From Motilibacter aurantiacus (GTDB lineage Bacteria > Actinomycetota > Actinomycetes > Motilibacterales > Motilibacteraceae): 64,000 bases of DNA. A program made the translations under genes and the position numbers. The stretch covers positions 62,001-126,000 of the forward strand of contig NZ_JAANNO010000003.1 of the NCBI RefSeq assembly GCF_011250645.1. Direction: 5' to 3'. Below the pieces are notes generated by a model that saw nothing but the letters and a program-made list of their open reading frames with translations, had not been told where the DNA came from and did no database searches. Positions within the stretch are counted from its first letter, which is position 1; each line of letters begins with the position of its first letter. Positions 1-64,000 of this stretch are shown piece by piece.

Positions 1-286
1 ACTCCGCGATGGCGCGGGCCCGGTCGTGGACCCCGTCCTTGGCCAGCAGCAGCCTGCTCATCCGCACCGCTTGCTGGTGGTGCGGGACCATCATCTGCGC
101 GAACACGACGTCGGCCGCGTTCGGCGGCTTGGGCCGCACCACGGGCTGGGCGGCCGCCGGGCCGGCGCTCGCCGCCACCGGCTGCGCGGCCGAGACGTCC
201 CTACCCGGCCCGCCGCGCAGGGCCGTCGTGCCGATCAGCGCCGCGGCGACGGCCGCGACGAGCGCCAGGAGCCCGGAAGCTCTCAT
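1..286 (-). CDS. DUF305 family secreted/anchored protein, 3' end cut by window edge
   Basis: The visible 95 residues begin at ATG 286 with a hydrophobic stretch (about residues 5-22) that reads as a signal peptide or membrane anchor. A Pro/Ala linker follows, then the DUF305 signature VFAQMMVPHHQQAVRM (residues 61-76), whose His-His-Gln-Gln core is the conserved part of the family. DUF305 proteins are small extracytoplasmic helical proteins; the cyanobacterial member CopM binds copper. The gene lies 82 bp downstream of the copper amine oxidase catalytic gene on the same strand, so a role in copper supply to that enzyme is an inference from context. The stop codon lies outside the window. Confidence 0.85.
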   Translation of the reverse strand, partial: MRASGLLALVAAVAAALIGTTALRGGPGRDVSAAQPVAASAGPAAAQPVVRPKPPNAADVVFAQMMVPHHQQAVRMSRLLLAKDGVHDRARAIAE

Positions 287-368
287 GGGGTGCGTGCTCC
301 TTGCTGGGGGGACGGGCTGCGACCGGACGGCCGGGCCCGCCAGGGGGCGGGCCCGGCCGGGGGTGCGC

Positions 369-1673
369 TCAGGACGTCGGCCGCCCGACGCGGCCGTTGA
401 CGTAGCGCCGCTGGTCCGGCGTGAGCATGTTCTGCGCGGTGAAGTCGCGCGGCACCAGGTCGAAGCCCTGCCAGTGGAACGGCATCGGGCTCTGGTCCTC
501 GTCGCGCGGGATGTGGTGGAAGCCCACCCGCACCCACATCACCGGGTCGGTCATCGTCTCCCCGTTGACGTACTCGGGCAGCGACGTGCCGATGCACTCC
601 GGGTCCTGGTTGAAGCTCGCGAACTTCTCGCACGCACGATATTGCGTGAACGACACGTCAGGTGTCGTCTCCGGGTGCACCTCGTACGCGTCGTTCGCCC
701 CGAGCTCGAGCTCGTAGGACCGCTTGTGGCCGTCCGTGTTGGTCGTCGGGCTCACGACGCGCCACCACCGGCGGTTCGCCGTGGTGAACGACCCCTCCAC
801 GGGGATGTCCGTCCTGGTGGTCTTGAGGATGGCCGCCCGCCGCCCGACCTCGCCCGTCGGCGCGGTGTCGTACTGCTCCACGGTCTCGTTGCCGGCCCCG
901 CCGATGTTCCAGTTGATCTTCCAGAACGCGGAGTGGTAGTGGTTCGTGGAGAAGTCGGCGAGGTTGGTGCCGATCGGCCACCCGTGGTCGGCGGTCGTGT
1001 AGTCCGAGGGCGCGAGGTCACCCGTCGCTCCGAGCGCGGTGCTGATGGTGCCGTCGTCGGCGAAGCGCCACTCGGTGACGTACTCGTACCAGTCGATCTT
1101 CGAGATCGTGCGCAGGACCAGGTCGTGGCCCTGCTTGCTGTAGAGCGGGCCGGTGCCCGTGGTGTTCCCCGTCTTCGCGCGATAGGCGAAGCCGGATTCC
1201 TCCTCCGAGACGCAGAGGACCATCTTGGTGTCCTCGCCGGTGCCCAGCCACTGCCCGTAGACCTTGCCGCCGGGGCACTCGGCCTTGGTCATGGGCTGCA
1301 TGTAGCGGTCGCCGAAGCCGTACGACGTGATGTCGTTCCACTCGTTGGCGCCGGAGTCGTAGGGGACGTTGAGCTGTGCGAGCGCCGCCTGGTCGATGAG
1401 GGTCGTCGGCGCGCCCTCCCCCGGCGCCTGCACCGCGATCCTCTCCAGCACGAGGCCGGTCTTGGCATCGACCCGCCAGCACATCGTCCAGCGAGTGCCG
1501 TTGTGCAGTTTCTCGTTGACCAGCCCGTTGCTCCCGCAGTAGGCGGCGCGGTCCTTCTCCTTGCTGGCCTCCGCGGTGGAAGCGGTCAGGGTCGAGGCGA
1601 CGAGTACTGCTACCGCCGCCCCGACGCCCGCAGTCGTTGTCCTGCCGAGCATTCGCGGGATCCTCCGGTTCAT
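369..1673 (-). CDS. Copper amine oxidase catalytic domain, separate secreted subunit
   Basis: This 434-aa protein starts at ATG 1673, has a signal peptide (about residues 12-36), and consists of little more than the catalytic domain of copper amine oxidases, which oxidise primary amines to aldehyde, ammonia and H2O2. The expected landmarks are present in order: the catalytic-base aspartate (WND, Asp114), the cofactor tyrosine region (IDWYEY, Tyr196), the His-x-His copper pair (NHYH, His245/His247) and the third copper ligand region (GFHHIPRDED, His386/387). The usual cofactor motif T-x-x-N-Y-(D/E) reads K-I-D-W-Y-E, so the Asn before the tyrosine is replaced by Trp. Standard family members exceed 600 aa because N2 and N3 domains are fused; here those domains sit in the upstream gene, whose stop overlaps this ATG (ATGA). 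Confidence 0.85.
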   Translation of the reverse strand: MNRRIPRMLGRTTTAGVGAAVAVLVASTLTASTAEASKEKDRAAYCGSNGLVNEKLHNGTRWTMCWRVDAKTGLVLERIAVQAPGEGAPTTLIDQAALAQLNVPYDSGANEWNDITSYGFGDRYMQPMTKAECPGGKVYGQWLGTGEDTKMVLCVSEEESGFAYRAKTGNTTGTGPLYSKQGHDLVLRTISKIDWYEYVTEWRFADDGTISTALGATGDLAPSDYTTADHGWPIGTNLADFSTNHYHSAFWKINWNIGGAGNETVEQYDTAPTGEVGRRAAILKTTRTDIPVEGSFTTANRRWWRVVSPTTNTDGHKRSYELELGANDAYEVHPETTPDVSFTQYRACEKFASFNQDPECIGTSLPEYVNGETMTDPVMWVRVGFHHIPRDEDQSPMPFHWQGFDLVPRDFTAQNMLTPDQRRYVNGRVGRPTS

Positions 1674-2563
1674 GAGAGCTGAGCGACGGTCTTGGTGGAC
1701 AGGTTGACGACGAACCCGGTGATGTCGATGAAGGGGCCGTCGTCCGGCAGTTGCGTGATGAACTGCAGGCAACGGTGCTGCCCGCACGTCGGCGCCCCGA
1801 CGTCGCCGGGGCTCGCGACGTACGTCATGCCGTTCGTGACGATCTGGTCGGGCGACACGAACTCCGCCCCCGTCAGCTTCTGGTAAGCCGTCCGGAAGCC
1901 CGCGCTCTCGGGCGCGGCGAGGAAGAGGTCGAACGCGACGGCCGTCTCCTCCACGGAAGCCGGGGGCTGCATCTGCGGGGCCGCGGCGGTCCGCTCGACC
2001 TGGCCCGTCGTCAGGTTCACGACGCGCTTGACGAGCGTGTCGTCGGAGTAGTCGTAGAAGTAGACCGCCGCCCGCCGCGGGGCGTCCTTGGCCACCTCGC
2101 CCGGCAACGGGTCCTCGAGCTCGAACGAGAGGTACTCCGGCCCGGGCTCGCCGGAGACGCCGGTGCCCGTCGCCACGAAGGCCGGGTCCAGCGCGATCTC
2201 CCGGGCCTTCGCGGCCTCGTCGATGGTCACCGGGTCGCGCCCCGTGCCGGCGCCGCGCGGCGCGGGAGTGCCGGCCACCGGCACGGTGTCCTCGGCCGCC
2301 GCCTCGCCTCCACCCGCGGCCGGCGACGTGCCCGCTGCGACGCCCGCTGCGACCCCCGCGCCGCCGGCCGACGGGTCGGCGGCCGGGGCGGGAGCCAACG
2401 TCGAGCTGTTCGCGCCGAGCGGGATGGCGATCGCGAAGATCACGCCGACGGCGCCGGCCACCGCCGCGGCGCGCCCGAGCACGGTACGCACGGAAGGCCT
2501 CCCGGTCGCCCGTCCTCCGCGCGGCGGGTCGGACCCCGCCGCCGCCTCGTCCTCTGTCTCCAC
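1670..2563 (-). CDS. Membrane-anchored N2/N3-like subunit of a split copper amine oxidase
   Basis: The start is GTG 2563, preceded by an AGGAGG ribosome site 5 nt upstream, giving 297 aa. A short cytoplasmic head is followed by one membrane segment (about residues 31-50), a long Ala/Gly/Pro linker (55-110) and a folded region (115-297). The folded region resembles the N2 and N3 domains of copper amine oxidases: an AREIALDPAFV opening, a PRRAAVYFYDY...VVNLTTGQV strand pattern (N2), then an SVEETAVAFDLFLAAPE segment ending in SPDQIV (N3). A Cys pair (CGQHRC, 260-265) could form a disulfide outside the cell. Its TGA overlaps the ATG of the catalytic gene by 4 nt, so translation is coupled and the two products probably form one enzyme. 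N2/N3 assignment is by eye and moderately secure. Confidence 0.7.
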   Translation of the reverse strand: METEDEAAAGSDPPRGGRATGRPSVRTVLGRAAAVAGAVGVIFAIAIPLGANSSTLAPAPAADPSAGGAGVAAGVAAGTSPAAGGGEAAAEDTVPVAGTPAPRGAGTGRDPVTIDEAAKAREIALDPAFVATGTGVSGEPGPEYLSFELEDPLPGEVAKDAPRRAAVYFYDYSDDTLVKRVVNLTTGQVERTAAAPQMQPPASVEETAVAFDLFLAAPESAGFRTAYQKLTGAEFVSPDQIVTNGMTYVASPGDVGAPTCGQHRCLQFITQLPDDGPFIDITGFVVNLSTKTVAQLS

Positions 2564-2892
2564 ACGGGCCTCCTCGTCAGGTTCGCAGAATGCGTCCCGG
2601 GGGCCCGGGCGGCTCTGAGGCGGCCCGGCCTCCACCCCCGGTCGGCGACGAGAACTCTGGGCGCTGACGGCGCGCGCTGGGTTTCCCGACCGTGAAGGTC
2701 TCCGCAACGACACGGCGTCGCGAATGGAGAAAGCGCCGGCCCTTCCGGGTCGACGGGCAGCCCCACCCCCTGGCCGGCGACCACCGGCGACCCCGAGACG
2801 ACGTTCCGGAGAAACCAGGCGGTAACTCCGCACTCCTATCGTCTGGGCCCGGGGGCCGGCCTCCCGCCGGCCGCGTCGTGAAGGGGGGAGCG
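2564..2892. promoter_or_regulatory. Divergent control region of the amine oxidase operon and the IclR gene
   Basis: This 329-bp gap separates the minus-strand amine oxidase operon from the plus-strand IclR regulator. A TATCGT hexamer at 2837-2842 could be the -10 of the IclR gene, and AAGGGGGGAG at 2881-2890 is its ribosome site. I see no convincing long palindrome. Co-regulation of both sides by the IclR protein is an inference from the divergent layout. Confidence 0.4.
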
Positions 2893-3690
2893 GTGACGCC
2901 TGGACCGAGCGGGACGTGGGCTGCGCCCGCGCCGGCAGCCGCTGCCCCGGGCGGGCTTCCCGGGCGCCAGTCCCATGCGGTGCGCAACGCGTTCGCGCTG
3001 CTCGAGGAGGTCGCCCGCGCCGGCCCCGGCGTGACGGCCAAGCAGGTCGCGGGCGCGCTGGGCATGTCGCCCGCCACCACGTACCGGCTGCTCAACCTGC
3101 TCGTCGCGCTGCAGTACGTCGAACGACAGCCCGGCGCCCGCGGCTTCACGCTGGGGCACAAGGTCGCGCACCTGGCAGGGCTGGTCGCGCTCGTGCACGT
3201 GCCCGTGGCCGCCCGCCGGCTGGTCGAGGACCTGCGGTCCCGTGCCCGGACGGGCGTCCACCTGGCGTCCTACGCCGGCGGCGTCCCGGCGCTCGTCGAC
3301 CCCGACCCGGCCCAGCCGCCTCCCCCCGCCGACGCGTTCGCCCGGCACCTGCACGCCTCGGCGTTCGGCAAGCTGCTGCTCGCCGAGTCCGGGGACTGGC
3401 GCCGTTCCCTCGGTGAGGCACCGCTGCGCAGGCTGACGCCGCAGACGCTGGTCTCGCCGGCCGACCTGGACGCCGAGCTCACGGGCGTCGGGCGCGCGGA
3501 CAGGGCGTACCAGATCGGGGAGCTGCGCCCGATGCGGGCGTGCCTCGCACTGCCCGTGCGCAGCTCCGCCGGCCGGCTCGTCGCGGCCGTGGCGCTGACC
3601 GGCGTGCCCGAGCAGATCCGCTCGCTCGACCCGCGCGACGTCGCGGCCGCCGCCCGCACCGCTCGCGAGCTGTCGCCCTTGTTGACCTGA
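2893..3690 (+). CDS. IclR family transcriptional regulator
   Basis: The start is GTG 2893 behind a strong purine-rich ribosome site, giving 265 aa; longer upstream extensions lack family similarity. The N-terminal winged helix-turn-helix (about residues 30-90) contains ARAGPGVTAKQVAGALGMSPATTYRLLNLLVALQYV-type spacing typical of IclR, with the recognition helix at SPATTYRLLNLL. The C-terminal effector domain (about 95-265) includes LHASAFGKLLLA and the final RELSPLLT helix. IclR proteins bind small carbon or aromatic ligands and usually control a neighbouring catabolic operon. The divergent amine oxidase operon is the obvious candidate target. It ends 3 bp from the convergent gcvT stop. Confidence 0.85.
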   Translation: MTPGPSGTWAAPAPAAAAPGGLPGRQSHAVRNAFALLEEVARAGPGVTAKQVAGALGMSPATTYRLLNLLVALQYVERQPGARGFTLGHKVAHLAGLVALVHVPVAARRLVEDLRSRARTGVHLASYAGGVPALVDPDPAQPPPPADAFARHLHASAFGKLLLAESGDWRRSLGEAPLRRLTPQTLVSPADLDAELTGVGRADRAYQIGELRPMRACLALPVRSSAGRLVAAVALTGVPEQIRSLDPRDVAAAARTARELSPLLT

Positions 3691-3693
3691 GGC

Positions 3694-4785
3694 TCAGCGC
3701 ACCGAGGAGGCGACGAACGGGGGCCGCACCACACGGGCCCGCGAGATGCGCCCCCGCACGTCGAGCGCGACCTCGCTGCCGACCTCGACCCCCGGGTCGA
3801 GCAGCGCCAGGCCGATCCCCACCCCCCGGGTCGGGGAGAACGTCCCGCTGGTGACCTCCCCGACCCGCGCCCCGTCGGCGCCCTGCACCGTCATGCCCCG
3901 GCGCGGGATTCCCCGGTCGAGCGCCTCGATCCCGTGCAGCACGCGGTGCGGGCCGGACGCCCGCTCGGCCAGCAGGGCCTCGCGGCCCCAGAAGGCCGGC
4001 TTGGCCCAGCCGACCGCCCACGAGGCCCTGGCCTGGACGGGGCTGATCTCCAGCGACAGGTCCTGCCCGTGCAGCGGGTAGCCCATCTCCAGCCGCAGGG
4101 TGTCCCGCGCGCCGAGCCCGCACGGCTCGGCGCCGGCCGCGAGCAGCGCGTCCCAGAGCGGCCCCGCGGCCGAGGCCGGCAGGACCAGCTCGTAGCCGCG
4201 CTCCCCGGTGTAGCCGGTGCGGCAGACCGTGACCGGCATGCCGTCGCGCGCGGTCTCCACGAAGGACATGTACGGGTGGCCGGCCGGTAGCGACACGGCT
4301 TCGAGAGCGGCGTCACTGCGCGGCCCCTGCACGGCCAGGACCGCGTAGGACCCGGAGACGTCCTCCACCGTCACCCCCGCGGGGGCGCCGGCCGCGAGCC
4401 GCCGGGCGACCTCCGCGACGTTGGAGGCGTTGGGCACGAGCAGCAGGTCGTCCTCGTCGCGCAGGTAGACGATGAGGTCGTCGACCACGCCGCCGTCCTC
4501 GGTGCAGCACAGCGTGTACTGCGCCATGCCCGGCGCGATGCGGCCCAGGTCGTTGGTGAGCGTGGAGTTGACGTACGAGGCGGCGGAGGCGCCGCGGACC
4601 AGGACGGTCCCCAGGTGGCTGACGTCGAACGCGCCCACCCGCTCGCGGACCGCGGTGTGCTCGCGGACCACCCCGGCGTACTGCAGCGGCATCTCCCAGC
4701 CGCCGAACGGGGCGAGCTTGGCCCCGAGCGCGACGTGCCGGTCGTACAGAGCGGGACGGAGGGGGGCGGCAGCGGCATCGGCCAT
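3694..4785 (-). CDS. gcvT: Aminomethyltransferase, glycine cleavage system T protein
   Basis: The 363-aa protein transfers the methylene group from the aminomethyl-lipoyl H protein to tetrahydrofolate and releases ammonia. Family landmarks are visible: [12 protein letters not shown] near the N terminus, [13 protein letters not shown], the folate-binding stretch around [24 protein letters not shown] in the middle, and the C-terminal barrel [19 protein letters not shown]. Start ATG 4785 has no ribosome site; a TAGCGT hexamer ends 8 nt upstream, so a leaderless message is likely. An in-frame ATG at 4803 is an alternative but would fall inside that hexamer. The genes for H and P proteins are not in the window. 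The Lpd encoded at 7 kb is the third partner. Confidence 0.95.
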
Positions 4786-4793
4786 GGGGCCGG

Positions 4794-4799
4794 ACGCTA
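4794..4799 (-). promoter_or_regulatory. -10 hexamer TAGCGT of gcvT
   Basis: TAGCGT on the minus strand ends 8 nt before ATG 4785, fitting a leaderless transcript. Confidence 0.5.
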
Positions 4800-4919
4800 G
4801 CATCGAGCGCTTCAGGCCCCTCGGGGCCGATCCGTCGGGAACGATCACGACCCGGAGCGCCCCTCCGGCCGCGGCCCGTTCCCCGGGCGGAGTCGCGACA
4901 CCTGCAGTTAGGACGGACC

Positions 4920-6452
4920 GTGCCCGAGCTCACGCTGACCAGCTCCTCCCCCGCGGGCCTGCGGGTCGACGCCGTGGTCGTCGCCACGCTGCAGGGGCCG
5001 CGCGGCCCGGTGCTCGCAGAAGGCGCCGAGGAGGTCGACAAGGCCCTCGGCGGCCGGCTCGCCCGGACGCTGTCCGCGCTCGGCGCGACCGGCGCGACGG
5101 GAGAGGCCGTCAAGGTGCCCGGGGGCGACGGGGTGACCGCTCCGGTCGTCCTCGCCGTCGGCCTCGGCCCGGCGCCGGCCCGCCGGCGCGGGGAGGCCAC
5201 GACGTACGCGGCCGAGACGCTGCGGCGAGCGGCGGGCGGGGCGGCGCGGGCACTGGCCGGCACGCGGCGGGTGGCGCTCGCCCTGCCCGCGCCCGACGCG
5301 GCGGCCGCGGCGGCGGTGGCCGAGGGCGCGCTGCTCGGGGCGTACTCCTTCACCCGCTACCGCAACACCTCGGCCGACCAGCACAAGGCACCGGCGGAGT
5401 CCTTCACGCTCGTCACGCCCGCAGCCCGCGAGCGCGCGGCCCGGGACGCGGCGGACCGGGCCCGCGCCCTGGCCGAGTCGGTGGCGCTCTGCCGCGACCT
5501 CGTCAACACCCCGCCCTCGGACCTGCCGCCCAAGGCCCTCGCCGAGGCCGCGGCCTCCGCCGCCGAGGGCCTGCCGATCACGGTCGAGGTGCTCGACGAG
5601 CGGTCGCTCAAGCGCCGCGGCTTCGGGGGCATCCTCGGCGTCGGCCAGGGATCGGCGCGGCCGCCCCGGCTGGTCAAGCTGAGCTACGCCCCCGACGCGG
5701 GCGGGCCCCATCTGGCGGTCGTCGGCAAGGGCATCACGTTCGACTCCGGCGGCCTGTCCCTCAAGCCGCCGGCGTCGATGGAGACGATGAAGTGCGACAT
5801 GGGCGGCGCCGCCGCCGTCCTCGCCGCCGTGGTGGCGGTCGCGCGGCTCGGGCTCCCGGTCCGGGTGACGGCCTGGATGCCGCTCGCGGAGAACATGCCC
5901 TCCGGCTCGGCGATCCGGCCCTCGGACGTGCTCACGATGTACGGCGGCCGCACCGTCGAGGTGCTCAACACCGACGCCGAGGGCCGCCTCGTCCTCGCCG
6001 ACGCGATCGTCGCGGCCTGCGAGGAGAAGCCCGACGTGCTCGTCGACACCGCGACGCTCACCGGGGCGCAGATGGTCGCGCTCGGCTCTCGCACCGCGGC
6101 GGTCATGTCCAACGACGAGGCGCTGCGCGAGTCGGTGCAGGCCGCCGCTGCCCGCGTCGGCGAGAACGTCTGGCCGATGCCGCTCCCCGAGGAGCTGCGC
6201 AAGAGCATGGACTCCCAGGTCGCCGACATCGCCAACATGGGTGACCGCTACGGCGGCATGCTCGTGGCCGGGCTCTTCCTCAAGGAGTTCGTGGCCGAGG
6301 GCGTGCCGTGGGCGCACCTGGACATCGCCGGGCCGGCGTTCAACGAGGGCGAGCCGTTCGGCTACACCCCCAAGGGGGGCACCGGCGCGAGCGTCCGCAC
6401 GCTCGTCGCCCTCGCGGAGGACCTGGCGGCCGGGACGCTGCGCAAGGGCTGA
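4920..6452 (+). CDS. pepA: Leucyl aminopeptidase, M17 family
   Basis: The 510-aa cytosolic metallo-aminopeptidase removes N-terminal residues from peptides and completes protein turnover. The C-terminal catalytic domain carries the two-metal site: [11 protein letters not shown] with Lys270, [12 protein letters not shown], and the signature [13 protein letters not shown] with Asp352 and Glu354, followed by the bicarbonate-site arginine in EGR. The N-terminal domain (about 1-170) is less conserved, as usual. Length is normal for the family. The GTG start at 4920 follows AGGACGG. It is divergent from gcvT and convergent with the small gene at 6489. Confidence 0.95.
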
Positions 6453-6488
6453 GCCACGGGGCGGCCCTGCCCGGGCGGGTGCGGCCGC

Positions 6489-6839
6489 TCAGACCGTGCC
6501 GGTGCGGCGCGTCTTCTCCTCGGCGGCCTTGCGGGCGTTCCACGCCCGCATCCGCTGGGGGTAGCCGACCACTGACGCGTCGTAGCTCGGGATCCCGAGC
6601 GCGTTCGCCAGCGCGTGGGCCGCGTGCGCGTCCCGGACCCGGCGCCGCGTCCACTCCCCGGTGTTGGCGACGTAGACGACGGTCGTGGTCGTGACAGCGG
6701 TGGGCGGCTCGACGTACGCCTCCACCCCGGTGCGCGAGGCGGCGAACTCGCGCAGGTGGCGCTCGTCCTCGGAGGTCGCTGAGCGCTGGGCGACCGGCTT
6801 CCGCGACCCTCGCGAGAAGATCCTGCCGAGCCCGCGCAT
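6489..6839 (-). CDS. Conserved actinobacterial hypothetical protein, 116 aa
   Basis: ATG 6839 follows a GGGGGA ribosome site; the longer upstream reading frame is low-complexity and lacks a start signal. The product opens with a basic head (MRGLGRIFSRGSRKP) and continues with a compact domain rich in conserved aromatic and basic positions: HLREFAASRTGVEAYVEPPT, VVYVANTGEWTRR, and SYDASVVGYPQRMRAWNARK. I do not recognise a catalytic motif. Similar small proteins occur between pepA and lpd in actinobacteria, but no function can be assigned. There is no signal peptide, so it is probably cytosolic. Confidence 0.75.
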   Translation of the reverse strand: MRGLGRIFSRGSRKPVAQRSATSEDERHLREFAASRTGVEAYVEPPTAVTTTTVVYVANTGEWTRRRVRDAHAAHALANALGIPSYDASVVGYPQRMRAWNARKAAEEKTRRTGTV

Positions 6840-7051
6840 CCGTCCCCCTGGTCGGTCCGTGCCATGACGGGCGGGCCGACCGGGCCCGCCGTGCGCCGGG
6901 AATCGGCGTACCGATAGGAACGCTAGGACAGCCCGGGCGGTGCCCGCGCCGGATTGGACCAACCCGGCGCGCTCCTCCCCCGTTCGAGCACGCGGCGCGC
7001 CAGTGACAAGATTGGCGCGCACGTGCATCCACCACACCCAAGGAGAGCCAC

Positions 7052-8425
7052 GTGGCGGACAACGCCTTCGACGTCGTGATCCTCGGCGGAGGCAGCGGCG
7101 GCTACGCCTGTGCCTTCCGCGCCGCGGAGCTCGGCCTGACCGTCGCGCTCATCGAGAAGGACAAGGTCGGGGGCACCTGCCTGCACCGCGGCTGCATCCC
7201 CACCAAGGCGCTCCTGCACGCGGCCGAGATCGCCGACGGCGCCCGGGAGAGCGAGCAGTTCGGCGTGCGCGCCACGCTCGAGGGCATCGACATGCCCGGC
7301 GTGAACAAGTACAAGGACGCGACGATCTCCCGCCTCTACAAGGGCCTGCAGGGCCTGGTGAAGGCGCGCAAGGTCACCTACGTCGAGGGCTACGGCAAGC
7401 TCGTCGCGCCCAACGTGGTGGAGGTCGACGGCGCCGCCTACCGCGGCCGCAACGTCGTGCTGGCGACCGGCTCGGTGCCGAAGTCGCTGCCCGGCCTCGA
7501 GATCGACGGCGACCGCATCATCACCAGCGACCACGCGCTGCAGCTCGAGCACGTCCCCAGCTCGGTCATCGTCCTGGGCGGCGGGGTCATCGGCGTCGAG
7601 TTCGCCAGCGTCTGGAAGTCCTTCGGCGCCGACGTCACCATCGTCGAGGCGCTCCCTCACCTCGTCCCTCTCGAGGACGAGTCCAGCTCCAAGCTGCTCG
7701 AGCGCGCGTTCCGCCGCCGCGGCATCAAGTACGAGCTGGGCAACCGCTTCAACGGGGTCGAGCGCACCGACTCCGGGGTCAAGGTCTCGCTGGCCGACGG
7801 CAAGCAGATCGAGGCCGACCTCATGCTCGTCGCCGTCGGCCGCGGCCCGGTGTCGCAGGGCCTCGGCTACGAGGAGGCCGGCGTCCGGACCGACCGCGGC
7901 TACGTGATCGTCGACGAGTACTGCCGGACCAGCGTCCCCAACGTGTACGCCGTGGGCGACCTCATCCCGACGCTGCAGCTGGCCCACGTCGGCTTCGCCG
8001 AGGGCATCCTCGTCGCCGAGCAGATCGCCGGCGTCGCCACGACGCCGATCGACTACGACGGCGTCCCGCGAGTCACCTACTCGGAGCCGGAGGTCGCCTC
8101 GGTCGGCCTCACCGAGGCCAAGGCCACGGAGAAGTACGGCGAGGTCGAGACCCTCGTCTACGACCTGGGTGGCAACGGCCGCAGCCAGATCCTCAAGACG
8201 CAGGGCTCGGTCAAGCTCGTCCGGCAGAAGGACGGCCCCGTCGTGGGCATCCACATGGTCGGCTCGCGCGTCGGCGAGCTCATCGCGGAGGGCCAGCTCA
8301 TCTACAACTGGGAGGCGCTGCCGGCCGAGGTCGCGCAGCTGATCCACCCGCACCCGACCCAGTCGGAGGCCCTCGGGGAGGCGCACCTCGCCCTCGCCGG
8401 CAAGCCCCTGCACGTGCACGGCTGA
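7052..8425 (+). CDS. lpdA: Dihydrolipoyl dehydrogenase (E3)
   Basis: The 457-aa flavoprotein reoxidises dihydrolipoyl groups with NAD+ in 2-oxoacid dehydrogenase and glycine cleavage complexes. It shows the N-terminal FAD loop (VVILGGGSGGYACAFRAAELG), the redox-active disulfide GGTCLHRGCIPTK, the NAD loop VIVLGGGVIGVEFASVWKSFG, the second FAD motif VYAVGDL, and the C-terminal dimer His-Pro-His-Pro-T motif (HPHPTQSE) that supplies the acid-base histidine. GTG 7052 has an AGGAGA site 5-6 nt upstream. sucB follows after 58 bp on the same strand, forming an E3-E2 operon. Confidence 0.97.
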   Translation: MADNAFDVVILGGGSGGYACAFRAAELGLTVALIEKDKVGGTCLHRGCIPTKALLHAAEIADGARESEQFGVRATLEGIDMPGVNKYKDATISRLYKGLQGLVKARKVTYVEGYGKLVAPNVVEVDGAAYRGRNVVLATGSVPKSLPGLEIDGDRIITSDHALQLEHVPSSVIVLGGGVIGVEFASVWKSFGADVTIVEALPHLVPLEDESSSKLLERAFRRRGIKYELGNRFNGVERTDSGVKVSLADGKQIEADLMLVAVGRGPVSQGLGYEEAGVRTDRGYVIVDEYCRTSVPNVYAVGDLIPTLQLAHVGFAEGILVAEQIAGVATTPIDYDGVPRVTYSEPEVASVGLTEAKATEKYGEVETLVYDLGGNGRSQILKTQGSVKLVRQKDGPVVGIHMVGSRVGELIAEGQLIYNWEALPAEVAQLIHPHPTQSEALGEAHLALAGKPLHVHG

Positions 8426-8483
8426 TTTCCACCCCTTCTTCGGATCGGTGTCGATCCGTTAACACGAGACCCGGAGGCATCCC

Positions 8484-10319
8484 TTGCCGTTCTCGGTGAC
8501 CATGCCGGCCCTCGGAGAGAGCGTCTCCGAGGGCACCGTCACCCGTTGGCTCAAGCAGGAGGGCGACTCCGTCGAGGTCGACGAGCCGCTGCTCGAGGTG
8601 TCGACCGACAAGGTCGACACCGAGGTCCCGAGCCCGGCGGCGGGGGTGCTCCAGCGCATCGTCGTCGCGGCCGACGAGACGGTCGACGTCGGTGCCGAGC
8701 TGGCGGTGATCGCCACCGCGGGCGAGGAGCCCAGCGGTGCCCCGGCCAGCCAGGACAACACCGCCTTCGACGACGTCGCGGCGGACTCCGCGGCCCAGGG
8801 GGGCGCGTCCGCGAGCTACCCCGCCGCGCCGTCGTCGGTGCCCGCACCGTCCGAGCAGCCGATCGTGTCGGCGGGCAACGAGGAGCAGGCCGCGGCCGAC
8901 GCCCCGCAGGGCGCTCCCGCGGCCGGTGGGCAGGGCGTGCCGGTCACGATGCCCGCGCTCGGCGAGAGCGTGACCGAGGGCACCGTCACCCGCTGGCTCA
9001 AGCAGGTCGGCGACTCGATCGAGGTCGACGAGCCGCTGCTCGAGGTGTCCACCGACAAGGTCGACACCGAGGTGCCGAGCCCGGTCGCCGGCACGCTGCT
9101 CGAGATCACGGTCCAGGCCGACGAGACGGTCGAGGTCGGCGCGCAGCTCGCGCTCGTGGGCGCTCCCGGCGCGGCTCCGGCCGCAGCGGCCGCGCCCGCG
9201 GCTCCGGCTCCGGCTCCGGCGGCTCCTGTTCCCGCCCCGGCCCCGGCTCCCGCGCCGGCCCCGGCTGCCCCGGCGCCCGCTCCCGCAGCGGCTGCCCCCG
9301 CTCCCGCCCCGGCTGCTCCCGCCACCGCTGCTCCGGCTCCGGCTGCTCCCGCACCGGCGCCCGCGCCGAACAACGAGGGCGCCTACGTCACCCCGCTGGT
9401 GCGCAAGCTCGCCGCCGAGCACGGCATCGACCTGTCGGCGCTGTCGGGCACCGGCGTGGGCGGCCGCATCCGCAAGCAGGACGTCCTCGAGGCGGCCGAG
9501 CGCAAGAAGCAGGAGCAGGCCCGGACGGCCCAGCCGGCGGCGCCCGCCGCGCCGGCGGCGGCGACGACCTCGGTCGCCGCACCGCTCGGCGAGCCCTCGC
9601 CGCTGCGCGGCACCCGGGAGAAGATGACCCGCCTGCGCAAGGTCATCGCCAGCCGCATGGTCGAGTCGCTGCAGACGTCCGCGCAGCTCACCAGCGTCGT
9701 GGAGGTCGACGTCACCAACGTCGCCCGGCTCCGCCAGCGGGCCAAGCGCGACTTCGAGGCCCGCGAGGGCGTGAAGCTCTCCTTCATGCCGTTCTTCGCC
9801 AAGGCCGCGGTCGAGGCGCTCAAGGTCCACCCGAAGATCAACGCGAGCATCGAGGGCGACGAGATCGTCTACCACGGCGCCGAGCACCTCGGCTTCGCCG
9901 TGGAGACCGAGCGCGGCCTGCTCGTGCCGGTCATCAAGGACGCGGGTGACCTGAACATCGGCGGCTTCGCGCGCAAGATCGCCGACCTGGCGGCCCGCAC
10001 CCGCGACAACAAGGTGATGCCGGACGAGCTCGGCGGCGGCACGTTCACCCTGACCAACACCGGCAGCCGGGGCGCGCTGTTCGACACCCCGATCATCAAC
10101 CAGCCGCAGGTCGCGATCCTCGGCACCGGCGCGGTCGTCAAGCGCCCGGTCGTCATCGACTCCCCGCAGCTGGGCGAGACGATCGCGATCCGGTCGATGG
10201 TCTACCTGTCGCTCTCGTACGACCACCGTCTCGTCGACGGGGCCGACGGCGCGCGCTTCCTGGTGACGATCAAGCAGCGGCTCGAGGAGGCGGCCTTCGA
10301 GGCCGACCTGGGACTCTGA
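8484..10319 (+). CDS. sucB: 2-oxoacid dehydrogenase E2 with two lipoyl domains (SucB/DlaT type)
   Basis: This 611-aa acyltransferase core passes acyl groups from lipoyl-lysine to CoA. Two near-identical lipoyl domains (about residues 1-76 and 150-228) each contain the modified lysine in [15 protein letters not shown] very long Ala/Pro hinge (about 230-295) leads to the E1/E3-binding domain ([28 protein letters not shown]) and a C-terminal catalytic domain ending with the [15 protein letters not shown] motif that holds the catalytic His. The TTG start at 8484 is supported by GGAGG 8 nt upstream. In actinobacteria this E2 can serve the pyruvate complex with AceE, whose gene begins at 63304. A strong terminator follows. 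Confidence 0.95.
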
Positions 10320-10350
10320 CCCCTCCGCTCCTCCCAGCACGACACGGCCC

Positions 10351-10383
10351 AGGGCCGGCTCGGACGTCGTCCGGGCCGGCCCT
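10351..10383 (+). terminator. Rho-independent-like terminator after lpdA-sucB
   Basis: Positions 10351-10365 pair with 10369-10383 over 15 bp (one G-U pair) around a 3-nt GTC loop. It lies 31 bp after the sucB stop. There is no T tract, which is common in high-GC actinobacteria. Confidence 0.8.
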
Positions 10384-10575
10384 CGGCCGTCGCGCGCAGT
10401 GGCGCGCCCGGTCAGGGTGACCACGCCCACCGCCTCCGGGCCTGCCGCGGACCGGAGATGTAGGACACAATGGTCGGTGAGGGCTGCGCCGAGCTGCGCG
10501 CCCGAGGTCGTCGCACCGCCCTCAGGGCGGGTCCCCATGGACATGCGCAGCGGCCACCGCATCCAAGGGACTCGA

Positions 10576-12171
10576 TTGACCAAGCACGCCTCGTCCACCC
10601 CTGCCTCGACGCGCCCCGGCGCCGCCTCCCCCGGCCGCCGGGCCGGCCGGCGCGCGAGCGCTCCCAGCGCCTCCGGCCCGCAGGCCCCGCGTCAGGCGCC
10701 CACCCGCCGCCGTGCGCCGGAGGCGGCCGCTCCGTCCCCGGTCCTCGACGACGCCGTCACCACCGCCGCCGAGGCCGCTCCGGTGACCTTCGCCGCCCTC
10801 GGGATCCCGGCTCCCCTGGTCGCCTCGCTGGCCGCCGAGGGCAAGACGGACGCCTTCCCCATCCAGTCCGTCACCCTGCCGGACTCGCTGGCCGGGCGCG
10901 ACGTGCTCGGCCGCGGCGCGACCGGCAGCGGCAAGACGCTGGCCTTCAGCCTGCCCATCGTGGCGCGGCTGCTGGCCGCTGGCACCCGCCGCGAGCGGCG
11001 CCGTCCGCATGCCCTCGTGCTCGTGCCGACGCGTGAGCTGGCGAACCAGGTGCAGGCCACGCTCGACCCGCTGGCCAGGGCCGCGGGCCAGGTGACCGCG
11101 GTGGTCTTCGGCGGCGTCGCTCAGTCGCGCCAGGAAGCCGCGCTCAACGCGGGCGTCGACATCCTCGTCGCCTGCCCCGGCCGCCTCGACGACCTGATCA
11201 AGCAGGGCGTCTGCGACCTGTCCGCCGTCTCGATCAGCGTGCTGGACGAGGCCGACCACATGGCCGACCTGGGCTTCCTCCCCGTCGTCCGGCGCATCCT
11301 CGACCAGACGCCCACCGGCGGGCAGCGGCTGTTGTTCTCCGCCACCCTGGACAACGGCGTCGACGTCCTCGTCAAGCGCTTCCTCACCGACCCGCGGGTC
11401 CACGCCGTCGCGCCCGCCGCCGCGCCGGTGCAGACGATGGAGCACCACATCCTCGAGGTCGCGGCCGACGCCAAGGGCGCGATCGTCCGCGAGCTCGCGT
11501 CCGGAACGGGGCGCCGCGTCCTGTTCACCCGCACCAAGCACCAGGCCAAGAAGCTCGCCAAGCAGCTCACCGCGTCCGGTGTCCCGGCGGTCGACCTGCA
11601 GGGCAACCTCGCCCAGAACGCCCGCGAGCGGAACCTGGCCGCCTTCACCGACGGCTCCGTACGCGTCCTGGTCGCGACCGACATCGCCGCCCGCGGCATC
11701 CACGTCGACGAGATCGAACTGGTCGTGCACGTCGACCCGCCCGCCGAGCACAAGGCGTACCTGCACCGGTCCGGGCGCACCGCGCGTGCCGGAGCCTCCG
11801 GCGCGGTCGTCACGGTGATGCTGCCCGAGCAGCGCTCCGACGTGTCGACGCTGCTCCGACAGGCCAAGGTCACCGCCCCGATCACCCGGGTCGCCCCCGG
11901 TGACGCGACGCTCTCGGCGCTGGTGGGCGAGCGTGCCCCGCACGTCGAGCCCGCGCCCGCTCCGACGGCGCCGGCACAGCAGCCGGCGCGCAAGGCCAAG
12001 GTCCCGGGCCCGCGCGCGAGCGGAGGCGGGCGCACCGCCGGCGGCCGCGGCCAGCAGCCCGGCGCTCCGCAGCGACGCGCGGCGGGGTCGGACGGCGAGG
12101 CGACGCCCGCCGCCCGGCGCTCTCGCAGCCGCGGCGGCAGGGGCAGGGGCGGGCGCTTCAGCGCGGCCTGA
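10576..12171 (+). CDS. DEAD-box RNA helicase with basic RG/RS-rich tail
   Basis: The ATP-dependent RNA helicase carries the Q motif (FPIQSVTLP), motif I GRGATGSGKT, PTRELANQ, VACPGRLDDL, motif II DEAD (LDEADHMADLGF), motif III SAT, and the helicase C motifs ATDIAARGIHV and HRSGRTARAG. Both ends are low complexity: a Ser/Pro/Arg-rich head and a tail with RSRSRGGRGRGGRF that should bind RNA without sequence specificity. I take TTG 10576, which follows AAGGGA by 5 nt, giving 531 aa; ATG 10537 is an in-frame alternative without a clear ribosome site. It is related to cold-shock and ribosome-assembly helicases of the RhlE group. Confidence 0.88.
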   Translation: MTKHASSTPASTRPGAASPGRRAGRRASAPSASGPQAPRQAPTRRRAPEAAAPSPVLDDAVTTAAEAAPVTFAALGIPAPLVASLAAEGKTDAFPIQSVTLPDSLAGRDVLGRGATGSGKTLAFSLPIVARLLAAGTRRERRRPHALVLVPTRELANQVQATLDPLARAAGQVTAVVFGGVAQSRQEAALNAGVDILVACPGRLDDLIKQGVCDLSAVSISVLDEADHMADLGFLPVVRRILDQTPTGGQRLLFSATLDNGVDVLVKRFLTDPRVHAVAPAAAPVQTMEHHILEVAADAKGAIVRELASGTGRRVLFTRTKHQAKKLAKQLTASGVPAVDLQGNLAQNARERNLAAFTDGSVRVLVATDIAARGIHVDEIELVVHVDPPAEHKAYLHRSGRTARAGASGAVVTVMLPEQRSDVSTLLRQAKVTAPITRVAPGDATLSALVGERAPHVEPAPAPTAPAQQPARKAKVPGPRASGGGRTAGGRGQQPGAPQRRAAGSDGEATPAARRSRSRGGRGRGGRFSAA

Positions 12172-12189
12172 TTCCCTCTCGCCGACACG

Positions 12190-12228
12190 CCGGTGGCCCG
12201 GCTCCTGGGGAAGGAGCCGGGCCACCGG
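12190..12228. terminator. Bidirectional terminator between helicase and selO
   Basis: A perfect 16-bp stem (12190-12205 with 12213-12228) closes a 7-nt loop between two convergent genes. It can act on both strands. Confidence 0.9.
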
Positions 12229-12253
12229 TGTCTTGCCGGAAGCGCGTCGCGTG

Positions 12254-13750
12254 TCAGGTCCCGCAGAACCTCCGGTACGGCCCCGAGCCCTCTGCCGCGG
12301 GCTCGGCGTAGCGCTCGAGCCCGGCCCGCTCGTCGTACGGGCGGGCCAGCACCTGCAGCAGCTGGTCCAGGGGCGCGAGGTCTCCGGCCGTGGCGGCGGC
12401 GAGCGCCTCCTCGACCCGCTCGTTGCGCGGGATGTAGACCGGGTTGACCCGGTCCATGGCGTCGGCGTCGGGCTCGAGGGCGCGCCAGCGCTCGAGCCAG
12501 CTGTCGATGCCCGCGAGGTCGAGGAACCAGCCGCGTACCGGCTCCGCCTGCCCCCGCGCGGCCCTCGCCAGGTCGCGGAAGAAGGACGTGAAGTCCGCCC
12601 GGGCCGCCTGCAGCAGCTCGAGAAGGTCGTTGACGAGCGGGGCGGCAACGGCGTCGTCGAGGCCGGCCGGGAGGCCGAGCTTCGCCCGCATCCCGTTCAG
12701 CCACGCCGCGGCATGCAGCGGCCGGTACGCGCCGAGCGAGCTCATCGCCAGCTCGACCGCCCGCTCCTGGTCGTCGGAGAACAGCGGCAGCAGGGCCTCG
12801 GCCAGCCGGGCGAGGTTCCATTCGGCGACGAGCGGCTGGTTGCCGTACGCGTAGCGCCCGCCCTCGTCGATCGAGCTGTAGACCGCCGCGACGTCGAAGC
12901 CCTCCATGAACGCGCACGGCCCGTAGTCGATCGTCTCGCCGGAGATGGTCATGTTGTCGGTGTTCATCACCCCGTGCACGAACCCGACGAGCATCCAGGA
13001 CGCGACCAGCGACGCCTGGGCGGCGAGCACCGCGTCGAAGAGCGCGAGGTGCGGGTTCTCGGCCTGCGCCGCCTCCGGGTAGTGGCGCGCGATCGCGTGG
13101 TCGGCGAGCCGGCGCAGCAGCTCGGTGTCCCCGCTGGCCCCCGCGTACTGGAAGCTGCCCACCCGCAGGTGGCTGGCGGCGACGCGGGCGAGGACGGCGC
13201 CGGGCAGGACCGTCTCGCGGCGTACGCCCCGGCCGGTCGCGACCACGGCGAGCGAGCGCGTCGTCGGGATGCCGAGCGCGTGCATCGCCTCGCTCACGAC
13301 GTACTCACGCAGCATCGGCCCGACGGCGGCCAGCCCGTCCCCGCCGCGCGCCCACGGCGTGCGCCCCGATCCCTTGAGGTGCAGGTCGCGAGCCCGGCCG
13401 GCCGCGTCGACGAGCTCTCCGAGCAGCAACGCCCGCCCGTCGCCCAGCCGGGGGCTGTAGCCGCCGAACTGGTGCCCGGCGTAGCCCTGGGCCACCGGCG
13501 TGGCACCGGCGGGGACGGCTGCGCCGGTCAGCAGGCGCAGGCCCTCCGGGGCGGCCAGCGCCGCCGGGTCGAGGCCGAGGTCTCGGGCCAGCGGCTCGTT
13601 GAGCACCAGCAGTCGAGGGTCCGGCGCCCCCTCGGCGCGCCAGGCCACCGCGAGCTCGGGCAGCTCGCGGGCGAAGCGGTTGTCGAGGGTGACGGTGGGG
13701 GCGGGGGCGACGGTCACCCCAGAGCCAACACGGCCGTCCATACCGGGCAT
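12254..13750 (-). CDS. selO: SelO/YdiU family protein adenylyltransferase
   Basis: SelO is a kinase-fold enzyme that transfers AMP from ATP to Ser, Thr or Tyr of target proteins and protects against oxidative stress. Diagnostic blocks are [65 protein letters not shown] and [24 protein letters not shown]; the last holds the metal-binding Asn and Asp. The C terminus is FCGT: a cysteine third from the end occupies the place of the selenocysteine found in eukaryotic SelO. Length (498 aa) is typical. The start is uncertain: ATG 13750 is used, with ATG 13741 and GTG 13717 in frame and none with a strong ribosome site. Confidence 0.93.
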
Positions 13751-13768
13751 TCCGGGGCAGCGGCCGGG

Positions 13769-15487
13769 CTACCCGCGGTCCCGCCCCCGGCTCCCGCCCG
13801 CCGGGAAGCGCTCTCGCCGCACGGTCGGCTTGCGGCCGCGCAGCGTCGTCCCCCGCAGGCTGGTGATGACCGTGTCGGCCATGTCCTCGGGCACCTCGAC
13901 GAGGGAGAACCGGTCGGTGATCTCGATCGCCCCCACGTCGCGGCCGGTGAGCGAGGTCTCCCCGGCGATCGCGCCGACGAGGTCCTGCGGCCGGATGCCG
14001 GCGCTGCGCCCCACCCCGACGTACAGCCGGGTCATGGGGCCGTTGCCGCGCCCCGGGCCCGGGCGCCCGCCGGCCTGAACGCCGCGCCCGCGCTCGGGCC
14101 GCCCGCGGTCGCCGACGTCACGCTTGGACGGCAGCCGCTCCTCCGGGATCTCGTCCTCGTCGCCGTCACGGCCGACCGTCGACTCGTGGGCCAGCTTCAC
14201 CGCGGCCAGCGCGACCTGCAGGACGTCGAACTCGTCGCTCAGGGTCTCGACGACGCTGCGGAAGCGTTCCAGGTCGTCGGTCAGCAGGCTCTCGCGCAGC
14301 GCCGCCCGCGTCAGCTCCAGCCGACGGGCCTGCAGGTCGGCGATGGTCGGCAGCGTCTCGACGGAGATGCGCTGCCCGGTGACCCGCTCGATCGTCTTGA
14401 GCATGCGGTGCTCGCGGGAGCTGACGAGGGTGATCGCCACGCCCTCGCGGCCGGCGCGTCCGACGCGCCCGATGCGGTGGACGTAGGACTCGGGCGCGCT
14501 CGGCACGTCGTAGTTGACGACGTGGGTCAGGTGCTCGACGTCGAGCCCGCGGGCCGCGACGTCCGTCGCCACCAGCAGGTCGGCGGTCTGCGCCCGCAGC
14601 CGGCCCATGACCCGGTCGCGCTGGTCCTGGCTCATGCCGCCGTGCAGCGCCTCGGCGCGGTAGCCGCGCCCGTTGAGGCTCTCGGTCACGTCGTCGACCT
14701 CGTCGCGGGTGCGGCAGAACACGATCGCCGCCGTGGGTGCCTCGAGGTCGAGCACCCGGCCGAGCGCGGCCGTCTTGTGCGCCCGGGCGACGAGGTACGC
14801 GCTCTGCCGGACGCGCGGCACCTCGCCCGCCGCGACCGGCGCCTTCTCGATCTGCACGTGCACCGGGTCCTGCAGGTGGCGCCGGGCCAGTGCCGCCGTG
14901 CGTGCCGGCATGGTCGCCGAGAAGAGCACCGTCTGGCGCCCCTCGGGTGTGGCGTCCAGCAACGCGTCGATGTCCTCGACGAAGCCCATGTCGAGCATCT
15001 CGTCGGCCTCGTCGAGCACGACGGTGCGCAGCGCGTCGAAGCGCAGTGCGCCCCGGCCCAGCAGGTCCAACGCCCGGCCCGGGGTGGCCACCACCACGTC
15101 GACGCCGCGGGACAGCGAGCGCAGCTGCTGCCCGATCGGGGTGCCGCCGTAGACCGGCAGCACCCGGGCGCCGAGCTCGCGGCCGTACTTGTACATCGCC
15201 TCCGACACCTGGACGGCCAGCTCCCGCGTCGGGGTCAGGACGAGCGCGGTCGGGCTGCCCGGCCGCTCCTCGATCGGCGCGAGGGCCTGCAGCAACGGCA
15301 GCGCGAAGGCGGCCGTCTTGCCGGTGCCCGTAGCCGCGACCCCGAGGACGTCCCGCCCGGCGAGCAGCGGCGGGACCGCCTCGCGCTGGATGGGCGTCGG
15401 CTCCTCGTAGCCGAGCGCCGCGAGTGGGCGCAGCAGCTCCTCCCGGAGCGCGAGGTCGGCGAACAGCGGGCCGTCGGAGGTGGTCAT
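13769..15487 (-). CDS. DEAD-box RNA helicase, CsdA/DeaD type with DbpA-like RNA-binding domain
   Basis: The 572-aa enzyme has the full helicase set: PTPIQREAVPPLLAGRDVLG, AATGTGKTAAFALP, PTRELAVQ, ATPGRALDL, VLDEADEMLDMGF, SATMP, VATDVAARGLDVEHL and HRIGRVGRAGREG. After a charged linker (about 430-490) comes a C-terminal RRM-like DbpA domain, recognisable from RLYVGVGRSAGIRPQDLVGAI and the closing VRRERF, which in relatives binds structured rRNA. It therefore probably acts in ribosome assembly or cold adaptation. ATG 15487 lacks a ribosome site, but CAGACT ends 7 nt upstream, suggesting a leaderless message. Confidence 0.93.
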   Translation of the reverse strand: MTTSDGPLFADLALREELLRPLAALGYEEPTPIQREAVPPLLAGRDVLGVAATGTGKTAAFALPLLQALAPIEERPGSPTALVLTPTRELAVQVSEAMYKYGRELGARVLPVYGGTPIGQQLRSLSRGVDVVVATPGRALDLLGRGALRFDALRTVVLDEADEMLDMGFVEDIDALLDATPEGRQTVLFSATMPARTAALARRHLQDPVHVQIEKAPVAAGEVPRVRQSAYLVARAHKTAALGRVLDLEAPTAAIVFCRTRDEVDDVTESLNGRGYRAEALHGGMSQDQRDRVMGRLRAQTADLLVATDVAARGLDVEHLTHVVNYDVPSAPESYVHRIGRVGRAGREGVAITLVSSREHRMLKTIERVTGQRISVETLPTIADLQARRLELTRAALRESLLTDDLERFRSVVETLSDEFDVLQVALAAVKLAHESTVGRDGDEDEIPEERLPSKRDVGDRGRPERGRGVQAGGRPGPGRGNGPMTRLYVGVGRSAGIRPQDLVGAIAGETSLTGRDVGAIEITDRFSLVEVPEDMADTVITSLRGTTLRGRKPTVRRERFPAGGSRGRDRG

Positions 15488-15494
15488 GCCCACG

Positions 15495-15500
15495 AGTCTG
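15495..15500 (-). promoter_or_regulatory. -10-like hexamer CAGACT of the helicase at 13769
   Basis: CAGACT on the minus strand ends 7 nt before ATG 15487; leaderless start inferred. Confidence 0.35.
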
Positions 15501-15530
15501 CCCGGCGCGCGCGGCGCTGCCCCTCCTCCC

Positions 15531-15878
15531 CTACCCCGGGGGCGTGCGGTCGGCCGGCAGCGGGCGCGCGTAGCCGCCGAGCACGGGCATGACCTCGGCC
15601 GTCGCGGTGCCGGAGGTGACGGCCGGGTCGTCGGCACGGACGGCGTCCACCTCCTCCGGCGAGCCGGCCTCGAGGATGCCGAGGCCCCAGACCCCCGCCG
15701 GGTCGCCGACCGGGCCGAAGAACACGGCGGTGCCTTGGTCGAGCAGCTCGAGCCAGTAGTCGGTGTGGCGCTGCATGGCGTCGGCCTCGGCCGGGGTCAT
15801 GTCCTGCGGGAACGTCGGGCGCGGCCCGGTCAGCCGGTAGACGTACAGCTGCCGGTCGGTGGCCTGCTCGGTGGTCAC
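15531..15878 (-). CDS. YCII-domain protein
   Basis: The 115-aa protein has the YCII-related fold: an N-terminal strand (LYVYRLTGPRPTFPQDMT), a helix with MQRHTDYWLELLDQG carrying the family's His-Asp pair, the GPVGDPAGVWGLGILE strand and a closing VMPVLGGYA. YCII proteins are small ferredoxin-like-fold proteins, often encoded with SRPBCC proteins and regulators; few have a proven reaction. GTG 15878 has a strong AGGAGGGG site and overlaps the upstream SRPBCC stop by 4 nt. It is the last gene of the VOC-ArsR-SRPBCC-YCII operon. Confidence 0.85.
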   Translation of the reverse strand: MTTEQATDRQLYVYRLTGPRPTFPQDMTPAEADAMQRHTDYWLELLDQGTAVFFGPVGDPAGVWGLGILEAGSPEEVDAVRADDPAVTSGTATAEVMPVLGGYARPLPADRTPPG

Positions 15879-16408
15879 GGCTCCCCTCCTGGGCTCCGCG
15901 GACCCGGATGGGCGGCCTCGCTGGCCAGCGCGGCGGCGAAGCGGCCGAGGATGAGGGCCCAGCCCTGCGTGAAGGCGCCCCCGGCGTACCCGTCGGGCAG
16001 CGCGCAGGCGGCGGTCAGCTGGGCCTCGCTGAGCGCCTCCCACCCGCGGTGCTCGACCGCCACCCGGGTGAGCGCGGGCGCGAGCGCGGCGAAGGTGAGC
16101 TCGACCTCCGTGGGGGCGCCCGTGACCAGCCAGGTCATGGCGAAGCGCTCCGGCGGGTCCCAGGTGAGGACCGTGCCCCAGTCACGCGTGCTGCCGTCGT
16201 CCCAGGTCTCGAACACCCGCCCGCCGACCTGCCGCTCGAGGACGACCTGCCGGGCCTGCTCGCCGCCGATCGAGAACGGCTGCAGCGGCCACCACGTCCC
16301 CAGCGTGCGGACGAAGACGTCGAAGGTGTGCGCGCGGTCGCTGCGGACCACGACGGACTGCCGTACGGGCGGCCGCCGCAGCGGCGTCACGGTGATGTCA
16401 TCCGGCAC
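15875..16408 (-). CDS. SRPBCC/AHSA1-type ligand-binding domain protein
   Basis: The START-like fold is indicated by VRQSVVVRSDRAHTFDVFVRTLGTWWPL at the front, VGGRVFETWDDGSTRDWGTVLTWDPPERFAMTW in the middle and the amphipathic end helix GWALILGRFAAALA. These are typical of AHSA1-like proteins, which bind hydrophobic ligands and are often encoded after ArsR regulators. GTG 16408 has a perfect AAGGAGG 6 nt upstream, which decides the start over the longer reading frame and gives 177 aa. It overlaps the ArsR stop by 11 nt and the YCII start by 4 nt. No catalytic residues can be assigned. Confidence 0.87.
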   Translation of the reverse strand: MPDDITVTPLRRPPVRQSVVVRSDRAHTFDVFVRTLGTWWPLQPFSIGGEQARQVVLERQVGGRVFETWDDGSTRDWGTVLTWDPPERFAMTWLVTGAPTEVELTFAALAPALTRVAVEHRGWEALSEAQLTAACALPDGYAGGAFTQGWALILGRFAAALASEAAHPGPRSPGGEP

Positions 16409-16766
16409 GTCGTGCCTCCTTGCCGCCCTCGGCGCCGTCACGAGCGGCGCGCTCGGCCTCGACCAGTTGGCGGGCCACGCCCAGGGACGCGGCCCACGTC
16501 TCGTCGAGGAACTCGCGCAGCCCGGCGAGCCCCTCCGGCCTGGCCCGGTAGAGCCGGCGGGTCCCCTCGCGGCGTTCCACGAGCAGCCCCGCGTTCTTCA
16601 GCACCGTCAGGTGCTGGCTGACCGCCGTCCGGGTGACGTCGAAGGCGGTCGCGATCTCGCCCGCTGCGAGCTCGTCACGGGCGACGAGGCGCAGGATCGC
16701 CCGCCGCCGTGGCTCGGCGAGCGCCCGCATGGCCTCGTCCAGGCCCTGCTCGTCCCTGGAGGTCAC
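16398..16766 (-). CDS. ArsR family transcriptional repressor
   Basis: A 122-aa winged-helix regulator: MRALAEPRRRAILRLVARDELAAGEIA..VTRTAVSQHLTVLKNAGLLVERREGTRRLYRA is the classic ArsR helix-turn-helix and wing. No Cys-rich metal site is visible, so it belongs to the non-metal group that travels with SRPBCC proteins. GTG 16766 lies 4 nt after the VOC stop; an internal ATG (residue 14) is a weaker alternative. It is encoded inside the operon it probably represses, consistent with feedback through the palindrome at 17167. Confidence 0.9.
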   Translation of the reverse strand: MTSRDEQGLDEAMRALAEPRRRAILRLVARDELAAGEIATAFDVTRTAVSQHLTVLKNAGLLVERREGTRRLYRARPEGLAGLREFLDETWAASLGVARQLVEAERAARDGAEGGKEARRAG

Positions 16767-16770
16767 GTCG

Positions 16771-17127
16771 TCACGCCCATAGCCCGACCGTGTTGCCGTC
16801 GGGGTCGGCGAGCAGGGCGAACCGGCCGAACCCGCCGGGCAGCTCCGTGGGCGGGACGAGCGCGGTGCCGCCGAGCTGCTCGGCTCTCCGCAGTTGCTGC
16901 TCCAGGTCGTCGACCCGGACGTACACCCGGACGCCCGGCGCGTCGCCCTCCTCCACCGGGCCGATACCCCCACCGATCGCCCCGTCGCCGGCGCCGGTGT
17001 CGACCAGCCCGTAGCCCCCCATCTCCTCGTCGGCCGCCACCTGCCAGCCGAACAGCTGGGCGTAGAACCGCTGCGCCCGCTCGTGGTCCGGGCTCGTGAC
17101 CTCGAAGAACGCGACCGGAGCTCCCAT
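16771..17127 (-). CDS. VOC (glyoxalase/bleomycin-resistance) domain protein
   Basis: The 118-aa single-domain protein shows the paired beta-alpha-beta-beta-beta modules: PVAFFEVTSPDHERAQRFYAQLFGW, then VRVYVRVDDLEQQLRRAEQLGGTALVPPTELP and the closing FALLADPDGNTVGLW. VOC proteins bind metals or small hydrophobic substrates; here one Glu/His site is incomplete, so the activity is unknown. ATG 17127 is 8 nt after GAGGGAG. It is the first gene of the four-gene operon and lies 39 bp downstream of the palindrome at 17167. Confidence 0.88.
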   Translation of the reverse strand: MGAPVAFFEVTSPDHERAQRFYAQLFGWQVAADEEMGGYGLVDTGAGDGAIGGGIGPVEEGDAPGVRVYVRVDDLEQQLRRAEQLGGTALVPPTELPGGFGRFALLADPDGNTVGLWA

Positions 17128-17166
17128 CGCTACCACTCCCTCACCTCGCAGCGTCCGTCAGATATT

Positions 17167-17178
17167 ACTAACGTTAGT
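17167..17178. promoter_or_regulatory. 12-bp perfect palindrome, operator candidate of the VOC-ArsR operon
   Basis: ACTAACGTTAGT is a perfect inverted repeat in an AT-rich island (GATATTACTAACGTTAGT) of a very GC-rich chromosome. It lies 40-51 bp upstream of the first operon gene. Autorepression by the operon's ArsR protein is the simplest reading. Confidence 0.6.
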
Positions 17179-17262
17179 GGAAATTGACGGACAGGGCAAG
17201 GCTCCTGCGGCGACGTCCTCGACAAGCCGGAGGGAGCCACGGGACGCGAGGGCACCGCCGGC

Positions 17263-17758
17263 CGTGGGGCGCCACCGGCGCCCGAGACTCGGACGAGGGA
17301 GCACCTCGCGCCCCAGGCGTCCACCAAGGCCGACGCCCCGGCCGTCGCCGCGCTGCTCGACGGGTTCAACCGTGAGCACGACACGCGGCCCGGGGGCCCG
17401 CGTCCTCGCAGCCCGCCTGACCCGGCTGCTGGCCACGGACCGGGCACTGGCCCTGATCGCGGGCGACCCCCCGGCCGGGCTCGCCCTGGTGGCCTGTCGG
17501 CCCGACGTCTGGCACGACCGCCCGGTCGCACTGCTCGACGAGCTGCACGTCGCGCCGCAGGGCGCGGCCAGGAAATCGGGGCGCCGCTCCTGCGCGCCGT
17601 CGGGACGGACGACGGAGCACGGGCGCGAGCTGGTGGAGACCAACGTCGACGGGGACGACGTGGCCGCGCGCCACTCCTACGAGCGACACGGCTACGTCAA
17701 CCACGAGCCGGGCCGGAACGAGCAGTTGCTCTTCTACTACCGGGAGCTGGGGGCCTGA
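17263..17758 (+). pseudogene. Decayed GNAT acetyltransferase with three frame changes
   Basis: A GNAT-type N-acetyltransferase is recognisable only when three segments in alternating frames are joined. The opening part (ADAPAVAALLDGFNREHDT, around 17329-17383) is in one frame. The middle (ARVLAARLTRLLATDRALALIAGDPPAG..LDELHVAP, about 17395-17560) is in the next. The acetyl-CoA-binding segment RGQEIGAPLLRAV (17563-17601) is back in the first. The end (ELVETNVDGDDVAARHSYERHGY, from 17627) is in the second again. Each junction fits a one-base insertion or deletion. No continuous frame encodes a working protein. Sequencing error is possible, but three events in 300 bp favour decay. Confidence 0.75.
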
Positions 17759-17925
17759 GCAGCGCAGGTGCAGGGCGCGCCCTCGACGCCGCCTCCCGTC
17801 CGGCCGAGTGCCCGGCCGCGGGCCCGGCGGCTGCCGGCGAGCCCGTCCGATCGCACCCAGGGGACGATCGCGGCCGAGGAGGCGAGCAGGGCGAGGGCGG
17901 AGGCGAGCTCGGGAATCATCGTCAT
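17737..17925 (-). CDS. Possible small membrane protein, 62 aa
   Basis: An ATG at 17925 opens a 62-aa frame with one hydrophobic segment (ELASALALLASSAAIVPW, residues 6-23) and an Arg/Gly-rich tail. Third codon positions are almost all G or C, as in real genes here. It is divergent from the GlxA-type regulator and overlaps the end of the GNAT pseudogene by 22 bp. There is no clear ribosome site and no recognised family, so it may be spurious. Confidence 0.3.
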   Translation of the reverse strand: MTMIPELASALALLASSAAIVPWVRSDGLAGSRRARGRALGRTGGGVEGAPCTCAAQAPSSR

Positions 17926-18018
17926 GGCTCGAACTGTGCCGCCCTGGCGTTCCCGCCACGAGTGGCAGGAACCCCATGGTTCGCAGGTTTTCCGCCAATG
18001 GCGTGGAAGGCTGTCCCC

Positions 18019-18969
18019 ATGCTGCGCAACGTCGTCGCCATAGCCCTGCCGGGTGTGGCTCCTTTCGAGCTCGGTGTGGTCTGCGAGGTCTTCGGGCTCG
18101 ACCGCAGCGATCAGGGCGTCCCCGGGTTCGACTTCGACGTCGTCGCCGAGACGCCCGGCCTCGTCCCCACGTCGATGGGCTTCTCGCTCGACGTGCAGCA
18201 CGGCCTCGACCGGGCGCGGGAGGCCGACCTGGTCACCGTTCCGGCCTCTCCCCGCCATGCGGACACCCCTGAGCCGGTGCTCGCCCTGCTGCGGGAGACG
18301 TTGGATCGCGGCGCCCGCGTCCTGTCGGTCTGCTCGGGCGCCTTCGTGCTCGGCCGGGCCGGGCTGCTGGACGGTCGCCGGTGCACCACGCACTGGCGCT
18401 ACGCCGAGGAGCTGCAGGCCGCCCTGCCGGCCGCGCGGGTCGACCCCGACGTGCTCTACGTGGAGGACGACCGGGTCATCACCAGCGCCGGCACCGCGGC
18501 GGGGATCGACGCCTGCCTGCATCTGGTGCGCAGCGAGCTCGGCGCAGGGGTCGCGGCGACCATGGCCCGGCGCATGGTCGTGCCTCCGCATCGGGACGGC
18601 GGGCAGGCGCAGTACGTCGAGACGCCCATCGCCGCGACCCCGGCGGACACGCTCGGCGGCCTCCTCGCCTGGGCCACCGCGAACCTCGACGCGGACCTGT
18701 CGGTGCAGGAGCTGGCGCGACGGGCGCACATGTCCGAACGCACCTTCGCCCGTCGGTTCCGCGCGGAGGTCGGGACGACGCCACTGCAGTGGGTCACCGC
18801 ACAGCGTGTCGCTCTCGCGCAACGCCTGCTCGAGGAGGGCGAGGACTCCGTCGAGCTCATCGCCGCTCGTTGCGGCTTCGGGACGGCGGCCCCGATGCGC
18901 CACCACTTCGCGCGGCTGCGGGGGATCACGCCGCTGGCGTACCGGCGGCAGTTCCGCACCACCGCCTGA
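18019..18969 (+). CDS. GlxA family AraC-type regulator with DJ-1/PfpI domain
   Basis: The 316-aa protein pairs an N-terminal DJ-1/PfpI amidotransferase-like sensor (VVAIALPGVAPFELGVVCEVFGLDR; nucleophile-elbow-like VLSVCSGAFVLGRAGLLDGRRCTTHW) with a C-terminal double AraC helix-turn-helix (LSVQELARRAHMSERTFARRFRAEVG and VELIAARCGFGTAAPMRHHFARLRGITPLAYRR). The cysteine in SVCSG is kept. Such regulators control amino-acid, quaternary amine or nitrogen genes. ATG 18019 follows GGAAGG by 9 nt; ATG 17998 is an alternative. The next gene follows after 84 bp on the same strand. Confidence 0.92.
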   Translation: MLRNVVAIALPGVAPFELGVVCEVFGLDRSDQGVPGFDFDVVAETPGLVPTSMGFSLDVQHGLDRAREADLVTVPASPRHADTPEPVLALLRETLDRGARVLSVCSGAFVLGRAGLLDGRRCTTHWRYAEELQAALPAARVDPDVLYVEDDRVITSAGTAAGIDACLHLVRSELGAGVAATMARRMVVPPHRDGGQAQYVETPIAATPADTLGGLLAWATANLDADLSVQELARRAHMSERTFARRFRAEVGTTPLQWVTAQRVALAQRLLEEGEDSVELIAARCGFGTAAPMRHHFARLRGITPLAYRRQFRTTA

Positions 18970-19053
18970 GCACGGGTACAGCCCTTGGATTTCTGCTCTC
19001 CGGAGCGGCCGGCCCGGGTGGCGCGCCGTGCCCGGGTCGGGGAGCATCGCGGC

Positions 19054-19956
19054 GTGGACAGCAACCGAGGGACCGTCGCCGTCACCGGCGCGTCCGGCCT
19101 CATCGGCCGTGCGCTCGTCGCGGACCTCGAGTCGGACGGGTACCGCGTGCTCCGGCTCGTCCGCCGCGAGCCGCAACGGCCGGAGGAGGTGCGCTGGGAC
19201 CCCAAGGGCGGGACCGTCGACACCGCCGAGCTGCAGGGCGTGCGCGGCATCGTCCACCTGGCCGGCGCGGGCGTCGGCGACCGGCGCTGGACCGCGGCGT
19301 ACAAGCGGGAGATCCTCGACAGCCGCGTGCTCGGCACGCGCACGATCGCGCGCGCCGCGGCGCAGCTCGACCCGCGGCCGGAGGTGCTCGTCTCCGGCTC
19401 GGCCGTGGGCTTCTACGGGGAGACGGGCGACCGCGCCGTCGACGAGACCGCTCGGCGCGGGGGCGGCTTCCTCGCCGATGTCGTCGAGCAGTGGGAGGCC
19501 GCCGCCTCCCCCGCCCGCGACGCGGGGATCCGCGTCCCGTACGCCCGCACCGGGATCGTGGCGTCCCGCAAGGGCGGGGCCTTCGGCCGGCTGCTGCCGC
19601 TGCTCCGCCTGGGGCTGGGCGGCCGGCTCGGATCCGGTGATCAGTGGTGGAGCCTCATCTCCCTCACCGACGAGGTCCGCGCGCTCCGGCTGCTGCTGGA
19701 GGACGCGCGCGTCGAGGGGCCGGTGAACCTCACCGCCGTGCCGGCACGCGTCCGGGACGTGATCTCGGCGCTGGGCCAGGAGTTCTCCCGGCCGACGTTC
19801 TTCGCCGTCCCCGCGCCCGCGCTACGGCTCGCGCTGGGTGAGCTGTCGAGCGAGGTGCTCGGCAGCAACCGCGTCGAGCCTCGCCGTTTGCGGGAACTCG
19901 GCTTCAGCTTCCGGCATCCCGGCCTCGACGAGGTGGCGGCCTACCTCCACGGTTGA
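19054..19956 (+). CDS. TIGR01777 family NAD(P)-binding epimerase-like protein
   Basis: A 300-aa extended short-chain dehydrogenase fold: VAVTGASGLIGRALVADLESDGYRVLRLVR (Rossmann loop), GIVHLAGAGVGDRRWTAAYKREILDSRVLGTRT and LVSGSAVGFYGETGDRAVDE are signatures of the TIGR01777 (YfcH-like) group. The C-terminal DUF1731 part ends with ELGFSFRHPGLDEVAAYL. The substrate is unknown; the classical Tyr-x3-Lys is altered, as in relatives. GTG 19054 is chosen because family similarity begins immediately after it. Its last 16 bp overlap the convergent AAA ATPase gene. Confidence 0.9.
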   Translation: MDSNRGTVAVTGASGLIGRALVADLESDGYRVLRLVRREPQRPEEVRWDPKGGTVDTAELQGVRGIVHLAGAGVGDRRWTAAYKREILDSRVLGTRTIARAAAQLDPRPEVLVSGSAVGFYGETGDRAVDETARRGGGFLADVVEQWEAAASPARDAGIRVPYARTGIVASRKGGAFGRLLPLLRLGLGGRLGSGDQWWSLISLTDEVRALRLLLEDARVEGPVNLTAVPARVRDVISALGQEFSRPTFFAVPAPALRLALGELSSEVLGSNRVEPRRLRELGFSFRHPGLDEVAAYLHG

Positions 19957-21458
19957 GCGCCGGGCCGGGCCTCGGCCACGAAGCTGAGCCCGGACGCGTA
20001 CGCCGCACGTGTGTGCGGGTGCGGCTCGTGCACGGCGGGCGGCCCGTCGACCGCGGTGTCGCGCACACCGAGCAGGGCACGCGTCACCCCCTGCGCGCTG
20101 TCGAGCAGATCGTCGAGAGCGCGCGCGAGGTCGGCGTCACGGACGACGACGCCGCCGTCCGGGGCCGCCCCGTGGCTCTCGAGGGCCTCGAGCACCGCCC
20201 GGCGGAGCAGCTCCTTCACGAAGGACGCCGTGACGCCGCCCATGCGCTCGACCACGTCGTCGACCGCGCCGGCGGACACCTCGAGCCGGAGGCCGCGGGC
20301 GTAGACCTCCAGCAGCCGGCGCCGGGCATCGGCGTCGGGCAGGCCGATCTCGACCGCCACGTCGACCCGGCCCGGCCGCGCCGCCAGCGCCTCCTCGAGC
20401 AGGTCCGCCCGGTTCGTGGTCAGCAGGAACAGCAGGTCAGCGTCGGCCGCGGCCCCGTCCATGGCGTCCAGCAGCTCGAAGAGCACGGGGCTGGAGCCGG
20501 GCCCGAAGCCCCGGTCCTCGGCGACGAGGTCGACGTCCTCGAGCACGATGGCAGCGGGCTGCAGCTCCCGGGCCAGCGCGGTCACGGCTCCGATGAGGTG
20601 CAGCGACCGGCCGGACAGCAGCAGCACCGTCGCGCCCGGCAGGTGCTGCACCAGGTAGCGCGTGGTGTGGGTCTTGCCGGTCCCCGGGGGCCCGTAGAGC
20701 AGCAGCCCCCGCTTGAGGTGACGGCCGGCGGCGCGCAACGCGTCGCGCCGGGCGGCGATGCCGATCGCGTGCCGCTCGATCCGGGCGAGGACGGCCTCCG
20801 GCAGCACCACGTCCGCCCGCTCGGTGCGGGGCAGGACCGGGAACACGACCGTGACCGCGCCGTGCACGTCGGGCGAGAGCTCGACGGTCTGCCCGCGGTA
20901 GACGTTGTGGCGCGAGCGCAGCTCGTCCAGCTCGCGCAGCACCTCCTGCGCCTGGGCCGTGGGCAGCCCCGCCAGCTCCAGCTGCAGTGACGGGTCACCC
21001 TGGTTGGGCGCCGGTGCGCGCACGAACATCGCGTAGCGGCCGCGCACCCGGTCGTCCACCAGGAAGAGCCCGTTGCGCAGGCACGCGATCGTCCGGGCCG
21101 GGCCGGACGGCAGGTCGACGAGCTCCGGCGCGGTCAGCCGGGTCGGCGGCAGGCCCTCACCGTGCAGCAGCTGCTGCAGCGAGAACGTCCCGTAGTGCGG
21201 CGGGTTGGTGACGCCCTCGACGGTCACCGACCGGTCGGGGTGCTCGCACCACCGGTCCAGCGCCACCTGGACGTTCACCTGCTCGAAGGGCGCGAAGGCG
21301 CGCGAGACCACCGAGTGCCGCCGCGCGGCCTCCTCGACATGGGCTTGGACCCGGCGCACGACCTCGTTGCCCTCGCTGCGCTCGCCCAGCTCGTGCATCG
21401 CCTCCAGGAACCGGCGGAAGGACCGGGCGAACTCGCGGGCCTCGTCTTCGGACATCAC
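19941..21458 (-). CDS. AAA+ ATPase
   Basis: The 505-aa protein has an N-terminal region of unknown function (about 1-225) followed by one AAA module. Walker A is LLLYGPPGTGKTHTTR, Walker B is AAIVLEDVDLV, sensor 1 is LLFLLTTNRADLLEEALAARPGRVD with the arginine finger, and a C-terminal lid ends near LLDSAQGV. The ED at Walker B and the single module recall Bcs1/FtsH-like unfoldases, but there is no membrane segment or protease domain. GTG 21458 follows TAGGCT by 6 nt, indicating a leaderless transcript; ATG 21455 is adjacent. Two palindromes sit just upstream. The target is unknown. Confidence 0.85.
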   Translation of the reverse strand: MMSEDEAREFARSFRRFLEAMHELGERSEGNEVVRRVQAHVEEAARRHSVVSRAFAPFEQVNVQVALDRWCEHPDRSVTVEGVTNPPHYGTFSLQQLLHGEGLPPTRLTAPELVDLPSGPARTIACLRNGLFLVDDRVRGRYAMFVRAPAPNQGDPSLQLELAGLPTAQAQEVLRELDELRSRHNVYRGQTVELSPDVHGAVTVVFPVLPRTERADVVLPEAVLARIERHAIGIAARRDALRAAGRHLKRGLLLYGPPGTGKTHTTRYLVQHLPGATVLLLSGRSLHLIGAVTALARELQPAAIVLEDVDLVAEDRGFGPGSSPVLFELLDAMDGAAADADLLFLLTTNRADLLEEALAARPGRVDVAVEIGLPDADARRRLLEVYARGLRLEVSAGAVDDVVERMGGVTASFVKELLRRAVLEALESHGAAPDGGVVVRDADLARALDDLLDSAQGVTRALLGVRDTAVDGPPAVHEPHPHTRAAYASGLSFVAEARPGAQPWR

Positions 21459-21464
21459 GGCGCG

Positions 21465-21470
21465 AGCCTA
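21465..21470 (-). promoter_or_regulatory. -10 hexamer TAGGCT of the AAA ATPase gene
   Basis: TAGGCT on the minus strand ends 6 nt before GTG 21458. Confidence 0.55.
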
Positions 21471-21488
21471 GGCACGGCACGCTCGTCC

Positions 21489-21530
21489 TGGCGCGGCGAT
21501 AACGCCGCCTGGCGCGGCAATAACGCCGCC
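21489..21530. repeat. Two tandem 21-bp palindromic units upstream of the AAA ATPase
   Basis: Units 21489-21509 and 21510-21530 are identical at 20 of 21 positions. Each contains GCGGCG-ATAA-CGCCGC or a one-base variant, an inverted repeat around an ATAA centre. Centre spacing is exactly 21 bp, two helical turns, and the first unit overlaps the expected -35 of the ATPase promoter. They could also fold as hairpins at the end of an upstream transcript, but the gene before them ends toward 21538 on the same strand. Confidence 0.7.
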
Positions 21531-21537
21531 GCTGCCG

Positions 21538-23292
21538 TCACGGCGCGGCCCCTGCGGCCGGGCGCACGTCCCAGTAGCGCCACTCCCCGCCCACCGGGGT
21601 CAGGACGACGGTCCACCACCGCTCGTCCCGGCCCTCGACCGGGTGCTCGACCCCGGCCGCGTCCACCACGTCGTAGTCCGGCATCCGGTCCCGGACGCGC
21701 AGCGCGACCCGCGGCGCCGCCGCCTCCTCGACCGGGTGGACCGACAGGACCTGCAGCCGCAGGCCGCGGGCTCGGTAGCCGGCGGACAGGTGCCGGCCCA
21801 GCAGGTCCCGGTCGCGAGCGAGGGCCGGCGCCCGCGGCGCATACGCAGCGGCGAGGGCCTGCTCGTCGCCGGTCGCGAAGGCCTGGGACCGCTGCGCGTC
21901 CAGGCCGGCGAGCACGTCGGGCCAGCGCGTCGGGTCTGCACCCTCCGGCGAGGCAGGTGGCCGGTCGAGATCGGCGGGAAGGCCGGCGGGGCTGGCAGGG
22001 CTCGCAGGGATCGGGGAGCCGGCAGGGCTCGGCGGCTCGAGTGCCGGCGCACGGACCGGCCCGTCGGCCACGGATGGCGCCTCCCGGGGAGGCGACGGCG
22101 ACTCCTCGGAGTATCGGGACGGCGAGGCCTCCACCGCGAGCGCCGCCGTCCCGTGCGGCCGCTCCCCCGGCTGCAGGAGGACGGCCGCGAGCCCGACCGC
22201 GACGGTGACCGCGATGGCGAGGGCTCCCAGGACGAGGACGACCGGCGCCGCTCCGTGGGGCAGCACGGCCGCGAGCCCGCCCCGCTGCCCCGCAGGCGCC
22301 CCGCGCCGCCTGCCGCCGCGGCCGGCGCGCCCGCCGCCGTCGACCGCTCGCCGCGCTCCCGGCCGTCCTGTTCCCGGCCGCCCTGTTCCCGGCCGTCCTG
22401 TTCCCGGCCGCCCTGATCCCGGCCGGCGGGACCCCGCTCGCCCCGTGCCCGGCCCCCGGCCCGGAGCGGAGTCCGGGTCGCCGCTGAAGCGCAACGAGCC
22501 GACGGCCGGGGACGGGGCCTCGACCGGGCCCGAAGCCGTCCCCGCAGGCAGCGTCAGTGGAAGCGCCGTGCAGGTGTCGAAAACGGCAGCCGCGAGCTGC
22601 GCGGCCGAGGGGCGCCGCTCGGCCGGCGCGTCCAGCACCGAGGTCAGCAGGGCCGCCAGCGGTCGTGGCACGCCCGGAGCGAGGCGTGGCAGCGGGGTCC
22701 CGCCGGACGCCTCGTACGGCTGGCCGGTCAGTGCGTGCCAGCCGACCGCCGCCAGTGCCCACACGTCCCCGGCGGGCGAGCCGGCCCGGACGTCGAGCCC
22801 TTCGCCCACTGCGGCCAGGACCGGGCGCCCCTGGGCATCGACGCGTACGGACTCGACCGAGACCCGCCCGTGAGCTTGCCCGACGGCATGGACCGCAGCG
22901 AGGGCCTGCGCCACCGGCACCAGGAGCGTGACGGCCTCTCCCGGGTCGAGCCGGGCGCGGGCCGCGAGCAGGGCGGCGACGGTGGGCGCCGGCTCCTCCT
23001 CGCCCACCAGAGCCAGCCCCTCGCGCAGGGGGACCGCCGCGAGCAGCCGCGCCAGGTGCGGGTGGGCCGCCCCGGCGAGGGCCGCCGCCCGGCGGATCGC
23101 CTCCTCCACCCGGCCCGCGCCGGGCAGAGCGACGCGCCGCACCGTGACCGAGGCGCCGGTGGCCTCGTCGCGTGCGAGCCAGACGCCCCCGCCCGCCCCC
23201 GGGCCGAGCCGGCGCAGCGGCTCGTAGCCCGGCACCTCCCACGAGGGCAGCCCCGCCGGCTGCCCTCGCGAACCCCGTCTCCCTGTCGCCAT
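21538..23292 (-). CDS. Membrane-bound pseudokinase with extracytoplasmic NTF2-like domain
   Basis: The 584-aa protein starts at ATG 23292. The cytosolic part (about residues 22-275) has the bilobal Ser/Thr kinase layout (GYEPLRRLGPGAGGGVWLARDEATG; SPAGDVWALAAVGWHALTG; RPSAAQLAAAVF) but lacks catalytic residues: the ATP-lysine region reads VTVRRV, HRD-x4-N reads HGRVSVESV, and DFG reads VGEG. A Gly/Arg/Pro linker with four GRPGT repeats, one membrane helix (VLVLGALAIAVTVAVGLAAVLL) and an outside Pro-rich stalk follow. The end domain (WPDVLAGLDAQRSQAFATGD..WRYWDVRPA) resembles NTF2/SnoaL folds. It probably acts as a scaffold or sensor at the cell envelope rather than as an enzyme. Confidence 0.82.
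   Translation of the reverse strand: MATGRRGSRGQPAGLPSWEVPGYEPLRRLGPGAGGGVWLARDEATGASVTVRRVALPGAGRVEEAIRRAAALAGAAHPHLARLLAAVPLREGLALVGEEEPAPTVAALLAARARLDPGEAVTLLVPVAQALAAVHAVGQAHGRVSVESVRVDAQGRPVLAAVGEGLDVRAGSPAGDVWALAAVGWHALTGQPYEASGGTPLPRLAPGVPRPLAALLTSVLDAPAERRPSAAQLAAAVFDTCTALPLTLPAGTASGPVEAPSPAVGSLRFSGDPDSAPGRGPGTGRAGSRRPGSGRPGTGRPGTGRPGTGRPGARRAVDGGGRAGRGGRRRGAPAGQRGGLAAVLPHGAAPVVLVLGALAIAVTVAVGLAAVLLQPGERPHGTAALAVEASPSRYSEESPSPPREAPSVADGPVRAPALEPPSPAGSPIPASPASPAGLPADLDRPPASPEGADPTRWPDVLAGLDAQRSQAFATGDEQALAAAYAPRAPALARDRDLLGRHLSAGYRARGLRLQVLSVHPVEEAAAPRVALRVRDRMPDYDVVDAAGVEHPVEGRDERWWTVVLTPVGGEWRYWDVRPAAGAAP
22358..22417. repeat. Four tandem 15-bp copies inside the pseudokinase gene
   Basis: Units of CCCGGCCGTCCTGTT with single-base variation repeat four times in frame and encode the GRPGT repeats of the juxtamembrane linker. 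Copy number may vary between strains by slippage. Confidence 0.8.
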
Positions 23293-23345
23293 GGCAGGAG
23301 GATCGGGCCTGACGGCGCCGGCGTGCCGCGGCCGTCCACAGGGGG

Positions 23346-23351
23346 TAGCGT
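23346..23351 (+). promoter_or_regulatory. -10 hexamer TAGCGT of the FAD oxidoreductase gene
   Basis: TAGCGT ends 8 nt before ATG 23360; leaderless start inferred. Confidence 0.5.
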
Positions 23352-23359
23352 CCGACGGC

Positions 23360-24580
23360 ATGCCCGATGTCGTGGTTGTAGGAGCCGGGCTCGCCGGCCT
23401 GCACGCAGCACGCCGGCTCGCCGCCGCCGGCCTCGAGGTGCGGGTGCTGGAGGCGAGCGACGGGGTGGGCGGGCGGGCCCGCACGGACGTCGTCGACGGC
23501 ATGCTCCTCGACCGCGGTTTCCAGGTGCACAACCCGGCGTACCCGGAGGCCGAGCGCGCCCTCGACCAGGAGGCCCTCGACCTGCGGCCCTTCGCCGCGG
23601 GGGTCGTGGTGGCCATCGGGGGGCGCCGTGTGCGCGTCGGCGACCCTCGTCGGGAGCCGCGCTGGGCGCTGTCCAGCGCGCTCGCACCGGTCGGCGGGCC
23701 GCTCGGCAAGGCCCGGCTGGCGGAGTACGCGTTGGCGACGACCCGCACGCCCGTCGCCGAGCTGCTCGCAACCGCGGACGGCACTGCCCGGCAGGCGCTG
23801 GCCGAGCGGGGGATCGCCGGCGGCGTCCTCGAGAGCGTGCTGCGCCCGTTCCTCGCCGGTGTCCTCGGCGAGGAGGAGCTGACGACCTCACGGCGCTTCG
23901 TGGACCTCGTGGTCCGCTCGTTCGTTCGCGGCACGCCGAGCCTGCCGGCGCGGGGCATGGGGGCGATCGGCGCGCAGCTGGCTGCCGGCCTTCCCGAGGG
24001 GTCGGTGGAGCTCGGGCACCGCGTCGACGACCTGGCGCCGTTGCGCCGGGCGGCCCGGGCCGTCGTCCTGGCCGCGGACGAGGTGGGCGCCCACCGGCTG
24101 CTGCCCGGCCTGCCCACGCCGCGGCAGCGGGCCCTCACGACGTTCTACTTCCTCGCTCCCGAGCCCCCCTCGCAGCTCGCGGCGCTGCACGTCGACGGCG
24201 AGCGCCGGGAGCACCTCGCCCCGGTCGTCAACACGGCGGTCCTCACCAACACCGTGCCGGAGTACGCCCCCGGCCGTTGCCTGGTGCACGCGAGCGTGGT
24301 CGGCGACCGGGCCGACGCGGCGACCGAGCGTGCGGTGCGCGACACGCTGGCCCGGATCTACGGCTGCGGCACCACGTCCTGGGAGCTCGTGCGGGTGTAC
24401 GCCATCCCGCACGCGCTGCCCGCGATGCTGCCGCCGCTCGACGTCCGCAAGCCGGTTGCCCTCGGCGAGGGCCTGTTCCTGGCCGGGGACCATCGCGACA
24501 CCGCCTCCATCCAGGGCGCCCTCGTCTCCGGACGGCGCGCCGCCGACGCCGTTCTCGAGGAGCTCCATGGCCGCCGCTGA
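23360..24580 (+). CDS. FAD-dependent oxidoreductase, flavin amine oxidase/protoporphyrinogen oxidase-like
   Basis: The 406-aa protein opens with a textbook FAD-binding loop, VVVVGAGLAGLHAARRLAAAGLEVRVLEASDGVGGRARTD in pattern, and closes with the second flavin motif LFLAGDHRDTASIQGALVSGRRAADAVL. The middle, including DRGFQVHNPAYPEA and VLRPFLAGVLGEEELTTSRR, is typical of uncharacterised NAD(P)/FAD oxidoreductases related to phytoene desaturase and monoamine oxidase. The substrate is unknown. ATG 23360 lacks a ribosome site; TAGCGT lies 8 nt upstream. It overlaps the following peptidase E gene by 14 nt, so the two are co-transcribed. Confidence 0.88.
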   Translation: MPDVVVVGAGLAGLHAARRLAAAGLEVRVLEASDGVGGRARTDVVDGMLLDRGFQVHNPAYPEAERALDQEALDLRPFAAGVVVAIGGRRVRVGDPRREPRWALSSALAPVGGPLGKARLAEYALATTRTPVAELLATADGTARQALAERGIAGGVLESVLRPFLAGVLGEEELTTSRRFVDLVVRSFVRGTPSLPARGMGAIGAQLAAGLPEGSVELGHRVDDLAPLRRAARAVVLAADEVGAHRLLPGLPTPRQRALTTFYFLAPEPPSQLAALHVDGERREHLAPVVNTAVLTNTVPEYAPGRCLVHASVVGDRADAATERAVRDTLARIYGCGTTSWELVRVYAIPHALPAMLPPLDVRKPVALGEGLFLAGDHRDTASIQGALVSGRRAADAVLEELHGRR

Positions 24581-25295
24581 GCCCACCGTCGTCGCGACCT
24601 CGATGGGCTTCCGCCCCGGGCGACGGACGTACCTCGAGCCTGGCCCGGTCTTCGACCTCATGGCCGACCTGGCGGGCGGGCCGTCGCGCCCCAAGCTGTG
24701 CTACATCGGCACGGCCAACGGCGACCAGCTGCACCGGCGGCAGCTCGTCCGAGAAGCCTTTCAGGGAACCGGCTTTCAGGTCACGGACCTCGCTCTGTTC
24801 ACCATGCCCAACCACGACGACATGCGCGCGCACCTGCTCGACCAGGACGTCGTGTGGGTCGACGGCGGCAGCGTCGCCGGCTTGCTGGCCATGTGGCAGC
24901 TGCACGGGCTCGGCGACGCGCTGCGCGCGGCGTGGGAGGCCGGTGTCGTCCTCGGCGGGGTCAGCGCGGGGTCGCTCTGCTGGCACGTCGGCGGCACCAC
25001 CGACTCCTTCGGGCCGGACCTGCGGCCGGTGACGAACGGGCTGGCCTTCCTGCCGTACGGCAACGGCGTGCACTACGACAGCGAGCGGCAGCGCCGCCCG
25101 CTGCTGCAGCGGCTCGTGGCCGACGGCACGCTTCCGCTGTCCTACGCCACGGACGACGGGGTGGGGCTGGTCTACCGCGGGACCGAGCTGGTCGAGGCCG
25201 TCGCCGACACCCGTGGCGTGGCGGCGTACCGGGTGCGGCGCGTCGACGACGGGCGGGCCGAGGAGACGCGGATCGAGCCGCGCCTCCTCGGCTGA
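24567..25295 (+). CDS. Peptidase E-like protein, S51 family
   Basis: The 242-aa protein has the S51 arrangement: KLCYIGTANGDQ near the front, VVWVDGGSVAGLLAMW, and the nucleophile elbow GVSAGSLCWHVGG with the catalytic serine in the GxSAG box, followed by the His/Asp-containing HYDSERQRRPLLQ region. Peptidase E cleaves Asp-X dipeptides in Salmonella; actinobacterial relatives are mostly untested. ATG 24567 lies inside the end of the FAD oxidoreductase gene. It is convergent with the MMPL transporter, 11 bp apart. Confidence 0.88.
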   Translation: MAAAEPTVVATSMGFRPGRRTYLEPGPVFDLMADLAGGPSRPKLCYIGTANGDQLHRRQLVREAFQGTGFQVTDLALFTMPNHDDMRAHLLDQDVVWVDGGSVAGLLAMWQLHGLGDALRAAWEAGVVLGGVSAGSLCWHVGGTTDSFGPDLRPVTNGLAFLPYGNGVHYDSERQRRPLLQRLVADGTLPLSYATDDGVGLVYRGTELVEAVADTRGVAAYRVRRVDDGRAEETRIEPRLLG

Positions 25296-25306
25296 GCGCA
25301 GCCCGG

Positions 25307-27493
25307 TCAGGCGTCGACCGGCTCGCGAGCCGGCTCCACCGGGCGCCGGTGGCCGCTCGGGCGCGGCGGCCCGAAGGGCCACCACACCCTGTCCCCCAGC
25401 TGGTGGACGAGAGCCGGCACCAGCAGCGACCGCACGACGAGGGTGTCGAGCAGGACCCCGAAGGCGACGGCGAAGCCGAGCTCTGCGAGGAAGACCAGCG
25501 GCAGCACGCCGAGTGCGGCGAAGGTCGCGGCGAGCACGACGCCGGCCGAGGTGATGACACCGCCGGTCACGGCCAGCCCGCGCAGCGTCCCCGCGCGGGT
25601 GCCGTGGTGGGCGGTCTCCTCCCGCACCCGGGTCATGAGGAAGATGTTGTAGTCGATCCCCAGCGCCACCAGGAAGACGAAGGCGAACAGCGGGAACGAG
25701 GGGTCGGCCCCGGCGAAGTCGAAGAGGAACTCGAAGACCAGCGCGCAGACGCCGAGGGTGGCGGCGAAGGACAGCACCACGGTCGCGACGAGCAGCAGCG
25801 GGGCGACGAAGGCCCGCAGCAGCACCGCGAGGACCACGAAGATCACCAGGAGCACCACGGGGATGATGACGCGGGTGTCGCGTGCCGACTCCTGCTTGAC
25901 GTCGTACGTCACTGCGGTCGTTCCGCCGACGAGCACGTCCGTCCCGACCTGGTCCACCGCCGAGCGCAGCCGCAGGATCGTGTCCTCGGCAGCCGGCGAG
26001 TCCGGCGCGTCGCTCAGCACGGCCTGCACCTGGACCTGCCCGTCGACGACCTTCGGGGGCGCCCCCTCCTGTGCGCCGGCGCCGGGGGGCGCCTCGGGCA
26101 CCACGAAGGCCTGCGCGACCCCCGGGTCGGACTGCACGACCTGCAGGATGCGGTCCGCGTCGCCCTGCGGCCCGATCACGCTGGCGGGCGTCCCGGTGCC
26201 GCCCGGGAAGTGCGCGCCGAGAACCTCCTGACCGAGGACCGACGGCACCTCGTTCGTGAACTGCTCCTCGGTGGTCAGGCCGGTGGCGTCCAGCCGGAAG
26301 ATCGCGGCCGCGAGGCCGATCAGCACGACGGCGGTCGCGGCGGCGACCACCCGGGCCCTGCTGCCGACCAGGGCCGCGACCTTGCCCCACAGGCCGCGGC
26401 CCGCCGCAGGGGCCTCGTCGTGACGGGGCACGAAGGGCCAGAACCAGTGCCGGCCGAGGGTGACGAGCAGCGCGGGGAGGAAGACCAGCATCGAGAGCAT
26501 CGAGCACGCGATGCCGATGGCGGCGACCGGGCCGAGCGACTGGTTGCTGTTGAGGTCCGAGAGCAGCAGGCAGAGCAGGCCGAGGATGACCGTCACGCCG
26601 GAGGCGACGATCGGCGGGGTGGCACCGCGCAGGGCGCCGCGGATCGCCAGCCAGGCCGAGTCGTGCGTATGCAGCTCTTCCTTGTAGCGGCTGATCAGCA
26701 GCAGCGCGTAGTCCGTGCCCGCGCCCACGACCAGGACCGACAGGATGCCCTGGCTCTGGCCGTCGACCGTGATCCAGCCGGCGTCCGCGGCCAGGTAGAC
26801 CACGGCCTGGGCCAGGAAGAGCGCGCCGCCGACGGCCAGCAGGACGGGCACGAACACGGGGCTGCGGTAGATCAGCAGCAGGATGACGAAGACGACACCG
26901 AGCGCCGTGAACAGCAGCCGGCCGTCGATGCCCGCGAACGCGGCGGCGAAGTCGGCGAAGCTGCCGCCGGGGCCGGTGACGTACGCCTGCGTGCCCTCGA
27001 CCCGGTCGGCGATCGCCTGGATCTCGTCGACGACGTCGGGCAGCTCCTCGAACGCCGAGTTGTCCCCGGGCAGCGGGACGAGCGCCTGCATGGCCTCGCC
27101 GTCCTCGGACACCGAGGCCCCTTCCGGCGGCCCGGCGACCCCGTCGACGCGGCCGATCTCCTCCAGCGCCGACTCGATGGCAGAGCGGTCGTCGTCGGTG
27201 ATCCCGCCGGTGCGCTCCCAGACCACGATGGCGGGGATGTCCTGGTCGCCGGCGAAGCGCTCCTCGATCAGGAGCGACTTGGTCGACTCAGCGGACTCGG
27301 GGAGGAAGGCGGCCTGGTCGTTCTCCACCACCTCACCGAGCTTGGCGCCGAGCCCGCCGGAGACCCCCATCACGAGGAACCCGAGGACGACGACGATCGC
27401 GGGGACGAGCCAGCGCACGGCGCCGGGGCGTTTCTCCGGGGGACGGCGAGCGGCAGGGACGGTTGTGTGGGGCGGAAGCGGCGAGGCAGGCAT
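25307..27493 (-). CDS. MMPL/RND-family membrane transporter
   Basis: The 728-aa protein has twelve predicted membrane helices in two halves, each beginning with one helix and a large outside loop (about residues 45-200 and 375-540). The helix clusters contain the family's [25 protein letters not shown] and [22 protein letters not shown] motifs, whose Gly-x-Asp-Tyr residues relay protons. MMPL proteins export lipids, siderophores or drugs; cargo is unknown here. ATG 27493 has GAGGAGC 6 nt upstream. No lipid-synthesis gene is adjacent, so it may be a general drug or lipid exporter. Confidence 0.93.
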
Positions 27494-27608
27494 CGACAGC
27501 TCCTCATCGGGGCGACGCGACGCCCCGAGCGTAGGGAAGGACAGTGGCCCGGCGCACCAGGGAAATCCCCAGTCGACCGGTGGGCCCGGCGCGGTGTGCC
27601 GCCGGACG

Positions 27609-27614
27609 TACTCT
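27609..27614 (+). promoter_or_regulatory. -10 hexamer TACTCT of lipB
   Basis: TACTCT ends 6 nt before GTG 27621; leaderless start inferred. Confidence 0.5.
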
Positions 27615-27620
27615 GCAGAC

Positions 27621-28286
27621 GTGTCTGACCCCCTCCGACTCATCCGTGAAGGGCACGTCGCGTTCGCGGAGGCGTGGGCGCGCCAGCGCGAGCTGCACGC
27701 GGCCCGGGTCGCGGACGAGGCACCGGACACCGTGCTGCTCGTCGAGCACGACTCGGTCTACACGGCCGGGCGCCGCACCGCGTGGTACGACCGCCCGACC
27801 GACGGCACCGAGGTCGTCGAGGTCGACCGGGGCGGGCGGATCACCTGGCACGGCCCCGGCCAGCTCGTGGGCTACCCGATCCTGCGGCTGCCCGACCCGG
27901 TGGACGTGGTGGCCCACGTACGCCGGGTCGAGGAGGTCGTGATCCGGGCCTGCGCGGACCTCGGGCTCGCGACCGACCGCGTGGACGGGCGCAGCGGGGT
28001 ATGGGTGCTCGGCGGGGACGGGGCGCAGGACCGCAAGGTCGCGGCCATCGGATGCCGGGTGGCCCGCGGGGTGACGATGCACGGGTTCGCCCTCAACTGC
28101 GACAGCGACCTCTCGGCCTTCGAGCGCATCGTGCCGTGCGGCATCACCGACGCCGGCGTGACGTCACTGACCCGGGAGCTCGGCCGCCGGGTGAGCATCG
28201 AGGAGGCGCTCCCGGTCGTCGAGCGCCACCTCGTCGACGTCATGGGGCAGTCGGTGCCCGGCAGACGGCTGGCCACCACCGGCTGA
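27621..28286 (+). CDS. lipB: Octanoyl-ACP:protein N-octanoyltransferase
   Basis: LipB moves octanoate from acyl carrier protein to the lipoyl-domain lysine of E2 and H proteins, the first step of lipoate assembly. The 221-aa product keeps [19 protein letters not shown], the catalytic lysine in [10 protein letters not shown] (Lys139) and the catalytic cysteine in [14 protein letters not shown] (Cys173). Upstream frame extensions lie under the MMPL gene and are not coding. GTG 27621 lacks a ribosome site and follows TACTCT. lipA begins 830 bp downstream, with a divergent DinB gene between. Confidence 0.96.
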
Positions 28287-28295
28287 CGGCCGACC

Positions 28296-28889
28296 TCACA
28301 CACCGGCCGGCTCCCACGGGCGCACCCAGTCGCTGGCCGGCCACCCCTCGAGCCCGGCCAGCAGCTCGATGGCGTTGGCCCCGTCGACGGCCTCGCGGAC
28401 GATGTCGGCGTGCCCGGCGTGCCGGGCGGTCTCCTGGATGAGGTGGAGCAGGACCCAACGGACGGACCAGGCGTCGACGTCCTGCGGGAACCACGGCACG
28501 CCCTTCGGCACCGGCACCGGGCGGTCCAGGCTCTCCTCCGCGCGGACGAGGCGCTCGGTCTGTGCGGCCACCTCGGCGTACCGGTCGAGAACCTGCGCAA
28601 GGGTCTCGTCGGCGCGCAGCCGGAAGCCGTCGTCGTAGGCCTCCGTGGCCGCCGCGTCGCCCTCGTCGCTGACCTCGGGCAGCCCGAGCATGGTGCGCAT
28701 CCAGCCGCTCTCCATGTCCGCGAGGTGCTTGACCAGCCCGCCCACGCTCAGCGTGCTCGGGGTGGGCGTGAGCCGGGCCTGCTCGTCGGTCAGCCCGAAG
28801 CAGGCCGCACGCAGGGTGAGCCGCTGCTGAGCGAGGAAGGCGAGCAGCCCGTCGAGCTCGTCGCGGACGGGTCGGACGTTGGCCGGCAT
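28296..28889 (-). CDS. DinB family protein, possible mycothiol-dependent transferase (DUF664)
   Basis: The 197-aa protein is a four-helix DinB/DUF664 member: an N-terminal helix ([26 protein letters not shown]), [15 protein letters not shown] with the first metal His, and [24 protein letters not shown] with the remaining His ligands. Related actinobacterial proteins bind zinc and use mycothiol or act as thiol S-transferases. ATG 28889 follows AAGGAG by 6 nt and is preferred over ATG 28904. It is convergent with lipB and divergent from lipA. Confidence 0.88.
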
Positions 28890-29116
28890 GGAGGGCTCCT
28901 TCAAAGGCTTCTCGGTGGGGACGACGGCAGCCTCCTCGCCCTTGCGGTCAGATCCTGTCCACTACAGGAACGCTCGTTCGGGAACGTCACGGTGGCCGTC
29001 GGCGCGCCCGGGCCGGCCATCCGGTGCCCCGCGCGGCCGGGCTACGGCCGGCTCACCCCGCGGGGTCGCGACGTACGCTGTTGCGGCAGGTAGGGATCTC
29101 TGGCAGGAGGCGCCGG

Positions 29117-30058
29117 ATGACGGCGGTCGCACCCGATGGGCGCAAGCTGCTCCGACTCGAAGTCCGCAACGCGCAGACGCCGATCGAGAAGAAGCCGTCC
29201 TGGATCAAGACGACGCTGCGCACCGGCCCGGAGTTCACCGAGCTCAAGGGCCTGGTCCGGCGCGAGGGGCTGCACACCGTGTGCGAGGAGGCCGGCTGCC
29301 CCAACATCTACGAGTGCTGGGAGGACCGCGAGGCGACGTTCCTCATCGGCGGCGACCAGTGCACCCGACGCTGCGACTTCTGCCAGATCGACACGGGCAA
29401 GCCGCAGGCCCTCGACCGCGACGAGCCGCGGCGGGTGGCGGAGTCCGTCCGGACGATGGGGCTGCGGTACGCCACGGTGACCGGCGTCGCGCGTGACGAC
29501 CAGCCCGACGGCGGGGCCTGGCTGTACGCCGAGACCGTGCGCCAGATCCACGAGCTCAACCCGGGCACCGGGGTCGAGGTGCTGATCCCGGACTTCAACG
29601 GCCTGCCCGACCAGCTCGGCGAGGTCTTCGCAGCCCGCCCCGAGGTGCTCGCGCACAACCTCGAGACCGTGCCGCGGGTGTTCAAGCGGATCCGCCCCGG
29701 CTTCCGCTACGAGCGCTCGCTCGACGTCCTGACCCAGGCGCGCGCCGCCGGGCTCGTGACCAAGTCCAACCTCATCCTCGGCCTGGGCGAGACCCGTGAC
29801 GAGGTCGAGGAGGCGCTGCGCGACCTGCACGCCGCCGGCTGCGACCTCGTCACGATCACCCAGTACCTGCGCCCGAGCCCCCGGCACCACCCCGTCGAGC
29901 GCTGGGTGAAGCCGGAGGAGTTCGTCGAGCTGGCGGCGGTGGCCGAGCAGATCGGGTTCGCCGGCGTCCTCAGCGGGCCGCTGGTCCGCTCGTCCTACCG
30001 CGCCGGCCGGCTGTACGCCCAGGCGCTCGAGCGCCGGGCCGTGCCCGCCCAGCGCTGA
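29117..30058 (+). CDS. lipA: Lipoyl synthase
   Basis: LipA is a radical-SAM enzyme that inserts two sulfurs into protein-bound octanoate. The 313-aa protein has both iron-sulfur sites: the auxiliary cluster [12 protein letters not shown] (Cys56, 61, 67) and the radical-SAM CTRRCDFC (Cys82, 86, 89). The C-terminal RSSYRAGRL carries the serine that ligates the auxiliary cluster. ATG 29117 has AGGAGG 6 nt upstream. It completes de novo lipoylation with lipB for the complexes encoded by lpdA, sucB and aceE. Confidence 0.97.
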
Positions 30059-30080
30059 GCGCGCGAGGCAGATCGAGGCG

Positions 30081-30104
30081 GCCGCTCCCCGAGCGGGGAG
30101 CGGC
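30081..30104 (+). terminator. lipA terminator hairpin
   Basis: GCCGCTCCCC and GGGGAGCGGC form a perfect 10-bp stem around a 4-nt GAGC loop, 22 bp after the lipA stop. Confidence 0.85.
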
Positions 30105-30388
30105 GTCCCGGTCGCCCCGTGTCGCCCGTTCTTGAGCTGCTTGTCACCTGCGCGCAACATCGTCCTGCTTGCCTGGTGGCATGACGCCGACGACCTTTCC
30201 GCCGGTCGTGGCCGCCTCCGGCCCCGTCCCGGCGACCAGCTCGCCCGTGCCGTTCGTCCGGCTGCTCGCCACCGCGCTGCGCTCGGCCGTCGCCTCCGGC
30301 AGGCCTTCGCCGGTGCCCCCGTGCAGCAGGCGCCTGCACCCGGGCCGCTGACCGAGGCGTACCCTCGTCCGTCGGCCGCCGCGGACCG

Positions 30389-30394
30389 TACCCT
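30389..30394 (+). promoter_or_regulatory. -10 hexamer TACCCT of the DUF4191 gene
   Basis: TACCCT ends 7 nt before ATG 30402. Confidence 0.5.
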
Positions 30395-30401
30395 GTGCGG
30401 C

Positions 30402-31103
30402 ATGGCCAGCAGTTCTTCCCAGTCCGCTCCGCCCAAGCCCCGCAAGCAACGGTTCGGGTGGGTGCGACAGCTGTCGCAGGCCTACAAGCTCACGGCCAAG
30501 ACCGACCCGCTGATCGGGCTGCTGCTGGCTGCGGTCTTCCTCCTCGTCCTGGCGGTCTTCGTCGCGATCGGCCTCTGGGTCGACCACCCGATCTACTTCA
30601 CGATCGTCGGCCTGCCGTTCGCGGTGCTCGCGGCGCTCATCCTGTTCGGCCGGCGCGCGCAGAAGGCGGCGTACGCGTCGGCGGAGGGCCAGCCCGGCGC
30701 CGCGGCAGCGGTGCTGCAGACGCTCAAGCGCGGGTGGACCGTCACGCCCGGCGTCGCGGTCACCCGGCAGCAGGACATCGTCCACCGGGCGACCGGGCGC
30801 GCCGGCGTCGTCCTCGTCGGCGAGGGCTCCCCCGCGCGGCTCGGCCCGCTGCTCGCGCAGGAGCGCAAGAAGCTCGGCCGGGTCGCGCCCGACGTGCCGG
30901 TCTACGACTTCCAGGCCGGGCAGGAGGAGGGCCAGCTGCGCCTGAACGAGCTGCAGCGCAAGGTCGCCAAGCTGCCGCGCACCCTCTCCCCCGGCCAGGT
31001 CGACGAGATCGAGAAGCGGCTGGCCGCGCTCGGGTCGCTCAACCTGCCGATCCCGAAGGGGCCGCTGCCGCGCAACATGCGCCCCCCGCGCAGCATGCGC
31101 TGA
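30402..31103 (+). CDS. DUF4191 membrane protein
   Basis: The 233-aa protein has a short basic head (RQLSQAYKLTAKTDP), two membrane helices (about residues 45-67 and 71-92) and a cytosolic C-terminal domain with LQTLKRGWTVTPGVAVTRQQDIVHRATGRAGVVLVGEG and ERKKLGRVAPDVPVYDF. This is the DUF4191 family, found next to lipA in most actinobacteria, whose role is unknown. The conserved position beside lipoate genes and the soluble domain pattern suggest a housekeeping role at the inner face of the membrane, but that is only inference. No ribosome site is present. Confidence 0.9.
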   Translation: MASSSSQSAPPKPRKQRFGWVRQLSQAYKLTAKTDPLIGLLLAAVFLLVLAVFVAIGLWVDHPIYFTIVGLPFAVLAALILFGRRAQKAAYASAEGQPGAAAAVLQTLKRGWTVTPGVAVTRQQDIVHRATGRAGVVLVGEGSPARLGPLLAQERKKLGRVAPDVPVYDFQAGQEEGQLRLNELQRKVAKLPRTLSPGQVDEIEKRLAALGSLNLPIPKGPLPRNMRPPRSMR

Positions 31104-31163
31104 GGCTCCTTACGGAAGCCTGACGGCTCGCCCGAACAGGGCCCCTGCGAGTTCCCGCCCCCC

Positions 31164-31169
31164 TACGCT
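31164..31169 (+). promoter_or_regulatory. -10 hexamer TACGCT of the response regulator gene
   Basis: TACGCT ends 6 nt before ATG 31176. Confidence 0.5.
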
Positions 31170-31175
31170 CGCCTC

Positions 31176-31943
31176 ATGCGGGGGCGTGTGCTGGTGGTGG
31201 ACGACGACGAGACCGTCGCCGGCGTGGTCGTCGACTACCTGCGGCGCGCCGGCTTCGACACGGTGCATGCCGGCGACGGGCCCTCCGCGCTGGCAGCGGC
31301 GACGCCCTCCACCCCGGGCGGCGCGGTCGACCTCGTCATCCTCGACGTCATGCTGCCGGGCCTCGACGGCATCGAGGTCTGCCGTCGGCTGCGAGCCGTC
31401 GAGCCCGCGTGCCCCGTCATCATGCTGACCGCGCTCGGCGAGGAGGAGGACCGCGTCCTCGGCCTCGAGGTGGGCGCAGACGACTACGTCACCAAGCCGT
31501 TCAGCCCCCGCGAGCTGGTGCTGCGGGTGGAGTCCGTCCTGCGCCGGGCGCGCCCGGTACCGGCCCAGCATCCCGTCGGGCCGCTGGCCGGCGGCCCGGT
31601 CGAGGTCGACCTGCAGAGCCGGCAGGCCTTCCGGCACGGGGTGGAGCTGGCCCTGACCGTGCGCGAGTTCGACCTGCTCGCCCACCTGCTCGCCCACCCG
31701 GACCGCGCGTTCAGCCGGGAGGAGCTGCTGGCCCAGGTCTGGGGCTGGACCTTCGGGGACCAGTCGACGGTCACCGTCCACATCCGCCGGCTGCGCGAGA
31801 AGGTCGAGGTCGACCCGTCGCGCCCGGCCCTGATCCAGACGGTGTGGGGCGTGGGCTATCGCTGGCACGCCTCCGGAGCGGCCGATCCGGTCCCGAGCGA
31901 CCCCGTCGAGCTGGCGGGGCCCGGCCAGCTCGCCCAGGCCTGA
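31176..31943 (+). CDS. OmpR/PhoB-type response regulator
   Basis: The 255-aa protein has an N-terminal receiver ([18 protein letters not shown]; phosphoacceptor Asp57 in VILDVMLPG; Thr in MLTA; Lys in VTKPFSP) and a C-terminal winged helix ([48 protein letters not shown]). It forms a pair with the histidine kinase that starts 8 bp after its stop. The regulated genes cannot be inferred from the neighbourhood. Confidence 0.95.
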
Positions 31944-31951
31944 CCTCGGCC

Positions 31952-33112
31952 GTGCTGTCCGCCTACCCCTCCGTGCTCGCGGACCCGCTGGCGAACACGT
32001 ACGTCTGCGTCGCGGCCTACTCGGCCCTCGGCGCGGCGGCCGTCGCCCTCGTCAGCCTGGCCGGCAGCCGGCTGGCCCGCCGGCTGTCCCTGCGGGCGAA
32101 CCTCGCCCTCGTCGTGCTCACCACCGTGCTCGCCGTCGTGGCGGGGACCGCGTTCGCCGTGCACAAGATGGTGCTCACGCCGCAGCAGATGCGGGTCGTC
32201 CTCGTGGTGTGCGCCGTCTCCGGCCTGGTCGCCGCGCTCGTCGGGCTCGTCCTGGCCCACGGCGTCCTGCTCGACGCACGTCGGGTCCGGGAGCTCGCGG
32301 CAGCGCTGGCCGAGGCACCGCAGCGGCGGGTGCCGGAGCGGGCACGGCCGCTGCGCACCAAGGAGCTGGAGCAGATCGCGGGCGAGCTGGAGCAGAGCGC
32401 GCGGCGGCTCGGCGAGGCGGCCGCGCGGGAGCGCGCCCTCGAGGCGGCCCGTCGCGACCTCGTCGCCTCGGTCTCGCACGACCTGCGCACACCGCTCGCC
32501 GGCCTGCGGGCGCTGGTCGAGGCGCTCGAGGACGGGCTGGCCGAGGACCCGACGCCGTACGTGAAGTCCATGCGCGTCGAGGTCGACTGGCTCTCCCGGA
32601 TGGTGGCGGACCTGTTCGAGCTCTCCCGGCTGCAGGCCGGGCGCACCGCCCGACGGACGGACTCGCTGCCCGTCCACGACCTCGTGAGCGACACGATCGC
32701 CAGCGCCCAGCCGATGGCCCAGGCGCTGGACGTGAGCCTCGCCGGCTCTGCCCCGCCCTCGCTGATGGTCACCGGGGACGCCGCGGCGCTGATGCGCGCG
32801 CTGGCCAACCTCGTGGCCAACGCGGTCCGCTACACGCCGGCGGGCGGCCGTGTCTTCGTCGAGGCCGAGCAGCGGGGCGAGACGGCCGCGATCTCGGTCT
32901 CGGACACCTGCGGCGGCATCCCGGCGGCCCACCTGCCGCGCGTGTTCGACGTCGGGTTCCGAGGCGACCCGGCCCGCACGCCGGGGGCTGACGCCGGCGC
33001 CGGGCTCGGGCTGGCGATCGTCAAGGGGATCGCCGAGGCCCACGGCGGCACCGTGTCCGCGGCGAACGCGGCCGACGGCTGCTGCTTCACCCTCCTCCTC
33101 CCCCTGGGCTGA
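31952..33112 (+). CDS. Sensor histidine kinase
   Basis: GTG 31952 gives a 386-aa membrane kinase. There are three likely membrane helices (about residues 12-34, 46-66 and 75-100), almost no extracytoplasmic sensor domain, a HAMP-like linker, the dimerisation/phosphoacceptor box [19 protein letters not shown] (His176), and the ATPase domain with [15 protein letters not shown] (N box), DTCGGIP (G1) and [18 protein letters not shown] (G2). The lack of a sizeable outside domain suggests it senses a membrane-located or internal signal. Partner of the upstream regulator. Confidence 0.92.
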
Positions 33113-33262
33113 GCGACACGGCGCAGGCGATGGCCGGGGTCGGCGGGCGGTGGCAGAGTCGGGAGCGCACGCCGTCCCGACCGTGGCCCGTCGGACCGAC
33201 ACCGTCAGCGGCTGCCGGTGGCCGGCCGTACGACATCTGGCCGTAGGACATGAGGAGGAGCG

Positions 33263-34027
33263 ATGCCCACCCGTGACACCGCGTGGCCGCCCGGCACCCC
33301 GTGCTGGGTCGACTACGGCGCCGCCGACCTCGAGGCGGCCAAGGAGTTCTACGCCGAGCTGCTCGGCTGGGCCTACACCGGCGGCGAGGCCGAGTTCGGC
33401 GGCTACCTCGACTGCCGACGGGGCGGCCGGGCCGCGGCGGGCATGGGGCCGCAGCAGGACCCGTCGGGCCCGCCGACGTGGACGACGTACTTCGCCACCG
33501 AGGACGCGGCTGCCGCCTGCGCTCGCGTCACGTCAGCGGGCGGCACGGTGCTGGCCGGGCCGGTGGCCATCGCCGACTTGGGGGCGATGGCCGTGGCGCT
33601 CGACCCGCAGGGCAGCGTCTTCGGGCTGTGGCAGGCGGGCCGGCACATCGGCGCCGAGATCGTGAACGAGCCGGGCTCGCTGGTCTGGAACGAAGCCGCT
33701 GTCGACGACCCGGTGGCGGCCCGCGAGTTCTACACGTCGGTCTTCGGCTTCGGCTGGGAGGAGGTCGACGAGCTGCCGGGGTACGCGACCTTCGCGATGG
33801 ACGACGGCCGGCCGCTCGGCGGGCTGGGCGGCCTGACCGCGGGCTCCCCCAAGGGCTGGGCCACGTGCTTCTCCGTGGCGTCCGCCGACGCGGCGATCGC
33901 GGTCGCCGAGCGTCGCGGGGCGACGGTGACCTACCCGGCCGAGGACACGTCCTTCGGCCGCTTCGCCGTCCTGCAGGACCCCTGGGGAGCCAGCTTCTGC
34001 GTGATGTCCGAGATCACCGGCGGCTGA
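33263..34027 (+). CDS. Two-domain VOC family protein
   Basis: The 254-aa protein contains two consecutive VOC modules: CWVDYGAADLEAAKEFYAELLGWAY..GSVFGLWQAG (about 12-125) and VWNEAAVDDPVAAREFYTSVFGFGW..FGRFAVLQDPWGASFCVM (about 133-252). This is the layout of actinobacterial glyoxalase/hydroxylase-like proteins such as the CFP32 type, often of unknown substrate. The metal-ligand pattern is partly lost, so binding rather than catalysis is possible. ATG 33263 follows GAGGAG. Confidence 0.9.
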   Translation: MPTRDTAWPPGTPCWVDYGAADLEAAKEFYAELLGWAYTGGEAEFGGYLDCRRGGRAAAGMGPQQDPSGPPTWTTYFATEDAAAACARVTSAGGTVLAGPVAIADLGAMAVALDPQGSVFGLWQAGRHIGAEIVNEPGSLVWNEAAVDDPVAAREFYTSVFGFGWEEVDELPGYATFAMDDGRPLGGLGGLTAGSPKGWATCFSVASADAAIAVAERRGATVTYPAEDTSFGRFAVLQDPWGASFCVMSEITGG

Positions 34028-34035
34028 GCGGGCGC

Positions 34036-34527
34036 CTACGCGCGGACGACGGCGGTGCCGGCGGCCTTGTCGTGCAGCCCTCGGCCGTCCGCGTCCCACA
34101 CCGCTGCCGGGACGACCAGCACGAGCAGCAGGCTGCGGATGGCCGTACGCAGGCCCCACACCGTGCGCGGCTCGGTGGGTCGGGCCATCTCCAGGCGCAG
34201 GCCGAGCAGCTGGTAGCCGGGCGTGCGCCCCGTCGCCGCCAACGTGCCCCAGGTCATCGCGGCGAAGACCGCCAGCACGAGCAGGTCCCAGGCCTGACCG
34301 TCGACGTCCGCGCCGATGGTGGCCAGGCGGGTGAGGCCGAGCGCCAGGGCCCAGTCGACGAAGAGCGCGACGAGGCGCCGCCCGAAGCTCGCCACCGAGC
34401 CGCTGCCGTCCGCAGGGCGCCCGAGCCGCTTGCCCCGCGGCGGGAGCTGGACGCCCTCGGCCTCCAGCGTGGCGCGCGGCCCGTTGAGCCACGATCCGAG
34501 CGTGCGGCGGTCCAGGCTCGACGGCAT
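34036..34527 (-). CDS. RDD family membrane protein
   Basis: The 163-aa protein begins with a soluble head (LDRRTLGSWLNGPRATLEAEG) and continues with the RDD module: GRRLVALFVDWALALGLTRLA (the Arg and Asp-Asp-like positions are FGRR and VDW), a second helix LLVLAVFAAMTWGTLAATGRTPGYQLLGLRLE and a third near IRSLLLVLVVPAAVW. RDD proteins are small membrane proteins, some implicated in ion transport. In many actinobacteria this gene sits beside glnA, as here. TAGCCT lies 6 nt upstream of ATG 34527, suggesting a leaderless message. Confidence 0.9.
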   Translation of the reverse strand: MPSSLDRRTLGSWLNGPRATLEAEGVQLPPRGKRLGRPADGSGSVASFGRRLVALFVDWALALGLTRLATIGADVDGQAWDLLVLAVFAAMTWGTLAATGRTPGYQLLGLRLEMARPTEPRTVWGLRTAIRSLLLVLVVPAAVWDADGRGLHDKAAGTAVVRA

Positions 34528-34533
34528 GGGATC

Positions 34534-34539
34534 AGGCTA
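34534..34539 (-). promoter_or_regulatory. -10 hexamer TAGCCT of the RDD gene
   Basis: TAGCCT on the minus strand ends 6 nt before ATG 34527. Confidence 0.5.
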
Positions 34540-34647
34540 TCCCGGGTAGGCCGAGGCCACCTCTTCGTCAGCGAGCAGCCACGGCCCGCTCACATCCCCC
34601 GGACCGCGACGCCAGGTCACCCGGGCGTAACACCCAGCCCTGATCCC

Positions 34648-34685
34648 GTAACACTGGTGAAACAGTAGGGTCATTGCCGGGTAAC
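34648..34685 (+). promoter_or_regulatory. GlnR-type operator of glnA
   Basis: Four boxes repeat at an exact 11-bp period: GTAAC (34648), GAAAC (34659), GTCAT (34670) and GTAAC (34681). GTnAC-N6-GAAAC pairs are the known recognition pattern of the actinobacterial nitrogen regulator GlnR. A fifth GTAAC lies at 34627. The array overlaps the likely -35 of the glnA promoter. Confidence 0.8.
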
Positions 34686-34701
34686 GGCGCCCGCCTAGCC
34701 T
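34674..34701 (+). promoter_or_regulatory. glnA promoter, TTGCCG-N16-TAGCCT
   Basis: A -35 TTGCCG (34674-34679) and -10 TAGCCT (34696-34701) lie 43 bp upstream of the glnA start; the -35 falls within the GlnR box array. Confidence 0.6.
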
Positions 34702-34743
34702 GCGCGCAGGCGGCGGCTCGCGTCGCAGCGACCAGGAGGGTGC

Positions 34744-36168
34744 ATGTTCAACAACGCGGACGAGGTCCTGCGGTTCATCAAGGACGAGGGCGTCAAGTTC
34801 GTCGACGTCCGGTTCTGTGACCTGCCGGGCGTCATGCAGCACTTCAACGTGCCGGCGGACTCGGTGGACGAGTCGTTCTTCACCGACGGCCAGATGTTCG
34901 ACGGGTCCTCGATCCGCGGCTTCCAGGCCATCCACGAGTCGGACATGAAGCTCATGCCGGACCTCGACACGGCGTACGTCGACCCGTTCCGCGTGCAGAA
35001 GACGCTCAACATCAACATGAGCATCGTCGACCCCTACACGGGTGAGGCCTACAGCCGCGACCCGCGCCAGATCGCGGCCAAGGCCGAGGCCTACCTGCGC
35101 GGCACCGGCATCGCCGACACCGCGTTCTTCGCCCCCGAGGCCGAGTTCTACATCTTCGACGACATCCGCTTCGAGACGAAGCAGAACGCCGGCTACTACT
35201 TCATCGACTCCATCGAAGGCGCCTGGAACACCGGGCGCGTCGAGGAGGGTGGCAACCGCGGCCACAAGACCCCCTACAAGGGCGGCTACTTCCCGGTCCC
35301 GCCGGTGGACCACTTCGCGGACCTGCGCGACGCGATGGTCACCGAGCTCGACAACCTCGGCCTGCAGGTCGAGCGCTCGCACCACGAGGTGGGCACAGCG
35401 GGGCAGGCGGAGATCAACTACCGCTTCGACACGCTGCTGAAGTCGGCCGACAAGGTCATGCTCTTCAAGTACGTCATCAAGAACGTCGCGCACGCCGCCG
35501 GCAAGACGGTGACGTTCATGCCGAAGCCGATCTTCGGCGACAACGGCTCGGGCATGCACTGCCACCAGTCGCTGTGGAAGGACGGCGCGCCGCTCTTCTA
35601 CGACGAGCTCGGGTACGGCGGACTCTCGGACATCGCCCGCTGGTACGTCGGCGGCCTGCTGCACCACGCGCCGTCGCTGCTGGCGTTCACCAACCCGTCG
35701 GTGAACTCCTACCACCGCCTCGTCCCGGGCTTCGAGGCCCCGGTCAACCTGGTCTACTCGGCCCGCAACCGCTCCGCCTGCATCCGCATCCCGGTCACGG
35801 GGTCGAACCCGAAGGCGAAGCGCATCGAGTTCCGCGTGCCGGACCCGTCGAGCAACCCCTACCTCGCGTTCGCCGCCATGCTCATGGCCGGCATCGACGG
35901 CATCAAGAACAAGATCGAGCCGCCGACGCCCGTCGACAAGGACCTCTACGAGCTTCCCCCCGAGGAGCACGCCGAGATCGCCCAGGTCCCCGCCTCGCTC
36001 GGCGAGGCCCTGGACGCGCTCGAGGCCGACCACGACTACCTCACCGAGGGCGGCGTCTTCACGCCCGACCTCATCGAGACGTGGATCGCCTACAAGCGCG
36101 CCAACGAGATCGACCCGATCCGGCTGCGCCCGCACCCGCACGAGTTCGAGCTGTACTTCGACATCTAG
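34744..36168 (+). CDS. glnA: Glutamine synthetase type I
   Basis: The 474-aa dodecamer-forming enzyme makes glutamine from glutamate, ammonia and ATP. Visible motifs are [29 protein letters not shown], the metal-binding [23 protein letters not shown], the ATP site [17 protein letters not shown], and [22 protein letters not shown]. The adenylylation loop [11 protein letters not shown] carries Tyr402, the residue modified by GlnE, so it is a GSI-beta enzyme. Start ATG 34744 has AGGAGG. GlnR-type boxes upstream and the GlnE gene at 40420 indicate both transcriptional and post-translational nitrogen control. Confidence 0.97.
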
Positions 36169-36212
36169 GCCCACGCGGCCTTCGCCGCGGCCACGAGCCG
36201 CAGGGCCGTCGA

Positions 36213-36232
36213 CCGCTTCCGCCAGGAAGCGG
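36213..36232 (+). terminator. glnA terminator hairpin
   Basis: CCGCTTCC and GGAAGCGG form an 8-bp stem around GCCA, 44 bp after the glnA stop; outer flanks extend the pairing imperfectly. Confidence 0.7.
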
Positions 36233-36272
36233 CCGGCGGCCCTTCGCGTCCCGGCGCCGCGCAGCGCCGGCG

Positions 36273-36980
36273 CTAGCGGCCGGCCCCGGCCTGCTGGCGC
36301 TCGACGACCTGCGCCGCGATGTCCCGCAGCTTCACGTTCATGTGCGAGGAGGCGGCGCGCAGCACGCCGAAGGCGTCATGTGCGGAGATGTGCCGCGTCG
36401 CCATCAGGATGCCGACCGCCTGCCCGATCACCCGGTTGGTCGCCTGGGCCTGGGACAGCTGGTCGGCGCGCTCCTGCTCGGCCGCGCCCTGCAGGGCGAC
36501 CGCCGAGTGCGCGGCCACGATGGCACCCACGGCCTCGTCGGTCTCGTCGAAAGCGTCCCGCCGGCTGGAGTAGAGGTTGAGCGCGCCGAGCGTGTCCTTC
36601 CGCAGGAAGAGCCGGAAGGACAGGATGCTGCGCACGCCGGTCTCGGCCGCCGCTCGCGCAGCGAAGCTCGGCCAGCGCGTCTCCGCGAGCAGGTCCCCGA
36701 CCCGGTAGGTTCCGTGGCCGCGGATCGCGTCGAGGCACGGGCCCTGGCCGGTCTCGTATTGGATCGCATCCACGCGGACGGGCACGTCGCTGCTCGCCGC
36801 CCGGGTCGAGATCGCGCGGCCGCGGATCCAGGAGACCCCCGCGTGCTCGCAGTGCTCGACGAGCGCGACGGTCCGCTCGGTGCAGAGCTGCAGCGTCTCG
36901 TCCACCCCGTCGGCCGACCCGAGCTCGCGTGCCAGGTCGGCGAACGCCCTGCCCAGCGCCTCCGGGGTCTCGAAGTGCAT
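36273..36980 (-). CDS. GAF-ANTAR transcription antiterminator-type regulator
   Basis: The 235-aa protein has a GAF sensor (about residues 20-165: QYETGQGPCLDAIRGHGTYRVGDLL, LSFRLFLRKDTLGALNLYSS) and a C-terminal ANTAR RNA-binding bundle (about 170-230: LSQAQATNRVIGQAVGILMATRHISAHDAFGVLRAASSHMNVKLRDIAAQVV). ANTAR proteins bind paired RNA hairpins to prevent termination; actinobacterial GAF-ANTAR proteins respond to stress or redox signals. ATG 36980 lacks a ribosome site and has TACTCT 7 nt upstream. A long inverted repeat lies 30 bp further upstream. Confidence 0.92.
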   Translation of the reverse strand: MHFETPEALGRAFADLARELGSADGVDETLQLCTERTVALVEHCEHAGVSWIRGRAISTRAASSDVPVRVDAIQYETGQGPCLDAIRGHGTYRVGDLLAETRWPSFAARAAAETGVRSILSFRLFLRKDTLGALNLYSSRRDAFDETDEAVGAIVAAHSAVALQGAAEQERADQLSQAQATNRVIGQAVGILMATRHISAHDAFGVLRAASSHMNVKLRDIAAQVVERQQAGAGR

Positions 36981-36987
36981 GAGTCGC

Positions 36988-36993
36988 AGAGTA
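36988..36993 (-). promoter_or_regulatory. -10 hexamer TACTCT of the GAF-ANTAR gene
   Basis: TACTCT on the minus strand ends 7 nt before ATG 36980. Confidence 0.5.
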
Positions 36994-37009
36994 GCGGGAC
37001 AACTCGGGC

Positions 37010-37043
37010 GGCCCCAGCCCCCGTTTGCTCGAGGGCTGGGGCC
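37010..37043. repeat. 11-bp perfect inverted repeat between the GAF-ANTAR and M28 genes
   Basis: GGCCCCAGCCC (37010-37020) pairs with GGGCTGGGGCC (37033-37043) around a 12-nt spacer. It sits in the 303-bp divergent gap 36981-37283 and overlaps the expected -35 of the ANTAR promoter. The rest of the gap shows no gene. Confidence 0.7.
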
Positions 37044-37283
37044 TTGCGGCCGCCCTCCCGGGTCGGGCGACCGCAGGTCCGTCTGCCCATCTGTTGCACG
37101 TCCACGCCCGACGCTCATGATCCACTCGAGGCCGCCGCGCTCGGGCGGTCGAGCTGCAGGGGCCGTCCGCGCCCGCCCCGCCCTCCGTCCGACCACTCGT
37201 TCTGACCAGCAACCAAGCTTGAGCTGCGCCCATATCGGGAGGATTCTCGGTCGGGCGGTTCCCCCGGCAGGAAGAAGCTTGCG

Positions 37284-39113
37284 ATGAGGCGTCGTAGCGA
37301 CAGGATGCGGAATGCCGTGCTGGCCGCGGCCACGGCGGTAGCGGCGTGTGTCGCAGCGGTCCCGCTCGGGGCGAGCGCCCAGGCCGCTCCACCGGTCGCC
37401 CAGGTGCCGGCCGGCCACGGCATCGCCGATCTCATCGTGCTGGTCAACCAGCTGCGGGCCGAGGGCCGCATCGGCGTGAACGCGACCACCAGCCTGCTGG
37501 ACCGGGCCCAGCGGGCCCTGCGCGAGGAGCAGGGCGGCAGCGAGGCCCGCCCGATCGCCCTCCTTCGGCATTTCCTCGCCCGGGCGGAGAACCAGGTGCG
37601 TGACCTCGGCGCCCGCGCCGAGCTGGTCGCGGCCGCGCAACGCTCCATCGCCTGGCTGGAGGAGGACGACTACGCCGAGCTCACGGGCTCCGCCCAACTG
37701 CAGCAGGACGTGACACTGGCGGGCCTGCTGCGCCACCTGCAGGCGTTCCAGGAGATCGCGGACGCCAACGGCGGGAACCGGTTCGCCGGCTACCCGGGGC
37801 ACGAGGACTCGGCCGAGTACGTCTACAACCTGCTCGACGCGGCCGGATACGACGTGAGCTACCAGCACTTCCCGTACTCCATCGCCGACTCGACGTTCCA
37901 GCAGGTCGCGCCGGACCCTGTGGCCTACACCCCGGTCGCGCAGTACAACCCGGCCACCAACACCGGCTACGGGGACGTCACCGGCCGCGTCGTCCCGGTC
38001 GACGTCAACAACAACCCGGGCCCGATCCCCAGCAGCAACACCTCCGGCTGCGAGGAGAGCGACTTCGCCGCGTTCCCCGCCGGGGCTGTCGCGCTGCTGC
38101 AGCGCGGTACCTGTGACTTCGTCGTCAAGGCGGCCAACGCGCAGGCGGCGGGTGCGGCGGCGGCGATCATCTACAACGAAGGCACGACCGGCGTCGCCGA
38201 CCGCAACAACACCCTGAACCCGACGGTCGCCGGGCGCGAGATCCGGATCCCGGTGGTCGGCGTGAGCTATCTGCTCGGCCGTGACCTGATGGAGCCCGCG
38301 ACGACAACGGTCCGTGTCCGCACCGAGGTCGTGGGGCTCACCACCCGCAACGTCATCGCCGAGACGCCGGGCGGCGACGCGGACAACGTGGTCATGCTCG
38401 GTGGGCACCTCGACTCCGTGGACGAGGGCCCCGGGGTCAACGACAACGGGACGGGCACCGCAGCCCTGTTGGAGACCGCGTTGCAGTTGGCCGGCGACCC
38501 GGTGAACAACAAGGTGCGCTTCGCCTTCTGGTCCGCGGAGGAGTCCGGGCTGCTCGGCTCGAACTACTACGTCAACAGCCTGCCCGTGGCCGACCGCCAG
38601 CGCATCGCGTTGTACCTGAATTTCGACATGGTCGGCTCACCGAATTACTACCGCGGCGTCTACGACGGCAGCGGGTCATTGGGCGGCACCGCTCCCCGCC
38701 CGCCCGGCTCGGCGCAGATCGAGCAGTTGTTCAACACGCATTTCGGCTTCCGCGGGCTGCCGTACGAGGACACCGAGTTCAACGGGCGGTCGGACTACCA
38801 GGCGTTCATCAACAACGGCATTCCGTCGGGAGGCCTCTTCACCGGGGCGGAGGGCGACAAGTCCGCGGCCCAGGTCGAGCGCTACGGCGGGGTGGTGGCC
38901 GACTACGACCCCTGCTACCACCAGGCCTGCGACAGCCTGACCCCGACGGCGGACGGCGCGGACGCCGCGCTGTACGCCCAGCTCGCCGCCGCGTACGGGA
39001 GCCAGCTGGTCGGCAACGTCAACACCTACGCCCTCGACACGAGCGCGGACGCCATCGCGCACGCCGCGGCGACCTACGCCTACAGCACGGAGACGGTCAA
39101 CGGCGGCGAGTAA
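37284..39113 (+). CDS. Secreted M28 aminopeptidase with PA domain and FIMAH-like N-terminal domain
   Basis: The 609-aa protein has a signal peptide (about residues 1-34). A helical domain (ADLIVLVNQLRAEGRIGVNATTSLLDRA..LLRHFLARAEN, about 47-125) resembles FIMAH domains. A protease-associated domain (about 230-350) includes FPAGAVALLQRGTCDFVVKAANAQ. The M28 zinc catalytic domain keeps the ligands: His and Asp in GGHLDSVDEGPGVNDNGTG, the Glu-Glu pair in SAEESGLLGS, Asp in NFDMVGSPN and His in CYHQACD. It removes N-terminal residues from extracellular peptides. ATG 37284 is used; ATG 37305 is an alternative. A small membrane protein gene follows. Confidence 0.93.
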   Translation: MRRRSDRMRNAVLAAATAVAACVAAVPLGASAQAAPPVAQVPAGHGIADLIVLVNQLRAEGRIGVNATTSLLDRAQRALREEQGGSEARPIALLRHFLARAENQVRDLGARAELVAAAQRSIAWLEEDDYAELTGSAQLQQDVTLAGLLRHLQAFQEIADANGGNRFAGYPGHEDSAEYVYNLLDAAGYDVSYQHFPYSIADSTFQQVAPDPVAYTPVAQYNPATNTGYGDVTGRVVPVDVNNNPGPIPSSNTSGCEESDFAAFPAGAVALLQRGTCDFVVKAANAQAAGAAAAIIYNEGTTGVADRNNTLNPTVAGREIRIPVVGVSYLLGRDLMEPATTTVRVRTEVVGLTTRNVIAETPGGDADNVVMLGGHLDSVDEGPGVNDNGTGTAALLETALQLAGDPVNNKVRFAFWSAEESGLLGSNYYVNSLPVADRQRIALYLNFDMVGSPNYYRGVYDGSGSLGGTAPRPPGSAQIEQLFNTHFGFRGLPYEDTEFNGRSDYQAFINNGIPSGGLFTGAEGDKSAAQVERYGGVVADYDPCYHQACDSLTPTADGADAALYAQLAAAYGSQLVGNVNTYALDTSADAIAHAAATYAYSTETVNGGE

Positions 39114-39197
39114 TCACGCGGACTCGGGAACTTCTCAGGTGTGAGCCGCTCCAGACGGGGGATCACTGGTCCTGCAACGATACGTCTGGAGGTCAAG

Positions 39198-39473
39198 ATG
39201 TTCTTCATCATCGGGATGATTATCGTGGCGCTGATCGCGGGTTTCATCGCCCGCGCAGTCGTCCCGGGCCGGGACCCGATGGGCTTGGGCGGAACGCTTC
39301 TGCTCGGGGTCGTCGGCTCCTTCATCGGCGGATTCCTCGGGTTCCTGCTCTTCGGGCGTGACTTCGAGGACGGCGCCGCGCAGACGTCCGGCATCATCGG
39401 CTCGGTGATCGGCGCGGTCATCGCGCTCCTGATCTACCGCCAGGTGCGCGGCAACCACCACGCCCGCATCTGA
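39198..39473 (+). CDS. GlsB/YeaQ/YmgE family small membrane protein
   Basis: The 91-aa protein has three membrane helices: FFIIGMIIVALIAGFIARAVV, LGGTLLLGVVGSFIGGFLGFLLF and IIGSVIGAVIALLIYRQV, with the glycine-rich pattern of the transglycosylase-associated family. These proteins are stress-induced and poorly understood. ATG 39198 has GGAGG 6 nt upstream, giving a shorter and better-supported start than an in-frame GTG at 39141. A strong terminator follows. Confidence 0.9.
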   Translation: MFFIIGMIIVALIAGFIARAVVPGRDPMGLGGTLLLGVVGSFIGGFLGFLLFGRDFEDGAAQTSGIIGSVIGAVIALLIYRQVRGNHHARI

Positions 39474-39488
39474 CCGAGCGTCACCCGA

Positions 39489-39518
39489 GGGCGCCGCGGC
39501 CGACCGGCCGCGGCGCCC
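39489..39518. terminator. Bidirectional terminator, 13-bp perfect stem
   Basis: GGGCGCCGCGGCC (39489-39501) pairs with GGCCGCGGCGCCC (39506-39518) around GACC between convergent genes. Confidence 0.9.
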
Positions 39519-39536
39519 TCGTCGTGTCCGGGCGCC

Positions 39537-40376
39537 TCATCCGGCCTGCCCCGCGCCGCGCGCGAGCCCGGCGCGCACGCGGGCGGCGGTCACCGGGTCG
39601 ACCGGAAGCTCCGGGAGCAGTCCCTCGATCTCCTCCGGCTCCAGCCCCTCGGCGAGCAGCCGCTGCAGCAACGTGTCGGCCTCGTGCGGCGGCACCGGCA
39701 ACGTGAGGCCCGTTCCGGCCAGCGCGGCCTGGGCGAGGAACCGCGCGCCGGCGAGGTCGGGCGGCCCGGTGGCCGGCTCCGGCGGGGGGACGGCGCCCCG
39801 GGCCGCGGCCTCGGCAGCGCGTACGAGCGACAGCGGAAGCCCCTCGTTCTCCACCTCGAGCAACGGCACGTCCCCCAGCGCGGCGAGCACGAGCTGCTCG
39901 GCCTCGGCCTGCAGCGGCACTGCCCACTCGGCCGCGCGCACCACGGCTGCCACGTCGTCGAGGCTCTCGCCCACGTCGTCCACCAGCTCGGCCCAGGCCC
40001 CCGGCTGCTCCCTGCGGGCATGCTCGCCGGCCAGCACGCAGGTCTCCAGGACGAACGGGTCGAGCACCTGCTCCTCGAGCCGCTCGGCGTAGACGCGCCC
40101 GTCGGGCGTCAGCGCGCTCAGCGCGTCGCGGAAGCTTCCGGGACGGCTCTCCCCCAGCGCGAGCGGGCGGTCCTCCTCCCCGCCCAGCGGCAGCTCCGCC
40201 GCTGCACGGGCCCCCAGCGTCTCGCCGCTGGCCACCACCCGGCCGTGCCGGCGGTGCTGGTGCGGCTGGTCCGACAGCCCGACGGCCCATGCGCACGCCT
40301 CCGCGATCAGGGCGGGGGCGCGCTCGCGCAACAGCCGTCGCGGCAGCAGGTCCAGCTCGGTCTCGTTCTCGAACAC
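39537..40376 (-). CDS. Hypothetical protein, 279 aa
   Basis: From GTG 40376 the frame encodes an acidic, helix-rich protein: ENETELDLLPRRLLRERAPALIAEACAWAVGL, ERLEEQVLDPFVLETCVLAGEHAR, WAELVDDVGESLDDVAAVVRAAEWAVPLQAEAEQLVLAAL and a leucine-rich end (LLAEGLEPEEIEGLLPELPVD). There is no signal peptide or membrane helix and I recognise no domain. The reading frame continues open upstream under glnE, so the start is a judgement; a weak GGAAGG lies 15 nt before GTG. It lies 43 bp downstream of glnE on the same strand and may be the last gene of that operon. Confidence 0.6.
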   Translation of the reverse strand: MFENETELDLLPRRLLRERAPALIAEACAWAVGLSDQPHQHRRHGRVVASGETLGARAAAELPLGGEEDRPLALGESRPGSFRDALSALTPDGRVYAERLEEQVLDPFVLETCVLAGEHARREQPGAWAELVDDVGESLDDVAAVVRAAEWAVPLQAEAEQLVLAALGDVPLLEVENEGLPLSLVRAAEAAARGAVPPPEPATGPPDLAGARFLAQAALAGTGLTLPVPPHEADTLLQRLLAEGLEPEEIEGLLPELPVDPVTAARVRAGLARGAGQAG

Positions 40377-40419
40377 CTGCCCAGCATGCCTTCCGAGCCG
40401 CCCGCCCCGAGGGGCCCGG

Positions 40420-43400
40420 TCAGCCGAAGAACACACGGTCGAAGGCGGACCGGGCCCGCCGCGTGGCGCGCTTGTGGTCCTCGAGCAGCTGGCCTCCGTG
40501 GCCCGGGGGGTAGCCGAGCAGCCGGGCGACCGCCGAGAGCTCGCGCAGGTCCTTGGGCAGGTCGGACCCCGCACGGCCGCGCACGAGCACGACCGCGTCC
40601 CGCAGCCGGGAGGCGAGCACCCAGGCCGAGCGCAGCGCCTCTGCGTCGTCGGCGTCGAGCAGCCCGGCCTCCGCAGCGGCGGCCAGCGCCGGCAGCGTCC
40701 GCGGCGTGCGCAGCCCGGGGACGGCGGCCGCGTGCCGCAGCTGGAGCAGCTGGACCGCCCACTCCACGTCCGAGATGCCGCCCGGCCCGAGCTTGAGGTT
40801 GCGCGAGCGGTCCCCGCCCCGGGGCAGGCGCTCGGCCTCGACCCGCGCCTTGATCCGCCGGATCTCGCGCACGTCCGCCTCGGGCAGGCCCTCCGCGGGC
40901 CAGCGCAGCGGCTCCACCATGGCCAGGAAGCCCTGGCTGAGCTCGGCGTCGCCCGCCACGGGCGCGGCGCGCAGCAGCGCCTGCCGCTCCCAGACCAGCC
41001 CCCACCGGGCGTAGTACGCCGCGTAGGAGCCCAGTGTCCGGACGAAGGGGCCCTGCCGGCCCTCGGGGCGCAGGTCCGCGTCGACGACCAGCGGCGGGTC
41101 GGGCGCCGGCAGCGCGAGCACGCGTCGCAGCTCGTTCGCCACGGCGTACGCCGCCTCGGCCGCGTCGTGGTCGTCCGCGCCGGGCAGCGGCGAGTGCACG
41201 AACAGGACGTCCGCGTCGCTGCCGAACCCCATCTCACCGCCCCCCAGCCGGCCCATCCCGATGACCGCCACCCGCGTGGGCAGCGGGCCTCTCCGCTCGC
41301 CCGCCACGAAGCGCTGGGCGGCGTCCAGGCCGCCCGCCAGTGTCGCCGCGGCGACGTCGGTCAGCGCCGTGCCGACCCGCTCCACGTCGAGGAGGCCGAG
41401 CACGTCGGCGGCGGCGACCCGGAAGAGCTCGCGCCTGCGGATGGCCCGGCTGACCGCCGCGGCCACCGTCGGGTCCTCGTGCCGGCGGACCGTCGCCAGC
41501 ACCTCCTCGCACAACTGCATGCTGCGCCGGGGCTGCAGCTCGGCGTCGTCACCGAGGATCGGCACGGCATCCGGCGCGCGCAGCAGGAGATCGGCCGCAT
41601 AGCGGCTCGAGGCGAGGACGCGGGCGAGGCGCTGGGCGGTCTCGCCCTCGTCGCGCAGCGTCCGCAGGTACCACGGGGTGTCCCCGAGCGCGTCGCTGAC
41701 CTGCCGGAAGGCCAGCAGCCCCGCGTCGGGGTCGGCGGCGTCCGCGAACCAGCCGAGCAGCGCCGGCAGCAGGGCGCGCTGGATCGCGGCCCGGCGGCGC
41801 ACGCCGGTCGTGAGCGCCTCCAGATGGCGCAGCGCGCCCGCGGGGTCCGCGTAGCCGAGCGCCTCCAGCCGGGCCTTCGCGGCCTCGGGGGCCAGCCGCG
41901 CCTCCCCCGGCGAGAGCCGCGCGACCGCCTGCAGCAACGGCCGGTAGAAGAGCTTCTCGTGCAGCCGGCGCACCTCGAGGGCGTGCCGCTTCCACTCGCG
42001 GACCAGCTCGTCGGCCGGGTCGCCCGCCAGGCCCAGCGAGCGCCCGATGCGCCGCAGGTCCGCCGAGTCCTCGGGGACGAGGTGGGTGCGGCGCAGCCGG
42101 TGCATCTGGATCCGGTGCTCGAGGGTGCGCAGGAAGCGGTACGCCTCGTCGAGCTTCGCGGCGTCCTCCCGGCCCACGTAGCCGCCGTCGGCCAGGGCCG
42201 CGAGGGCGTCCAGCGTCGTCGAGGAGCGCAGCGTCTCGTCGCCCCGCCCGTGCACGAGCTGCAGCAGCTGGACGGCGAACTCGACGTCGCGCAGCCCGCC
42301 ACGCCCGAGCTTGAGCTGGCGCGCGGCCTGTGCCCGCGGCACGTGCTCCTCCACGCGCCGCCGCATCTTCTGGACGTCCTCGACGAAGTCGGGCCGGGCG
42401 GCGGCCTGCCAGACGAGCGGCGCGACGGCGTCGACGTAGTCCTCGCCGAGCCGCAGGTCGCCGGCCGACGGGCGGGCCTTGAGCAGGGCCTGGAACTCCC
42501 AGGTCTTCGCCCAGCGCTCGTAGTAGGCGACGTAGCTGCGCAGCGTACGGACCAGCGGCCCCTGCTTGCCCTCGGGGCGCAGCGCGGCGTCCACCTCCCA
42601 CAGCGGGCCCTCGGGGGACGGCGCCATGCAGGCGCGCAGCAGCCCTTGGGCCAGCCGTGCCGCGACGCGCAGGGCGTCCGCCTCGTCGGCGCCCGGCGCC
42701 GGCTCGGCGACGAACACCACGTCCACGTCGCTGACGTAGTTGAGCTCGCGGCCGCCGCACTTGCCCATCCCGATCACCGCGAGCCGCGCCGACCGGCCCG
42801 CGTCGGGCTCGGCCGCCCGGGCGACCGCGAGCGCGGCCTCCAGCGCGGCGTCGGCCAGCTCGGCGAGGTCGGCCGCCGTGCCCGGCAGGCCGCGCTCGGC
42901 CACCAGGTCGCGGGCGGCGATGACGAGCAGCGCCCGCCGGTACGCCGCCCGCAGCGCGTCGACGGCCGACTCGACGGTCGCGACCGGCGGGTCGGCCGAC
43001 GGGTCGGCGCCGACCGCGGCCAGCAACTGCGCGCGCAACGGCCGCAGGCTCAGCGGCGCGGCCCCCCGCAGCAGGCGCCACGTGTCCGGGTGGCGGACGA
43101 GGGTCTCGCCCAGGGCGAGGCTGGCCCCGAGCACGCTGAGCAGCCGCCGTCGGAGGGCCCCGTCCTGCTGCAGGGCGAGGAGCAGGGGCCCGGGATCGGG
43201 CTGGGCGGCCACGACGTCGGCGAGGCCGCTCAGGGCCTGGTCCGGGTCGGGCGAGGCGCCCAGGTCGGCCAGCAGGCGGCTGTCCTCGGCGAGCGCCGCC
43301 AGGCGGCCGGACCCCAGCCGGCTCGCGGCGTGCGCGGCGTCGGTGAACCCGAGCCGGGCGAGCCGGGCACGCGGGTCCCCGCCCTCGGGCCGGGCCGGCG

Positions 43401-43425
43401 GTGGCTGCGCCGGCAGCATCGTCAC
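40420..43425 (-). CDS. glnE: Bifunctional glutamine synthetase adenylyltransferase/adenylyl-removing enzyme
   Basis: GlnE attaches AMP to, and removes it from, Tyr402 of GlnA according to nitrogen status. The 1001-aa protein has two nucleotidyltransferase domains: RLAVIGMGKCGGRELNYVSDVDVVFV in the N-terminal deadenylylase half and RVAVIGMGRLGGGEMGFGSDADVLFV in the C-terminal adenylylase half, each followed by DAALRPEGKQGPLVRT or DADLRPEGRQGPFVRT and a helical regulatory stretch (LKLGRGGLRDVEFAVQLLQL; LKLGPGGISDVEWAVQLLQL). GTG 43425 has GGAGGG 5 nt upstream and overlaps the SRPBCC stop by 4 nt. Confidence 0.96.
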   Translation of the reverse strand: MTMLPAQPPPARPEGGDPRARLARLGFTDAAHAASRLGSGRLAALAEDSRLLADLGASPDPDQALSGLADVVAAQPDPGPLLLALQQDGALRRRLLSVLGASLALGETLVRHPDTWRLLRGAAPLSLRPLRAQLLAAVGADPSADPPVATVESAVDALRAAYRRALLVIAARDLVAERGLPGTAADLAELADAALEAALAVARAAEPDAGRSARLAVIGMGKCGGRELNYVSDVDVVFVAEPAPGADEADALRVAARLAQGLLRACMAPSPEGPLWEVDAALRPEGKQGPLVRTLRSYVAYYERWAKTWEFQALLKARPSAGDLRLGEDYVDAVAPLVWQAAARPDFVEDVQKMRRRVEEHVPRAQAARQLKLGRGGLRDVEFAVQLLQLVHGRGDETLRSSTTLDALAALADGGYVGREDAAKLDEAYRFLRTLEHRIQMHRLRRTHLVPEDSADLRRIGRSLGLAGDPADELVREWKRHALEVRRLHEKLFYRPLLQAVARLSPGEARLAPEAAKARLEALGYADPAGALRHLEALTTGVRRRAAIQRALLPALLGWFADAADPDAGLLAFRQVSDALGDTPWYLRTLRDEGETAQRLARVLASSRYAADLLLRAPDAVPILGDDAELQPRRSMQLCEEVLATVRRHEDPTVAAAVSRAIRRRELFRVAAADVLGLLDVERVGTALTDVAAATLAGGLDAAQRFVAGERRGPLPTRVAVIGMGRLGGGEMGFGSDADVLFVHSPLPGADDHDAAEAAYAVANELRRVLALPAPDPPLVVDADLRPEGRQGPFVRTLGSYAAYYARWGLVWERQALLRAAPVAGDAELSQGFLAMVEPLRWPAEGLPEADVREIRRIKARVEAERLPRGGDRSRNLKLGPGGISDVEWAVQLLQLRHAAAVPGLRTPRTLPALAAAAEAGLLDADDAEALRSAWVLASRLRDAVVLVRGRAGSDLPKDLRELSAVARLLGYPPGHGGQLLEDHKRATRRARSAFDRVFFG

Positions 43426-43967
43426 CTGTGCCCTCCGTCCACGGGCGCATCGTGCCACCCGCCGCCGGCTGCGGCACGACGACGGGCCCGCCGCAGGGGC
43501 CGCAGCAGGCGCACGTACGCCGTCCAGCCCGCGGGCGCGTGCACCCGCCCCTCGACGGCCAGCTCGGCCCGGTCGAGCAGGTCCTCGAGCAGCGCGTCGT
43601 GCAGGGGCCGCAGCACGAGGAGCCAGCCGAGCAGCAGCCTGCCGCGCAGGGAGGCCTCGAGGGTGTGCCGCAGGACCACGCCGACCCCCTGCCGGGGCTC
43701 GACCTCGAACCGGTGCACGCCGACGAGGCCGCGCGGCTCGGTGAAGCGGAAGACGACCCGCCGGCCCGGCTCGTGGGCGACCACGGCGTACCCGATCGGG
43801 CCGTGTCCCCCGGCAGCCTCGACCCGCAGCGGGCGGTCCAGCCGCAGCGGTGGCCAGCGGCCCGCCGGCCAGAGCCGGTCGTGGGCGCCGCCGAGCGCGT
43901 CGAGCAGCTCCCCCACCGCGTCGGGGCTGGCGAGGAGGAGCCGCTCGTGGACGCTGCGGACCAGCAC
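43422..43967 (-). CDS. SRPBCC family protein between glnA2 and glnE
   Basis: The 181-aa protein has a START-like layout: SVHERLLLASPDAVGELLDALGGAHDRLWPAGRWPPLRLDRPLRV, then GPIGYAVVAHEPGRRVVFRFTEPRGLVGVHRFEVE and a long closing helix (LLGWLLVLRPLHDALLEDLLDRAELAV). Ligand unknown. It starts at GTG 43967, 6 nt after glnA2, and ends 4 nt inside glnE, so it is translated as part of a glnA2-SRPBCC-glnE operon. A link to nitrogen control is inference from this position only. Confidence 0.82.
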   Translation of the reverse strand: MLVRSVHERLLLASPDAVGELLDALGGAHDRLWPAGRWPPLRLDRPLRVEAAGGHGPIGYAVVAHEPGRRVVFRFTEPRGLVGVHRFEVEPRQGVGVVLRHTLEASLRGRLLLGWLLVLRPLHDALLEDLLDRAELAVEGRVHAPAGWTAYVRLLRPLRRARRRAAAGGGWHDAPVDGGHR

Positions 43968-43973
43968 GGCCCG

Positions 43974-45311
43974 TCAGAGCACGGGCAGGTAGCGGTTCAG
44001 CTCGAACGGGGTGACCTCGCGGCGGTACTCCACCCACTCCTGGCGCTTGTTGCGCAGGAAGAAGTCGAACACGTGCTCGCCCAGCGTCTCGGCGACGAGC
44101 TCGCTGCCCTCCATGACGCGGATCGCCTCGGCGAGGTTCGACGGCAGCGGGTTGATCCCCAGCGCGCGGCGCTCGGAGTCGGTCAGCGACCAGACGTCGT
44201 CCTCGGCGCCCTCGGGGAGCTCGTAGCCCTGCTCGATGCCCTTGAGCCCGGCCGCGAGCAGCACCGCGAAGGTGAGGTACGGGTTGCACGCCGTGTCGGG
44301 CGAGCGGATCTCGATGCGCGTCGAGCCGCCCTTGTTCGGCTTGTACATCGGCACCCGGACCAGCGCGGAGCGGTTGTTGTGGCCCCAGCAGATGAACGCG
44401 GGCGCCTCGTTCTCACCGGAGAGGCGCTTGTAGGAGTTCACCCACTGGTTGGTGACCGCGGTGATCTCGGAGGCGTGGCGCAGCAGCCCGGCGATGAAGG
44501 AGCGGCCCACCTTCGACAGCTGGTACGGCGCCCCCGCCTCGTGGAAGGCGTTGCGGTCGCCCTCGAAGAGCGAGAGATGGGTATGCATGCCGGAGCCGGG
44601 GAACTCGGTGAACGGCTTGGGCATGAAGGAGGCCTGCACCTCCTGCTCGAGCGCGACCTGCTTCATGACGAGGCGGAACGTCATGAGGTTGTCCGCCGTC
44701 GTCAGCGCGTCGGCGTAGCGCAGGTCGATCTCCTGCTGGCCGGGCGCGCCCTCGTGGTGGCTGAACTCCACCGAGATGCCCATGGACTCGAGCATGGTGA
44801 TCGCGGCGCGGCGGAAGTCGTGGCCGATGCTGTGCGGGGTGTTGTCGAAGTAGCCGGCGCGGTCCACGGGGACCGGCCGCCCGTCGGGGGCGAGCTCCTT
44901 CTCGAAGAGGAAGAACTCGACCTCGGGGTGGGTGTAGAAGCTGAACCCCAGGTCGGCCGCCCGGCTCAGGGTGCGCTTGAGCACGTAGCGCGGGTCGGCG
45001 AACGACGGGGAGCCGTCCGGCATGAGGATGTCGCAGAACATGCGCGCAACGCCCGGGGACTCCGCGCGCCACGGCAGGATCTGGAACGTGGTCGGGTCGG
45101 GCTTCGCGAGCATGTCGGACTCGTAGACCCGGGCGAAGCCCTCGATGGCCGACCCGTCGAACCCGATGCCCTCGTTGAAGGCGGCCTCGAGCTCGGCCGG
45201 CGCGACCGCCACGGACTTCAAGAAGCCGAGGACGTCGGTGAACCACAGCCGTACGAAACGGATGTCGCGTTCCTCGATCGTCCGGAGGACGAACTCTTCC
45301 TGCCTACCCAT
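43974..45311 (-). CDS. glnA2: Glutamine synthetase-like protein GlnA2
   Basis: The 445-aa protein belongs to the GS family without the GSI-beta insert. Motifs include RFVRLWFTDVLGFLKSV, GIGFDGSAIEGFARV, EVEFFLFE, FMPKPFTEFPGSGMHTHLSL and NPYLTFAVLLAAGLKGI. The position equal to the adenylylated tyrosine of GlnA reads DDVWSLTDSE, so GlnE should not modify it. In Streptomyces GlnA2 works as a gamma-glutamylpolyamine synthetase, and in mycobacteria glnA2 follows glnE. ATG 45311 has AGGAGG 7 nt upstream. It is the first gene of the glnA2-SRPBCC-glnE operon. Confidence 0.93.
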   Translation of the reverse strand: MGRQEEFVLRTIEERDIRFVRLWFTDVLGFLKSVAVAPAELEAAFNEGIGFDGSAIEGFARVYESDMLAKPDPTTFQILPWRAESPGVARMFCDILMPDGSPSFADPRYVLKRTLSRAADLGFSFYTHPEVEFFLFEKELAPDGRPVPVDRAGYFDNTPHSIGHDFRRAAITMLESMGISVEFSHHEGAPGQQEIDLRYADALTTADNLMTFRLVMKQVALEQEVQASFMPKPFTEFPGSGMHTHLSLFEGDRNAFHEAGAPYQLSKVGRSFIAGLLRHASEITAVTNQWVNSYKRLSGENEAPAFICWGHNNRSALVRVPMYKPNKGGSTRIEIRSPDTACNPYLTFAVLLAAGLKGIEQGYELPEGAEDDVWSLTDSERRALGINPLPSNLAEAIRVMEGSELVAETLGEHVFDFFLRNKRQEWVEYRREVTPFELNRYLPVL

Positions 45312-45334
45312 GGGCGCATCCTCCTACGAACCGT

Positions 45335-45350
45335 GTGTCGCCGAGGTTAC
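45335..45350 (-). promoter_or_regulatory. Degenerate GlnR-like box pair upstream of glnA2
   Basis: On the minus strand GTAAC-N6-GACAC lies 24-39 bp upstream of the glnA2 ATG. It matches GTnAC-N6-GAAAC with one mismatch; without further boxes this could be chance. Confidence 0.3.
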
Positions 45351-45386
45351 GGGGCCGCCGCGTGTCGTGAAGAGTGCTCGCGCGCC

Positions 45387-45392
45387 TAGGCT
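45387..45392 (+). promoter_or_regulatory. -10 hexamer TAGGCT of nadE
   Basis: TAGGCT ends 6 nt before GTG 45399. Confidence 0.55.
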
Positions 45393-45398
45393 CGTGCC

Positions 45399-47243
45399 GT
45401 GCCTCAGTTGCGAATCGCGCTCGCTCAGGTCAACCCGGTCGTCGGCGCCGTCACGGCCAACGCCCAGCTCGTGGTCGACAGCGTCCGGGCCGCCACGGGG
45501 CAGGGCGCCCACCTCGTCGCGCTGCCCGAGCTCGCGCTCACCGGATATCCCGTCGAGGACCTCGCGCTCCGCAAGACCTTCCAGGCCGCGTCCCGCCGGC
45601 AGCTGGACGCGCTGGCGGTGCGGCTGGCGGACGAGGGCCTCGGGGACACGGTCGTCGTCGTCGGCTACCTCGACGCGCTGACCGACGCGGTGCCCCAGCT
45701 CGGCAAGCCCGCCGGCTGCCCGCAGAACTCCGCCGCGTTCCTGCACGGCGGCCGCGTGGTCGCACGCTACGCCAAGCACCACCTGCCCAACTACGGCGTC
45801 TTCGACGAGTACCGCTACTTCGTCCCGGGCAACTCGCTGGCCGTCGTCCGGGTGCACGGCGTCGACGTCGCGCTCGTCATCTGCGAGGACCTGTGGCAGG
45901 ACGGCGGCCCCGCAGCCGTCGCGCGCGAGGCCCGCGCCGGGCTGCTCCTCGTCGTGAACGCCTCGCCCTACGAGCGCAACAAGGACGACGCCCGCGTGGA
46001 GCTGCTGCGGCGCCGGGCGGCCGAGGCCGGCTGCGCCGCGGCGTACGTGAACATGGTCGGGGGCCAGGACGAGCTGGTCTTCGACGGCGACTCGATGGCG
46101 GTATCCGCCGAGGGCACCATCCTGGCCCGCGCCCCGCAGTTCGAGGAGGCGATGCTGTACGTCGACCTCGAGCTGCCGGCAGCGACGGCCTCCGAGGACG
46201 ACACCCGCAGCCACCTCGAGGCGCCCGACGGCAGCCGGGTGCGGATCGAGCGGTCGGTGGTCTCCGCCGAGCCGGCCCCGGCGTACGACCCGGCCCCGGC
46301 TCCCGTGGCCGAGCGGACCGCCGACGAGGCGGAGGTCTACGGCGCGCTCGTCCTCGGGCTGCGGGACTACGTCCGCAAGAACGGCTTCCGGTCGGTCGCC
46401 CTGGGCCTGTCCGGCGGCATCGACTCCGCGCTCACCGCGGCCATCGCGTGCGACGCGATCGGCGCGGACAACGTCCACGGCGTCTCGCTGCCGAGCCGCT
46501 ACTCCTCCGACCACTCCAAGGGCGACGCTGCCGACCTGGCCGAGCGCACCGGGGTGCACTACTCGACCGTCGCGATCGCGCCGATGGTCGACGCGTTCAT
46601 GGGCGAGCTCGAGCTGACCGGGCTCGCGGAGGAGAACCTGCAGGCGCGCGTGCGCGGCACGACGTTGATGGGCCTGTCGAACCAGCACGGGCACCTCGTG
46701 CTCGCGACGGGCAACAAGAGCGAGCTCGCCGTCGGCTACTCGACCCTGTACGGCGACGCGGTGGGGGGCTACGCACCACTCAAGGACGTCCCGAAGACGC
46801 TGGTCTGGGGCCTGTCCCGGTGGCGCAACCGGGTGGCTGAGGAGCGCGGCGAGCGCCCTCCGATTCCGGAGAGCTCGATCACGAAAGAGCCTTCGGCCGA
46901 GCTGCGGCCCGACCAGCGCGACACGGACTCGCTGCCGGACTACACACTGCTCGACGCGGTGCTCGACCTCTACGTGGAGCAGGACCTCGGGGTGGCGGAC
47001 ATCGTCGCCGCCGGGTTCGACCCCGACCTCGTCGAGCGCATCCTGCGCATGGTCGACGCCGCCGAGTACAAGCGGCGGCAGTACCCGCCGGGCCCGAAGA
47101 TCTCGGCCCGCAACTTCGGGCGCGACCGCCGACTGCCCATCACCAGCCGCTGGCGGGAGACGGCCCCGGGCGCGCACGCGCGGACGGAGCCCCCGGCCGT
47201 GACCTCCCCGCCCGGCGAGGGGTCTGCGGTCACCGGCCCCTGA
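45399..47243 (+). CDS. nadE: Glutamine-dependent NAD+ synthetase
   Basis: The 614-aa enzyme amidates nicotinic acid adenine dinucleotide. Its N-terminal nitrilase-type glutaminase holds the catalytic triad: Glu in LPELALTGYPVEDL, Lys in YAKHHLPNYGVFDE and Cys162 in LVICEDLWQDGG. The C-terminal synthetase has the ATP-pyrophosphatase loop GLSGGIDSALTAA, SSDHSKGDAADLAE and LATGNKSELAVGYSTLYGD. The glutaminase half supplies ammonia from glutamine by an internal tunnel. GTG 45399 has no ribosome site; TAGGCT lies 6 nt upstream. A disordered tail (about 585-614) follows the conserved RR-P end. Confidence 0.96.
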   Translation: MPQLRIALAQVNPVVGAVTANAQLVVDSVRAATGQGAHLVALPELALTGYPVEDLALRKTFQAASRRQLDALAVRLADEGLGDTVVVVGYLDALTDAVPQLGKPAGCPQNSAAFLHGGRVVARYAKHHLPNYGVFDEYRYFVPGNSLAVVRVHGVDVALVICEDLWQDGGPAAVAREARAGLLLVVNASPYERNKDDARVELLRRRAAEAGCAAAYVNMVGGQDELVFDGDSMAVSAEGTILARAPQFEEAMLYVDLELPAATASEDDTRSHLEAPDGSRVRIERSVVSAEPAPAYDPAPAPVAERTADEAEVYGALVLGLRDYVRKNGFRSVALGLSGGIDSALTAAIACDAIGADNVHGVSLPSRYSSDHSKGDAADLAERTGVHYSTVAIAPMVDAFMGELELTGLAEENLQARVRGTTLMGLSNQHGHLVLATGNKSELAVGYSTLYGDAVGGYAPLKDVPKTLVWGLSRWRNRVAEERGERPPIPESSITKEPSAELRPDQRDTDSLPDYTLLDAVLDLYVEQDLGVADIVAAGFDPDLVERILRMVDAAEYKRRQYPPGPKISARNFGRDRRLPITSRWRETAPGAHARTEPPAVTSPPGEGSAVTGP

Positions 47244-47337
47244 GAGCCTGCGCGACGGCGCCGACAGGCCCGTCGGTGGCACGATGGCAGCAGTCCGGGG
47301 ACGCGTCGGAGCGCCTCGAGATGCGCAAGGAGCCCTC

Positions 47338-48171
47338 ATGTCCGAGCCCAGCCACTTCTCGTCCCTGCCTGCCGGGCGCCGCGTCACGGTGCGCGACGTG
47401 GCGGAGGCCAAGGCCCGTGGCGAGCGCTGGCCCATGCTCACGGCCTACGACGCCCTGACGGCCGCGGTCTTCGAGGAGGCGGGGGTCCCCGTCCTGCTGG
47501 TCGGGGACAGCGCGGGCACGACGGTCTTCGGCCACGCCACCACCGTCCCCGTGACGGTCGACGACCTGCTCCCCCTCGTCGCGGCCGTCGTCCGCGGGAC
47601 GAGCCGGGCCCTGGTGGTCGCGGACCTGCCCTTCGGCAGCTACCAGGCCTCCCCGGCCCAGGCGCTGGAGTCCGCGGCCCGGTTCCTCAAGGAGGGCGGC
47701 GCCCACGCGGTGAAGCTGGAGGGCGGCCGGCGCGTCCTCGGGCAGGTCGAGACGCTCGTCGCCGCCGGGGTGCCCGTCATGGGCCACCTGGGGCTGACGC
47801 CGCAGTCGGTGAACGCGTTCGGGGGCTACCGGGTCCAGGGTCGCGGCGCGGCCGGCGACCAGCTGGTCGAGGACGCGCTCGCGCTCGAGGCCGCGGGAGC
47901 GTTCGCGATCGTGCTCGAGGTCGTCCCCGCCGAGCTCGCCGAGCGGGTGACCAAGGCCCTGGCGATCCCGACCGTGGGCATCGGCGCGGGCCCCGCGACC
48001 GACGCCCAGGTGCTGGTCTGGCAGGACATGGCAGGGCTCACGCCGGGCCGTCCGCCCAAGTTCGTCAAGCGGTACGCCGACGTCCGCGGGGTGCTCACCG
48101 ACGCGGCCCGGCGGTTCGCCGACGACGTCGTCGCCGGCACCTATCCGCCGGAGGAGAACACCTACCACTGA
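47338..48171 (+). CDS. panB: Ketopantoate hydroxymethyltransferase
   Basis: PanB makes ketopantoate from 2-oxoisovalerate and methylene-tetrahydrofolate, the first step to pantothenate and CoA. The 277-aa barrel shows MLTAYDALTAAVFEEAGVPVLLVGDSAGTTVFG, the metal ligands around GDS and the later Asp in VADLPFG, KLEGG, GHLGLTPQSV and VGIGAGPATDAQVLVWQD. ATG 47338 has AAGGAG 6 nt upstream. It is alone on the plus strand between nadE and an amino-acid permease. Confidence 0.96.
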   Translation: MSEPSHFSSLPAGRRVTVRDVAEAKARGERWPMLTAYDALTAAVFEEAGVPVLLVGDSAGTTVFGHATTVPVTVDDLLPLVAAVVRGTSRALVVADLPFGSYQASPAQALESAARFLKEGGAHAVKLEGGRRVLGQVETLVAAGVPVMGHLGLTPQSVNAFGGYRVQGRGAAGDQLVEDALALEAAGAFAIVLEVVPAELAERVTKALAIPTVGIGAGPATDAQVLVWQDMAGLTPGRPPKFVKRYADVRGVLTDAARRFADDVVAGTYPPEENTYH

Positions 48172-48304
48172 GCCCGCGGCCCACCGGCACGCACGCCGCC
48201 CGCTTCTCCAGGCACACTCGTCGTTCGGGGCACGTTCCCGCACCGGCCGCTTCGACCCTGCACAATGACGCGGCGCACCTCGACGACACGCCCGGAGGAC
48301 CGAG

Positions 48305-49747
48305 TTGACAGCTGAGATCACCACGCTTGCAGGCCCCGTCACAGGCCTACCGCTTGAGAAGGGTCTGCGCCGCAACGCGATATCGGCGTTCGGAAGCGCG
48401 GTGATCGGCCTCGCCTCGACCGCCCCCGCGTACAGCCTCGCCGTCACCGTCGGGCTGCTCGCGGACGAGGCGGGTGGCCACGCCGCCGGGATCATGCTCC
48501 TCGCGGTCGTCCCCATGCTTCTGGTGGCCCTCGCGTACCGCGAGCTCAACGCCCACGAGCCCGACGCGGGGACGACCTTCGCCTGGGTCGCCCGCGCCTT
48601 CGGCCCACGCACGGGCTGGCTCGGGGGCTGGGCCGTCGTGGTGTCGTCCCTGTTCGTCATGGCGAGCCTCGCGCAGGTCGCCGCGCAGTACCTCTTCCTG
48701 CTCGTCGGCGCCGACGGGCTGGCCGACTCGCGCGTCGCCCAGCTCGTCGCCGGCCTGGTCTGGATCGGGCTGCTCACGTGGCTGTGCAGCCGGGGCATCA
48801 CGACGACCGCCGCGACCCAGACCGCGCTGCTGCTCATCGAGCTCGTGCTGCTGGTCGTGTTCGCCGGGAAGGCGCTCTGGGAGGTCCTGATCGTCGGCCA
48901 CCCCGGCTCGACGACCCCGGACGCCACCTGGCTCGACCCCTTCGGCGCGGGCATGGGCGCGACCTGGACCGGCCTGCTGCTGGCGGTCTTCCTCTACTGG
49001 GGATGGGACAGCAGCTTCTCCGTCAACGAGGAGACGGCGGCGCCGCGGCGCGGGCCGGCCGTCGCGGCCCTCGTCGCGATCGGCATCCTCGTCGTGATCC
49101 TCGTCGGGGCGACGGTGGCCGTGATCGCCTGGGGCGGCATCGAGCGCACCGCGGCCCTGGGCGACGAGGACGTTCTCGCCGCCTTCGCGCAGGAGGTCCT
49201 CGGAGGCCAAGGCGGAAATCTGCTGCTGCTGTGCGTGCTCTCCAGCGCGGTGGCCGGCACCCAGACGACCATCGTGCCGATGGTCCGCACGGTGCTGTCG
49301 ATGGGCGCGCACGGCGCGATGCCCGCTCCGCTCGCCCGGGTCGAGAAGGACAGCGGCTCTCCCGCCGTGGCCACGTGGGTCATCGGCGGGATCTCCGCCG
49401 CGCTGTTCGTCGCCTTCCTCATGTCCAGCGAGAACGCCCTCGCCGACTCGGTCGAGGCCACGGCGCTCGGCATCTGCGCCTACTACGGGCTCACCTGCGC
49501 TGCGGTTCCGGCGTACTTCCGCGGACACCTGTCCGGCCGGCGCAACCTGCTCTTCCGGGTGGTCGTGCCGATCGGCGGAGCGGCGTGCATGATCGCGCTG
49601 CTCATCGGGTCGGTCACCTCGCTGCTCGAGGGCGAGTCCAAGGTCTTCGGCATCGCGACGCCGGTCCTCTTCGCCGCCGGCGCGTTCGCTGCGGGCCTCG
49701 TGCTGATGGCCACCCAACGGCGCGGGGCCTACTTCACAAGCCGGTGA
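48305..49747 (+). CDS. APC superfamily amino-acid permease
   Basis: The 480-aa protein has about twelve membrane helices. The first helix motif (ISAFGSAVIGLASTAPAYSLAVTVGLL) and the DAGTTFAWVARAFGPRTGWLGGWAVV segment fit amino acid-polyamine-organocation carriers; WGWDSSFSVNEETAAPRRG is the typical helix 6 to loop region. Substrate cannot be read from sequence. TTG 48305 follows GGAGG by 6-7 nt. Its 3' end overlaps the convergent F420 reductase gene by 14 bp. Confidence 0.92.
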   Translation: MTAEITTLAGPVTGLPLEKGLRRNAISAFGSAVIGLASTAPAYSLAVTVGLLADEAGGHAAGIMLLAVVPMLLVALAYRELNAHEPDAGTTFAWVARAFGPRTGWLGGWAVVVSSLFVMASLAQVAAQYLFLLVGADGLADSRVAQLVAGLVWIGLLTWLCSRGITTTAATQTALLLIELVLLVVFAGKALWEVLIVGHPGSTTPDATWLDPFGAGMGATWTGLLLAVFLYWGWDSSFSVNEETAAPRRGPAVAALVAIGILVVILVGATVAVIAWGGIERTAALGDEDVLAAFAQEVLGGQGGNLLLLCVLSSAVAGTQTTIVPMVRTVLSMGAHGAMPAPLARVEKDSGSPAVATWVIGGISAALFVAFLMSSENALADSVEATALGICAYYGLTCAAVPAYFRGHLSGRRNLLFRVVVPIGGAACMIALLIGSVTSLLEGESKVFGIATPVLFAAGAFAAGLVLMATQRRGAYFTSR

Positions 49748-50414
49748 CGCGTATCCCGGCGTGCGTCCGGTGGCGGCGGTTGACCGAGATCAGGTTCGCG
49801 GTCAACGCCTCCACCTGGGCGGCCGAGCGCAGCCGGCCGGCGTAGACGCCGCGTACGCCCGGGAGCCGGGAGGCGAGCGCCTGCACGGTGTCCGTCGCCT
49901 CCCGGTCGTCCCCCACGACCATGACGTCGAGGTCGAGGCTCTCCACCTGCGGGTCGAGGAGCACGACCGCGGAGATGTGGTGGAAGGCCCCCACCACACG
50001 GCTGCCGGGCAGCAGCCGCTGCGCCTGAAGGCACGCGCTGCCTTCCTCGACGGGCAGCGCGTACGCCCCCCGCTCGTCGAAGCCGAGCGGGTTCACGCAG
50101 TCGACGACGACCTTGCCGTCGAGGGCCTCGCCGCATCCCTCCAGGAGTGCGGCGTGCCCGTCCCACGGAACCGCGACCACCACGACGTCGGCGGCCCGCG
50201 CGCACTCGAGGTTGTCGGCCCCGCGCACCGAGCCGCCCCCGAGCGGCAGGCTCTGCGCGGCGGCGACCGCGCGCTCGGCGTCGCGCGAGCCGATCACGAC
50301 CTGCTGGCCCGCAGCGGCGAAGCGGGCCGCCAGCCCGCGCCCGAGGTCTCCTGTCCCTCCGAGGACACCGAGGACGACACCGCTCACATCGGGAAGCTCG
50401 AAAGAGGTCGGCAT
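49734..50414 (-). CDS. NADPH:F420 oxidoreductase family protein
   Basis: The 226-aa protein has an N-terminal nucleotide loop VLGVLGGTGDLGRGLAARFAAAGQQVVIGSRD, VVVVAVPWDGHAALLEG, a VDCVNPLGFDERGAY turn and VGAFHHISAVVLLDP, the pattern of F420-dependent NADP reductases. These exchange hydride between coenzyme F420 and NADP, which fits an F420-making actinobacterium. ATG 50414 lacks a ribosome site; GACGAT sits 6 nt upstream as a weak -10. Confidence 0.87.
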   Translation of the reverse strand: MPTSFELPDVSGVVLGVLGGTGDLGRGLAARFAAAGQQVVIGSRDAERAVAAAQSLPLGGGSVRGADNLECARAADVVVVAVPWDGHAALLEGCGEALDGKVVVDCVNPLGFDERGAYALPVEEGSACLQAQRLLPGSRVVGAFHHISAVVLLDPQVESLDLDVMVVGDDREATDTVQALASRLPGVRGVYAGRLRSAAQVEALTANLISVNRRHRTHAGIRVTGL

Positions 50415-50727
50415 GAGGCGATCGTCGCACCGGTCGTCCGCAGCGACCGCATCGGCCGGACGCCGCTGCCCTGCTCGGCCGACAGGGCACTCCTGTGGCC
50501 GCTGCAATCTCCGTGTGCATTGAATGGGCGGACCCGACGACCAAAGCCGACTTCAGGTGCCGAGGCCGTCAATCACAACGCCCGCACCTGCAGCTCGTGG
50601 GGAACGGCACGACGTGGGCTTCGGTCATCGATGTTGGCAGACCCAGCGCTGAAGTGCGATCTTTGCGGGTAAAGGTGCGTCCGGGCCCGCCGGGCGGTCC
50701 GCCAATCGCGAAGCTCAGGAGGCACTC
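50415..50727 (+). promoter_or_regulatory. Upstream region of the DUF1508/H1-like gene
   Basis: This 313-bp region contains TTGGCA (50634-50639) and GATCTT (50658-50663) with an 18-bp spacer, a plausible promoter for the next gene, and AGGAGG at 50717-50722 as its ribosome site. GC content is lower than in neighbouring genes. No open frame in it looks coding. Confidence 0.45.
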
Positions 50728-51798
50728 GTGCCAGCAACGTTCGTTCTGAAGAAGGATCGGGCCGGCCGGTTCAAGTTCGAGGTCGTCAACCGCAACAAGG
50801 TCATCGCCTCCTCGACCAACACCTACAGCGTCAAGACCCTCGCGCAGAACGCCATCCGAGCCATCGCCCCTGAGGCGGCGATCGACGACCAGACCCTCGT
50901 CGCGCGCAAGGCGCCCGCGGGCACGACGGCCGGAGCCAGGAAGGCCGCCTCCGCCGTCGCGAAGAAGACAACCGCCACGGCCAAGAAAACCGCGGCCACG
51001 GCGAAGAAGACGGCGGAGACCGCGAAGAAGTCGGTCACCGGCGCCAGGAAGGCGGCGTCGGCCGGCACGGCGAAGAAGGCACCGGCCGCACCGCGGGGCG
51101 GCGCCGCGCGCAGCACGACGCGGGCCACCGGCGTGCGCACCGCGGCGACGAGAGCGGCCAAGGCCGCTCCGGCCAAGGCGACGACGGTCAAGGCGACGAC
51201 GGCCAAGGCGACGACGGCCAAGGCGACTGCCACGAAGACCGTTGCGACCAAGACCGTTGCCACGAAGCCCGCCGCCACGAGAGGCAGGGCCACGAAGACA
51301 ACGACCTCCGGGGCCGGTGCCAAGGCTCCCGCGAAGAGCACTGCGGTGAAGGCCACTGCCACGAAGGCTGCGGCGACGAGGGCCGCTGCGACGAAGGGCA
51401 CTGCGGCGAGAAGCACGGCCGCGAAGAGCACTGCCGCGAAGGGCACTGCGGTGAAGAGCACTGCAGCGAAGACTTCCGCGCGCGGCACCACCGGGCGGGC
51501 GACGCCCGGCCGGACGGCCACTCCGGCTGCGACACCGCGCAAGGCGGCCGCGCGTACGCGGGCCGCGTCCACCGCCACGGCTCGTGGGACCGCATTGACC
51601 GGCCCCGCGAGGCGCACTGCGAAGCAGGCTGCTCCCACTGCCGTGGAGCAGGAGCAGCAGGCCACGGCAGCGCCGGCGCCGGCGCCCGTCGAGACGGCCC
51701 CGGCGGCAGCAGCACCGACGCCTCCGCCCTCCCCCTCGGCACCCGCCCCCACGACGCCCGCCTCGCCCGCACCCGAGCAGGGGCCCGGGGAGTCCTGA
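50728..51798 (+). CDS. DUF1508 (YegP-like) domain fused to a histone H1-like Lys/Ala/Thr tail
   Basis: The 356-aa protein starts at GTG 50728 behind AGGAGG. Residues 3-45 form one DUF1508 module (FVLKKDRAGRFKFEVVNRNKVIASSTNTYSVKTLAQNAI). Residues 60-300 are almost only Lys, Ala, Thr, Arg and Ser in AAK, KKT and KATA-type repeats, like eukaryotic H1 tails and mycobacterial HupB. The last 55 residues are Pro/Ala-rich and acidic. Such tails bind DNA without sequence specificity, so a nucleoid role is likely. The tail uses ACT (Thr) and GCT/GTT codons more than neighbouring genes. Confidence 0.85.
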   Translation: MPATFVLKKDRAGRFKFEVVNRNKVIASSTNTYSVKTLAQNAIRAIAPEAAIDDQTLVARKAPAGTTAGARKAASAVAKKTTATAKKTAATAKKTAETAKKSVTGARKAASAGTAKKAPAAPRGGAARSTTRATGVRTAATRAAKAAPAKATTVKATTAKATTAKATATKTVATKTVATKPAATRGRATKTTTSGAGAKAPAKSTAVKATATKAAATRAAATKGTAARSTAAKSTAAKGTAVKSTAAKTSARGTTGRATPGRTATPAATPRKAAARTRAASTATARGTALTGPARRTAKQAAPTAVEQEQQATAAPAPAPVETAPAAAAPTPPPSPSAPAPTTPASPAPEQGPGES

Positions 51799-51858
51799 GC
51801 CGGCTGTCCCGGCCGAGCGGCCCGGCGCCCCGCTGTGGGGTGTCGGGCCGCTGCGCTC

Positions 51859-52035
51859 TCAGTCGTCGTTCCAGCGCTCGTCGTTGTCCCACGCCTCGGT
51901 GCGCTCGGCGGCCGACGCGAGCGCGTTCTCCGCCTCCTGCCGGGTCGCGTACGGCCCCATGCGCTCGGAGCCCGGGCAGATCTGCTCGGTCTCGACGGTC
52001 TTGTGCCGCAGGCAGTACCAGTACTCGTGGCTCAT
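51859..52035 (-). CDS. Small conserved actinobacterial protein, 58 aa
   Basis: The product is MSHEYWYCLRHKTVETEQIC followed by PGSERMGPYATRQEAENALASAAERTEAW and an acidic end. The Cys-x2-His/Cys spacing (YCLRH, QICPG) could bind a metal, and the YATRQEAENAL part resembles SPOR-like repeats. Similar short proteins are found near map in actinobacteria. ATG 52035 has AAGGGG 8 nt upstream. It is divergent from map. Confidence 0.75.
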   Translation of the reverse strand: MSHEYWYCLRHKTVETEQICPGSERMGPYATRQEAENALASAAERTEAWDNDERWNDD

Positions 52036-52076
52036 CGTCGGCCCCTTCGGCGCCGGGCCGCTGCCCGTCGCTCGCC

Positions 52077-52082
52077 TAGACT
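52077..52082 (+). promoter_or_regulatory. -10 hexamer TAGACT of map
   Basis: TAGACT ends 6 nt before GTG 52089. Confidence 0.55.
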
Positions 52083-52088
52083 CGTTCC

Positions 52089-52943
52089 GTGGCAGTGCTC
52101 GTCCCGGGGTCCGTCTCCCCGCAGCGCAACGTTCCCACGCGCATCGCGCGGCCCGAGTACGTCGGCAAGCCCCGCCCCACCCGCTACACCGGGCCACACG
52201 TCATGGACGCCGCGACCGTCGAGCGCATCCGGCGGGCGGGACGGGTCGCGGCGGACGCGATGGAGGAGGCGGCGCGCCACATCCGGCCGGGCATCACGAC
52301 CGACGAGCTGGACCGCATCGGCCACGAGTACCTCGTCGCTCATGACGCGTATCCCTCGACGCTGGGCTACCGCGGCTTCCCGAAGTCGATGTGCACGTCG
52401 ATCAACGAGGTCATCTGCCACGGCATCCCCGACTCGACGGTGCTGCGCGACGGCGACATCGTCAACATCGACGTCACCGCCTACGTCGACGGCGTGCACG
52501 GCGACACGGATGCGACGTACCTCGTGGGCGACGTCGACGAGGAGTCGCGGCTGCTCGTCGAGCGGACCCGGGAAGCCCTGAGCCGCGCGATCAAGGCGGT
52601 ACGCCCGGGCCGGCAGGTCAACGTGATCGGCCGGGTGATCGAGTCGTACGCGAAGCGCTTCGGCTACGGCGTGGTCCGCGACTTCACCGGGCACGGCGTC
52701 GGACCGGTCTTCCACTCCGGCCTCGTCATCCCGCACTACGACGACCCCGCGGCGACCACCGTGATGGAGCCGGGGATGACGTTCACCATCGAGCCGATGC
52801 TCACCCTCGGGACGATCGAGTGGGAGATGTGGGACGACGGCTGGACCGTCGTCACCCGTGACCGGAAGCGCACTGCGCAGTTCGAGCACACCCTCGTGGT
52901 CACCGACACCGGCGCCGACGTCCTGACCCTGCCCAGCGCCTGA
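52089..52943 (+). CDS. map: Methionine aminopeptidase type I with N-terminal extension
   Basis: MetAP removes the initiator methionine from new proteins. The 284-aa product has the N-terminal Pro-rich extension of actinobacterial MetAP-c ([21 protein letters not shown]), thought to contact the ribosome, followed by the pita-bread fold. Metal ligands are seen in [23 protein letters not shown] (two Asp), [11 protein letters not shown] (His), FTIEPMLT (Glu) and QFEHTLVV (Glu). GTG 52089 lacks a ribosome site and follows TAGACT. Confidence 0.95.
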
Positions 52944-53020
52944 CGGCTCCCCACTCACCACGGAGGCGGCCCGCCCGGCAGTCGCCGGCCGAGCCGCCCC
53001 GTCCCGTCCAGTCGGCACCG

Positions 53021-53377
53021 TCAGCGGCGCGCGAGCCTCCGCTCACCGGCGGCACCGGTGGAGTAGGCCAGGTCGTAGTGGGCGAAGATCGCCGGCTCCG
53101 CGTCGGCGAGCAGCTCCCCGTCGGTCTCGATACCGGGAGCGTTCTTCACCAGGTCCTTGGCGTGCTGCACCTTGAGGTAGTCCGGGCCGACCACTGCGCC
53201 GTCGAGCGGGACGAAGACGATGCGGTGACGGCCGATGATGCCGGTCTTCACCCCCGCGAACGACGGCCGGTCGGTCGCGGTGTCGACGTACACCGACTCC
53301 AGCGAGCCGATCTTCGAGCCCTCGCGGTCCACCACGTCGTGGTCCCGCCAGAGGTTGATGTTCTCCGCCTCGAACAC
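53021..53377 (-). CDS. PRC-barrel domain protein
   Basis: The 118-aa protein begins FEAENINLWRDHDVVDREGSKIGSLESVYVDTATDRPSFAGVKTG, a PRC-barrel pattern with the conserved D-x-x-G-x-x-I/V-G. The rest (VFVPLDGAVVGPDYLKVQHAKDLVKNAPGIETDGEL) completes the barrel and a short tail. PRC-barrel proteins bind RNA or act in stress responses; no specific role can be assigned. GTG 53377 follows AGGAAGGGG by 10 nt. Confidence 0.82.
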   Translation of the reverse strand: MFEAENINLWRDHDVVDREGSKIGSLESVYVDTATDRPSFAGVKTGIIGRHRIVFVPLDGAVVGPDYLKVQHAKDLVKNAPGIETDGELLADAEPAIFAHYDLAYSTGAAGERRLARR

Positions 53378-53459
53378 GGCGTTGTCCCCTTCCTGTCCGG
53401 ATCGGTACGCCCCTCCCCCGGCGGCGCAGGAGCGAACCACGCTCGCGGCGCCTGCGCGA

Positions 53460-53681
53460 TCACGCACCGGCCGGCGGCCGGCGCACGTCCTCGGCCCACC
53501 TCGCCTGCTGGTACTGGCTGCCGGGGCCCGCGTAGTAGCGCACGACGGCGCGCCAGCGATCGCCGACCCGGTACGCGTGCAGCAGCGTTCCGGGAAGCCA
53601 CTCACCGTCGTGCAGCACCTCGACGCGGCGTTGGCGGCCACGGGCGGCCGGCTCGGGGGACGGGTCGGGCGGTGCGTGCAC
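53460..53681 (-). CDS. Small conserved hypothetical protein, 73 aa
   Basis: GTG 53681 has GGAGG 7 nt upstream. After a Pro-rich head the protein reads RRVEVLHDGEWLPGTLLHAYRVGDRWRAVVRYYAGPGSQYQQARWAEDVR, an SH3-like small barrel rich in aromatic residues that is common in actinobacteria as a short stand-alone protein. Function unknown. It sits upstream of the PRC-barrel gene on the same strand (82 bp apart), possibly in one unit. Confidence 0.72.
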   Translation of the reverse strand: MHAPPDPSPEPAARGRQRRVEVLHDGEWLPGTLLHAYRVGDRWRAVVRYYAGPGSQYQQARWAEDVRRPPAGA

Positions 53682-53799
53682 GGGTCGGCCTCCACTCTCG
53701 AAGCTCGACCCGAGCAGATCCTGCCCCAGCCGCCGGCGGGCTGAACGTCCCGGGTCCGGCGCACCCGCGGCGCGTCGAGGCCATTGGGCCGTGCGGCGC

Positions 53800-53805
53800 T
53801 AGACT
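53800..53805 (+). promoter_or_regulatory. -10 hexamer TAGACT of the 68-aa gene
   Basis: TAGACT ends 8 nt before GTG 53814. Confidence 0.5.
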
Positions 53806-53813
53806 CGGAGCCC

Positions 53814-54020
53814 GTGACCCGACTCGGCGGCCTGCGCCCCAGCAACGGACAGCCCGCCTTCGGCGAGGTGAGCGTGCGGCGGGCGGGCGCACCGAAGGCG
53901 GAGTGGAGCCCCGAGCAGGCGATCGCGTTGCTGCAGCAGGGCTACAGCGTCCCCCACGTCGCCACCCGCACCGGGTACGACGAGCGGTGGCTCGCCGCGC
54001 AGCAGCGCTCGGACGACTGA
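53814..54020 (+). CDS. Small protein with helix-turn-helix-like segment, 68 aa
   Basis: The product is a short basic head followed by AEWSPEQAIALLQQGYSVPHVATRTGYDERWLAAQQR, which spaces like a helix-turn-helix (helix, GYSVPHVATRTGYDERWL). It may bind DNA. The nuclease gene starts 13 bp after its stop on the same strand, so the two are probably co-transcribed. No ribosome site; TAGACT is 8 nt upstream. Confidence 0.65.
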   Translation: MTRLGGLRPSNGQPAFGEVSVRRAGAPKAEWSPEQAIALLQQGYSVPHVATRTGYDERWLAAQQRSDD

Positions 54021-54033
54021 GGCACCGCCGCTC

Positions 54034-54867
54034 ATGACGAGCCCGGAGCTCGGCTACGACCCGGCGTTCCTCGGCGTCGACGCGCCCTTCCCCCACGTCC
54101 GGGGGGTCGAGACGGCCCTGCTGGACTACACGCACTTCTCGATCGCCATGCACCCGGACCGCCGCTTGGCCGCGGTGACCGGCGTCGTCATCGACGGGGC
54201 ACAGATCGTCGAGGTCGAGCGCTCGCGCGACCGCTGGTCCTTCGACCCCCGGCTGCCCGCGTCCGCCCAGACCGGCGAGGACGTCTATGCCGACAACGAC
54301 CTCGACCGCGGTCATCTCGTACGCCGCCGCGACCCGGCCTGGGGGGCTCCGCAGGTGGCCGAGCGCGCCAATGCCGACACCTTCTTCTTCACCAACTGCG
54401 CGCCGCAGGCCTCCGCGTTCAACCAGGGCCTGCAACTGTGGAACGGGCTGGAGAACTACCTGCTCGACAACGCGGTGACGGGCGGGCGCCGGCTCGCCGT
54501 CTTCACCGGCCCGGTCTTCGCCGACGACGACCCGCCCTACCGGGGGGCCCTCATCCCGCGGCGCTTCTACAAGGTCGCCGCGTTCATGGACGCGGGCGAG
54601 CTCGCGGCGACCGCGTACGTCCTCGACCAGACCCCGCAGCTGCCCGACCTGGAGCTGTCCCGGGTGACGTCGGCCCGGGCCGCCACCGGCGACGCGCCGC
54701 CGCTGGGGCCGTTCCGGACGTTCCAGGCCCCCGTGGCCGACGTGGCCCAGCTGACCGGCCTCGACCTCGGGGTGTACGCCGACGTCGACCGCTACGCCCC
54801 GGCGGCGGGGGTGCGGGAGCAGCGGTGGCGGCTGCTCACCGGCTACGGGGACGTCGTCCTCAGCTGA
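54034..54867 (+). CDS. DNA/RNA non-specific endonuclease, NUC1 type, without signal peptide
   Basis: The 277-aa protein has the NUC1 catalytic block YADNDLDRGHLVRRRDPAWG, with the DRGH catalytic histidine, and the metal asparagine region FFFTNCAPQASAFNQGLQLWNGLENYLL. The beta-strand NLAVFTGPVF-type segment (RRLAVFTGPVF) follows. NUC1 enzymes cut single- and double-stranded nucleic acids and are normally exported or kept inactive. No signal peptide or membrane helix is present here. ATG 54034 is used. Its last 8 bp overlap the convergent gene at 54860. Confidence 0.9.
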   Translation: MTSPELGYDPAFLGVDAPFPHVRGVETALLDYTHFSIAMHPDRRLAAVTGVVIDGAQIVEVERSRDRWSFDPRLPASAQTGEDVYADNDLDRGHLVRRRDPAWGAPQVAERANADTFFFTNCAPQASAFNQGLQLWNGLENYLLDNAVTGGRRLAVFTGPVFADDDPPYRGALIPRRFYKVAAFMDAGELAATAYVLDQTPQLPDLELSRVTSARAATGDAPPLGPFRTFQAPVADVAQLTGLDLGVYADVDRYAPAAGVREQRWRLLTGYGDVVLS

Positions 54868-55171
54868 AGGCCCCGCCGCCGCCCGGCCGGCGCAGGCTCT
54901 CGAGCTGCTTGATGCCGATCGCCTGCTCGATGTAGTCCATCTCCTGCCAGAGCCGCTCCCGATTGGCAGCGCTGCGGGAGACCGCATGGCAGAGCATCAC
55001 CGCCTGGCGGGCCTTCTTCTCCTGCAGCTCGGCCTCGCTGAGCTCGAGCAGCCGGGCCATCGCGGCGCGGAACTGGAGCAGCGTGTAGGGCAACGTGTCG
55101 GGCGGGCAGTCCGGGAAGTAGGTCACGGGCGTACCGAAGCAGAGGGCACCGACAAGGGTGCCCGGGCGCAC
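54860..55171 (-). CDS. Hypothetical protein, 103 aa
   Basis: From GTG 55171 the product reads PVTYFPDCPPDTLPYTLLQFRAAMARLLELSEAELQEKKARQAVMLCHAVSRSAANRERLWQEMDYIEQAIG in its central part, a helical, charged protein with two cysteines. I recognise no family. The N-terminal 12 residues may be non-coding: GTG 55131 is an in-frame alternative start. It overlaps the nuclease gene tail-to-tail by 8 bp. Confidence 0.55.
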   Translation of the reverse strand: MRPGTLVGALCFGTPVTYFPDCPPDTLPYTLLQFRAAMARLLELSEAELQEKKARQAVMLCHAVSRSAANRERLWQEMDYIEQAIGIKQLESLRRPGGGGAFS

Positions 55172-55275
55172 CGCCGCCGGTGCGTCGACGTCCGGGCGCG
55201 CCGGGACTGGCGTGGCCTCACCGTGTCGGGCGCGGCGGAAGGGCCGGGATGGCTACGGGTGAGGGCGCGGCGTCG

Positions 55276-55776
55276 ATGCTCCCCGGCTACACGGCCCGTC
55301 ACGACCTCGTGGTGAGCCGTTCCGGGGCGATGTCCTTCGCCGACCTACGAGCGGTCTTCACGACATCGGCGGGGCGCCGCGACCCGGCGGGCGGCTCGCC
55401 ATGCTCGAGAGGCAGGCGGCGGCGGGCGACGAGTGGGACGTCGCCGTGCGGCGTGCCCGGGCACCGGCCGTCCCGCCACCGGCGGGCGCCTACCCGTTCT
55501 CGATCGCGGACCCGTCGCTCGTGCAGGGTGTGCTGGCCCGTGCTGGGTTCACCGAAGTGGGTTTCGGCGGAGTGACGCCCTGGTCCGGCCCCCACGTCGA
55601 GGCGGCCCTCGCCTGGGTACGCGGCTTCAGCAGCACGAGCGCGACGTTGCCGGACTCGGCCGGGCTGCGGCAGCCGAGGCGCTGGCCCGGCTGCGTGCCG
55701 AACTGGCGCCCACCCCCGCGAGGACGGCGCCCGGCCCGGCTCCCGCGCCTGGCTCGTCACCGCCCGCCGCGCCTAG
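55276..55776 (+). pseudogene. Remnant of a class I SAM-dependent methyltransferase
   Basis: The C-terminal half of a SAM methyltransferase can be followed through three frame changes of the same sign. HDLVVSRSGAMSFADLRAVF (from about 55291) is in frame 1. RLAMLERQAAAGDEWDVAVRR..YPFSIADPSLVQGVLARAGFTEVGF..EAALAWVRGFSS (about 55395-55660) is in frame 3. AAAEALARLRAELA (55667-55708) is in frame 2. REDGARPGSRAWLVTARRA with its stop (55717-55776) is in frame 1. The N-terminal SAM-binding glycine loop is missing. Each change fits a one-base deletion, so this is a decayed gene rather than one sequencing slip. Confidence 0.72.
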
Positions 55777-55810
55777 CCGCGCGCGATCCCGTCCGGCACG
55801 GCATCCACCA

Positions 55811-55827
55811 CCGTGGTTGTGCCACGG
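55811..55827 (-). terminator. Terminator hairpin after rnpB
   Basis: CCGTGG and CCACGG pair around a 5-nt loop, 17 bp beyond the 3' end of rnpB. Confidence 0.5.
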
Positions 55828-55843
55828 GCAGGCCGGGAGGAGG

Positions 55844-56228
55844 GGACGAGCCGGCCTGTAAGCCGGATTCTGTCCCGCCACCGGAGCGGCGGGGGCGGCC
55901 ATCCATCTAGGGCCGCCGTTGCCGACGGCCTCGTGCGGCCTACCCGGAAGCTCGGGCGGGCCGCCCTTCCCAGCTGACGCTGTGCGCTTCCTGTCTGGCC
56001 TTGCTCCGGGCGGGGTTTGCCGAGCCGCCCGGGTCACCCCGGGCGCTGGTGGTCTCTTACACCACCGTTTCACCCTTACCGGTGCCAGAGGCACCGGCGG
56101 TCTGCTTTCTGTGGCACTTTCCCGCGGGTCGCCCCGGGTGGGTGTTGCCCACCGCCCTGCCCTGTGGAGTCCGGACTTTCCTCGGCGGCGCCCGAGGGCG
56201 CCGACGCGACCGCCCGGCCGGCTCGTCC
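55844..56228 (-). ncRNA. rnpB: RNase P RNA, bacterial type A
   Basis: The catalytic RNA of RNase P matures tRNA 5' ends. The minus strand shows the conserved GAGGAAAGTCCGGACTCC core (56182-56165 region) with the following ACAGGGCAGG, and the 3' ACAGAATCCGGCTTACAGG segment (55873-55855). The ends GGACGAGCCGGCC and GGCCGGCTCGTCC form a perfect 13-bp P1 helix, which fixes both ends. A TACCCT hexamer lies 6 nt before the 5' end. Confidence 0.95.
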
Positions 56229-56234
56229 GTCGCC

Positions 56235-56240
56235 AGGGTA
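56235..56240 (-). promoter_or_regulatory. -10 hexamer TACCCT of rnpB
   Basis: TACCCT on the minus strand ends 6 nt before the P1 helix of the RNA, fitting a start at 56228. Confidence 0.65.
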
Positions 56241-56248
56241 CCGCCACG

Positions 56249-56254
56249 TACAGT
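56249..56254 (+). promoter_or_regulatory. -10 hexamer TACAGT of the ArsB/NhaD-type transporter gene
   Basis: TACAGT ends 8 nt before GTG 56263, facing away from the rnpB promoter. Confidence 0.45.
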
Positions 56255-56262
56255 CGCTCCCC

Positions 56263-57393
56263 GTGCCCGCAGTCGTGGCCCTGGCCGGGGCGCTCGCCGT
56301 CCTGACCGGCTGGCTCTCGCCGGCGGGCGCCGTGGAGGTGCTGGAGCGCAGCGCGCCGGTCCTCGGGTTCCTCGTGGCGGTCACGGTGCTCGCCGAGCTG
56401 GCCGACGACGCCGGCCTGTTCGAGGCCGGCGCGAGCGTCACCGCCCGGCTGGGGCGCGGCAGCGTGCGCCGGCTCTTCCTGCTCGTGTGCCTGCTCTGCA
56501 CCGTCACCACGGTCGTGCTGAGCCTGGACACGACCGCCGTGCTGCTCACCCCGGTCGTGCTGGCGATGTGCCGGAGGCTCGGCCTGCCCGCGCTCCCGTT
56601 CGCCTTCGCCACCATCTGGCTGGCGAACGCCGCGAGCCTGCTGCTGCCCGTCTCCAACCTCACCAACCTGCTCGCCGCCGAGGGCCGGGGGCTGGGCGCG
56701 CTGGAGTACGCCCGCCACGCCGCGCTCCCCCAGCTCGCCGTCCTCGCCGTGACCCTGGCCGTCCTGCTGCTCCGCCACCGGCGGGCGCTGCGGGGCGCGT
56801 ACGGGATCCCCGAGAGCCCGCAGGCTGCGGACCCGGCACTGCTGCGCACGGCCGGCCTGGTGACCGCAGTGGTCGCCGCCCTGCTGGTCGCGGGCCTGCC
56901 CCCGTGGGCGGTCGCTACCGGCGGCGCGCTCGTGCTGGTGTCCGTCTACGCGGCGAAGCGCAGGGACCGGCTGCGCCTGGCCCTCCTGCCCTGGCGCCTG
57001 GTCGTGATGACGGTCGGGCTCTTCCTCGTCGTGCAGGGGCTGCAGGAGCACGGGCTCACCCGGCTCCTGCACGACGCGGCCGGCGACGGTGAGGGCAGCG
57101 GGGCGCTGCTCCGGCTCACCGGGGTGGCGGCGGGAGCCGCGAACGCGGTGAACAACCTGCCGGCGTACCTCGCCGTCGAGCCGGTCGCGGGCAGCGCCGA
57201 GCGCCTGCTGGCCGCGCTGGTCGGGGTCAACGCGGGGCCGCTCGTCCTGCTCTGGGGCTCGCTGGCCACGCTGCTCTGGCGCGACCGCTGTGCCGCGCGC
57301 GGCCTCCACGTCGGCGCCTGGGCCTTCGCCCGCGAGGGGCTGCTGCTGGTCCCACCGGCCCTGGTCGCCGGGGCCCTCGCCATCGGCATCTAG
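56263..57393 (+). CDS. ArsB/NhaD-type ion transporter
   Basis: The 376-aa protein has about ten membrane helices and the ion-transporter superfamily pseudo-repeats: VLSLDTTAVLLTPVVLAMCRRLG and the re-entrant turn LLLPVSNLTNLLAAEG in the first half, and TGVAAGAANAVNNLPAYLAVEP in the second. The Asn-x-x-N turns are characteristic of arsenite, citrate and Na+/H+ transporters of this group. Substrate is uncertain; no arsR or arsC is adjacent. GTG 56263 is preferred over the longer frame, which would run into rnpB. Confidence 0.85.
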   Translation: MPAVVALAGALAVLTGWLSPAGAVEVLERSAPVLGFLVAVTVLAELADDAGLFEAGASVTARLGRGSVRRLFLLVCLLCTVTTVVLSLDTTAVLLTPVVLAMCRRLGLPALPFAFATIWLANAASLLLPVSNLTNLLAAEGRGLGALEYARHAALPQLAVLAVTLAVLLLRHRRALRGAYGIPESPQAADPALLRTAGLVTAVVAALLVAGLPPWAVATGGALVLVSVYAAKRRDRLRLALLPWRLVVMTVGLFLVVQGLQEHGLTRLLHDAAGDGEGSGALLRLTGVAAGAANAVNNLPAYLAVEPVAGSAERLLAALVGVNAGPLVLLWGSLATLLWRDRCAARGLHVGAWAFAREGLLLVPPALVAGALAIGI

Positions 57394-57416
57394 CACTCTA
57401 GAACTGGTTAGCCCAA

Positions 57417-57457
57417 TCGGGTGATGGCGCAGAGCGATCACCCGAAAGGCTCTGCGC
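57417..57457 (+). promoter_or_regulatory. Interleaved inverted repeats upstream of the secreted Fn3-like gene
   Basis: Two perfect 9-bp helices interleave: TCGGGTGAT (57417-57425) with ATCACCCGA (57437-57445), and GCGCAGAGC (57427-57435) with GCTCTGCGC (57449-57457). Either hairpin excludes the other, or both form a compact knot. The element lies 24 bp after the transporter stop and 95 bp before the next start. It does not match a riboswitch class I know. Confidence 0.6.
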
Positions 57458-57551
57458 TACGCCGTTTGTGGCCGACATGATGGGGGCGTCAACAACGCAG
57501 GGTCGCAAGGAAGTCGCGGTCCGTAACTTTCTCGCCTCGCAGGAGCCTCTC

Positions 57552-57983
57552 ATGTCGCGCACCGTCACCCGCCGTCACGTCGCCTCGCTCGCCCTGGCCG
57601 CTGTCGGTGCCGGCGCCGCCCTGGTCGCCACGGCCGGCGCCGCCGACGCCAAGCGCCTGCCCGTCGCCACCATGACGCCGGACGTCGTCACCACCGAGAC
57701 CGCTCCCACGGCCCCCACCGTGATTGGCAGCACCGTGAGCTCCTCCGGCGTGACGATCCGCTTCGTCGACAACGCCGACAACGAGACCGGCTTCCGCCTC
57801 CAGAAGTCGACGAACTACGGCGCCACCTGGGCCGACGTGGAGGGCAGCGAGATCGCCGCGCTCGAGGGCACCGGCGGGTACGGCTTCGCGCGGGCCGCTC
57901 GCACGGGCTTCGGCACGCAGCTGCGCGTCGTGGCCTTCAACGACACCGGCGTGGGCGCCGGCGCCCCCGTCACCTGCTGCTGA
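57552..57983 (+). CDS. Secreted fibronectin type III-like small protein
   Basis: The 143-aa product has a signal peptide (about residues 1-33: SLALAAVGAGAALVATAGAADA). One Fn3-like domain (about 50-130) has the APTVIGSTVSSSGVTIRFVDNADNETGFRLQKSTNYGATWADV strand order, including the D-N-E-T-G-F hallmark, and the chain ends in Cys-Cys. There is no enzyme motif. It is probably an extracellular or wall-attached binding protein. ATG 57552 has AGGAG 7 nt upstream; the longer frame starting at 57468 would include non-coding leader. Confidence 0.8.
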   Translation: MSRTVTRRHVASLALAAVGAGAALVATAGAADAKRLPVATMTPDVVTTETAPTAPTVIGSTVSSSGVTIRFVDNADNETGFRLQKSTNYGATWADVEGSEIAALEGTGGYGFARAARTGFGTQLRVVAFNDTGVGAGAPVTCC

Positions 57984-57989
57984 GCATGA

Positions 57990-58007
57990 CCGGGGCTACA
58001 GCCCCGG
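57990..58007. terminator. Terminator hairpin between convergent genes
   Basis: CCGGGGCT and AGCCCCGG form an 8-bp inverted repeat (effectively 7 bp with a 4-nt loop); it overlaps the last codons of the RNase H/phosphatase gene. Confidence 0.65.
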
Positions 58008-59204
58008 CTCGCCCAACAGCCCGCTCAGATGGGATGTGCTGTTGAAGGCACGCAGGGACGCCCCGCCGTCCGGCCACCACTGGACCAGGTGCAGCGACGC
58101 CGGCGTCATCTCCATTCGGAACAGCGAGTGCGCCGGCGCGTCCAGCGCCAGCCGCACCAGCTGCTTGAGCGGCGTCACGTGGCTGACCACCACGACGGTG
58201 CGCCCCGCGTAGCGCGCGATCACCTTGTCGCGGGCCCGCTTCACCCGGGCCCCGACCTCGTCCAGGCTCTCCCCACCCGGCGGCGCGGCGGCCGGTGAGT
58301 CGAGCCAGGCCTGCAGCTGCGCGGGCCACTGCTCCCGCACCGCCGCCAGGTCGAGCCCGTCCCACTCCCCGAACGACGCCTCGGCGAAGCCCTCCTCGAC
58401 CTTGACCGGGACGCCGACGAGCGCCGCAGCCGCCTCCGCCGTCTCGCGCGCCCGCCGCAGCGGGGAGGACACCACGGCGACCGGCCGGTCCGGGCCGCAG
58501 AAGCCGGGCAGTGCTCGGGCGGCGGCCTCCGCCTGCGCGCGGCCCCGCTCGGTCAGCCCGGGGTCCGCTCCGCCGCGGCCGCAGAAGAGCTTGCGGAGCG
58601 TGTTGGCGGACTCGCCGTGGCGGACGAGCACGAACGTCGTCGGCGTGCCCACGTCGTCCCAGCCGGTCAGCTTGTTCGCCGGGACGGCCGGCTCGGGCTC
58701 GGCCTCGTCGATGGCGACCGGCAGCGCGCCGCCGCCGCGCACGCCGACCGTGGGCGTCCACTGCTCCCCGCGCGCCTGGGCGTCCATCGCCTCGTTGCCG
58801 AGCCGGTCGGCGTGCGAGTTCTGCGCCCGCGGGATCCAGGTGTAGCGGACCCGCGACTGGTCGAAGGCCTGGCGGGCGGCGAGGGCGAGCGGCTGCAGCG
58901 GGGGGTGCTTGATCTTCCAGCGCCCGCTCATCTGCTCCACGACGAGCTTGGAGTCCATCCGGACCTCGACGCTCGCGCTCGGGTCGATCTCGGCCGCGGC
59001 CCGCAGGCCCTCCACGAGGCCGGTGTACTCGGCCACGTTGTTGGTCGTGTGCCCGAGCCCGCCGGCCCGCTCGGCCAGCACCTCGCCGGTCGCGGCGTCC
59101 TTGACCAGCGAGCCGTAGCCCGCCGGCCCCGGGTTGCCCCGCGACCCTCCGTCCGCCTCGACGACGAGCCGACGCTGCCCGGCCTGGGACGACGCGTCGG
59201 TCAC
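57996..59204 (-). CDS. Bifunctional RNase HI / histidine phosphatase (CobC-like) protein
   Basis: The 402-aa fusion is typical of actinobacteria (Rv2228c type). Residues 12-140 are RNase HI: VEADGGSRGNPGPAGYG, NNVAEYTGLVEGL, RMDSKLVVEQMSG and NSHADRLGNEAM carry the acidic active-site residues. Residues 195-400 are a histidine phosphatase: TTFVLVRHGESANTLRKLFCGRG with the phospho-histidine, and VVVVSHVTPLKQLVRLAL. The second half resembles alpha-ribazole phosphatase of cobalamin synthesis. GTG 59204 overlaps the upstream gene's stop by 4 nt. Confidence 0.93.
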   Translation of the reverse strand: MTDASSQAGQRRLVVEADGGSRGNPGPAGYGSLVKDAATGEVLAERAGGLGHTTNNVAEYTGLVEGLRAAAEIDPSASVEVRMDSKLVVEQMSGRWKIKHPPLQPLALAARQAFDQSRVRYTWIPRAQNSHADRLGNEAMDAQARGEQWTPTVGVRGGGALPVAIDEAEPEPAVPANKLTGWDDVGTPTTFVLVRHGESANTLRKLFCGRGGADPGLTERGRAQAEAAARALPGFCGPDRPVAVVSSPLRRARETAEAAAALVGVPVKVEEGFAEASFGEWDGLDLAAVREQWPAQLQAWLDSPAAAPPGGESLDEVGARVKRARDKVIARYAGRTVVVVSHVTPLKQLVRLALDAPAHSLFRMEMTPASLHLVQWWPDGGASLRAFNSTSHLSGLLGEPGL

Positions 59205-59944
59205 AGCCCGGACTCGGCAGTGCGGACCAGGATGCGGCGGCACTCCTCGCAGCGCAGCACCTCGTCGGCCGGGGCGTCGCGGAAGCGCCCGAGGTCGACC
59301 GTGTTGAGCTCGAGCCGGCATCCCATGCAGCGGCGCTGCTTCAGCTCGGCCGCCCCGACGCCGTCGGAGGAGGCGCGCAGCTTCTCGTACAGCGCCAGCA
59401 GCTCGCCCCCGACGTCGCGCACGACCGCCTCGCGAGCCTGCTGGGTGAGGTACGCCTCGCTGTCGATCTCCTCGACGGCCGCGTCCCGCCGGCCCACGGC
59501 CGCCGCGCGCTTGCCCTCGACGCCGGAGGCGTCGGCCCGCAGCCGCGCCACCTCGCTCTGGACCTCCTCGACCCGCTCCATGACCGAGAGCTCGACGTCC
59601 TCGAGCTCGGCCTGCCGCCTGGCCAGCGAGGCCAGCTCGGACTGCAGGTCCACGAGCTCCTTCGGGGAGGAGACGCGGCCGGAGTCGAGGCGCGCCTGGT
59701 CGCGGCGGGCGCGGGCGCGCACCTGCTCGACGTCGGCCTCCGCCTTCGCCTGCTCGCGCTCGAGGTCGCTCGCCTGCGTCTCGGCCGCGACCGTGAGGTC
59801 GCGCAACCGGCGCAGGTCCTTGTCGAGCTGCTCGATCTCGGCGTGCTCGGGAAGGGTGCGGCGACGGTGGGCGAGCTGGTCCAGGCGGGCGTCGAGGCCC
59901 TGCAGGTCGAGCAGGCGCTGCTGCTCGGCGGGGTCGGCCTTCAG
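59201..59944 (-). CDS. Coiled-coil zinc-ribbon protein, CTG start
   Basis: The 247-aa protein is a long coiled coil (about residues 10-180) ending in a C4 zinc ribbon, CMGC..CEEC (RRCMGCRLELN and VLRCEECRRIL). This family is fixed between nif3 and the RNase H/phosphatase gene in actinobacteria and is of unknown function. No ATG, GTG or TTG is available at the expected start. CTG 59944 is preceded by GAGGAG at 6 nt and is followed by KADPAEQQRLLDLQGLDARLDQLAHRR, which matches the usual N terminus of the family. The TTG at 59806 would delete 46 conserved residues. Confidence 0.85.
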   Translation of the reverse strand: MKADPAEQQRLLDLQGLDARLDQLAHRRRTLPEHAEIEQLDKDLRRLRDLTVAAETQASDLEREQAKAEADVEQVRARARRDQARLDSGRVSSPKELVDLQSELASLARRQAELEDVELSVMERVEEVQSEVARLRADASGVEGKRAAAVGRRDAAVEEIDSEAYLTQQAREAVVRDVGGELLALYEKLRASSDGVGAAELKQRRCMGCRLELNTVDLGRFRDAPADEVLRCEECRRILVRTAESGL

Positions 59945-59954
59945 GGCGAGCTCC

Positions 59955-61106
59955 TCAGGAGTGCGGGGACGGGACGTGCAGGGCCCACGGGTCGGTCACG
60001 GCCCGCGAGACGGCTGTCTCCACCGTAGTGCCGTTCGCCGCGAGCGCGGCACGCAACCGTGCCGCGGCGTCGGCCAGCCACGGCCACTCGCTCGCCCAGT
60101 GCCCCGCGTCGACGAGCGCGAGCCGGCCCTCGGCACGCTCGTCGGAGACGGGGTGGTGGCGCAGGTCGGCGGTCACGTAGGCGTCGGCGCCCGAGCGCCG
60201 GGCCGCGGCGAGCAGAGAGTCCCCGGAGCCGCCGCACACCGCGACCGTCCGGACCGGGGCGTCGGGGTCGCCGGCCGCGCGGATCCCGACCGGGGCGGCG
60301 GGCAGCGCGCCCGCGACGCGCCGGACGAACTGCGCCAGCGGCTCGGCCTCCGGCAGCGTGCCGACCCGACCGATGCCGCGCGGGCCCGGCGGCAGCGCCA
60401 GCTCGAGCACGTCGAACGCGGGCTCCTCGTAGGGATGGGCCGCCCGCAGCGCGCGCACGACCTCGGCCCGCCGCCCGCGCGGCAGCACCATCTCCAGCCG
60501 GGTCTCCGCGACGTGCTCGGCGGTGCCGACCTGCCCGATGGCCGGCTGCGCCCCGGGGCCCGGCAGGAACGTGCCGGTCCCGTGGCCGAGGAACGCGCAC
60601 CGGGTGTAGTCGCCGATCGCCCCCGCGCCGGCGGCCGCGAGCGCGTCCACGACCCGCTCGGCGTCGGGTGTCGGCACGAACGTCACGATCTTGTCCAGCG
60701 GGTCGGCCGGCCGGGGGTCGAGCGGGCGCAGGCCGGTGAGCCCGATGGCCGTCGCGAGCGCGTCGGAGACGCCGGGGTCGGCCACGTCGGCGTTGGTGTG
60801 GGCGACGTGGAGCCCGACGCCGTTGCGGACGAGCCCGTGCACGACGCGGCCCTTCGGCGTCGTTGCCGCCACGCTGGAGGTTCCGCGCAGGTAGAGCGGG
60901 TGGTGGGTGACGAGCAGGTCGTAGCCGCCCCGCGCCGCCTCCGCTGCGGTCGCCTCCACGGGGTCGACGGCGAACAGGACCCGGCGCACGGGGGCGTCGG
61001 GGTCGCCGCACACCAGCCCCACCGCGTCCCAGGGCTCGGCCCAGCTCGGGTCGTAGAGCTCCTCGAGGGCGGCGGTGACCTGGGCGAGCGTCGGCGTGGT
61101 GGCCAC
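59955..61106 (-). CDS. Nif3-like dinuclear metal protein (YbgI/DUF34)
   Basis: The 383-aa protein has the NIF3 fold: EPWDAVGLVCGDPDAPVRRVLFAVD, the His-His metal site LLVTHHPLYLRG, GVGLHVAHTNADVADPGVSDALA, and the second metal site in VDAGHWASEWPWL. An inserted PII-like domain (about 140-250) is present, as in the longer group. Function is uncertain; links to cofactor or GTP cyclohydrolase chemistry have been proposed. GTG 61106 directly follows the stop of the 54-aa gene. Confidence 0.93.
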   Translation of the reverse strand: MATTPTLAQVTAALEELYDPSWAEPWDAVGLVCGDPDAPVRRVLFAVDPVEATAAEAARGGYDLLVTHHPLYLRGTSSVAATTPKGRVVHGLVRNGVGLHVAHTNADVADPGVSDALATAIGLTGLRPLDPRPADPLDKIVTFVPTPDAERVVDALAAAGAGAIGDYTRCAFLGHGTGTFLPGPGAQPAIGQVGTAEHVAETRLEMVLPRGRRAEVVRALRAAHPYEEPAFDVLELALPPGPRGIGRVGTLPEAEPLAQFVRRVAGALPAAPVGIRAAGDPDAPVRTVAVCGGSGDSLLAAARRSGADAYVTADLRHHPVSDERAEGRLALVDAGHWASEWPWLADAAARLRAALAANGTTVETAVSRAVTDPWALHVPSPHS

Positions 61107-61271
61107 TCAGGCCCCCTCGTCGCGCACCAGGGCGTCGTCCTCGCCCGGCCCCGGGCTGCCGCCCGCGTTGGCGTCCCCGTGGGTCACCTCGAGGGCGCAG
61201 ACGGGACAGGCCGCGACAGGACGCTCGCTGGGCCAGCTGGCTCCACAGCGCAGGCAGATGAGGCGCTCCAC
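61107..61271 (-). CDS. Very small zinc-ribbon protein, 54 aa
   Basis: GTG 61271 has AAGGTGAG upstream. The product VERLICLRCGASWPSERPVA continues ACPVCALEVTH and ends acidic. Two Cys-x2-Cys knuckles (CLRC at 6-9, CPVC at 22-25) form a zinc ribbon. The stop TGA is immediately followed by the nif3 GTG, so translation is coupled. Its place in a nif3-zinc ribbon-RNase H operon suggests a nucleic-acid or metal role, but nothing more can be read. Confidence 0.7.
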   Translation of the reverse strand: MERLICLRCGASWPSERPVAACPVCALEVTHGDANAGGSPGPGEDDALVRDEGA

Positions 61272-61309
61272 GCGCTCACCTTCTCGCAGCCGACACCGCG
61301 GGCGGCAAG

Positions 61310-61381
61310 TGGGCCCGGACGGGTTCGAACCGCCGACTCCCTCGGTGTAAGCGAGGTGCTCTACCGCTGAGCTACGAGCCC
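61310..61381 (-). tRNA. tRNA-Val (UAC)
   Basis: The 72-nt minus-strand sequence folds as a complete cloverleaf: acceptor GGGCTCG/CGGGCCC (one G-U), D arm with AGCTCAGCGGTAGAGC, anticodon stem CCTCG/CGAGG with loop CTTACAC (anticodon UAC), and T arm with GGTTCGAACCC. CCA is not encoded. Confidence 0.95.
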
Positions 61382-61389
61382 GACGGCCC

Positions 61390-61893
61390 TCAGGGTACGG
61401 GCTCGGCGAGCGCGGCGACGGCCGCTCGGTAGTCCGCCGGGTCCCGCGCGTCGCCCGGGCCGTTGACGACCGACCAGCGGACCACGCCCTCGCCGTCGAG
61501 GAGGAAGCTGCCGCGGGTGGCGAAGCCGCGGGGCGCGAAGAACACCCCGTAGGAGCGCGAGACCTCGCCGTGCGGCCAGAAGTCCGACAGCAGCGGGAAC
61601 GAGATCCCCTCCCGCTGGGCGAACACGCGCAGCGCCGGCGCCGGGTCGCAGGAGATGCCGAGGATCTGCACCCCGTCCAGCCCGGGGGCCTGCTCGTCGG
61701 TCGAGGCCAGCTCGTCCCGGACCGAGCACAGCTCGCCCGTGCAGGTGGGGGTGAAGGCGTGCGGGAAGAACACCAGGAGCACGGGGGTGCCGCGCAGCGC
61801 CGACAGTCGCACGGGCGTGCCGTGCTGGTCCTCGAGCTCGAAGTCGGGGGCGAGCGAGCCCACGGCCGGCACGCCCCCGGGACCTGCGCTCAC
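61390..61893 (-). CDS. Peroxiredoxin, AhpC/TSA family (AhpE/PrxQ-like)
   Basis: The 167-aa thiol peroxidase has VGSLAPDFELEDQHGTPVRLSALRG, the active site FFPHAFTPTCTGELCSVRDE with the peroxidatic Cys, and a second Cys five residues later, the spacing of PrxQ-type resolving cysteines. LLSDFWPHGEVSRSYGV and RGSFLLDGEGVVRW follow. GTG 61893 overlaps the DUF3052 stop by 4 nt; the longer frame from 61935 is less likely. It reduces H2O2 or organic peroxides in the cytosol. Confidence 0.92.
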   Translation of the reverse strand: MSAGPGGVPAVGSLAPDFELEDQHGTPVRLSALRGTPVLLVFFPHAFTPTCTGELCSVRDELASTDEQAPGLDGVQILGISCDPAPALRVFAQREGISFPLLSDFWPHGEVSRSYGVFFAPRGFATRGSFLLDGEGVVRWSVVNGPGDARDPADYRAAVAALAEPVP

Positions 61894-62321
61894 TTGCGCG
61901 AGGCCTTCGGCGCGACCAGCCGGGTCCCCTGCCATTCGCGGCTGGCGCTGACGCTGCTCGTCGACGAGAGCCCCGCCGTCGGGGCGGCATCGCCGATCTC
62001 GCTCGGCTCGACGTAGCCGGGCCGCCCGGTCTTGGGCGTGAGCAGCCAGACGACACCGCCGTCACCGAGGTCGGTGAGGGCGTCGACCAGCGCGTCGACG
62101 AGGTCGCCGTCGCCGTCCCGCCACCAGAGCAGCACCACGTCGACGACGTCGTCCGGCTCCCCCGACACGAGCTCGTTGCCCGAGAGGGCCACGATGCTCT
62201 CGCGGAGCTCCTCGTCGCAGTCGTCGTCGTAGCCCAGCTCCTGGACCATCTGCCCAGGCTTGATGCCGAGCCGCGCACCAACTGCGCGCTGGCCTTCCGC
62301 GGGCCCCGCGGTCGCGCTCAC
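61890..62321 (-). CDS. DUF3052 family protein
   Basis: The 143-aa protein contains RLGIKPGQMVQELGYDDDCDEELRESIVALSG, VDVVLLWWRDGDGDLVDALVDALTDLGDGGVVWLLTPKTGRPGYVEPSEIGDAA and a Ser/Lys-rich tail, the DUF3052 pattern. In actinobacteria this gene lies beside aceE or the peroxiredoxin. Function unknown; some DUF3052 proteins have been suggested to bind RNA or act in stress. GTG 62321 has GGAGGAG upstream. It shares a 4-nt overlap with the peroxiredoxin gene. Confidence 0.88.
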   Translation of the reverse strand: MSATAGPAEGQRAVGARLGIKPGQMVQELGYDDDCDEELRESIVALSGNELVSGEPDDVVDVVLLWWRDGDGDLVDALVDALTDLGDGGVVWLLTPKTGRPGYVEPSEIGDAAPTAGLSSTSSVSASREWQGTRLVAPKASRK

Positions 62322-62459
62322 CCTGCTCCTCCCCGACGCGTCCCTAACCCCGTCGCTGCCGTGCGTGCATGCGCCGTTGCCGTAGTCAACGCCGTCGAGC
62401 GGAGCGCGCGCAAGCTCAACGGGCGGTTACGTGCTCGGCGAGTCGGGCATCGGGCACCC

Positions 62460-62720
62460 ATGCAGGCGGATGCACAGCGCGGGAGCGGGCGGGTCGTGCG
62501 CTGGGACGCGCACTCCAGGACAGGGGCCGTCGTGATCGACTCACTGCCGGCCGAGGTGGAGTTCGACGCCGACGCGCTCGACGCGCCCGGGCGCAACGCG
62601 GTCGAGCCGGGCGAGCTGGTCGAGGTCGTGTACGCCCTCGTCGGGCCGCGCGCGCAGAACGACGAGCGCGCCGTCGCCGGCGCCGCCTACCGCGCCAGCA
62701 AGGTCACCCCCACCGACTGA
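62460..62720 (+). CDS. Small OB-fold-like/cold-shock-related protein
   Basis: The 86-aa protein reads GSGRVVRWDAHSRTGAVVIDSLPAEVEFDADALDAPG with the pattern of a cold-shock-like beta barrel (short VVRWD and GAVVIDS strands), then VEPGELVEVVYALVGP and a tail. It lacks the FGFI and VFVH RNA-binding motifs of true CspA proteins. Family unknown. ATG 62460 is chosen because the upstream frame is non-coding in character. Confidence 0.6.
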   Translation: MQADAQRGSGRVVRWDAHSRTGAVVIDSLPAEVEFDADALDAPGRNAVEPGELVEVVYALVGPRAQNDERAVAGAAYRASKVTPTD

Positions 62721-62755
62721 GCCGGGCCGAGGCCTGCCCCCGCCGCGCGGGACGG

Positions 62756-63169
62756 TCACCCGGCCAGGAAGCTCAGCCGGACCTCGCGGCGCGGGTTGTC
62801 GACGTTCGTGTCCACCAGCACCACCGACTGCCAGGTGCCGAGCGTCATGGACCCGCCGACCACCGGGACGGTCGCGTGCGGCGGGACGATCGCCGGGAGC
62901 ACGTGGTCGCGGCCGTGGCCGGGCGTGCCGTGCCGGTGCCGCCACCGGTCGTCGGCGGGCAGCAGGTCGCGCAGCGCGGCGAGCAGGTCGTCGTCGCTGC
63001 CGGCCCCGGTCTCGATCACCGCGATCCCCGCGGTGGCGTGCGGGACCCACAGCGAGAGCAGGCCGTCGCCGCCTCCGCTGGCCTCGCGGACGAACACGGC
63101 ACACCGGTCGGTGATGTCGTACGCGGCCTCCCGGCCACCGGTCCGTACCTCGATCACCTGCGTCTTCAT
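62756..63169 (-). CDS. YjbQ/UPF0047 family protein
   Basis: The 137-aa protein shows LLSLWVPHATAGIAVIETGAGSDDDLLAALRDLLPADDRWRHRHGTPGHGRDHVLPAIV, with the His cluster characteristic of the family, and TLGTWQSVVLVDTNVDNPRREV. E. coli YjbQ has thiamine phosphate synthase-like activity, but the true role of the family is unclear. ATG 63169 follows AAGGAGG by 5 nt. Confidence 0.9.
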   Translation of the reverse strand: MKTQVIEVRTGGREAAYDITDRCAVFVREASGGGDGLLSLWVPHATAGIAVIETGAGSDDDLLAALRDLLPADDRWRHRHGTPGHGRDHVLPAIVPPHATVPVVGGSMTLGTWQSVVLVDTNVDNPRREVRLSFLAG

Positions 63170-63303
63170 GAGCGCCTCCTTCCCCGGCTGCCGCCCAACG
63201 GGAACGTGTTCGGCCGGGTGCTGCGGGCCGCAGCGGCCCCGGCGTGCAGGGCATGACCGCCCCCCTGGTGACGAGCACCCCTCCGGGGAGGGACACTGGG
63301 GGG

Positions 63304-64000
63304 GTGGCGAACGATCAGAGTCCGGTGGGCGTACCCGTCCCCCCGGTGCAGACCGCCCCGGCGTCGTACCAGGACGCCGACTCGGCGGAGACCCAGGAGT
63401 GGCTCGAGTCCCTCGACGCGCTCGTCAAGAACGCAGGCCCCCGCCGGGCGCGCTACATCGTGCAGCAGCTGCTGCAGCACGCCGGCGATGCGGGTGTGCC
63501 GGTGCCCGGCGTGGTCCGCACGGACTACGTCAACACCATCGGCCCCGCCCAGGAGCCGGAGTTCCCCGGTGACGAGGCGCTCGAGGAGCGCATCGCCAAC
63601 ATCGACCGGTGGAACGCCGCCGTGCTGGTGTCGCGGGCGAACCGTCCGGGCGTGGGCGTCGGCGGGCACATCGCGTCGTTCGCCTCGTCGGCGACGCTCT
63701 ACGAGACCGGCTGGAACCACTTCTTCCGCGGCCCGGACGCGCCGGGCGGCGGCGACCAGATCTTCTGGCAGGGCCACGCCTCCCCCGGCATGTACGCCCG
63801 CGCCTTCCTCGAGGGCCGGCTGTCCGAGGACGACCTCGACAGCTTCCGCCAGGAGCTGACCGGGCCGGGGACGGGCCTGCCGTCGTACCCGCACCCGCGG
63901 CTGATGCCGGGCTTCTGGCAGTTCCCGACGGTGTCGATGGGCCTCGGCCCGATCGACTCGATCTACCAGGCGCGGTTCAACCGCTACCTGCAGAACCGCG
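63304..64000 (+). CDS. aceE: Pyruvate dehydrogenase E1, homodimeric, 3' end beyond window
   Basis: The first 232 residues of AceE are seen: [95 protein letters not shown] and [25 protein letters not shown], all typical of the alpha2-type E1 with thiamine diphosphate. The enzyme decarboxylates pyruvate and acetylates the E2 lipoyl group; the E2/E3 at 7-10 kb are likely partners. GTG 63304 has GGGGAGGG 10-15 nt upstream. The C-terminal two thirds lie outside the window. Confidence 0.95.

What the first reader, a model, noticed from the sequence alone, without database searches (positions are those of the whole stretch)
1..2563. Copper amine oxidase split into two translationally coupled proteins, next to a DUF305 protein
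The sequence shows a membrane-anchored protein with N2/N3-like domains whose TGA overlaps the ATG of a secreted protein made only of the catalytic domain. Amine oxidases of this family are normally one chain of more than 600 aa. All three copper histidines and the catalytic Asp are kept in the catalytic half. The third gene encodes DUF305, a family with a known copper-binding member (CopM). I infer a membrane-tethered two-subunit amine oxidase with its own copper supply, possibly controlled by the divergent IclR protein.
Basis: partly seen in the sequence, partly recalled or inferred. Interest (0 to 1): 0.68.

Follow-up and report, generated by a model that had tools for sequence, protein, structure and literature searches.

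The report
Two-gene copper amine oxidase family
A copper enzyme that oxidises amines, known elsewhere as one long protein, is encoded here and in dozens of other actinobacterial genomes as two separate exported proteins with an altered active-site motif, often beside a probable copper-binding protein; the split is real and conserved, but nobody has yet shown the two halves working together.

Summary
The split is real and conserved. In window 369-2563 (-) a 297-aa exported or anchored protein is followed by a secreted copper-amine-oxidase catalytic domain. All 85 locus rows examined in Actinomycetota (84 distinct; 80 chosen by the catalytic half alone) have the N gene directly upstream, same strand; none is fused. 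In 397 genomes of the phylum the two halves occur in the same six. The 297-aa protein is N2+N3 by predicted fold (top 50 PDB hits all copper amine oxidases) and by profile match to fused oxidases. The split family is one clade (100/100) against 34 fused sequences. Catalytic residues are invariant (84/84), but the Asn before the topaquinone Tyr is Trp in 78/84; consensus T-x-x-N-Y-D/E is kept in 0/84 split versus 38/39 fused. DUF305 (CopM-like) lies just downstream in 45/85. Corrections: the catalytic chain probably starts at ATG 1652, 17 nt after the N stop, not at the overlapping ATG; DUF305 and IclR are not universal; membrane anchoring of N is uncertain. Best reading: a two-chain, cell-surface amine oxidase. 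Complex formation, TPQ and substrate are inferred.

The parts
1670..2563 (-). N-subunit gene: hydrophobic N-terminal segment (residues ~32-51), ~55-residue Ala/Pro/Gly-rich linker, then N2 and N3 domains of a copper amine oxidase (297 aa, GTG start)
   Evidence: AF2 N2/N3 secondary structure, pLDDT mostly above 90 from residue ~111; Foldseek: top 50 PDB matches all CAOs, best 1.1e-7; profile matches fused CAO N-termini
369..1673 (-). Catalytic-subunit gene: secreted copper amine oxidase catalytic domain (D4) only; 434 aa from the overlapping ATG, 427 aa from the likelier ATG at 1652
   Evidence: PF01179 1.8e-37; AF2 pLDDT 87; Foldseek CAOs 1.3e-24; start site
1650..1652 (-). Probable true start codon (ATG) of the catalytic chain, with GGAGG at 1662-1666 (-)
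   Evidence: perfect Shine-Dalgarno, conserved in M. deserti where the overlapping codon is GTG
1670..1673 (-). ATGA overlap of the N stop and the upstream in-frame ATG (probably not the start used)
1086..1091 (-). Codons for W195-Y196: Trp in place of the consensus Asn, then the topaquinone-precursor Tyr
   Evidence: Y 84/84; W 78/84, N 6/84
1332..1334 (-). Codon for D114, catalytic base
   Evidence: 84/84 invariant; aligned by spacing to AGAO Asp298
933..941 (-). Codons for H245-Y-H247, copper ligands 1 and 2
   Evidence: both His 84/84
513..515 (-). Codon for H387, copper ligand 3
   Evidence: 84/84
1..286 (-). 5' part of a DUF305 / CopM-type gene (217 aa; continues beyond the window, whole in L035 7633-8286)
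   Evidence: same-strand neighbour in 45/85 rows
2692..3690 (+). Divergent IclR-family regulator (likely start nearer 2893); candidate regulator only
   Evidence: HTH_IclR 1.6e-11, IclR_C 4.4e-11; 24/85 rows

Best explanation
The locus encodes a two-chain, exported copper amine oxidase. The first gene makes an N subunit: an export/anchor segment, a flexible linker and the N2 and N3 domains. The second makes a separately secreted catalytic chain carrying the three Cu histidines, the catalytic Asp and the Tyr that is oxidised in place, with Cu and O2, to topaquinone. Outside the membrane two of each chain would assemble into the usual CAO dimer (inferred), with N3 probably completing the substrate channel and, in the window's species, the hydrophobic segment of N possibly holding the enzyme at the membrane (inferred). 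It would turn a primary amine, O2 and water into an aldehyde, ammonia and H2O2 (inferred from the conserved active site). In many lineages a downstream CopM-like protein may help load or buffer copper (inferred). Shown here: the two-gene architecture, its conservation, the domain identities, the invariant catalytic residues and the Asn-to-Trp change. Not shown: complex formation, TPQ, activity, substrate.
For: All 85 locus rows (84 distinct) have N immediately upstream on the same strand and none has N and C in one open frame. In 397 genomes of the phylum the strong C matches (six, E below 1e-189) and strong N matches (the same six, E below 1e-81) coincide, with a wide gap to fused CAOs at about 1e-35. 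N folds as N2+N3, and the 50 PDB matches listed are all CAOs. The N profile also matches the N-terminal region of more than 20 fused CAOs and the C profile the rest of the same chains, so the order is colinear. Catalytic Y105, D114, Y196, H245, H247, H387 are 84/84. In three genomes with two copies each paralogue keeps its own N type. Export signals on both chains; sortase-type tails on 15 Microbacteriaceae catalytic chains.
Against: No direct evidence of N-C contact: a joint structure prediction could not be run, and the N/C distance correlation (r 0.95) is expected from co-inheritance alone. The Asn before the TPQ Tyr is Trp in 78/84; in AGAO the N381A change slowed TPQ formation 180-fold and kcat 160-fold (PMC9491219), so activity could be low or altered. 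N alone gives no Pfam match above cut-off.
Confidence: 0.7

Rival explanations
1. The catalytic chain works alone as a minimal D4-only amine oxidase, and the N protein is a separate accessory, such as a surface tether, folding helper or regulator bound only transiently.
For: D4 contributes most active-site residues (PMC3382800); the C chain has its own signal peptide and in Microbacteriaceae its own wall anchor; gene spacing varies up to about 140 nt.
Against: N is never missing in 85 rows and keeps the full N2+N3 fold in the canonical order; paralogous C chains keep their own N type.
Confidence: 0.18
2. The pair is an amine-oxidase-like protein that no longer oxidises amines with topaquinone, for example a copper-binding or differently modified enzyme.
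For: The TPQ consensus T-x-x-N-Y-D/E is absent in all 84 (Asn kept in 6), against 38/39 fused rows; strong divergence from fused CAOs (branches of about 2 changes per column).
Against: Y196, Y105, D114 and all three Cu histidines are 84/84 invariant, which a dead enzyme would not be expected to keep; six members retain N-Y-E.
Confidence: 0.1
3. Frameshift, sequencing or assembly error in a normal one-chain oxidase.
For: A canonical CAO in genome G051 is broken at the same boundary, so such breaks do occur.
Against: The same two-gene order in 85 rows from many genera, C chains with their own start and signal peptide, and gaps of varying length.
Confidence: 0.01

Closest known systems
Arthrobacter globiformis phenylethylamine oxidase (AGAO), bacterial copper amine oxidase, N2-N3-D4
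   Same: Same domains in the same order; the C chain aligns from residue ~233-241 of AGAO chains to ~618; the N chain matches the same structures by fold; Cu ligands, catalytic Asp and precursor Tyr kept.
   Different: Two genes and two exported chains instead of one; Trp for Asn381; consensus Thr lost; about 20% identity in structural alignment.
E. coli TynA (ECAO)
   Same: Same catalytic domain fold.
   Different: One chain with an extra D1 domain (PMC3382800); canonical TPQ motif (own knowledge).
Human VAP-1/AOC3 (membrane primary amine oxidase)
   Same: Surface-held CAO with an N-terminal membrane segment, a possible analogue of a tethered N chain; the C chain matches its D4.
   Different: Single chain, eukaryotic, canonical motif (own knowledge).
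CopM (DUF305) of Synechocystis
   Same: The window neighbour is DUF305 with two HH motifs; CopM binds Cu(I) (PMC4335983).
   Different: No evidence that CopM metallates an amine oxidase; the window protein scores 84.5 against a 90-bit cut-off.

Membership tests
Copper amine oxidase (TPQ) superfamily | D4 catalytic domain (PF01179) | tested here: met
   E 1.8e-37, 129.7 bits over cut-off 27; Foldseek about 1e-24
Copper amine oxidase (TPQ) superfamily | Three Cu-ligand histidines | tested here: met
   H245, H247, H387, 84/84
Copper amine oxidase (TPQ) superfamily | Catalytic-base Asp and TPQ-positioning Tyr | tested here: met
   D114 and Y105, 84/84
[quoted passage not shown]
   Tyr 84/84 and Glu 83/84 kept, but Asn is Trp in 78/84 and the Thr is lost; full consensus 0/84 against 38/39 fused rows. 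The claim is therefore a divergent sister group of the canonical family, not a canonical member
Copper amine oxidase (TPQ) superfamily | N2 and N3 domains present | tested here: met
   Supplied by the neighbouring gene:
Canonical single-chain CAO | N2-N3-D4 on one chain | tested here: not met
   0 of 85 rows fused
Copper amine oxidase (TPQ) superfamily | TPQ formed; amine oxidase activity; dimer | not testable with these tools
   Needs protein chemistry
DUF305 / CopM copper-binding proteins | DUF305 domain with HH motifs | tested here: met
   PF03713 8.5e-40; two HH motifs in the sequence
DUF305 / CopM copper-binding proteins | NCBIfam CopM curated cut-off (90 bits) | tested here: inconclusive
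   84.5 bits, two stretches

The most novel reading that the evidence does not exclude
A natural two-subunit quinoenzyme clade in which Trp next to the cofactor Tyr changes the chemistry: it replaces the Asn that restrains topaquinone and gives a different resting conformation, electron-transfer path or cofactor, with the separately made N subunit controlling access to the active site.
Probability: 0.15. Interest if true: 0.85.

Novelty: new variant of a known kind. Interest (0 to 1): 0.6.

Why it matters
A review describes all structurally characterised copper amine oxidases as homodimers of one 70-80 kDa chain with the domains in a row (PMC3382800). Here is a widespread actinobacterial clade in which that chain is cut at the N3/D4 border and the parts are exported separately. 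It offers a natural way to ask what N2/N3 do, since the catalytic chain can be made with and without them, and why the highly conserved Asn beside topaquinone can be Trp when its removal in AGAO costs over 100-fold in rate. Six family members with N-Y-E are a built-in comparison.

Tried and rejected
Assembly error or frameshift: rejected by 85 conserved rows. Fused relative inside the clade: none found. Direct Pfam or PDB sequence hit for the N protein: nothing significant, so fold and reverse-profile tests were used. Translational overlap as a conserved feature: rejected. IclR operator: only G+C-rich palindromes in the intergenic region, not persuasive. Plasmid search: only distant (about 25-27% identical) oxidases, no N protein. 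Literature: no description of a split CAO, or of DUF305 with amine oxidase, in the held open-access library; subscription papers were not searchable, so 'undescribed' is provisional. Whether Trp arose once is unresolved: the six Asn members are nested inside the clade with only moderate support.

Full report
1. Observation. Reading the minus strand, the window starts inside a DUF305 gene (2-286), preceded by a 434-aa copper-amine-oxidase catalytic domain (369-1673) and a 297-aa protein (1670-2563), with a divergent IclR gene (2692-3690, +). The catalytic chain matches PF01179 at 1.8e-37 over almost the whole profile; the N chain has no Pfam match, only a weak match to the N2 part of an NCBIfam amine oxidase model (E 9e-4). 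The genome is a Motilibacter-like actinobacterium: the nearest named relative is Motilibacter deserti, 92% identical in the catalytic chain. The window genome holds only this one PF01179 match.

2. Is the split real? Among 60 relatives the five with a close catalytic homologue are the five with a close, adjacent N homologue (G001, G022, G048, G057, G059; a sixth, weak N match in G053 has a stop inside). A scan of one genome per species for 84,980 species with the catalytic alignment gave at least 487 relatives; the best 80 were kept. Adding the window locus and four others gives 85 rows (one contig appears twice, so 84 distinct). All 85 have the N gene directly upstream on the same strand; none has N and C in one open frame. 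In an even sample of 397 genomes of the phylum, six have the family's catalytic chain (E below 1e-189; next best 1.9e-35) and the same six have N (E below 1e-81). One row, L051, has a frameshift in the catalytic gene. The break is therefore not an assembly error.

3. Gene border. The N stop and an in-frame ATG overlap as ATGA, but the ATG at 1652 has a perfect Shine-Dalgarno and gives a clean signal peptide (MLGRTTTAGVGAAVAVLVASTLTASTAEA), and it is the conserved one in M. deserti. Starts about 17 nt after the N stop are common in Actinoplanes and Microbacterium; Streptomyces has gaps of about 27-140 nt. Co-transcription is likely; overlap coupling is doubtful.

4. What the N chain is. AlphaFold2 with 48 family sequences gives two alpha/beta units after residue 110 with pLDDT mostly above 90, an unstructured linker of about 55 residues and a hydrophobic N-terminal segment. 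Foldseek against the PDB: 54 matches at E below 0.001, and the 50 listed are all copper amine oxidases (best 1.1e-7). Independently, the N profile finds the N-terminal part of more than 20 fused oxidases while the catalytic profile finds the rest of the same chains (weakest E-values near 0.01 on a small search space). So N is N2+N3 and the cut is at the N3/D4 border.

5. What the C chain is. AlphaFold2 pLDDT 87; the best Foldseek matches are copper amine oxidases at 1.3e-24. Y105, D114, Y196, H245, H247 and H387 are invariant in 84 rows; by alignment these are the TPQ-contacting Tyr, catalytic Asp, precursor Tyr and copper ligands (Asp placed by spacing, Tyr105 and Asp114 by hand). C133 and C154 align with cysteines of AGAO; C46 and C65, and C260 and C265 of N, are further invariant cysteines.

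6. The altered motif. [quoted passage not shown] In the split family Asn is Trp in 78/84; six have Asn (three Solirubrobacter rows, and three Actinoplanes rows of a second type). The full consensus is 0/84 split, 38/39 fused rows. In AGAO, N381A still formed TPQ but 180-fold slower and with 160-fold lower kcat (PMC9491219). So Trp is compatible with an efficient enzyme only if something compensates; this is the most interesting open point.

7. Ancestry. In a tree of 75 catalytic domains the 41 split rows lie on one side of a branch with 100/100 support against 34 fused rows. The branches between are long (about 2 changes per column), so this shows one group, not when the split happened. The six Asn members are nested with moderate support, so reversion and repeated change cannot be told apart. 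In three genomes with two copies (A. regularis, A. cyaneus, S. humidus) each C and its own N have the same or closely overlapping nearest relatives.

8. Neighbourhood. DUF305 follows on the same strand in 45/85 rows: Motilibacter, Micromonosporaceae, Actinomadura, Microbacteriaceae, Jiangella; not Streptomyces, Nocardioides or Solirubrobacter. The window's copy has both HH motifs and a CopM match of 84.5 bits against a 90-bit cut-off. IclR is found in 24/85 rows, and an amino-acid permease of the APC type lies divergently about 350-540 bp upstream of N in 18 rows, giving IclR-permease / N-C-DUF305 in Phytohabitans, Plantactinospora, Actinomadura, Microbacterium and Agromyces. This fits amine or amino-acid metabolism but names no substrate; the permease matched no curated NCBIfam family above its cut-off. 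In the window itself no permease lies between IclR and N.

9. Location. Both chains have export signals. The window's N chain has a leading tail of about 30 residues and a 19-residue hydrophobic segment (mean Kyte-Doolittle 2.24), as in a signal anchor; Streptomyces N chains look cleavable (no signal-peptide program was available, so this is by eye and hydropathy). In 15 Microbacteriaceae rows the catalytic chain ends in an LxxTG-hydrophobic-Arg tail, a sortase-type signal. So surface attachment recurs, by different means.

10. Mechanism and confidence. A two-chain amine oxidase is the best reading (0.7). The review lists substrate-channel positions 155 and 156 (HPAO-1 numbering), which would lie before the D4 domain; by inference the N chain would supply them. 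Direct N-C contact, TPQ, activity and copper delivery are untested. Novelty: a new variant of a known kind, since the parts are all recognisable but the two-chain form and the Trp motif are not described in the library searched.

Noticed in passing
L022 245-2700 (G051:C1, about 3908.5-3911.0 kb): A canonical-type copper amine oxidase is broken into two frames at the same N3/D4 border (ATGTGATGGGC, stop overlapping an ATG); both halves match Pfam strongly. Frameshift or an independent second split; seen in one genome only.
   Followed up: partly
L152 417-2075, L156 361-2007, L161 1357-2964: 536-553-aa chains with N2/N3-like starts and only partial matches to the CAO catalytic domain: a shortened, divergent CAO-like group.
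   Followed up: partly
L064, L071, L104 and 12 other Microbacteriaceae loci: Catalytic chains with a low-complexity tail and an LxxTG sortase-type signal, i.e. probably wall-anchored amine oxidases.
   Followed up: partly
L031, L084, L086, L099: Catalytic chains with C-terminal, apparently Ig-like tails (Nocardioides, Actinoplanes, Solirubrobacter).
   Followed up: no
L051 around 8291-8309: Frameshift in the catalytic gene of Phytohabitans suffuscus: pseudogene or sequencing error.
   Followed up: no
window 2625-2742: A stretch between N and the IclR gene is 77% identical to M. deserti over about 120 nt: possible shared promoter/operator region.
   Followed up: partly

Follow-up and report, generated by a model that had tools for sequence, protein, structure and literature searches.

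Basic C-terminal tails of the histone H1 type are attached to several bacterial proteins. Mycobacterial HupB depends on its tail to bind DNA stably (PMC5676037) and to compact it (PMC5974015), and basic motifs of this kind are also found in Ku and TopA, other actinobacterial DNA-binding proteins (PMC5676037). HbhA is described as losing DNA binding when its C-terminal domain is absent (PMC10665949), and AlgP, in which a predicted helical head is joined to a KPAA tail, as binding DNA and spacing polyphosphate granules (PMC9239181). Neither the DUF1508 domain nor an H1-like tail, as carried by HU, TopA, Ku, HbhA, and AlgP, is new in itself; what is new at the locus described here is a DUF1508 head on such a tail. 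Pfam lists PF07411 (DUF1508) as a domain of unknown function; the DUF1508/YegP family is widespread and structures have been solved, yet we know of no agreed function for it. Within the open-access (PMC) literature, with subscription papers and preprints outside the scope, we found no description of DUF1508 combined with an H1-like tail. Nothing in the open-access literature joined DUF1508 with histone, or Motilibacter with the nucleoid, and for YegP with the nucleoid the only match, judged by title, dealt with promoters.

The gene lies in a window of 64,000 nucleotides, the whole stretch of Motilibacter aurantiacus DNA that was analyzed. An initial annotation made from the letters alone had reported an open reading frame with a DUF1508 head and a basic tail, and this was borne out at exactly 50728-51798 on the + strand by the open reading frame list and an orthologue in Motilibacter deserti. 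The gene encodes 356 amino acids with a calculated pI of approximately 12 and starts with GTG, 5 nt downstream of an AGGAGG (50717-50722, +) that we take, from its consensus, to be the ribosome-binding site. The head, a diverged DUF1508/UPF0339 (YegP) domain with a predicted beta-beta-beta-alpha-beta order, occupies residues 1-57 (50728-50898, +), as seen from Pfam and NCBIfam matches, the predicted structure and a dN/dS of 0.07. The basic tail, defined by Tandem Repeats Finder (TRF), charge counts, and a lag test, covers residues ~64-305 (50917-51642, +), has Lys/Arg at a period of 5 and a net charge of +51, and contains neither cysteine nor aromatic residues. Within it, TRF and codon counts delimit a part built of 15-bp repeats (51178-51474, +) encoding pentapeptides such as ATTAK, TVATK, and STAAK, where most of the ACT codons are found. 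The C-terminal end (residues 306-356; 51643-51795, +), delimited by charge and by alignment with M. deserti, shares 51% identity with its M. deserti counterpart across 41 aligned codons; it had been described as Pro/Ala-rich and acidic, of which the composition stands and the acidity is weak (net −3 over residues 321-356). The closest orthologue, on M. deserti contig NZ_JAANNP010000001.1, is 95% identical over a 56-residue query; G001 of the genome set searched below encodes the same protein as the window.

The window head matches Pfam PF07411 with an E value of 0.0073 and 16.6-16.8 bits, below the curated cut-off of 22, and NCBIfam HVO_2922 with an E value of 4.8e-5 and 23.3 bits, where the cut-off is 90. 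Its assignment to DUF1508 is supported through intermediates. Among the heads of other tailed homologs, six of the eight scanned (eight of nine, L009 being left out) score above the PF07411 cut-off, reaching 78.5 bits, and L057 (19.7 bits) and L013 (16.6 bits) fall below it; in alignment A2 the window head is 34-41% identical to the tailed heads that lie above the cut-off. All 22 rows of alignment A3 match PF07411 at E ≤ 0.01, and an A3 profile search of structures matched five UPF0339 structures. Because these intermediates, together with the superposition on YegP described below, link it to the family, the window head is securely a diverged DUF1508/UPF0339 relative rather than a strict member.

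The predicted model of the head (pLDDT 77.8, pTM 0.59) has the beta-beta-beta-alpha-beta topology and superposes on Escherichia coli YegP (2k8e) with a Z score of 8.9 and an rmsd of 1.8 Å over 59 residues. In a Foldseek search with this model the seven best rows were all UPF0339 proteins, none reaching E ≤ 0.001 (best 7.4e-3). Kinase and reverse transcriptase rows (Foldseek, VIA) were rejected as noise, as they fall below most of the UPF0339 rows, although the rows of 2k7i and 6q2z do not clearly outrank them. The alignment with 2k8e spans both YegP repeats (chain positions 17-129), and on the single-domain protein 3bid the model gives a TM score of 0.62 with an rmsd of 12 Å. We infer from these two overlays that the last strand may be swapped between subunits. 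Among the single-domain relatives in the PDB, 2k7i and 6q2z each have two chains and 3bid has eight. A tandem arrangement in the window protein itself was considered and rejected, since one copy only was found, and the more general expectation that DUF1508 usually occurs in tandem pairs fails in the Actinomycetota: the head profile, which would miss a copy that had diverged too far, detected a second copy in 4 of 75 untailed places (L083, L085, L088, and L095).

To place the window protein among its relatives, the head was searched with a 9-row A2 profile at E ≤ 1e-4. Matches were found in 48 of the 393 genomes of the class and 26 of the 396 of the phylum, five being in both lists, which gives 69 genomes. 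One locus was examined per genome and repeated loci of one place were removed before counting; L010 is without a head. A Lys/Ala-rich tail follows the head in 10 of the 69 genomes (G000, G001, G014, G024, G025, G031, G037, G054, G060, and G748), which span seven families (f1, f11, f21, f22, f28, f31, and f87) and two classes. These tails extend 22 to 293 residues beyond the profile match, the G060 tail being cut by a contig end and the G025 tail stopping two bases before one. Their Lys+Arg density is lowest in Motilibacter, at 18% in both species and 23-44% in the eight others. The tailed heads mostly begin VPA[KRTQ][FY]VL. Within the family to which the window belongs, the head was not detected in G002 or G004, and the match in G003 was weak and had no tail. 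Few genomes represent the orders or the family in which the other tailed genomes are placed: the head was found in 1/1 genomes for the G031 order, 1/1 for the G025 order, 3/3 for the G014 family, and 1/3 for the G024 order, with no new tailed member. In the class of G748 the head is present in one of 66 genomes, and mis-binning is possible for that genome, which is 78% complete. A phage origin was also considered: viral contigs scanned with one query, the head of the relative L005, gave no match, and although such a scan has little power, as only close relatives come within its range, this candidate was set aside.

A tree of the heads was built from 60 columns, with four untailed rows of fewer than 45 matched residues left out. 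The tailed label needs three changes on this tree, as against a mean of 9.6 when labels are shuffled, and none of 500 shuffles was as low. When the ten tailed heads were held as one clade, the likelihood was slightly higher and p-AU was 0.613; a single change of label was obtained in 12% of bootstrap trees, and L057 and L080 form long branches. The tree is compatible with one origin of the tailed heads. Net head charge ranges from +1 to +7 in tailed proteins (n = 10, mean 4.4) versus −10 to +7 in untailed ones (n = 75, mean −0.24; Mann-Whitney p 2e-5), a contrast among related sequences for which an independent-pair test has one supported pair; it is suggestive of the tailed heads being the more basic.

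The basic tail is missing in 59 of the 69 head-bearing genomes, therefore the head's own job works without it. Sixty of the 75 untailed places end within 15 residues past the head, 11 continue for 16-60 residues, and four are longer; in these 15 longer extensions Lys+Arg never exceeds 23%. One reading frame of G690 (L091:1426-2934, +) combines DUF1508 (E 5.8e-13) with HTH_3 (E 9e-12) and an M78/IrrE-like domain (E 2e-17). This protein has no basic tail and likely puts the DUF1508 head on a DNA-binding regulator, a second DNA-linked setting for the domain. Local expansion is also seen: three f3 genomes, G006, G280, and G296, carry six, three, and four untailed DUF1508-like genes, respectively (L056, L058, L060, L061, L063-L070, and L073).

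M. aurantiacus has two HU genes of its own, one tail-less (L112) and one of the HupB type with a 174-residue tail of net charge +38. The initial annotation had spoken of a head not used by HupB, and it was right in this: the window protein gives no match to the HU domain (PF00216), and HupB is a separate gene with its own tail. To compare the vocabularies of the tails, k-mer spectra of DUF1508 tails and HupB tails were matched in nine genomes, or in six families when one genome per family was used, G748 being excluded as its HU has two residues after the domain. With six families, the true tail-HupB pairing outranks every other among the 720 possible for 3-, 4-, and 5-mers; counting the true pairing, 4 of 720 are as good for single residues and 3 of 720 for residue pairs. 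Genome by genome, G000 and G025 place their own HupB at the top whatever the k, and G024 does so for k 2-5 (three of nine genomes); the own HupB is never first in G001 (rank 2-4), G014 (2-5), G031 (2-6), G037 (2-4), G054 (4-9), or G060 (2-5). The two tails of the window genome have 31 5-mers, 13 6-mers, and 7 7-mers in common, where the maxima in 500 composition-preserving shuffles were 25, 12, and 5; the four shared 8-mers lie within the shuffle maximum of six. Shared words include STAAKSTAAK in both window tails and AKKSTAKKSTAKKT in both G025 tails. Neither of the H1-like words of HupB, PAKK and KAAK, occurs in the DUF1508 tail of either Motilibacter species; PAKK is present twice in the HupB tail of the window genome and one to three times in the DUF1508 tails of G014, G024, G025, and G031. 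On average, then, the tail dialect appears to fit the HupB tail of its own genome best, a fit carried by three genomes, measured against HupB tails only, and one that a lineage-wide amino acid habit could explain. As a query in its own genome the tail matched only itself at E ≤ 1e-3 and did not find HupB, so the likeness is one of vocabulary and not of homology alignable at that threshold.

Taken together, we are inclined to see the protein as a sequence-independent nucleoid-associated protein, a dimerizing head with a DNA-gripping tail that would act like HupB through a different head; the balance of the analysis leans modestly this way. The DUF1508 head would fold into a small beta-beta-beta-alpha-beta unit and, judging by the solved single-domain relatives, would most likely pair as a strand-swapped dimer. 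Each subunit would project a tail of ~240 residues, probably mostly disordered, with a positive charge at about every fifth residue, which may lie along the DNA phosphate backbone without sequence preference and bridge or compact DNA as the HupB tail does. The assignment of DNA binding to the tail, and of a dimeric anchor to the head, follows from the analogy with the tails of HupB, HbhA, and AlgP. A single-sequence model of the full-length protein is poor (mean pLDDT 51.7) and gives little confidence for most of the tail; it contains a helix at residues 64-112, with pLDDT of up to 92 in this block, and the opening stretch of the tail, where a 21-bp (7-residue) period was found, may be helical rather than disordered. 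The earlier proposal of a nucleoid-compacting protein with a non-HU head is in this way indirectly supported by the charge lattice, the HupB-like tail, the basic head, and the lack of a hydrophobic segment, and its DNA-binding component is a deduction from them.

A tail of this charge would be expected to bind RNA, ribosomes, or polyphosphate as well as DNA. Upstream in the window is panB (ketopantoate hydroxymethyltransferase; 47320-48171, +, its family named from the homolog L107:2014-3081), and downstream is a map-type M24 methionine aminopeptidase gene (52089-52943, +), identified by family match and synteny. Six of the ten tailed genes keep panB and/or map: panB is upstream, at ~3 kb or nearer, in the window, L103, L106, L107, and L110 (L105 shows only 1.2 kb of upstream sequence), and map is downstream in the window, L103, L105, and L107, with L106 and L110 ending at or in the gene. 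The remaining four tailed genomes, three of f11 and G748, have other neighborhoods; L104, L108, and L109, of one genus in family f11, have enoyl-CoA hydratase and acyl-CoA dehydrogenase genes instead (families read in L104), and L111 has neither set. The synteny in six of ten speaks for inheritance of the gene and against a passing fusion. Between the tailed gene and map is a 58-aa open reading frame (51862-52035, −) without a Pfam or NCBIfam match, 90% identical in M. deserti and 51% identical to a frame beside map in G024 (L105:13795-13953); it was not found at the seven other neighborhood loci searched. Between panB and the tailed gene, three families have frames (L107:3085-3777, L106:15172-15813, and L110:1460-2179) that are mutually 49-55% identical and have no Pfam match.

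Methionine aminopeptidase acts on nascent chains, and the gene adjoins map; the protein could then be an RNA chaperone or ribosome-associated factor, with an RNA-binding head and a tail of non-specific affinity for RNA. Ribosomal proteins do appear among the Foldseek rows below UPF0339, at E values of 0.13-0.41 that are within noise. We consider this reading unlikely, as map is a weak functional link, the tail on average fits the HupB tails of the same family, and the open-access literature on YegP with RNA-binding protein offered nothing relevant by title. Distinctly unlikely in our assessment is a granule tether of the AlgP/PhaF kind, in which the tail would sit on DNA and the head would dock on polyphosphate or another granule, spacing granules along the nucleoid. 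AlgP is described as having the same plan of a small N-terminal domain and a KPAA-rich tail, as binding DNA and as spacing polyphosphate granules (PMC9239181), and a basic tail would bind polyphosphate. However, the AlgP head is predicted in that account to be helical, whereas the head modeled here has the YegP-type beta-alpha fold, no granule gene was seen among the neighbors with identified families, and none of the open-access DUF1508 literature concerned granules by title.

The repeats themselves raise the question of whether the tail has any specific role. A slippage-prone, GC-rich repeat could have been captured behind the DUF1508 domain and drifted as low-complexity sequence, which would account for the 15-bp repeats, the biased codons, the indels, and the 26-aa difference in length between the window protein (356 aa) and that of M. 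deserti (330 aa). TRF found tandem periods of 12, 15, 21, 24, 30, and 45 bp in the tail. The initial annotation had pointed to unusual codon choice as a sign of repeat expansion, and the counts agree: in the tail, ACT encodes 11 of the 57 threonines, versus 1 of 106 across four neighboring genes (p 4e-5), GCT 8 of 84 alanines, versus 9 of 243 (p 0.048), and GTT 2 of 8 valines, versus 3 of 185 (p 0.014). The tail of the M. deserti protein uses ACT for 4 of its 48 Thr residues, and the HupB tail of the window genome for 0 of its 36. Expansion is supported by the 15-bp units with ACT at 5-codon spacing, the length difference, and the ACT-free HupB tail; the ACT pattern and the length difference are what recent repeat growth would leave.

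Drift without a role is improbable. Lys/Arg residues recur in the tail at lags of 5, 10, and 15 positions 24, 22, and 24 times, where shuffled sequences give ~10 and none of 1000 shuffles reached these counts. When the two Motilibacter species are compared, dN/dS rises from 0.07 in the head through 0.22 in the tail to 0.39 in the C-terminal end (0.08 for both map and panB), a pattern that identifies the tail as genuine coding sequence, and the tails are 70% identical. In the protein alignment with M. deserti, 48 of 50 Lys/Arg, 29 of 52 Thr, and 61 of 77 Ala positions of the tail are kept; an alignment from nucleotides only, chosen to keep amino acid scoring from biasing the counts, gives 46 of 50, 30 of 53, and 61 of 78. 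Only 1 of 172 non-basic positions turned basic. Lys/Arg being kept at 92-96% amid this turnover, and Thr at ~56%, selection seems to hold the charge lattice while the filler residues drift, and basic tails in seven families point the same way. Last, export or a place on the cell surface, where the basic tail would bind acidic polymers, for which the precedent is HbhA, described as an adhesion molecule before its nucleoid role (PMC10665949), is highly improbable: export or a membrane anchor was rejected on the absence of any hydrophobic segment from the 356-aa protein (best 19-residue mean 0.54), and in the model the first head strand starts at residue 4, which leaves no room for a signal peptide.

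More tentatively, the nucleoid-associated reading may extend beyond Motilibacter, and we put forward as possible, though rather doubtful, that an old DUF1508 subfamily with a basic head and an H1-like tail, encoded near panB/map, provides several actinobacterial families with a second architectural chromatin protein that is independent of HU and has a tail following the HupB dialect of each lineage, and that in at least one genome, G748, the H1-like tail function may rest on this protein alone. In that genome the one HU found (L115) has two residues after the HU domain and the DUF1508 protein (L080) has a 45-residue Lys-rich tail; it is possible that the tail was handed over from HU to the DUF1508 protein. 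If the subfamily is what we propose, DUF1508/YegP would gain a function as a dimeric nucleic acid-binding scaffold, and a selected H1-like tail on a DUF1508 subfamily gives a testable lead to the function of the domain. It would also suggest that nucleoid architecture in these bacteria draws on more than the known proteins.

Compared with described systems, the window protein resembles HupB/MDP1/HupS in having a short folded N-terminal domain followed by a long, basic, Ala-rich C-terminal tail with repeat words such as STAAKSTAAK in common, and differs from them in its DUF1508-type head, which does not match the HU domain; unlike the HupB tail, its tail is without exact PAKK and KAAK. With the UPF0339/DUF1508 proteins (E. 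coli YegP, SO_3888, NMB1088, Atu0232, and HVO_2922) it shares the sequence family and predicted fold of the head, whereas the UPF0339 structures are chains of 60-130 residues as deposited, without a long tail, two of the five matching twice and therefore being tandem. The heads of HbhA, TopA, and Ku are presumably unrelated to DUF1508, and these actinobacterial proteins are like the window protein in that, as they are described, a basic, Lys-rich C-terminal tail is carried on another head. AlgP and PhaF of Pseudomonas likewise combine a small domain with an H1-like DNA-binding tail; the available account of AlgP, however, gives it a helical head and 25 perfect KPAA repeats, in contrast to the beta-rich head with one helix and the single KPAA found here. 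The DUF1508 head would thus be a new one among the actinobacterial proteins that reuse a DNA-gripping tail.
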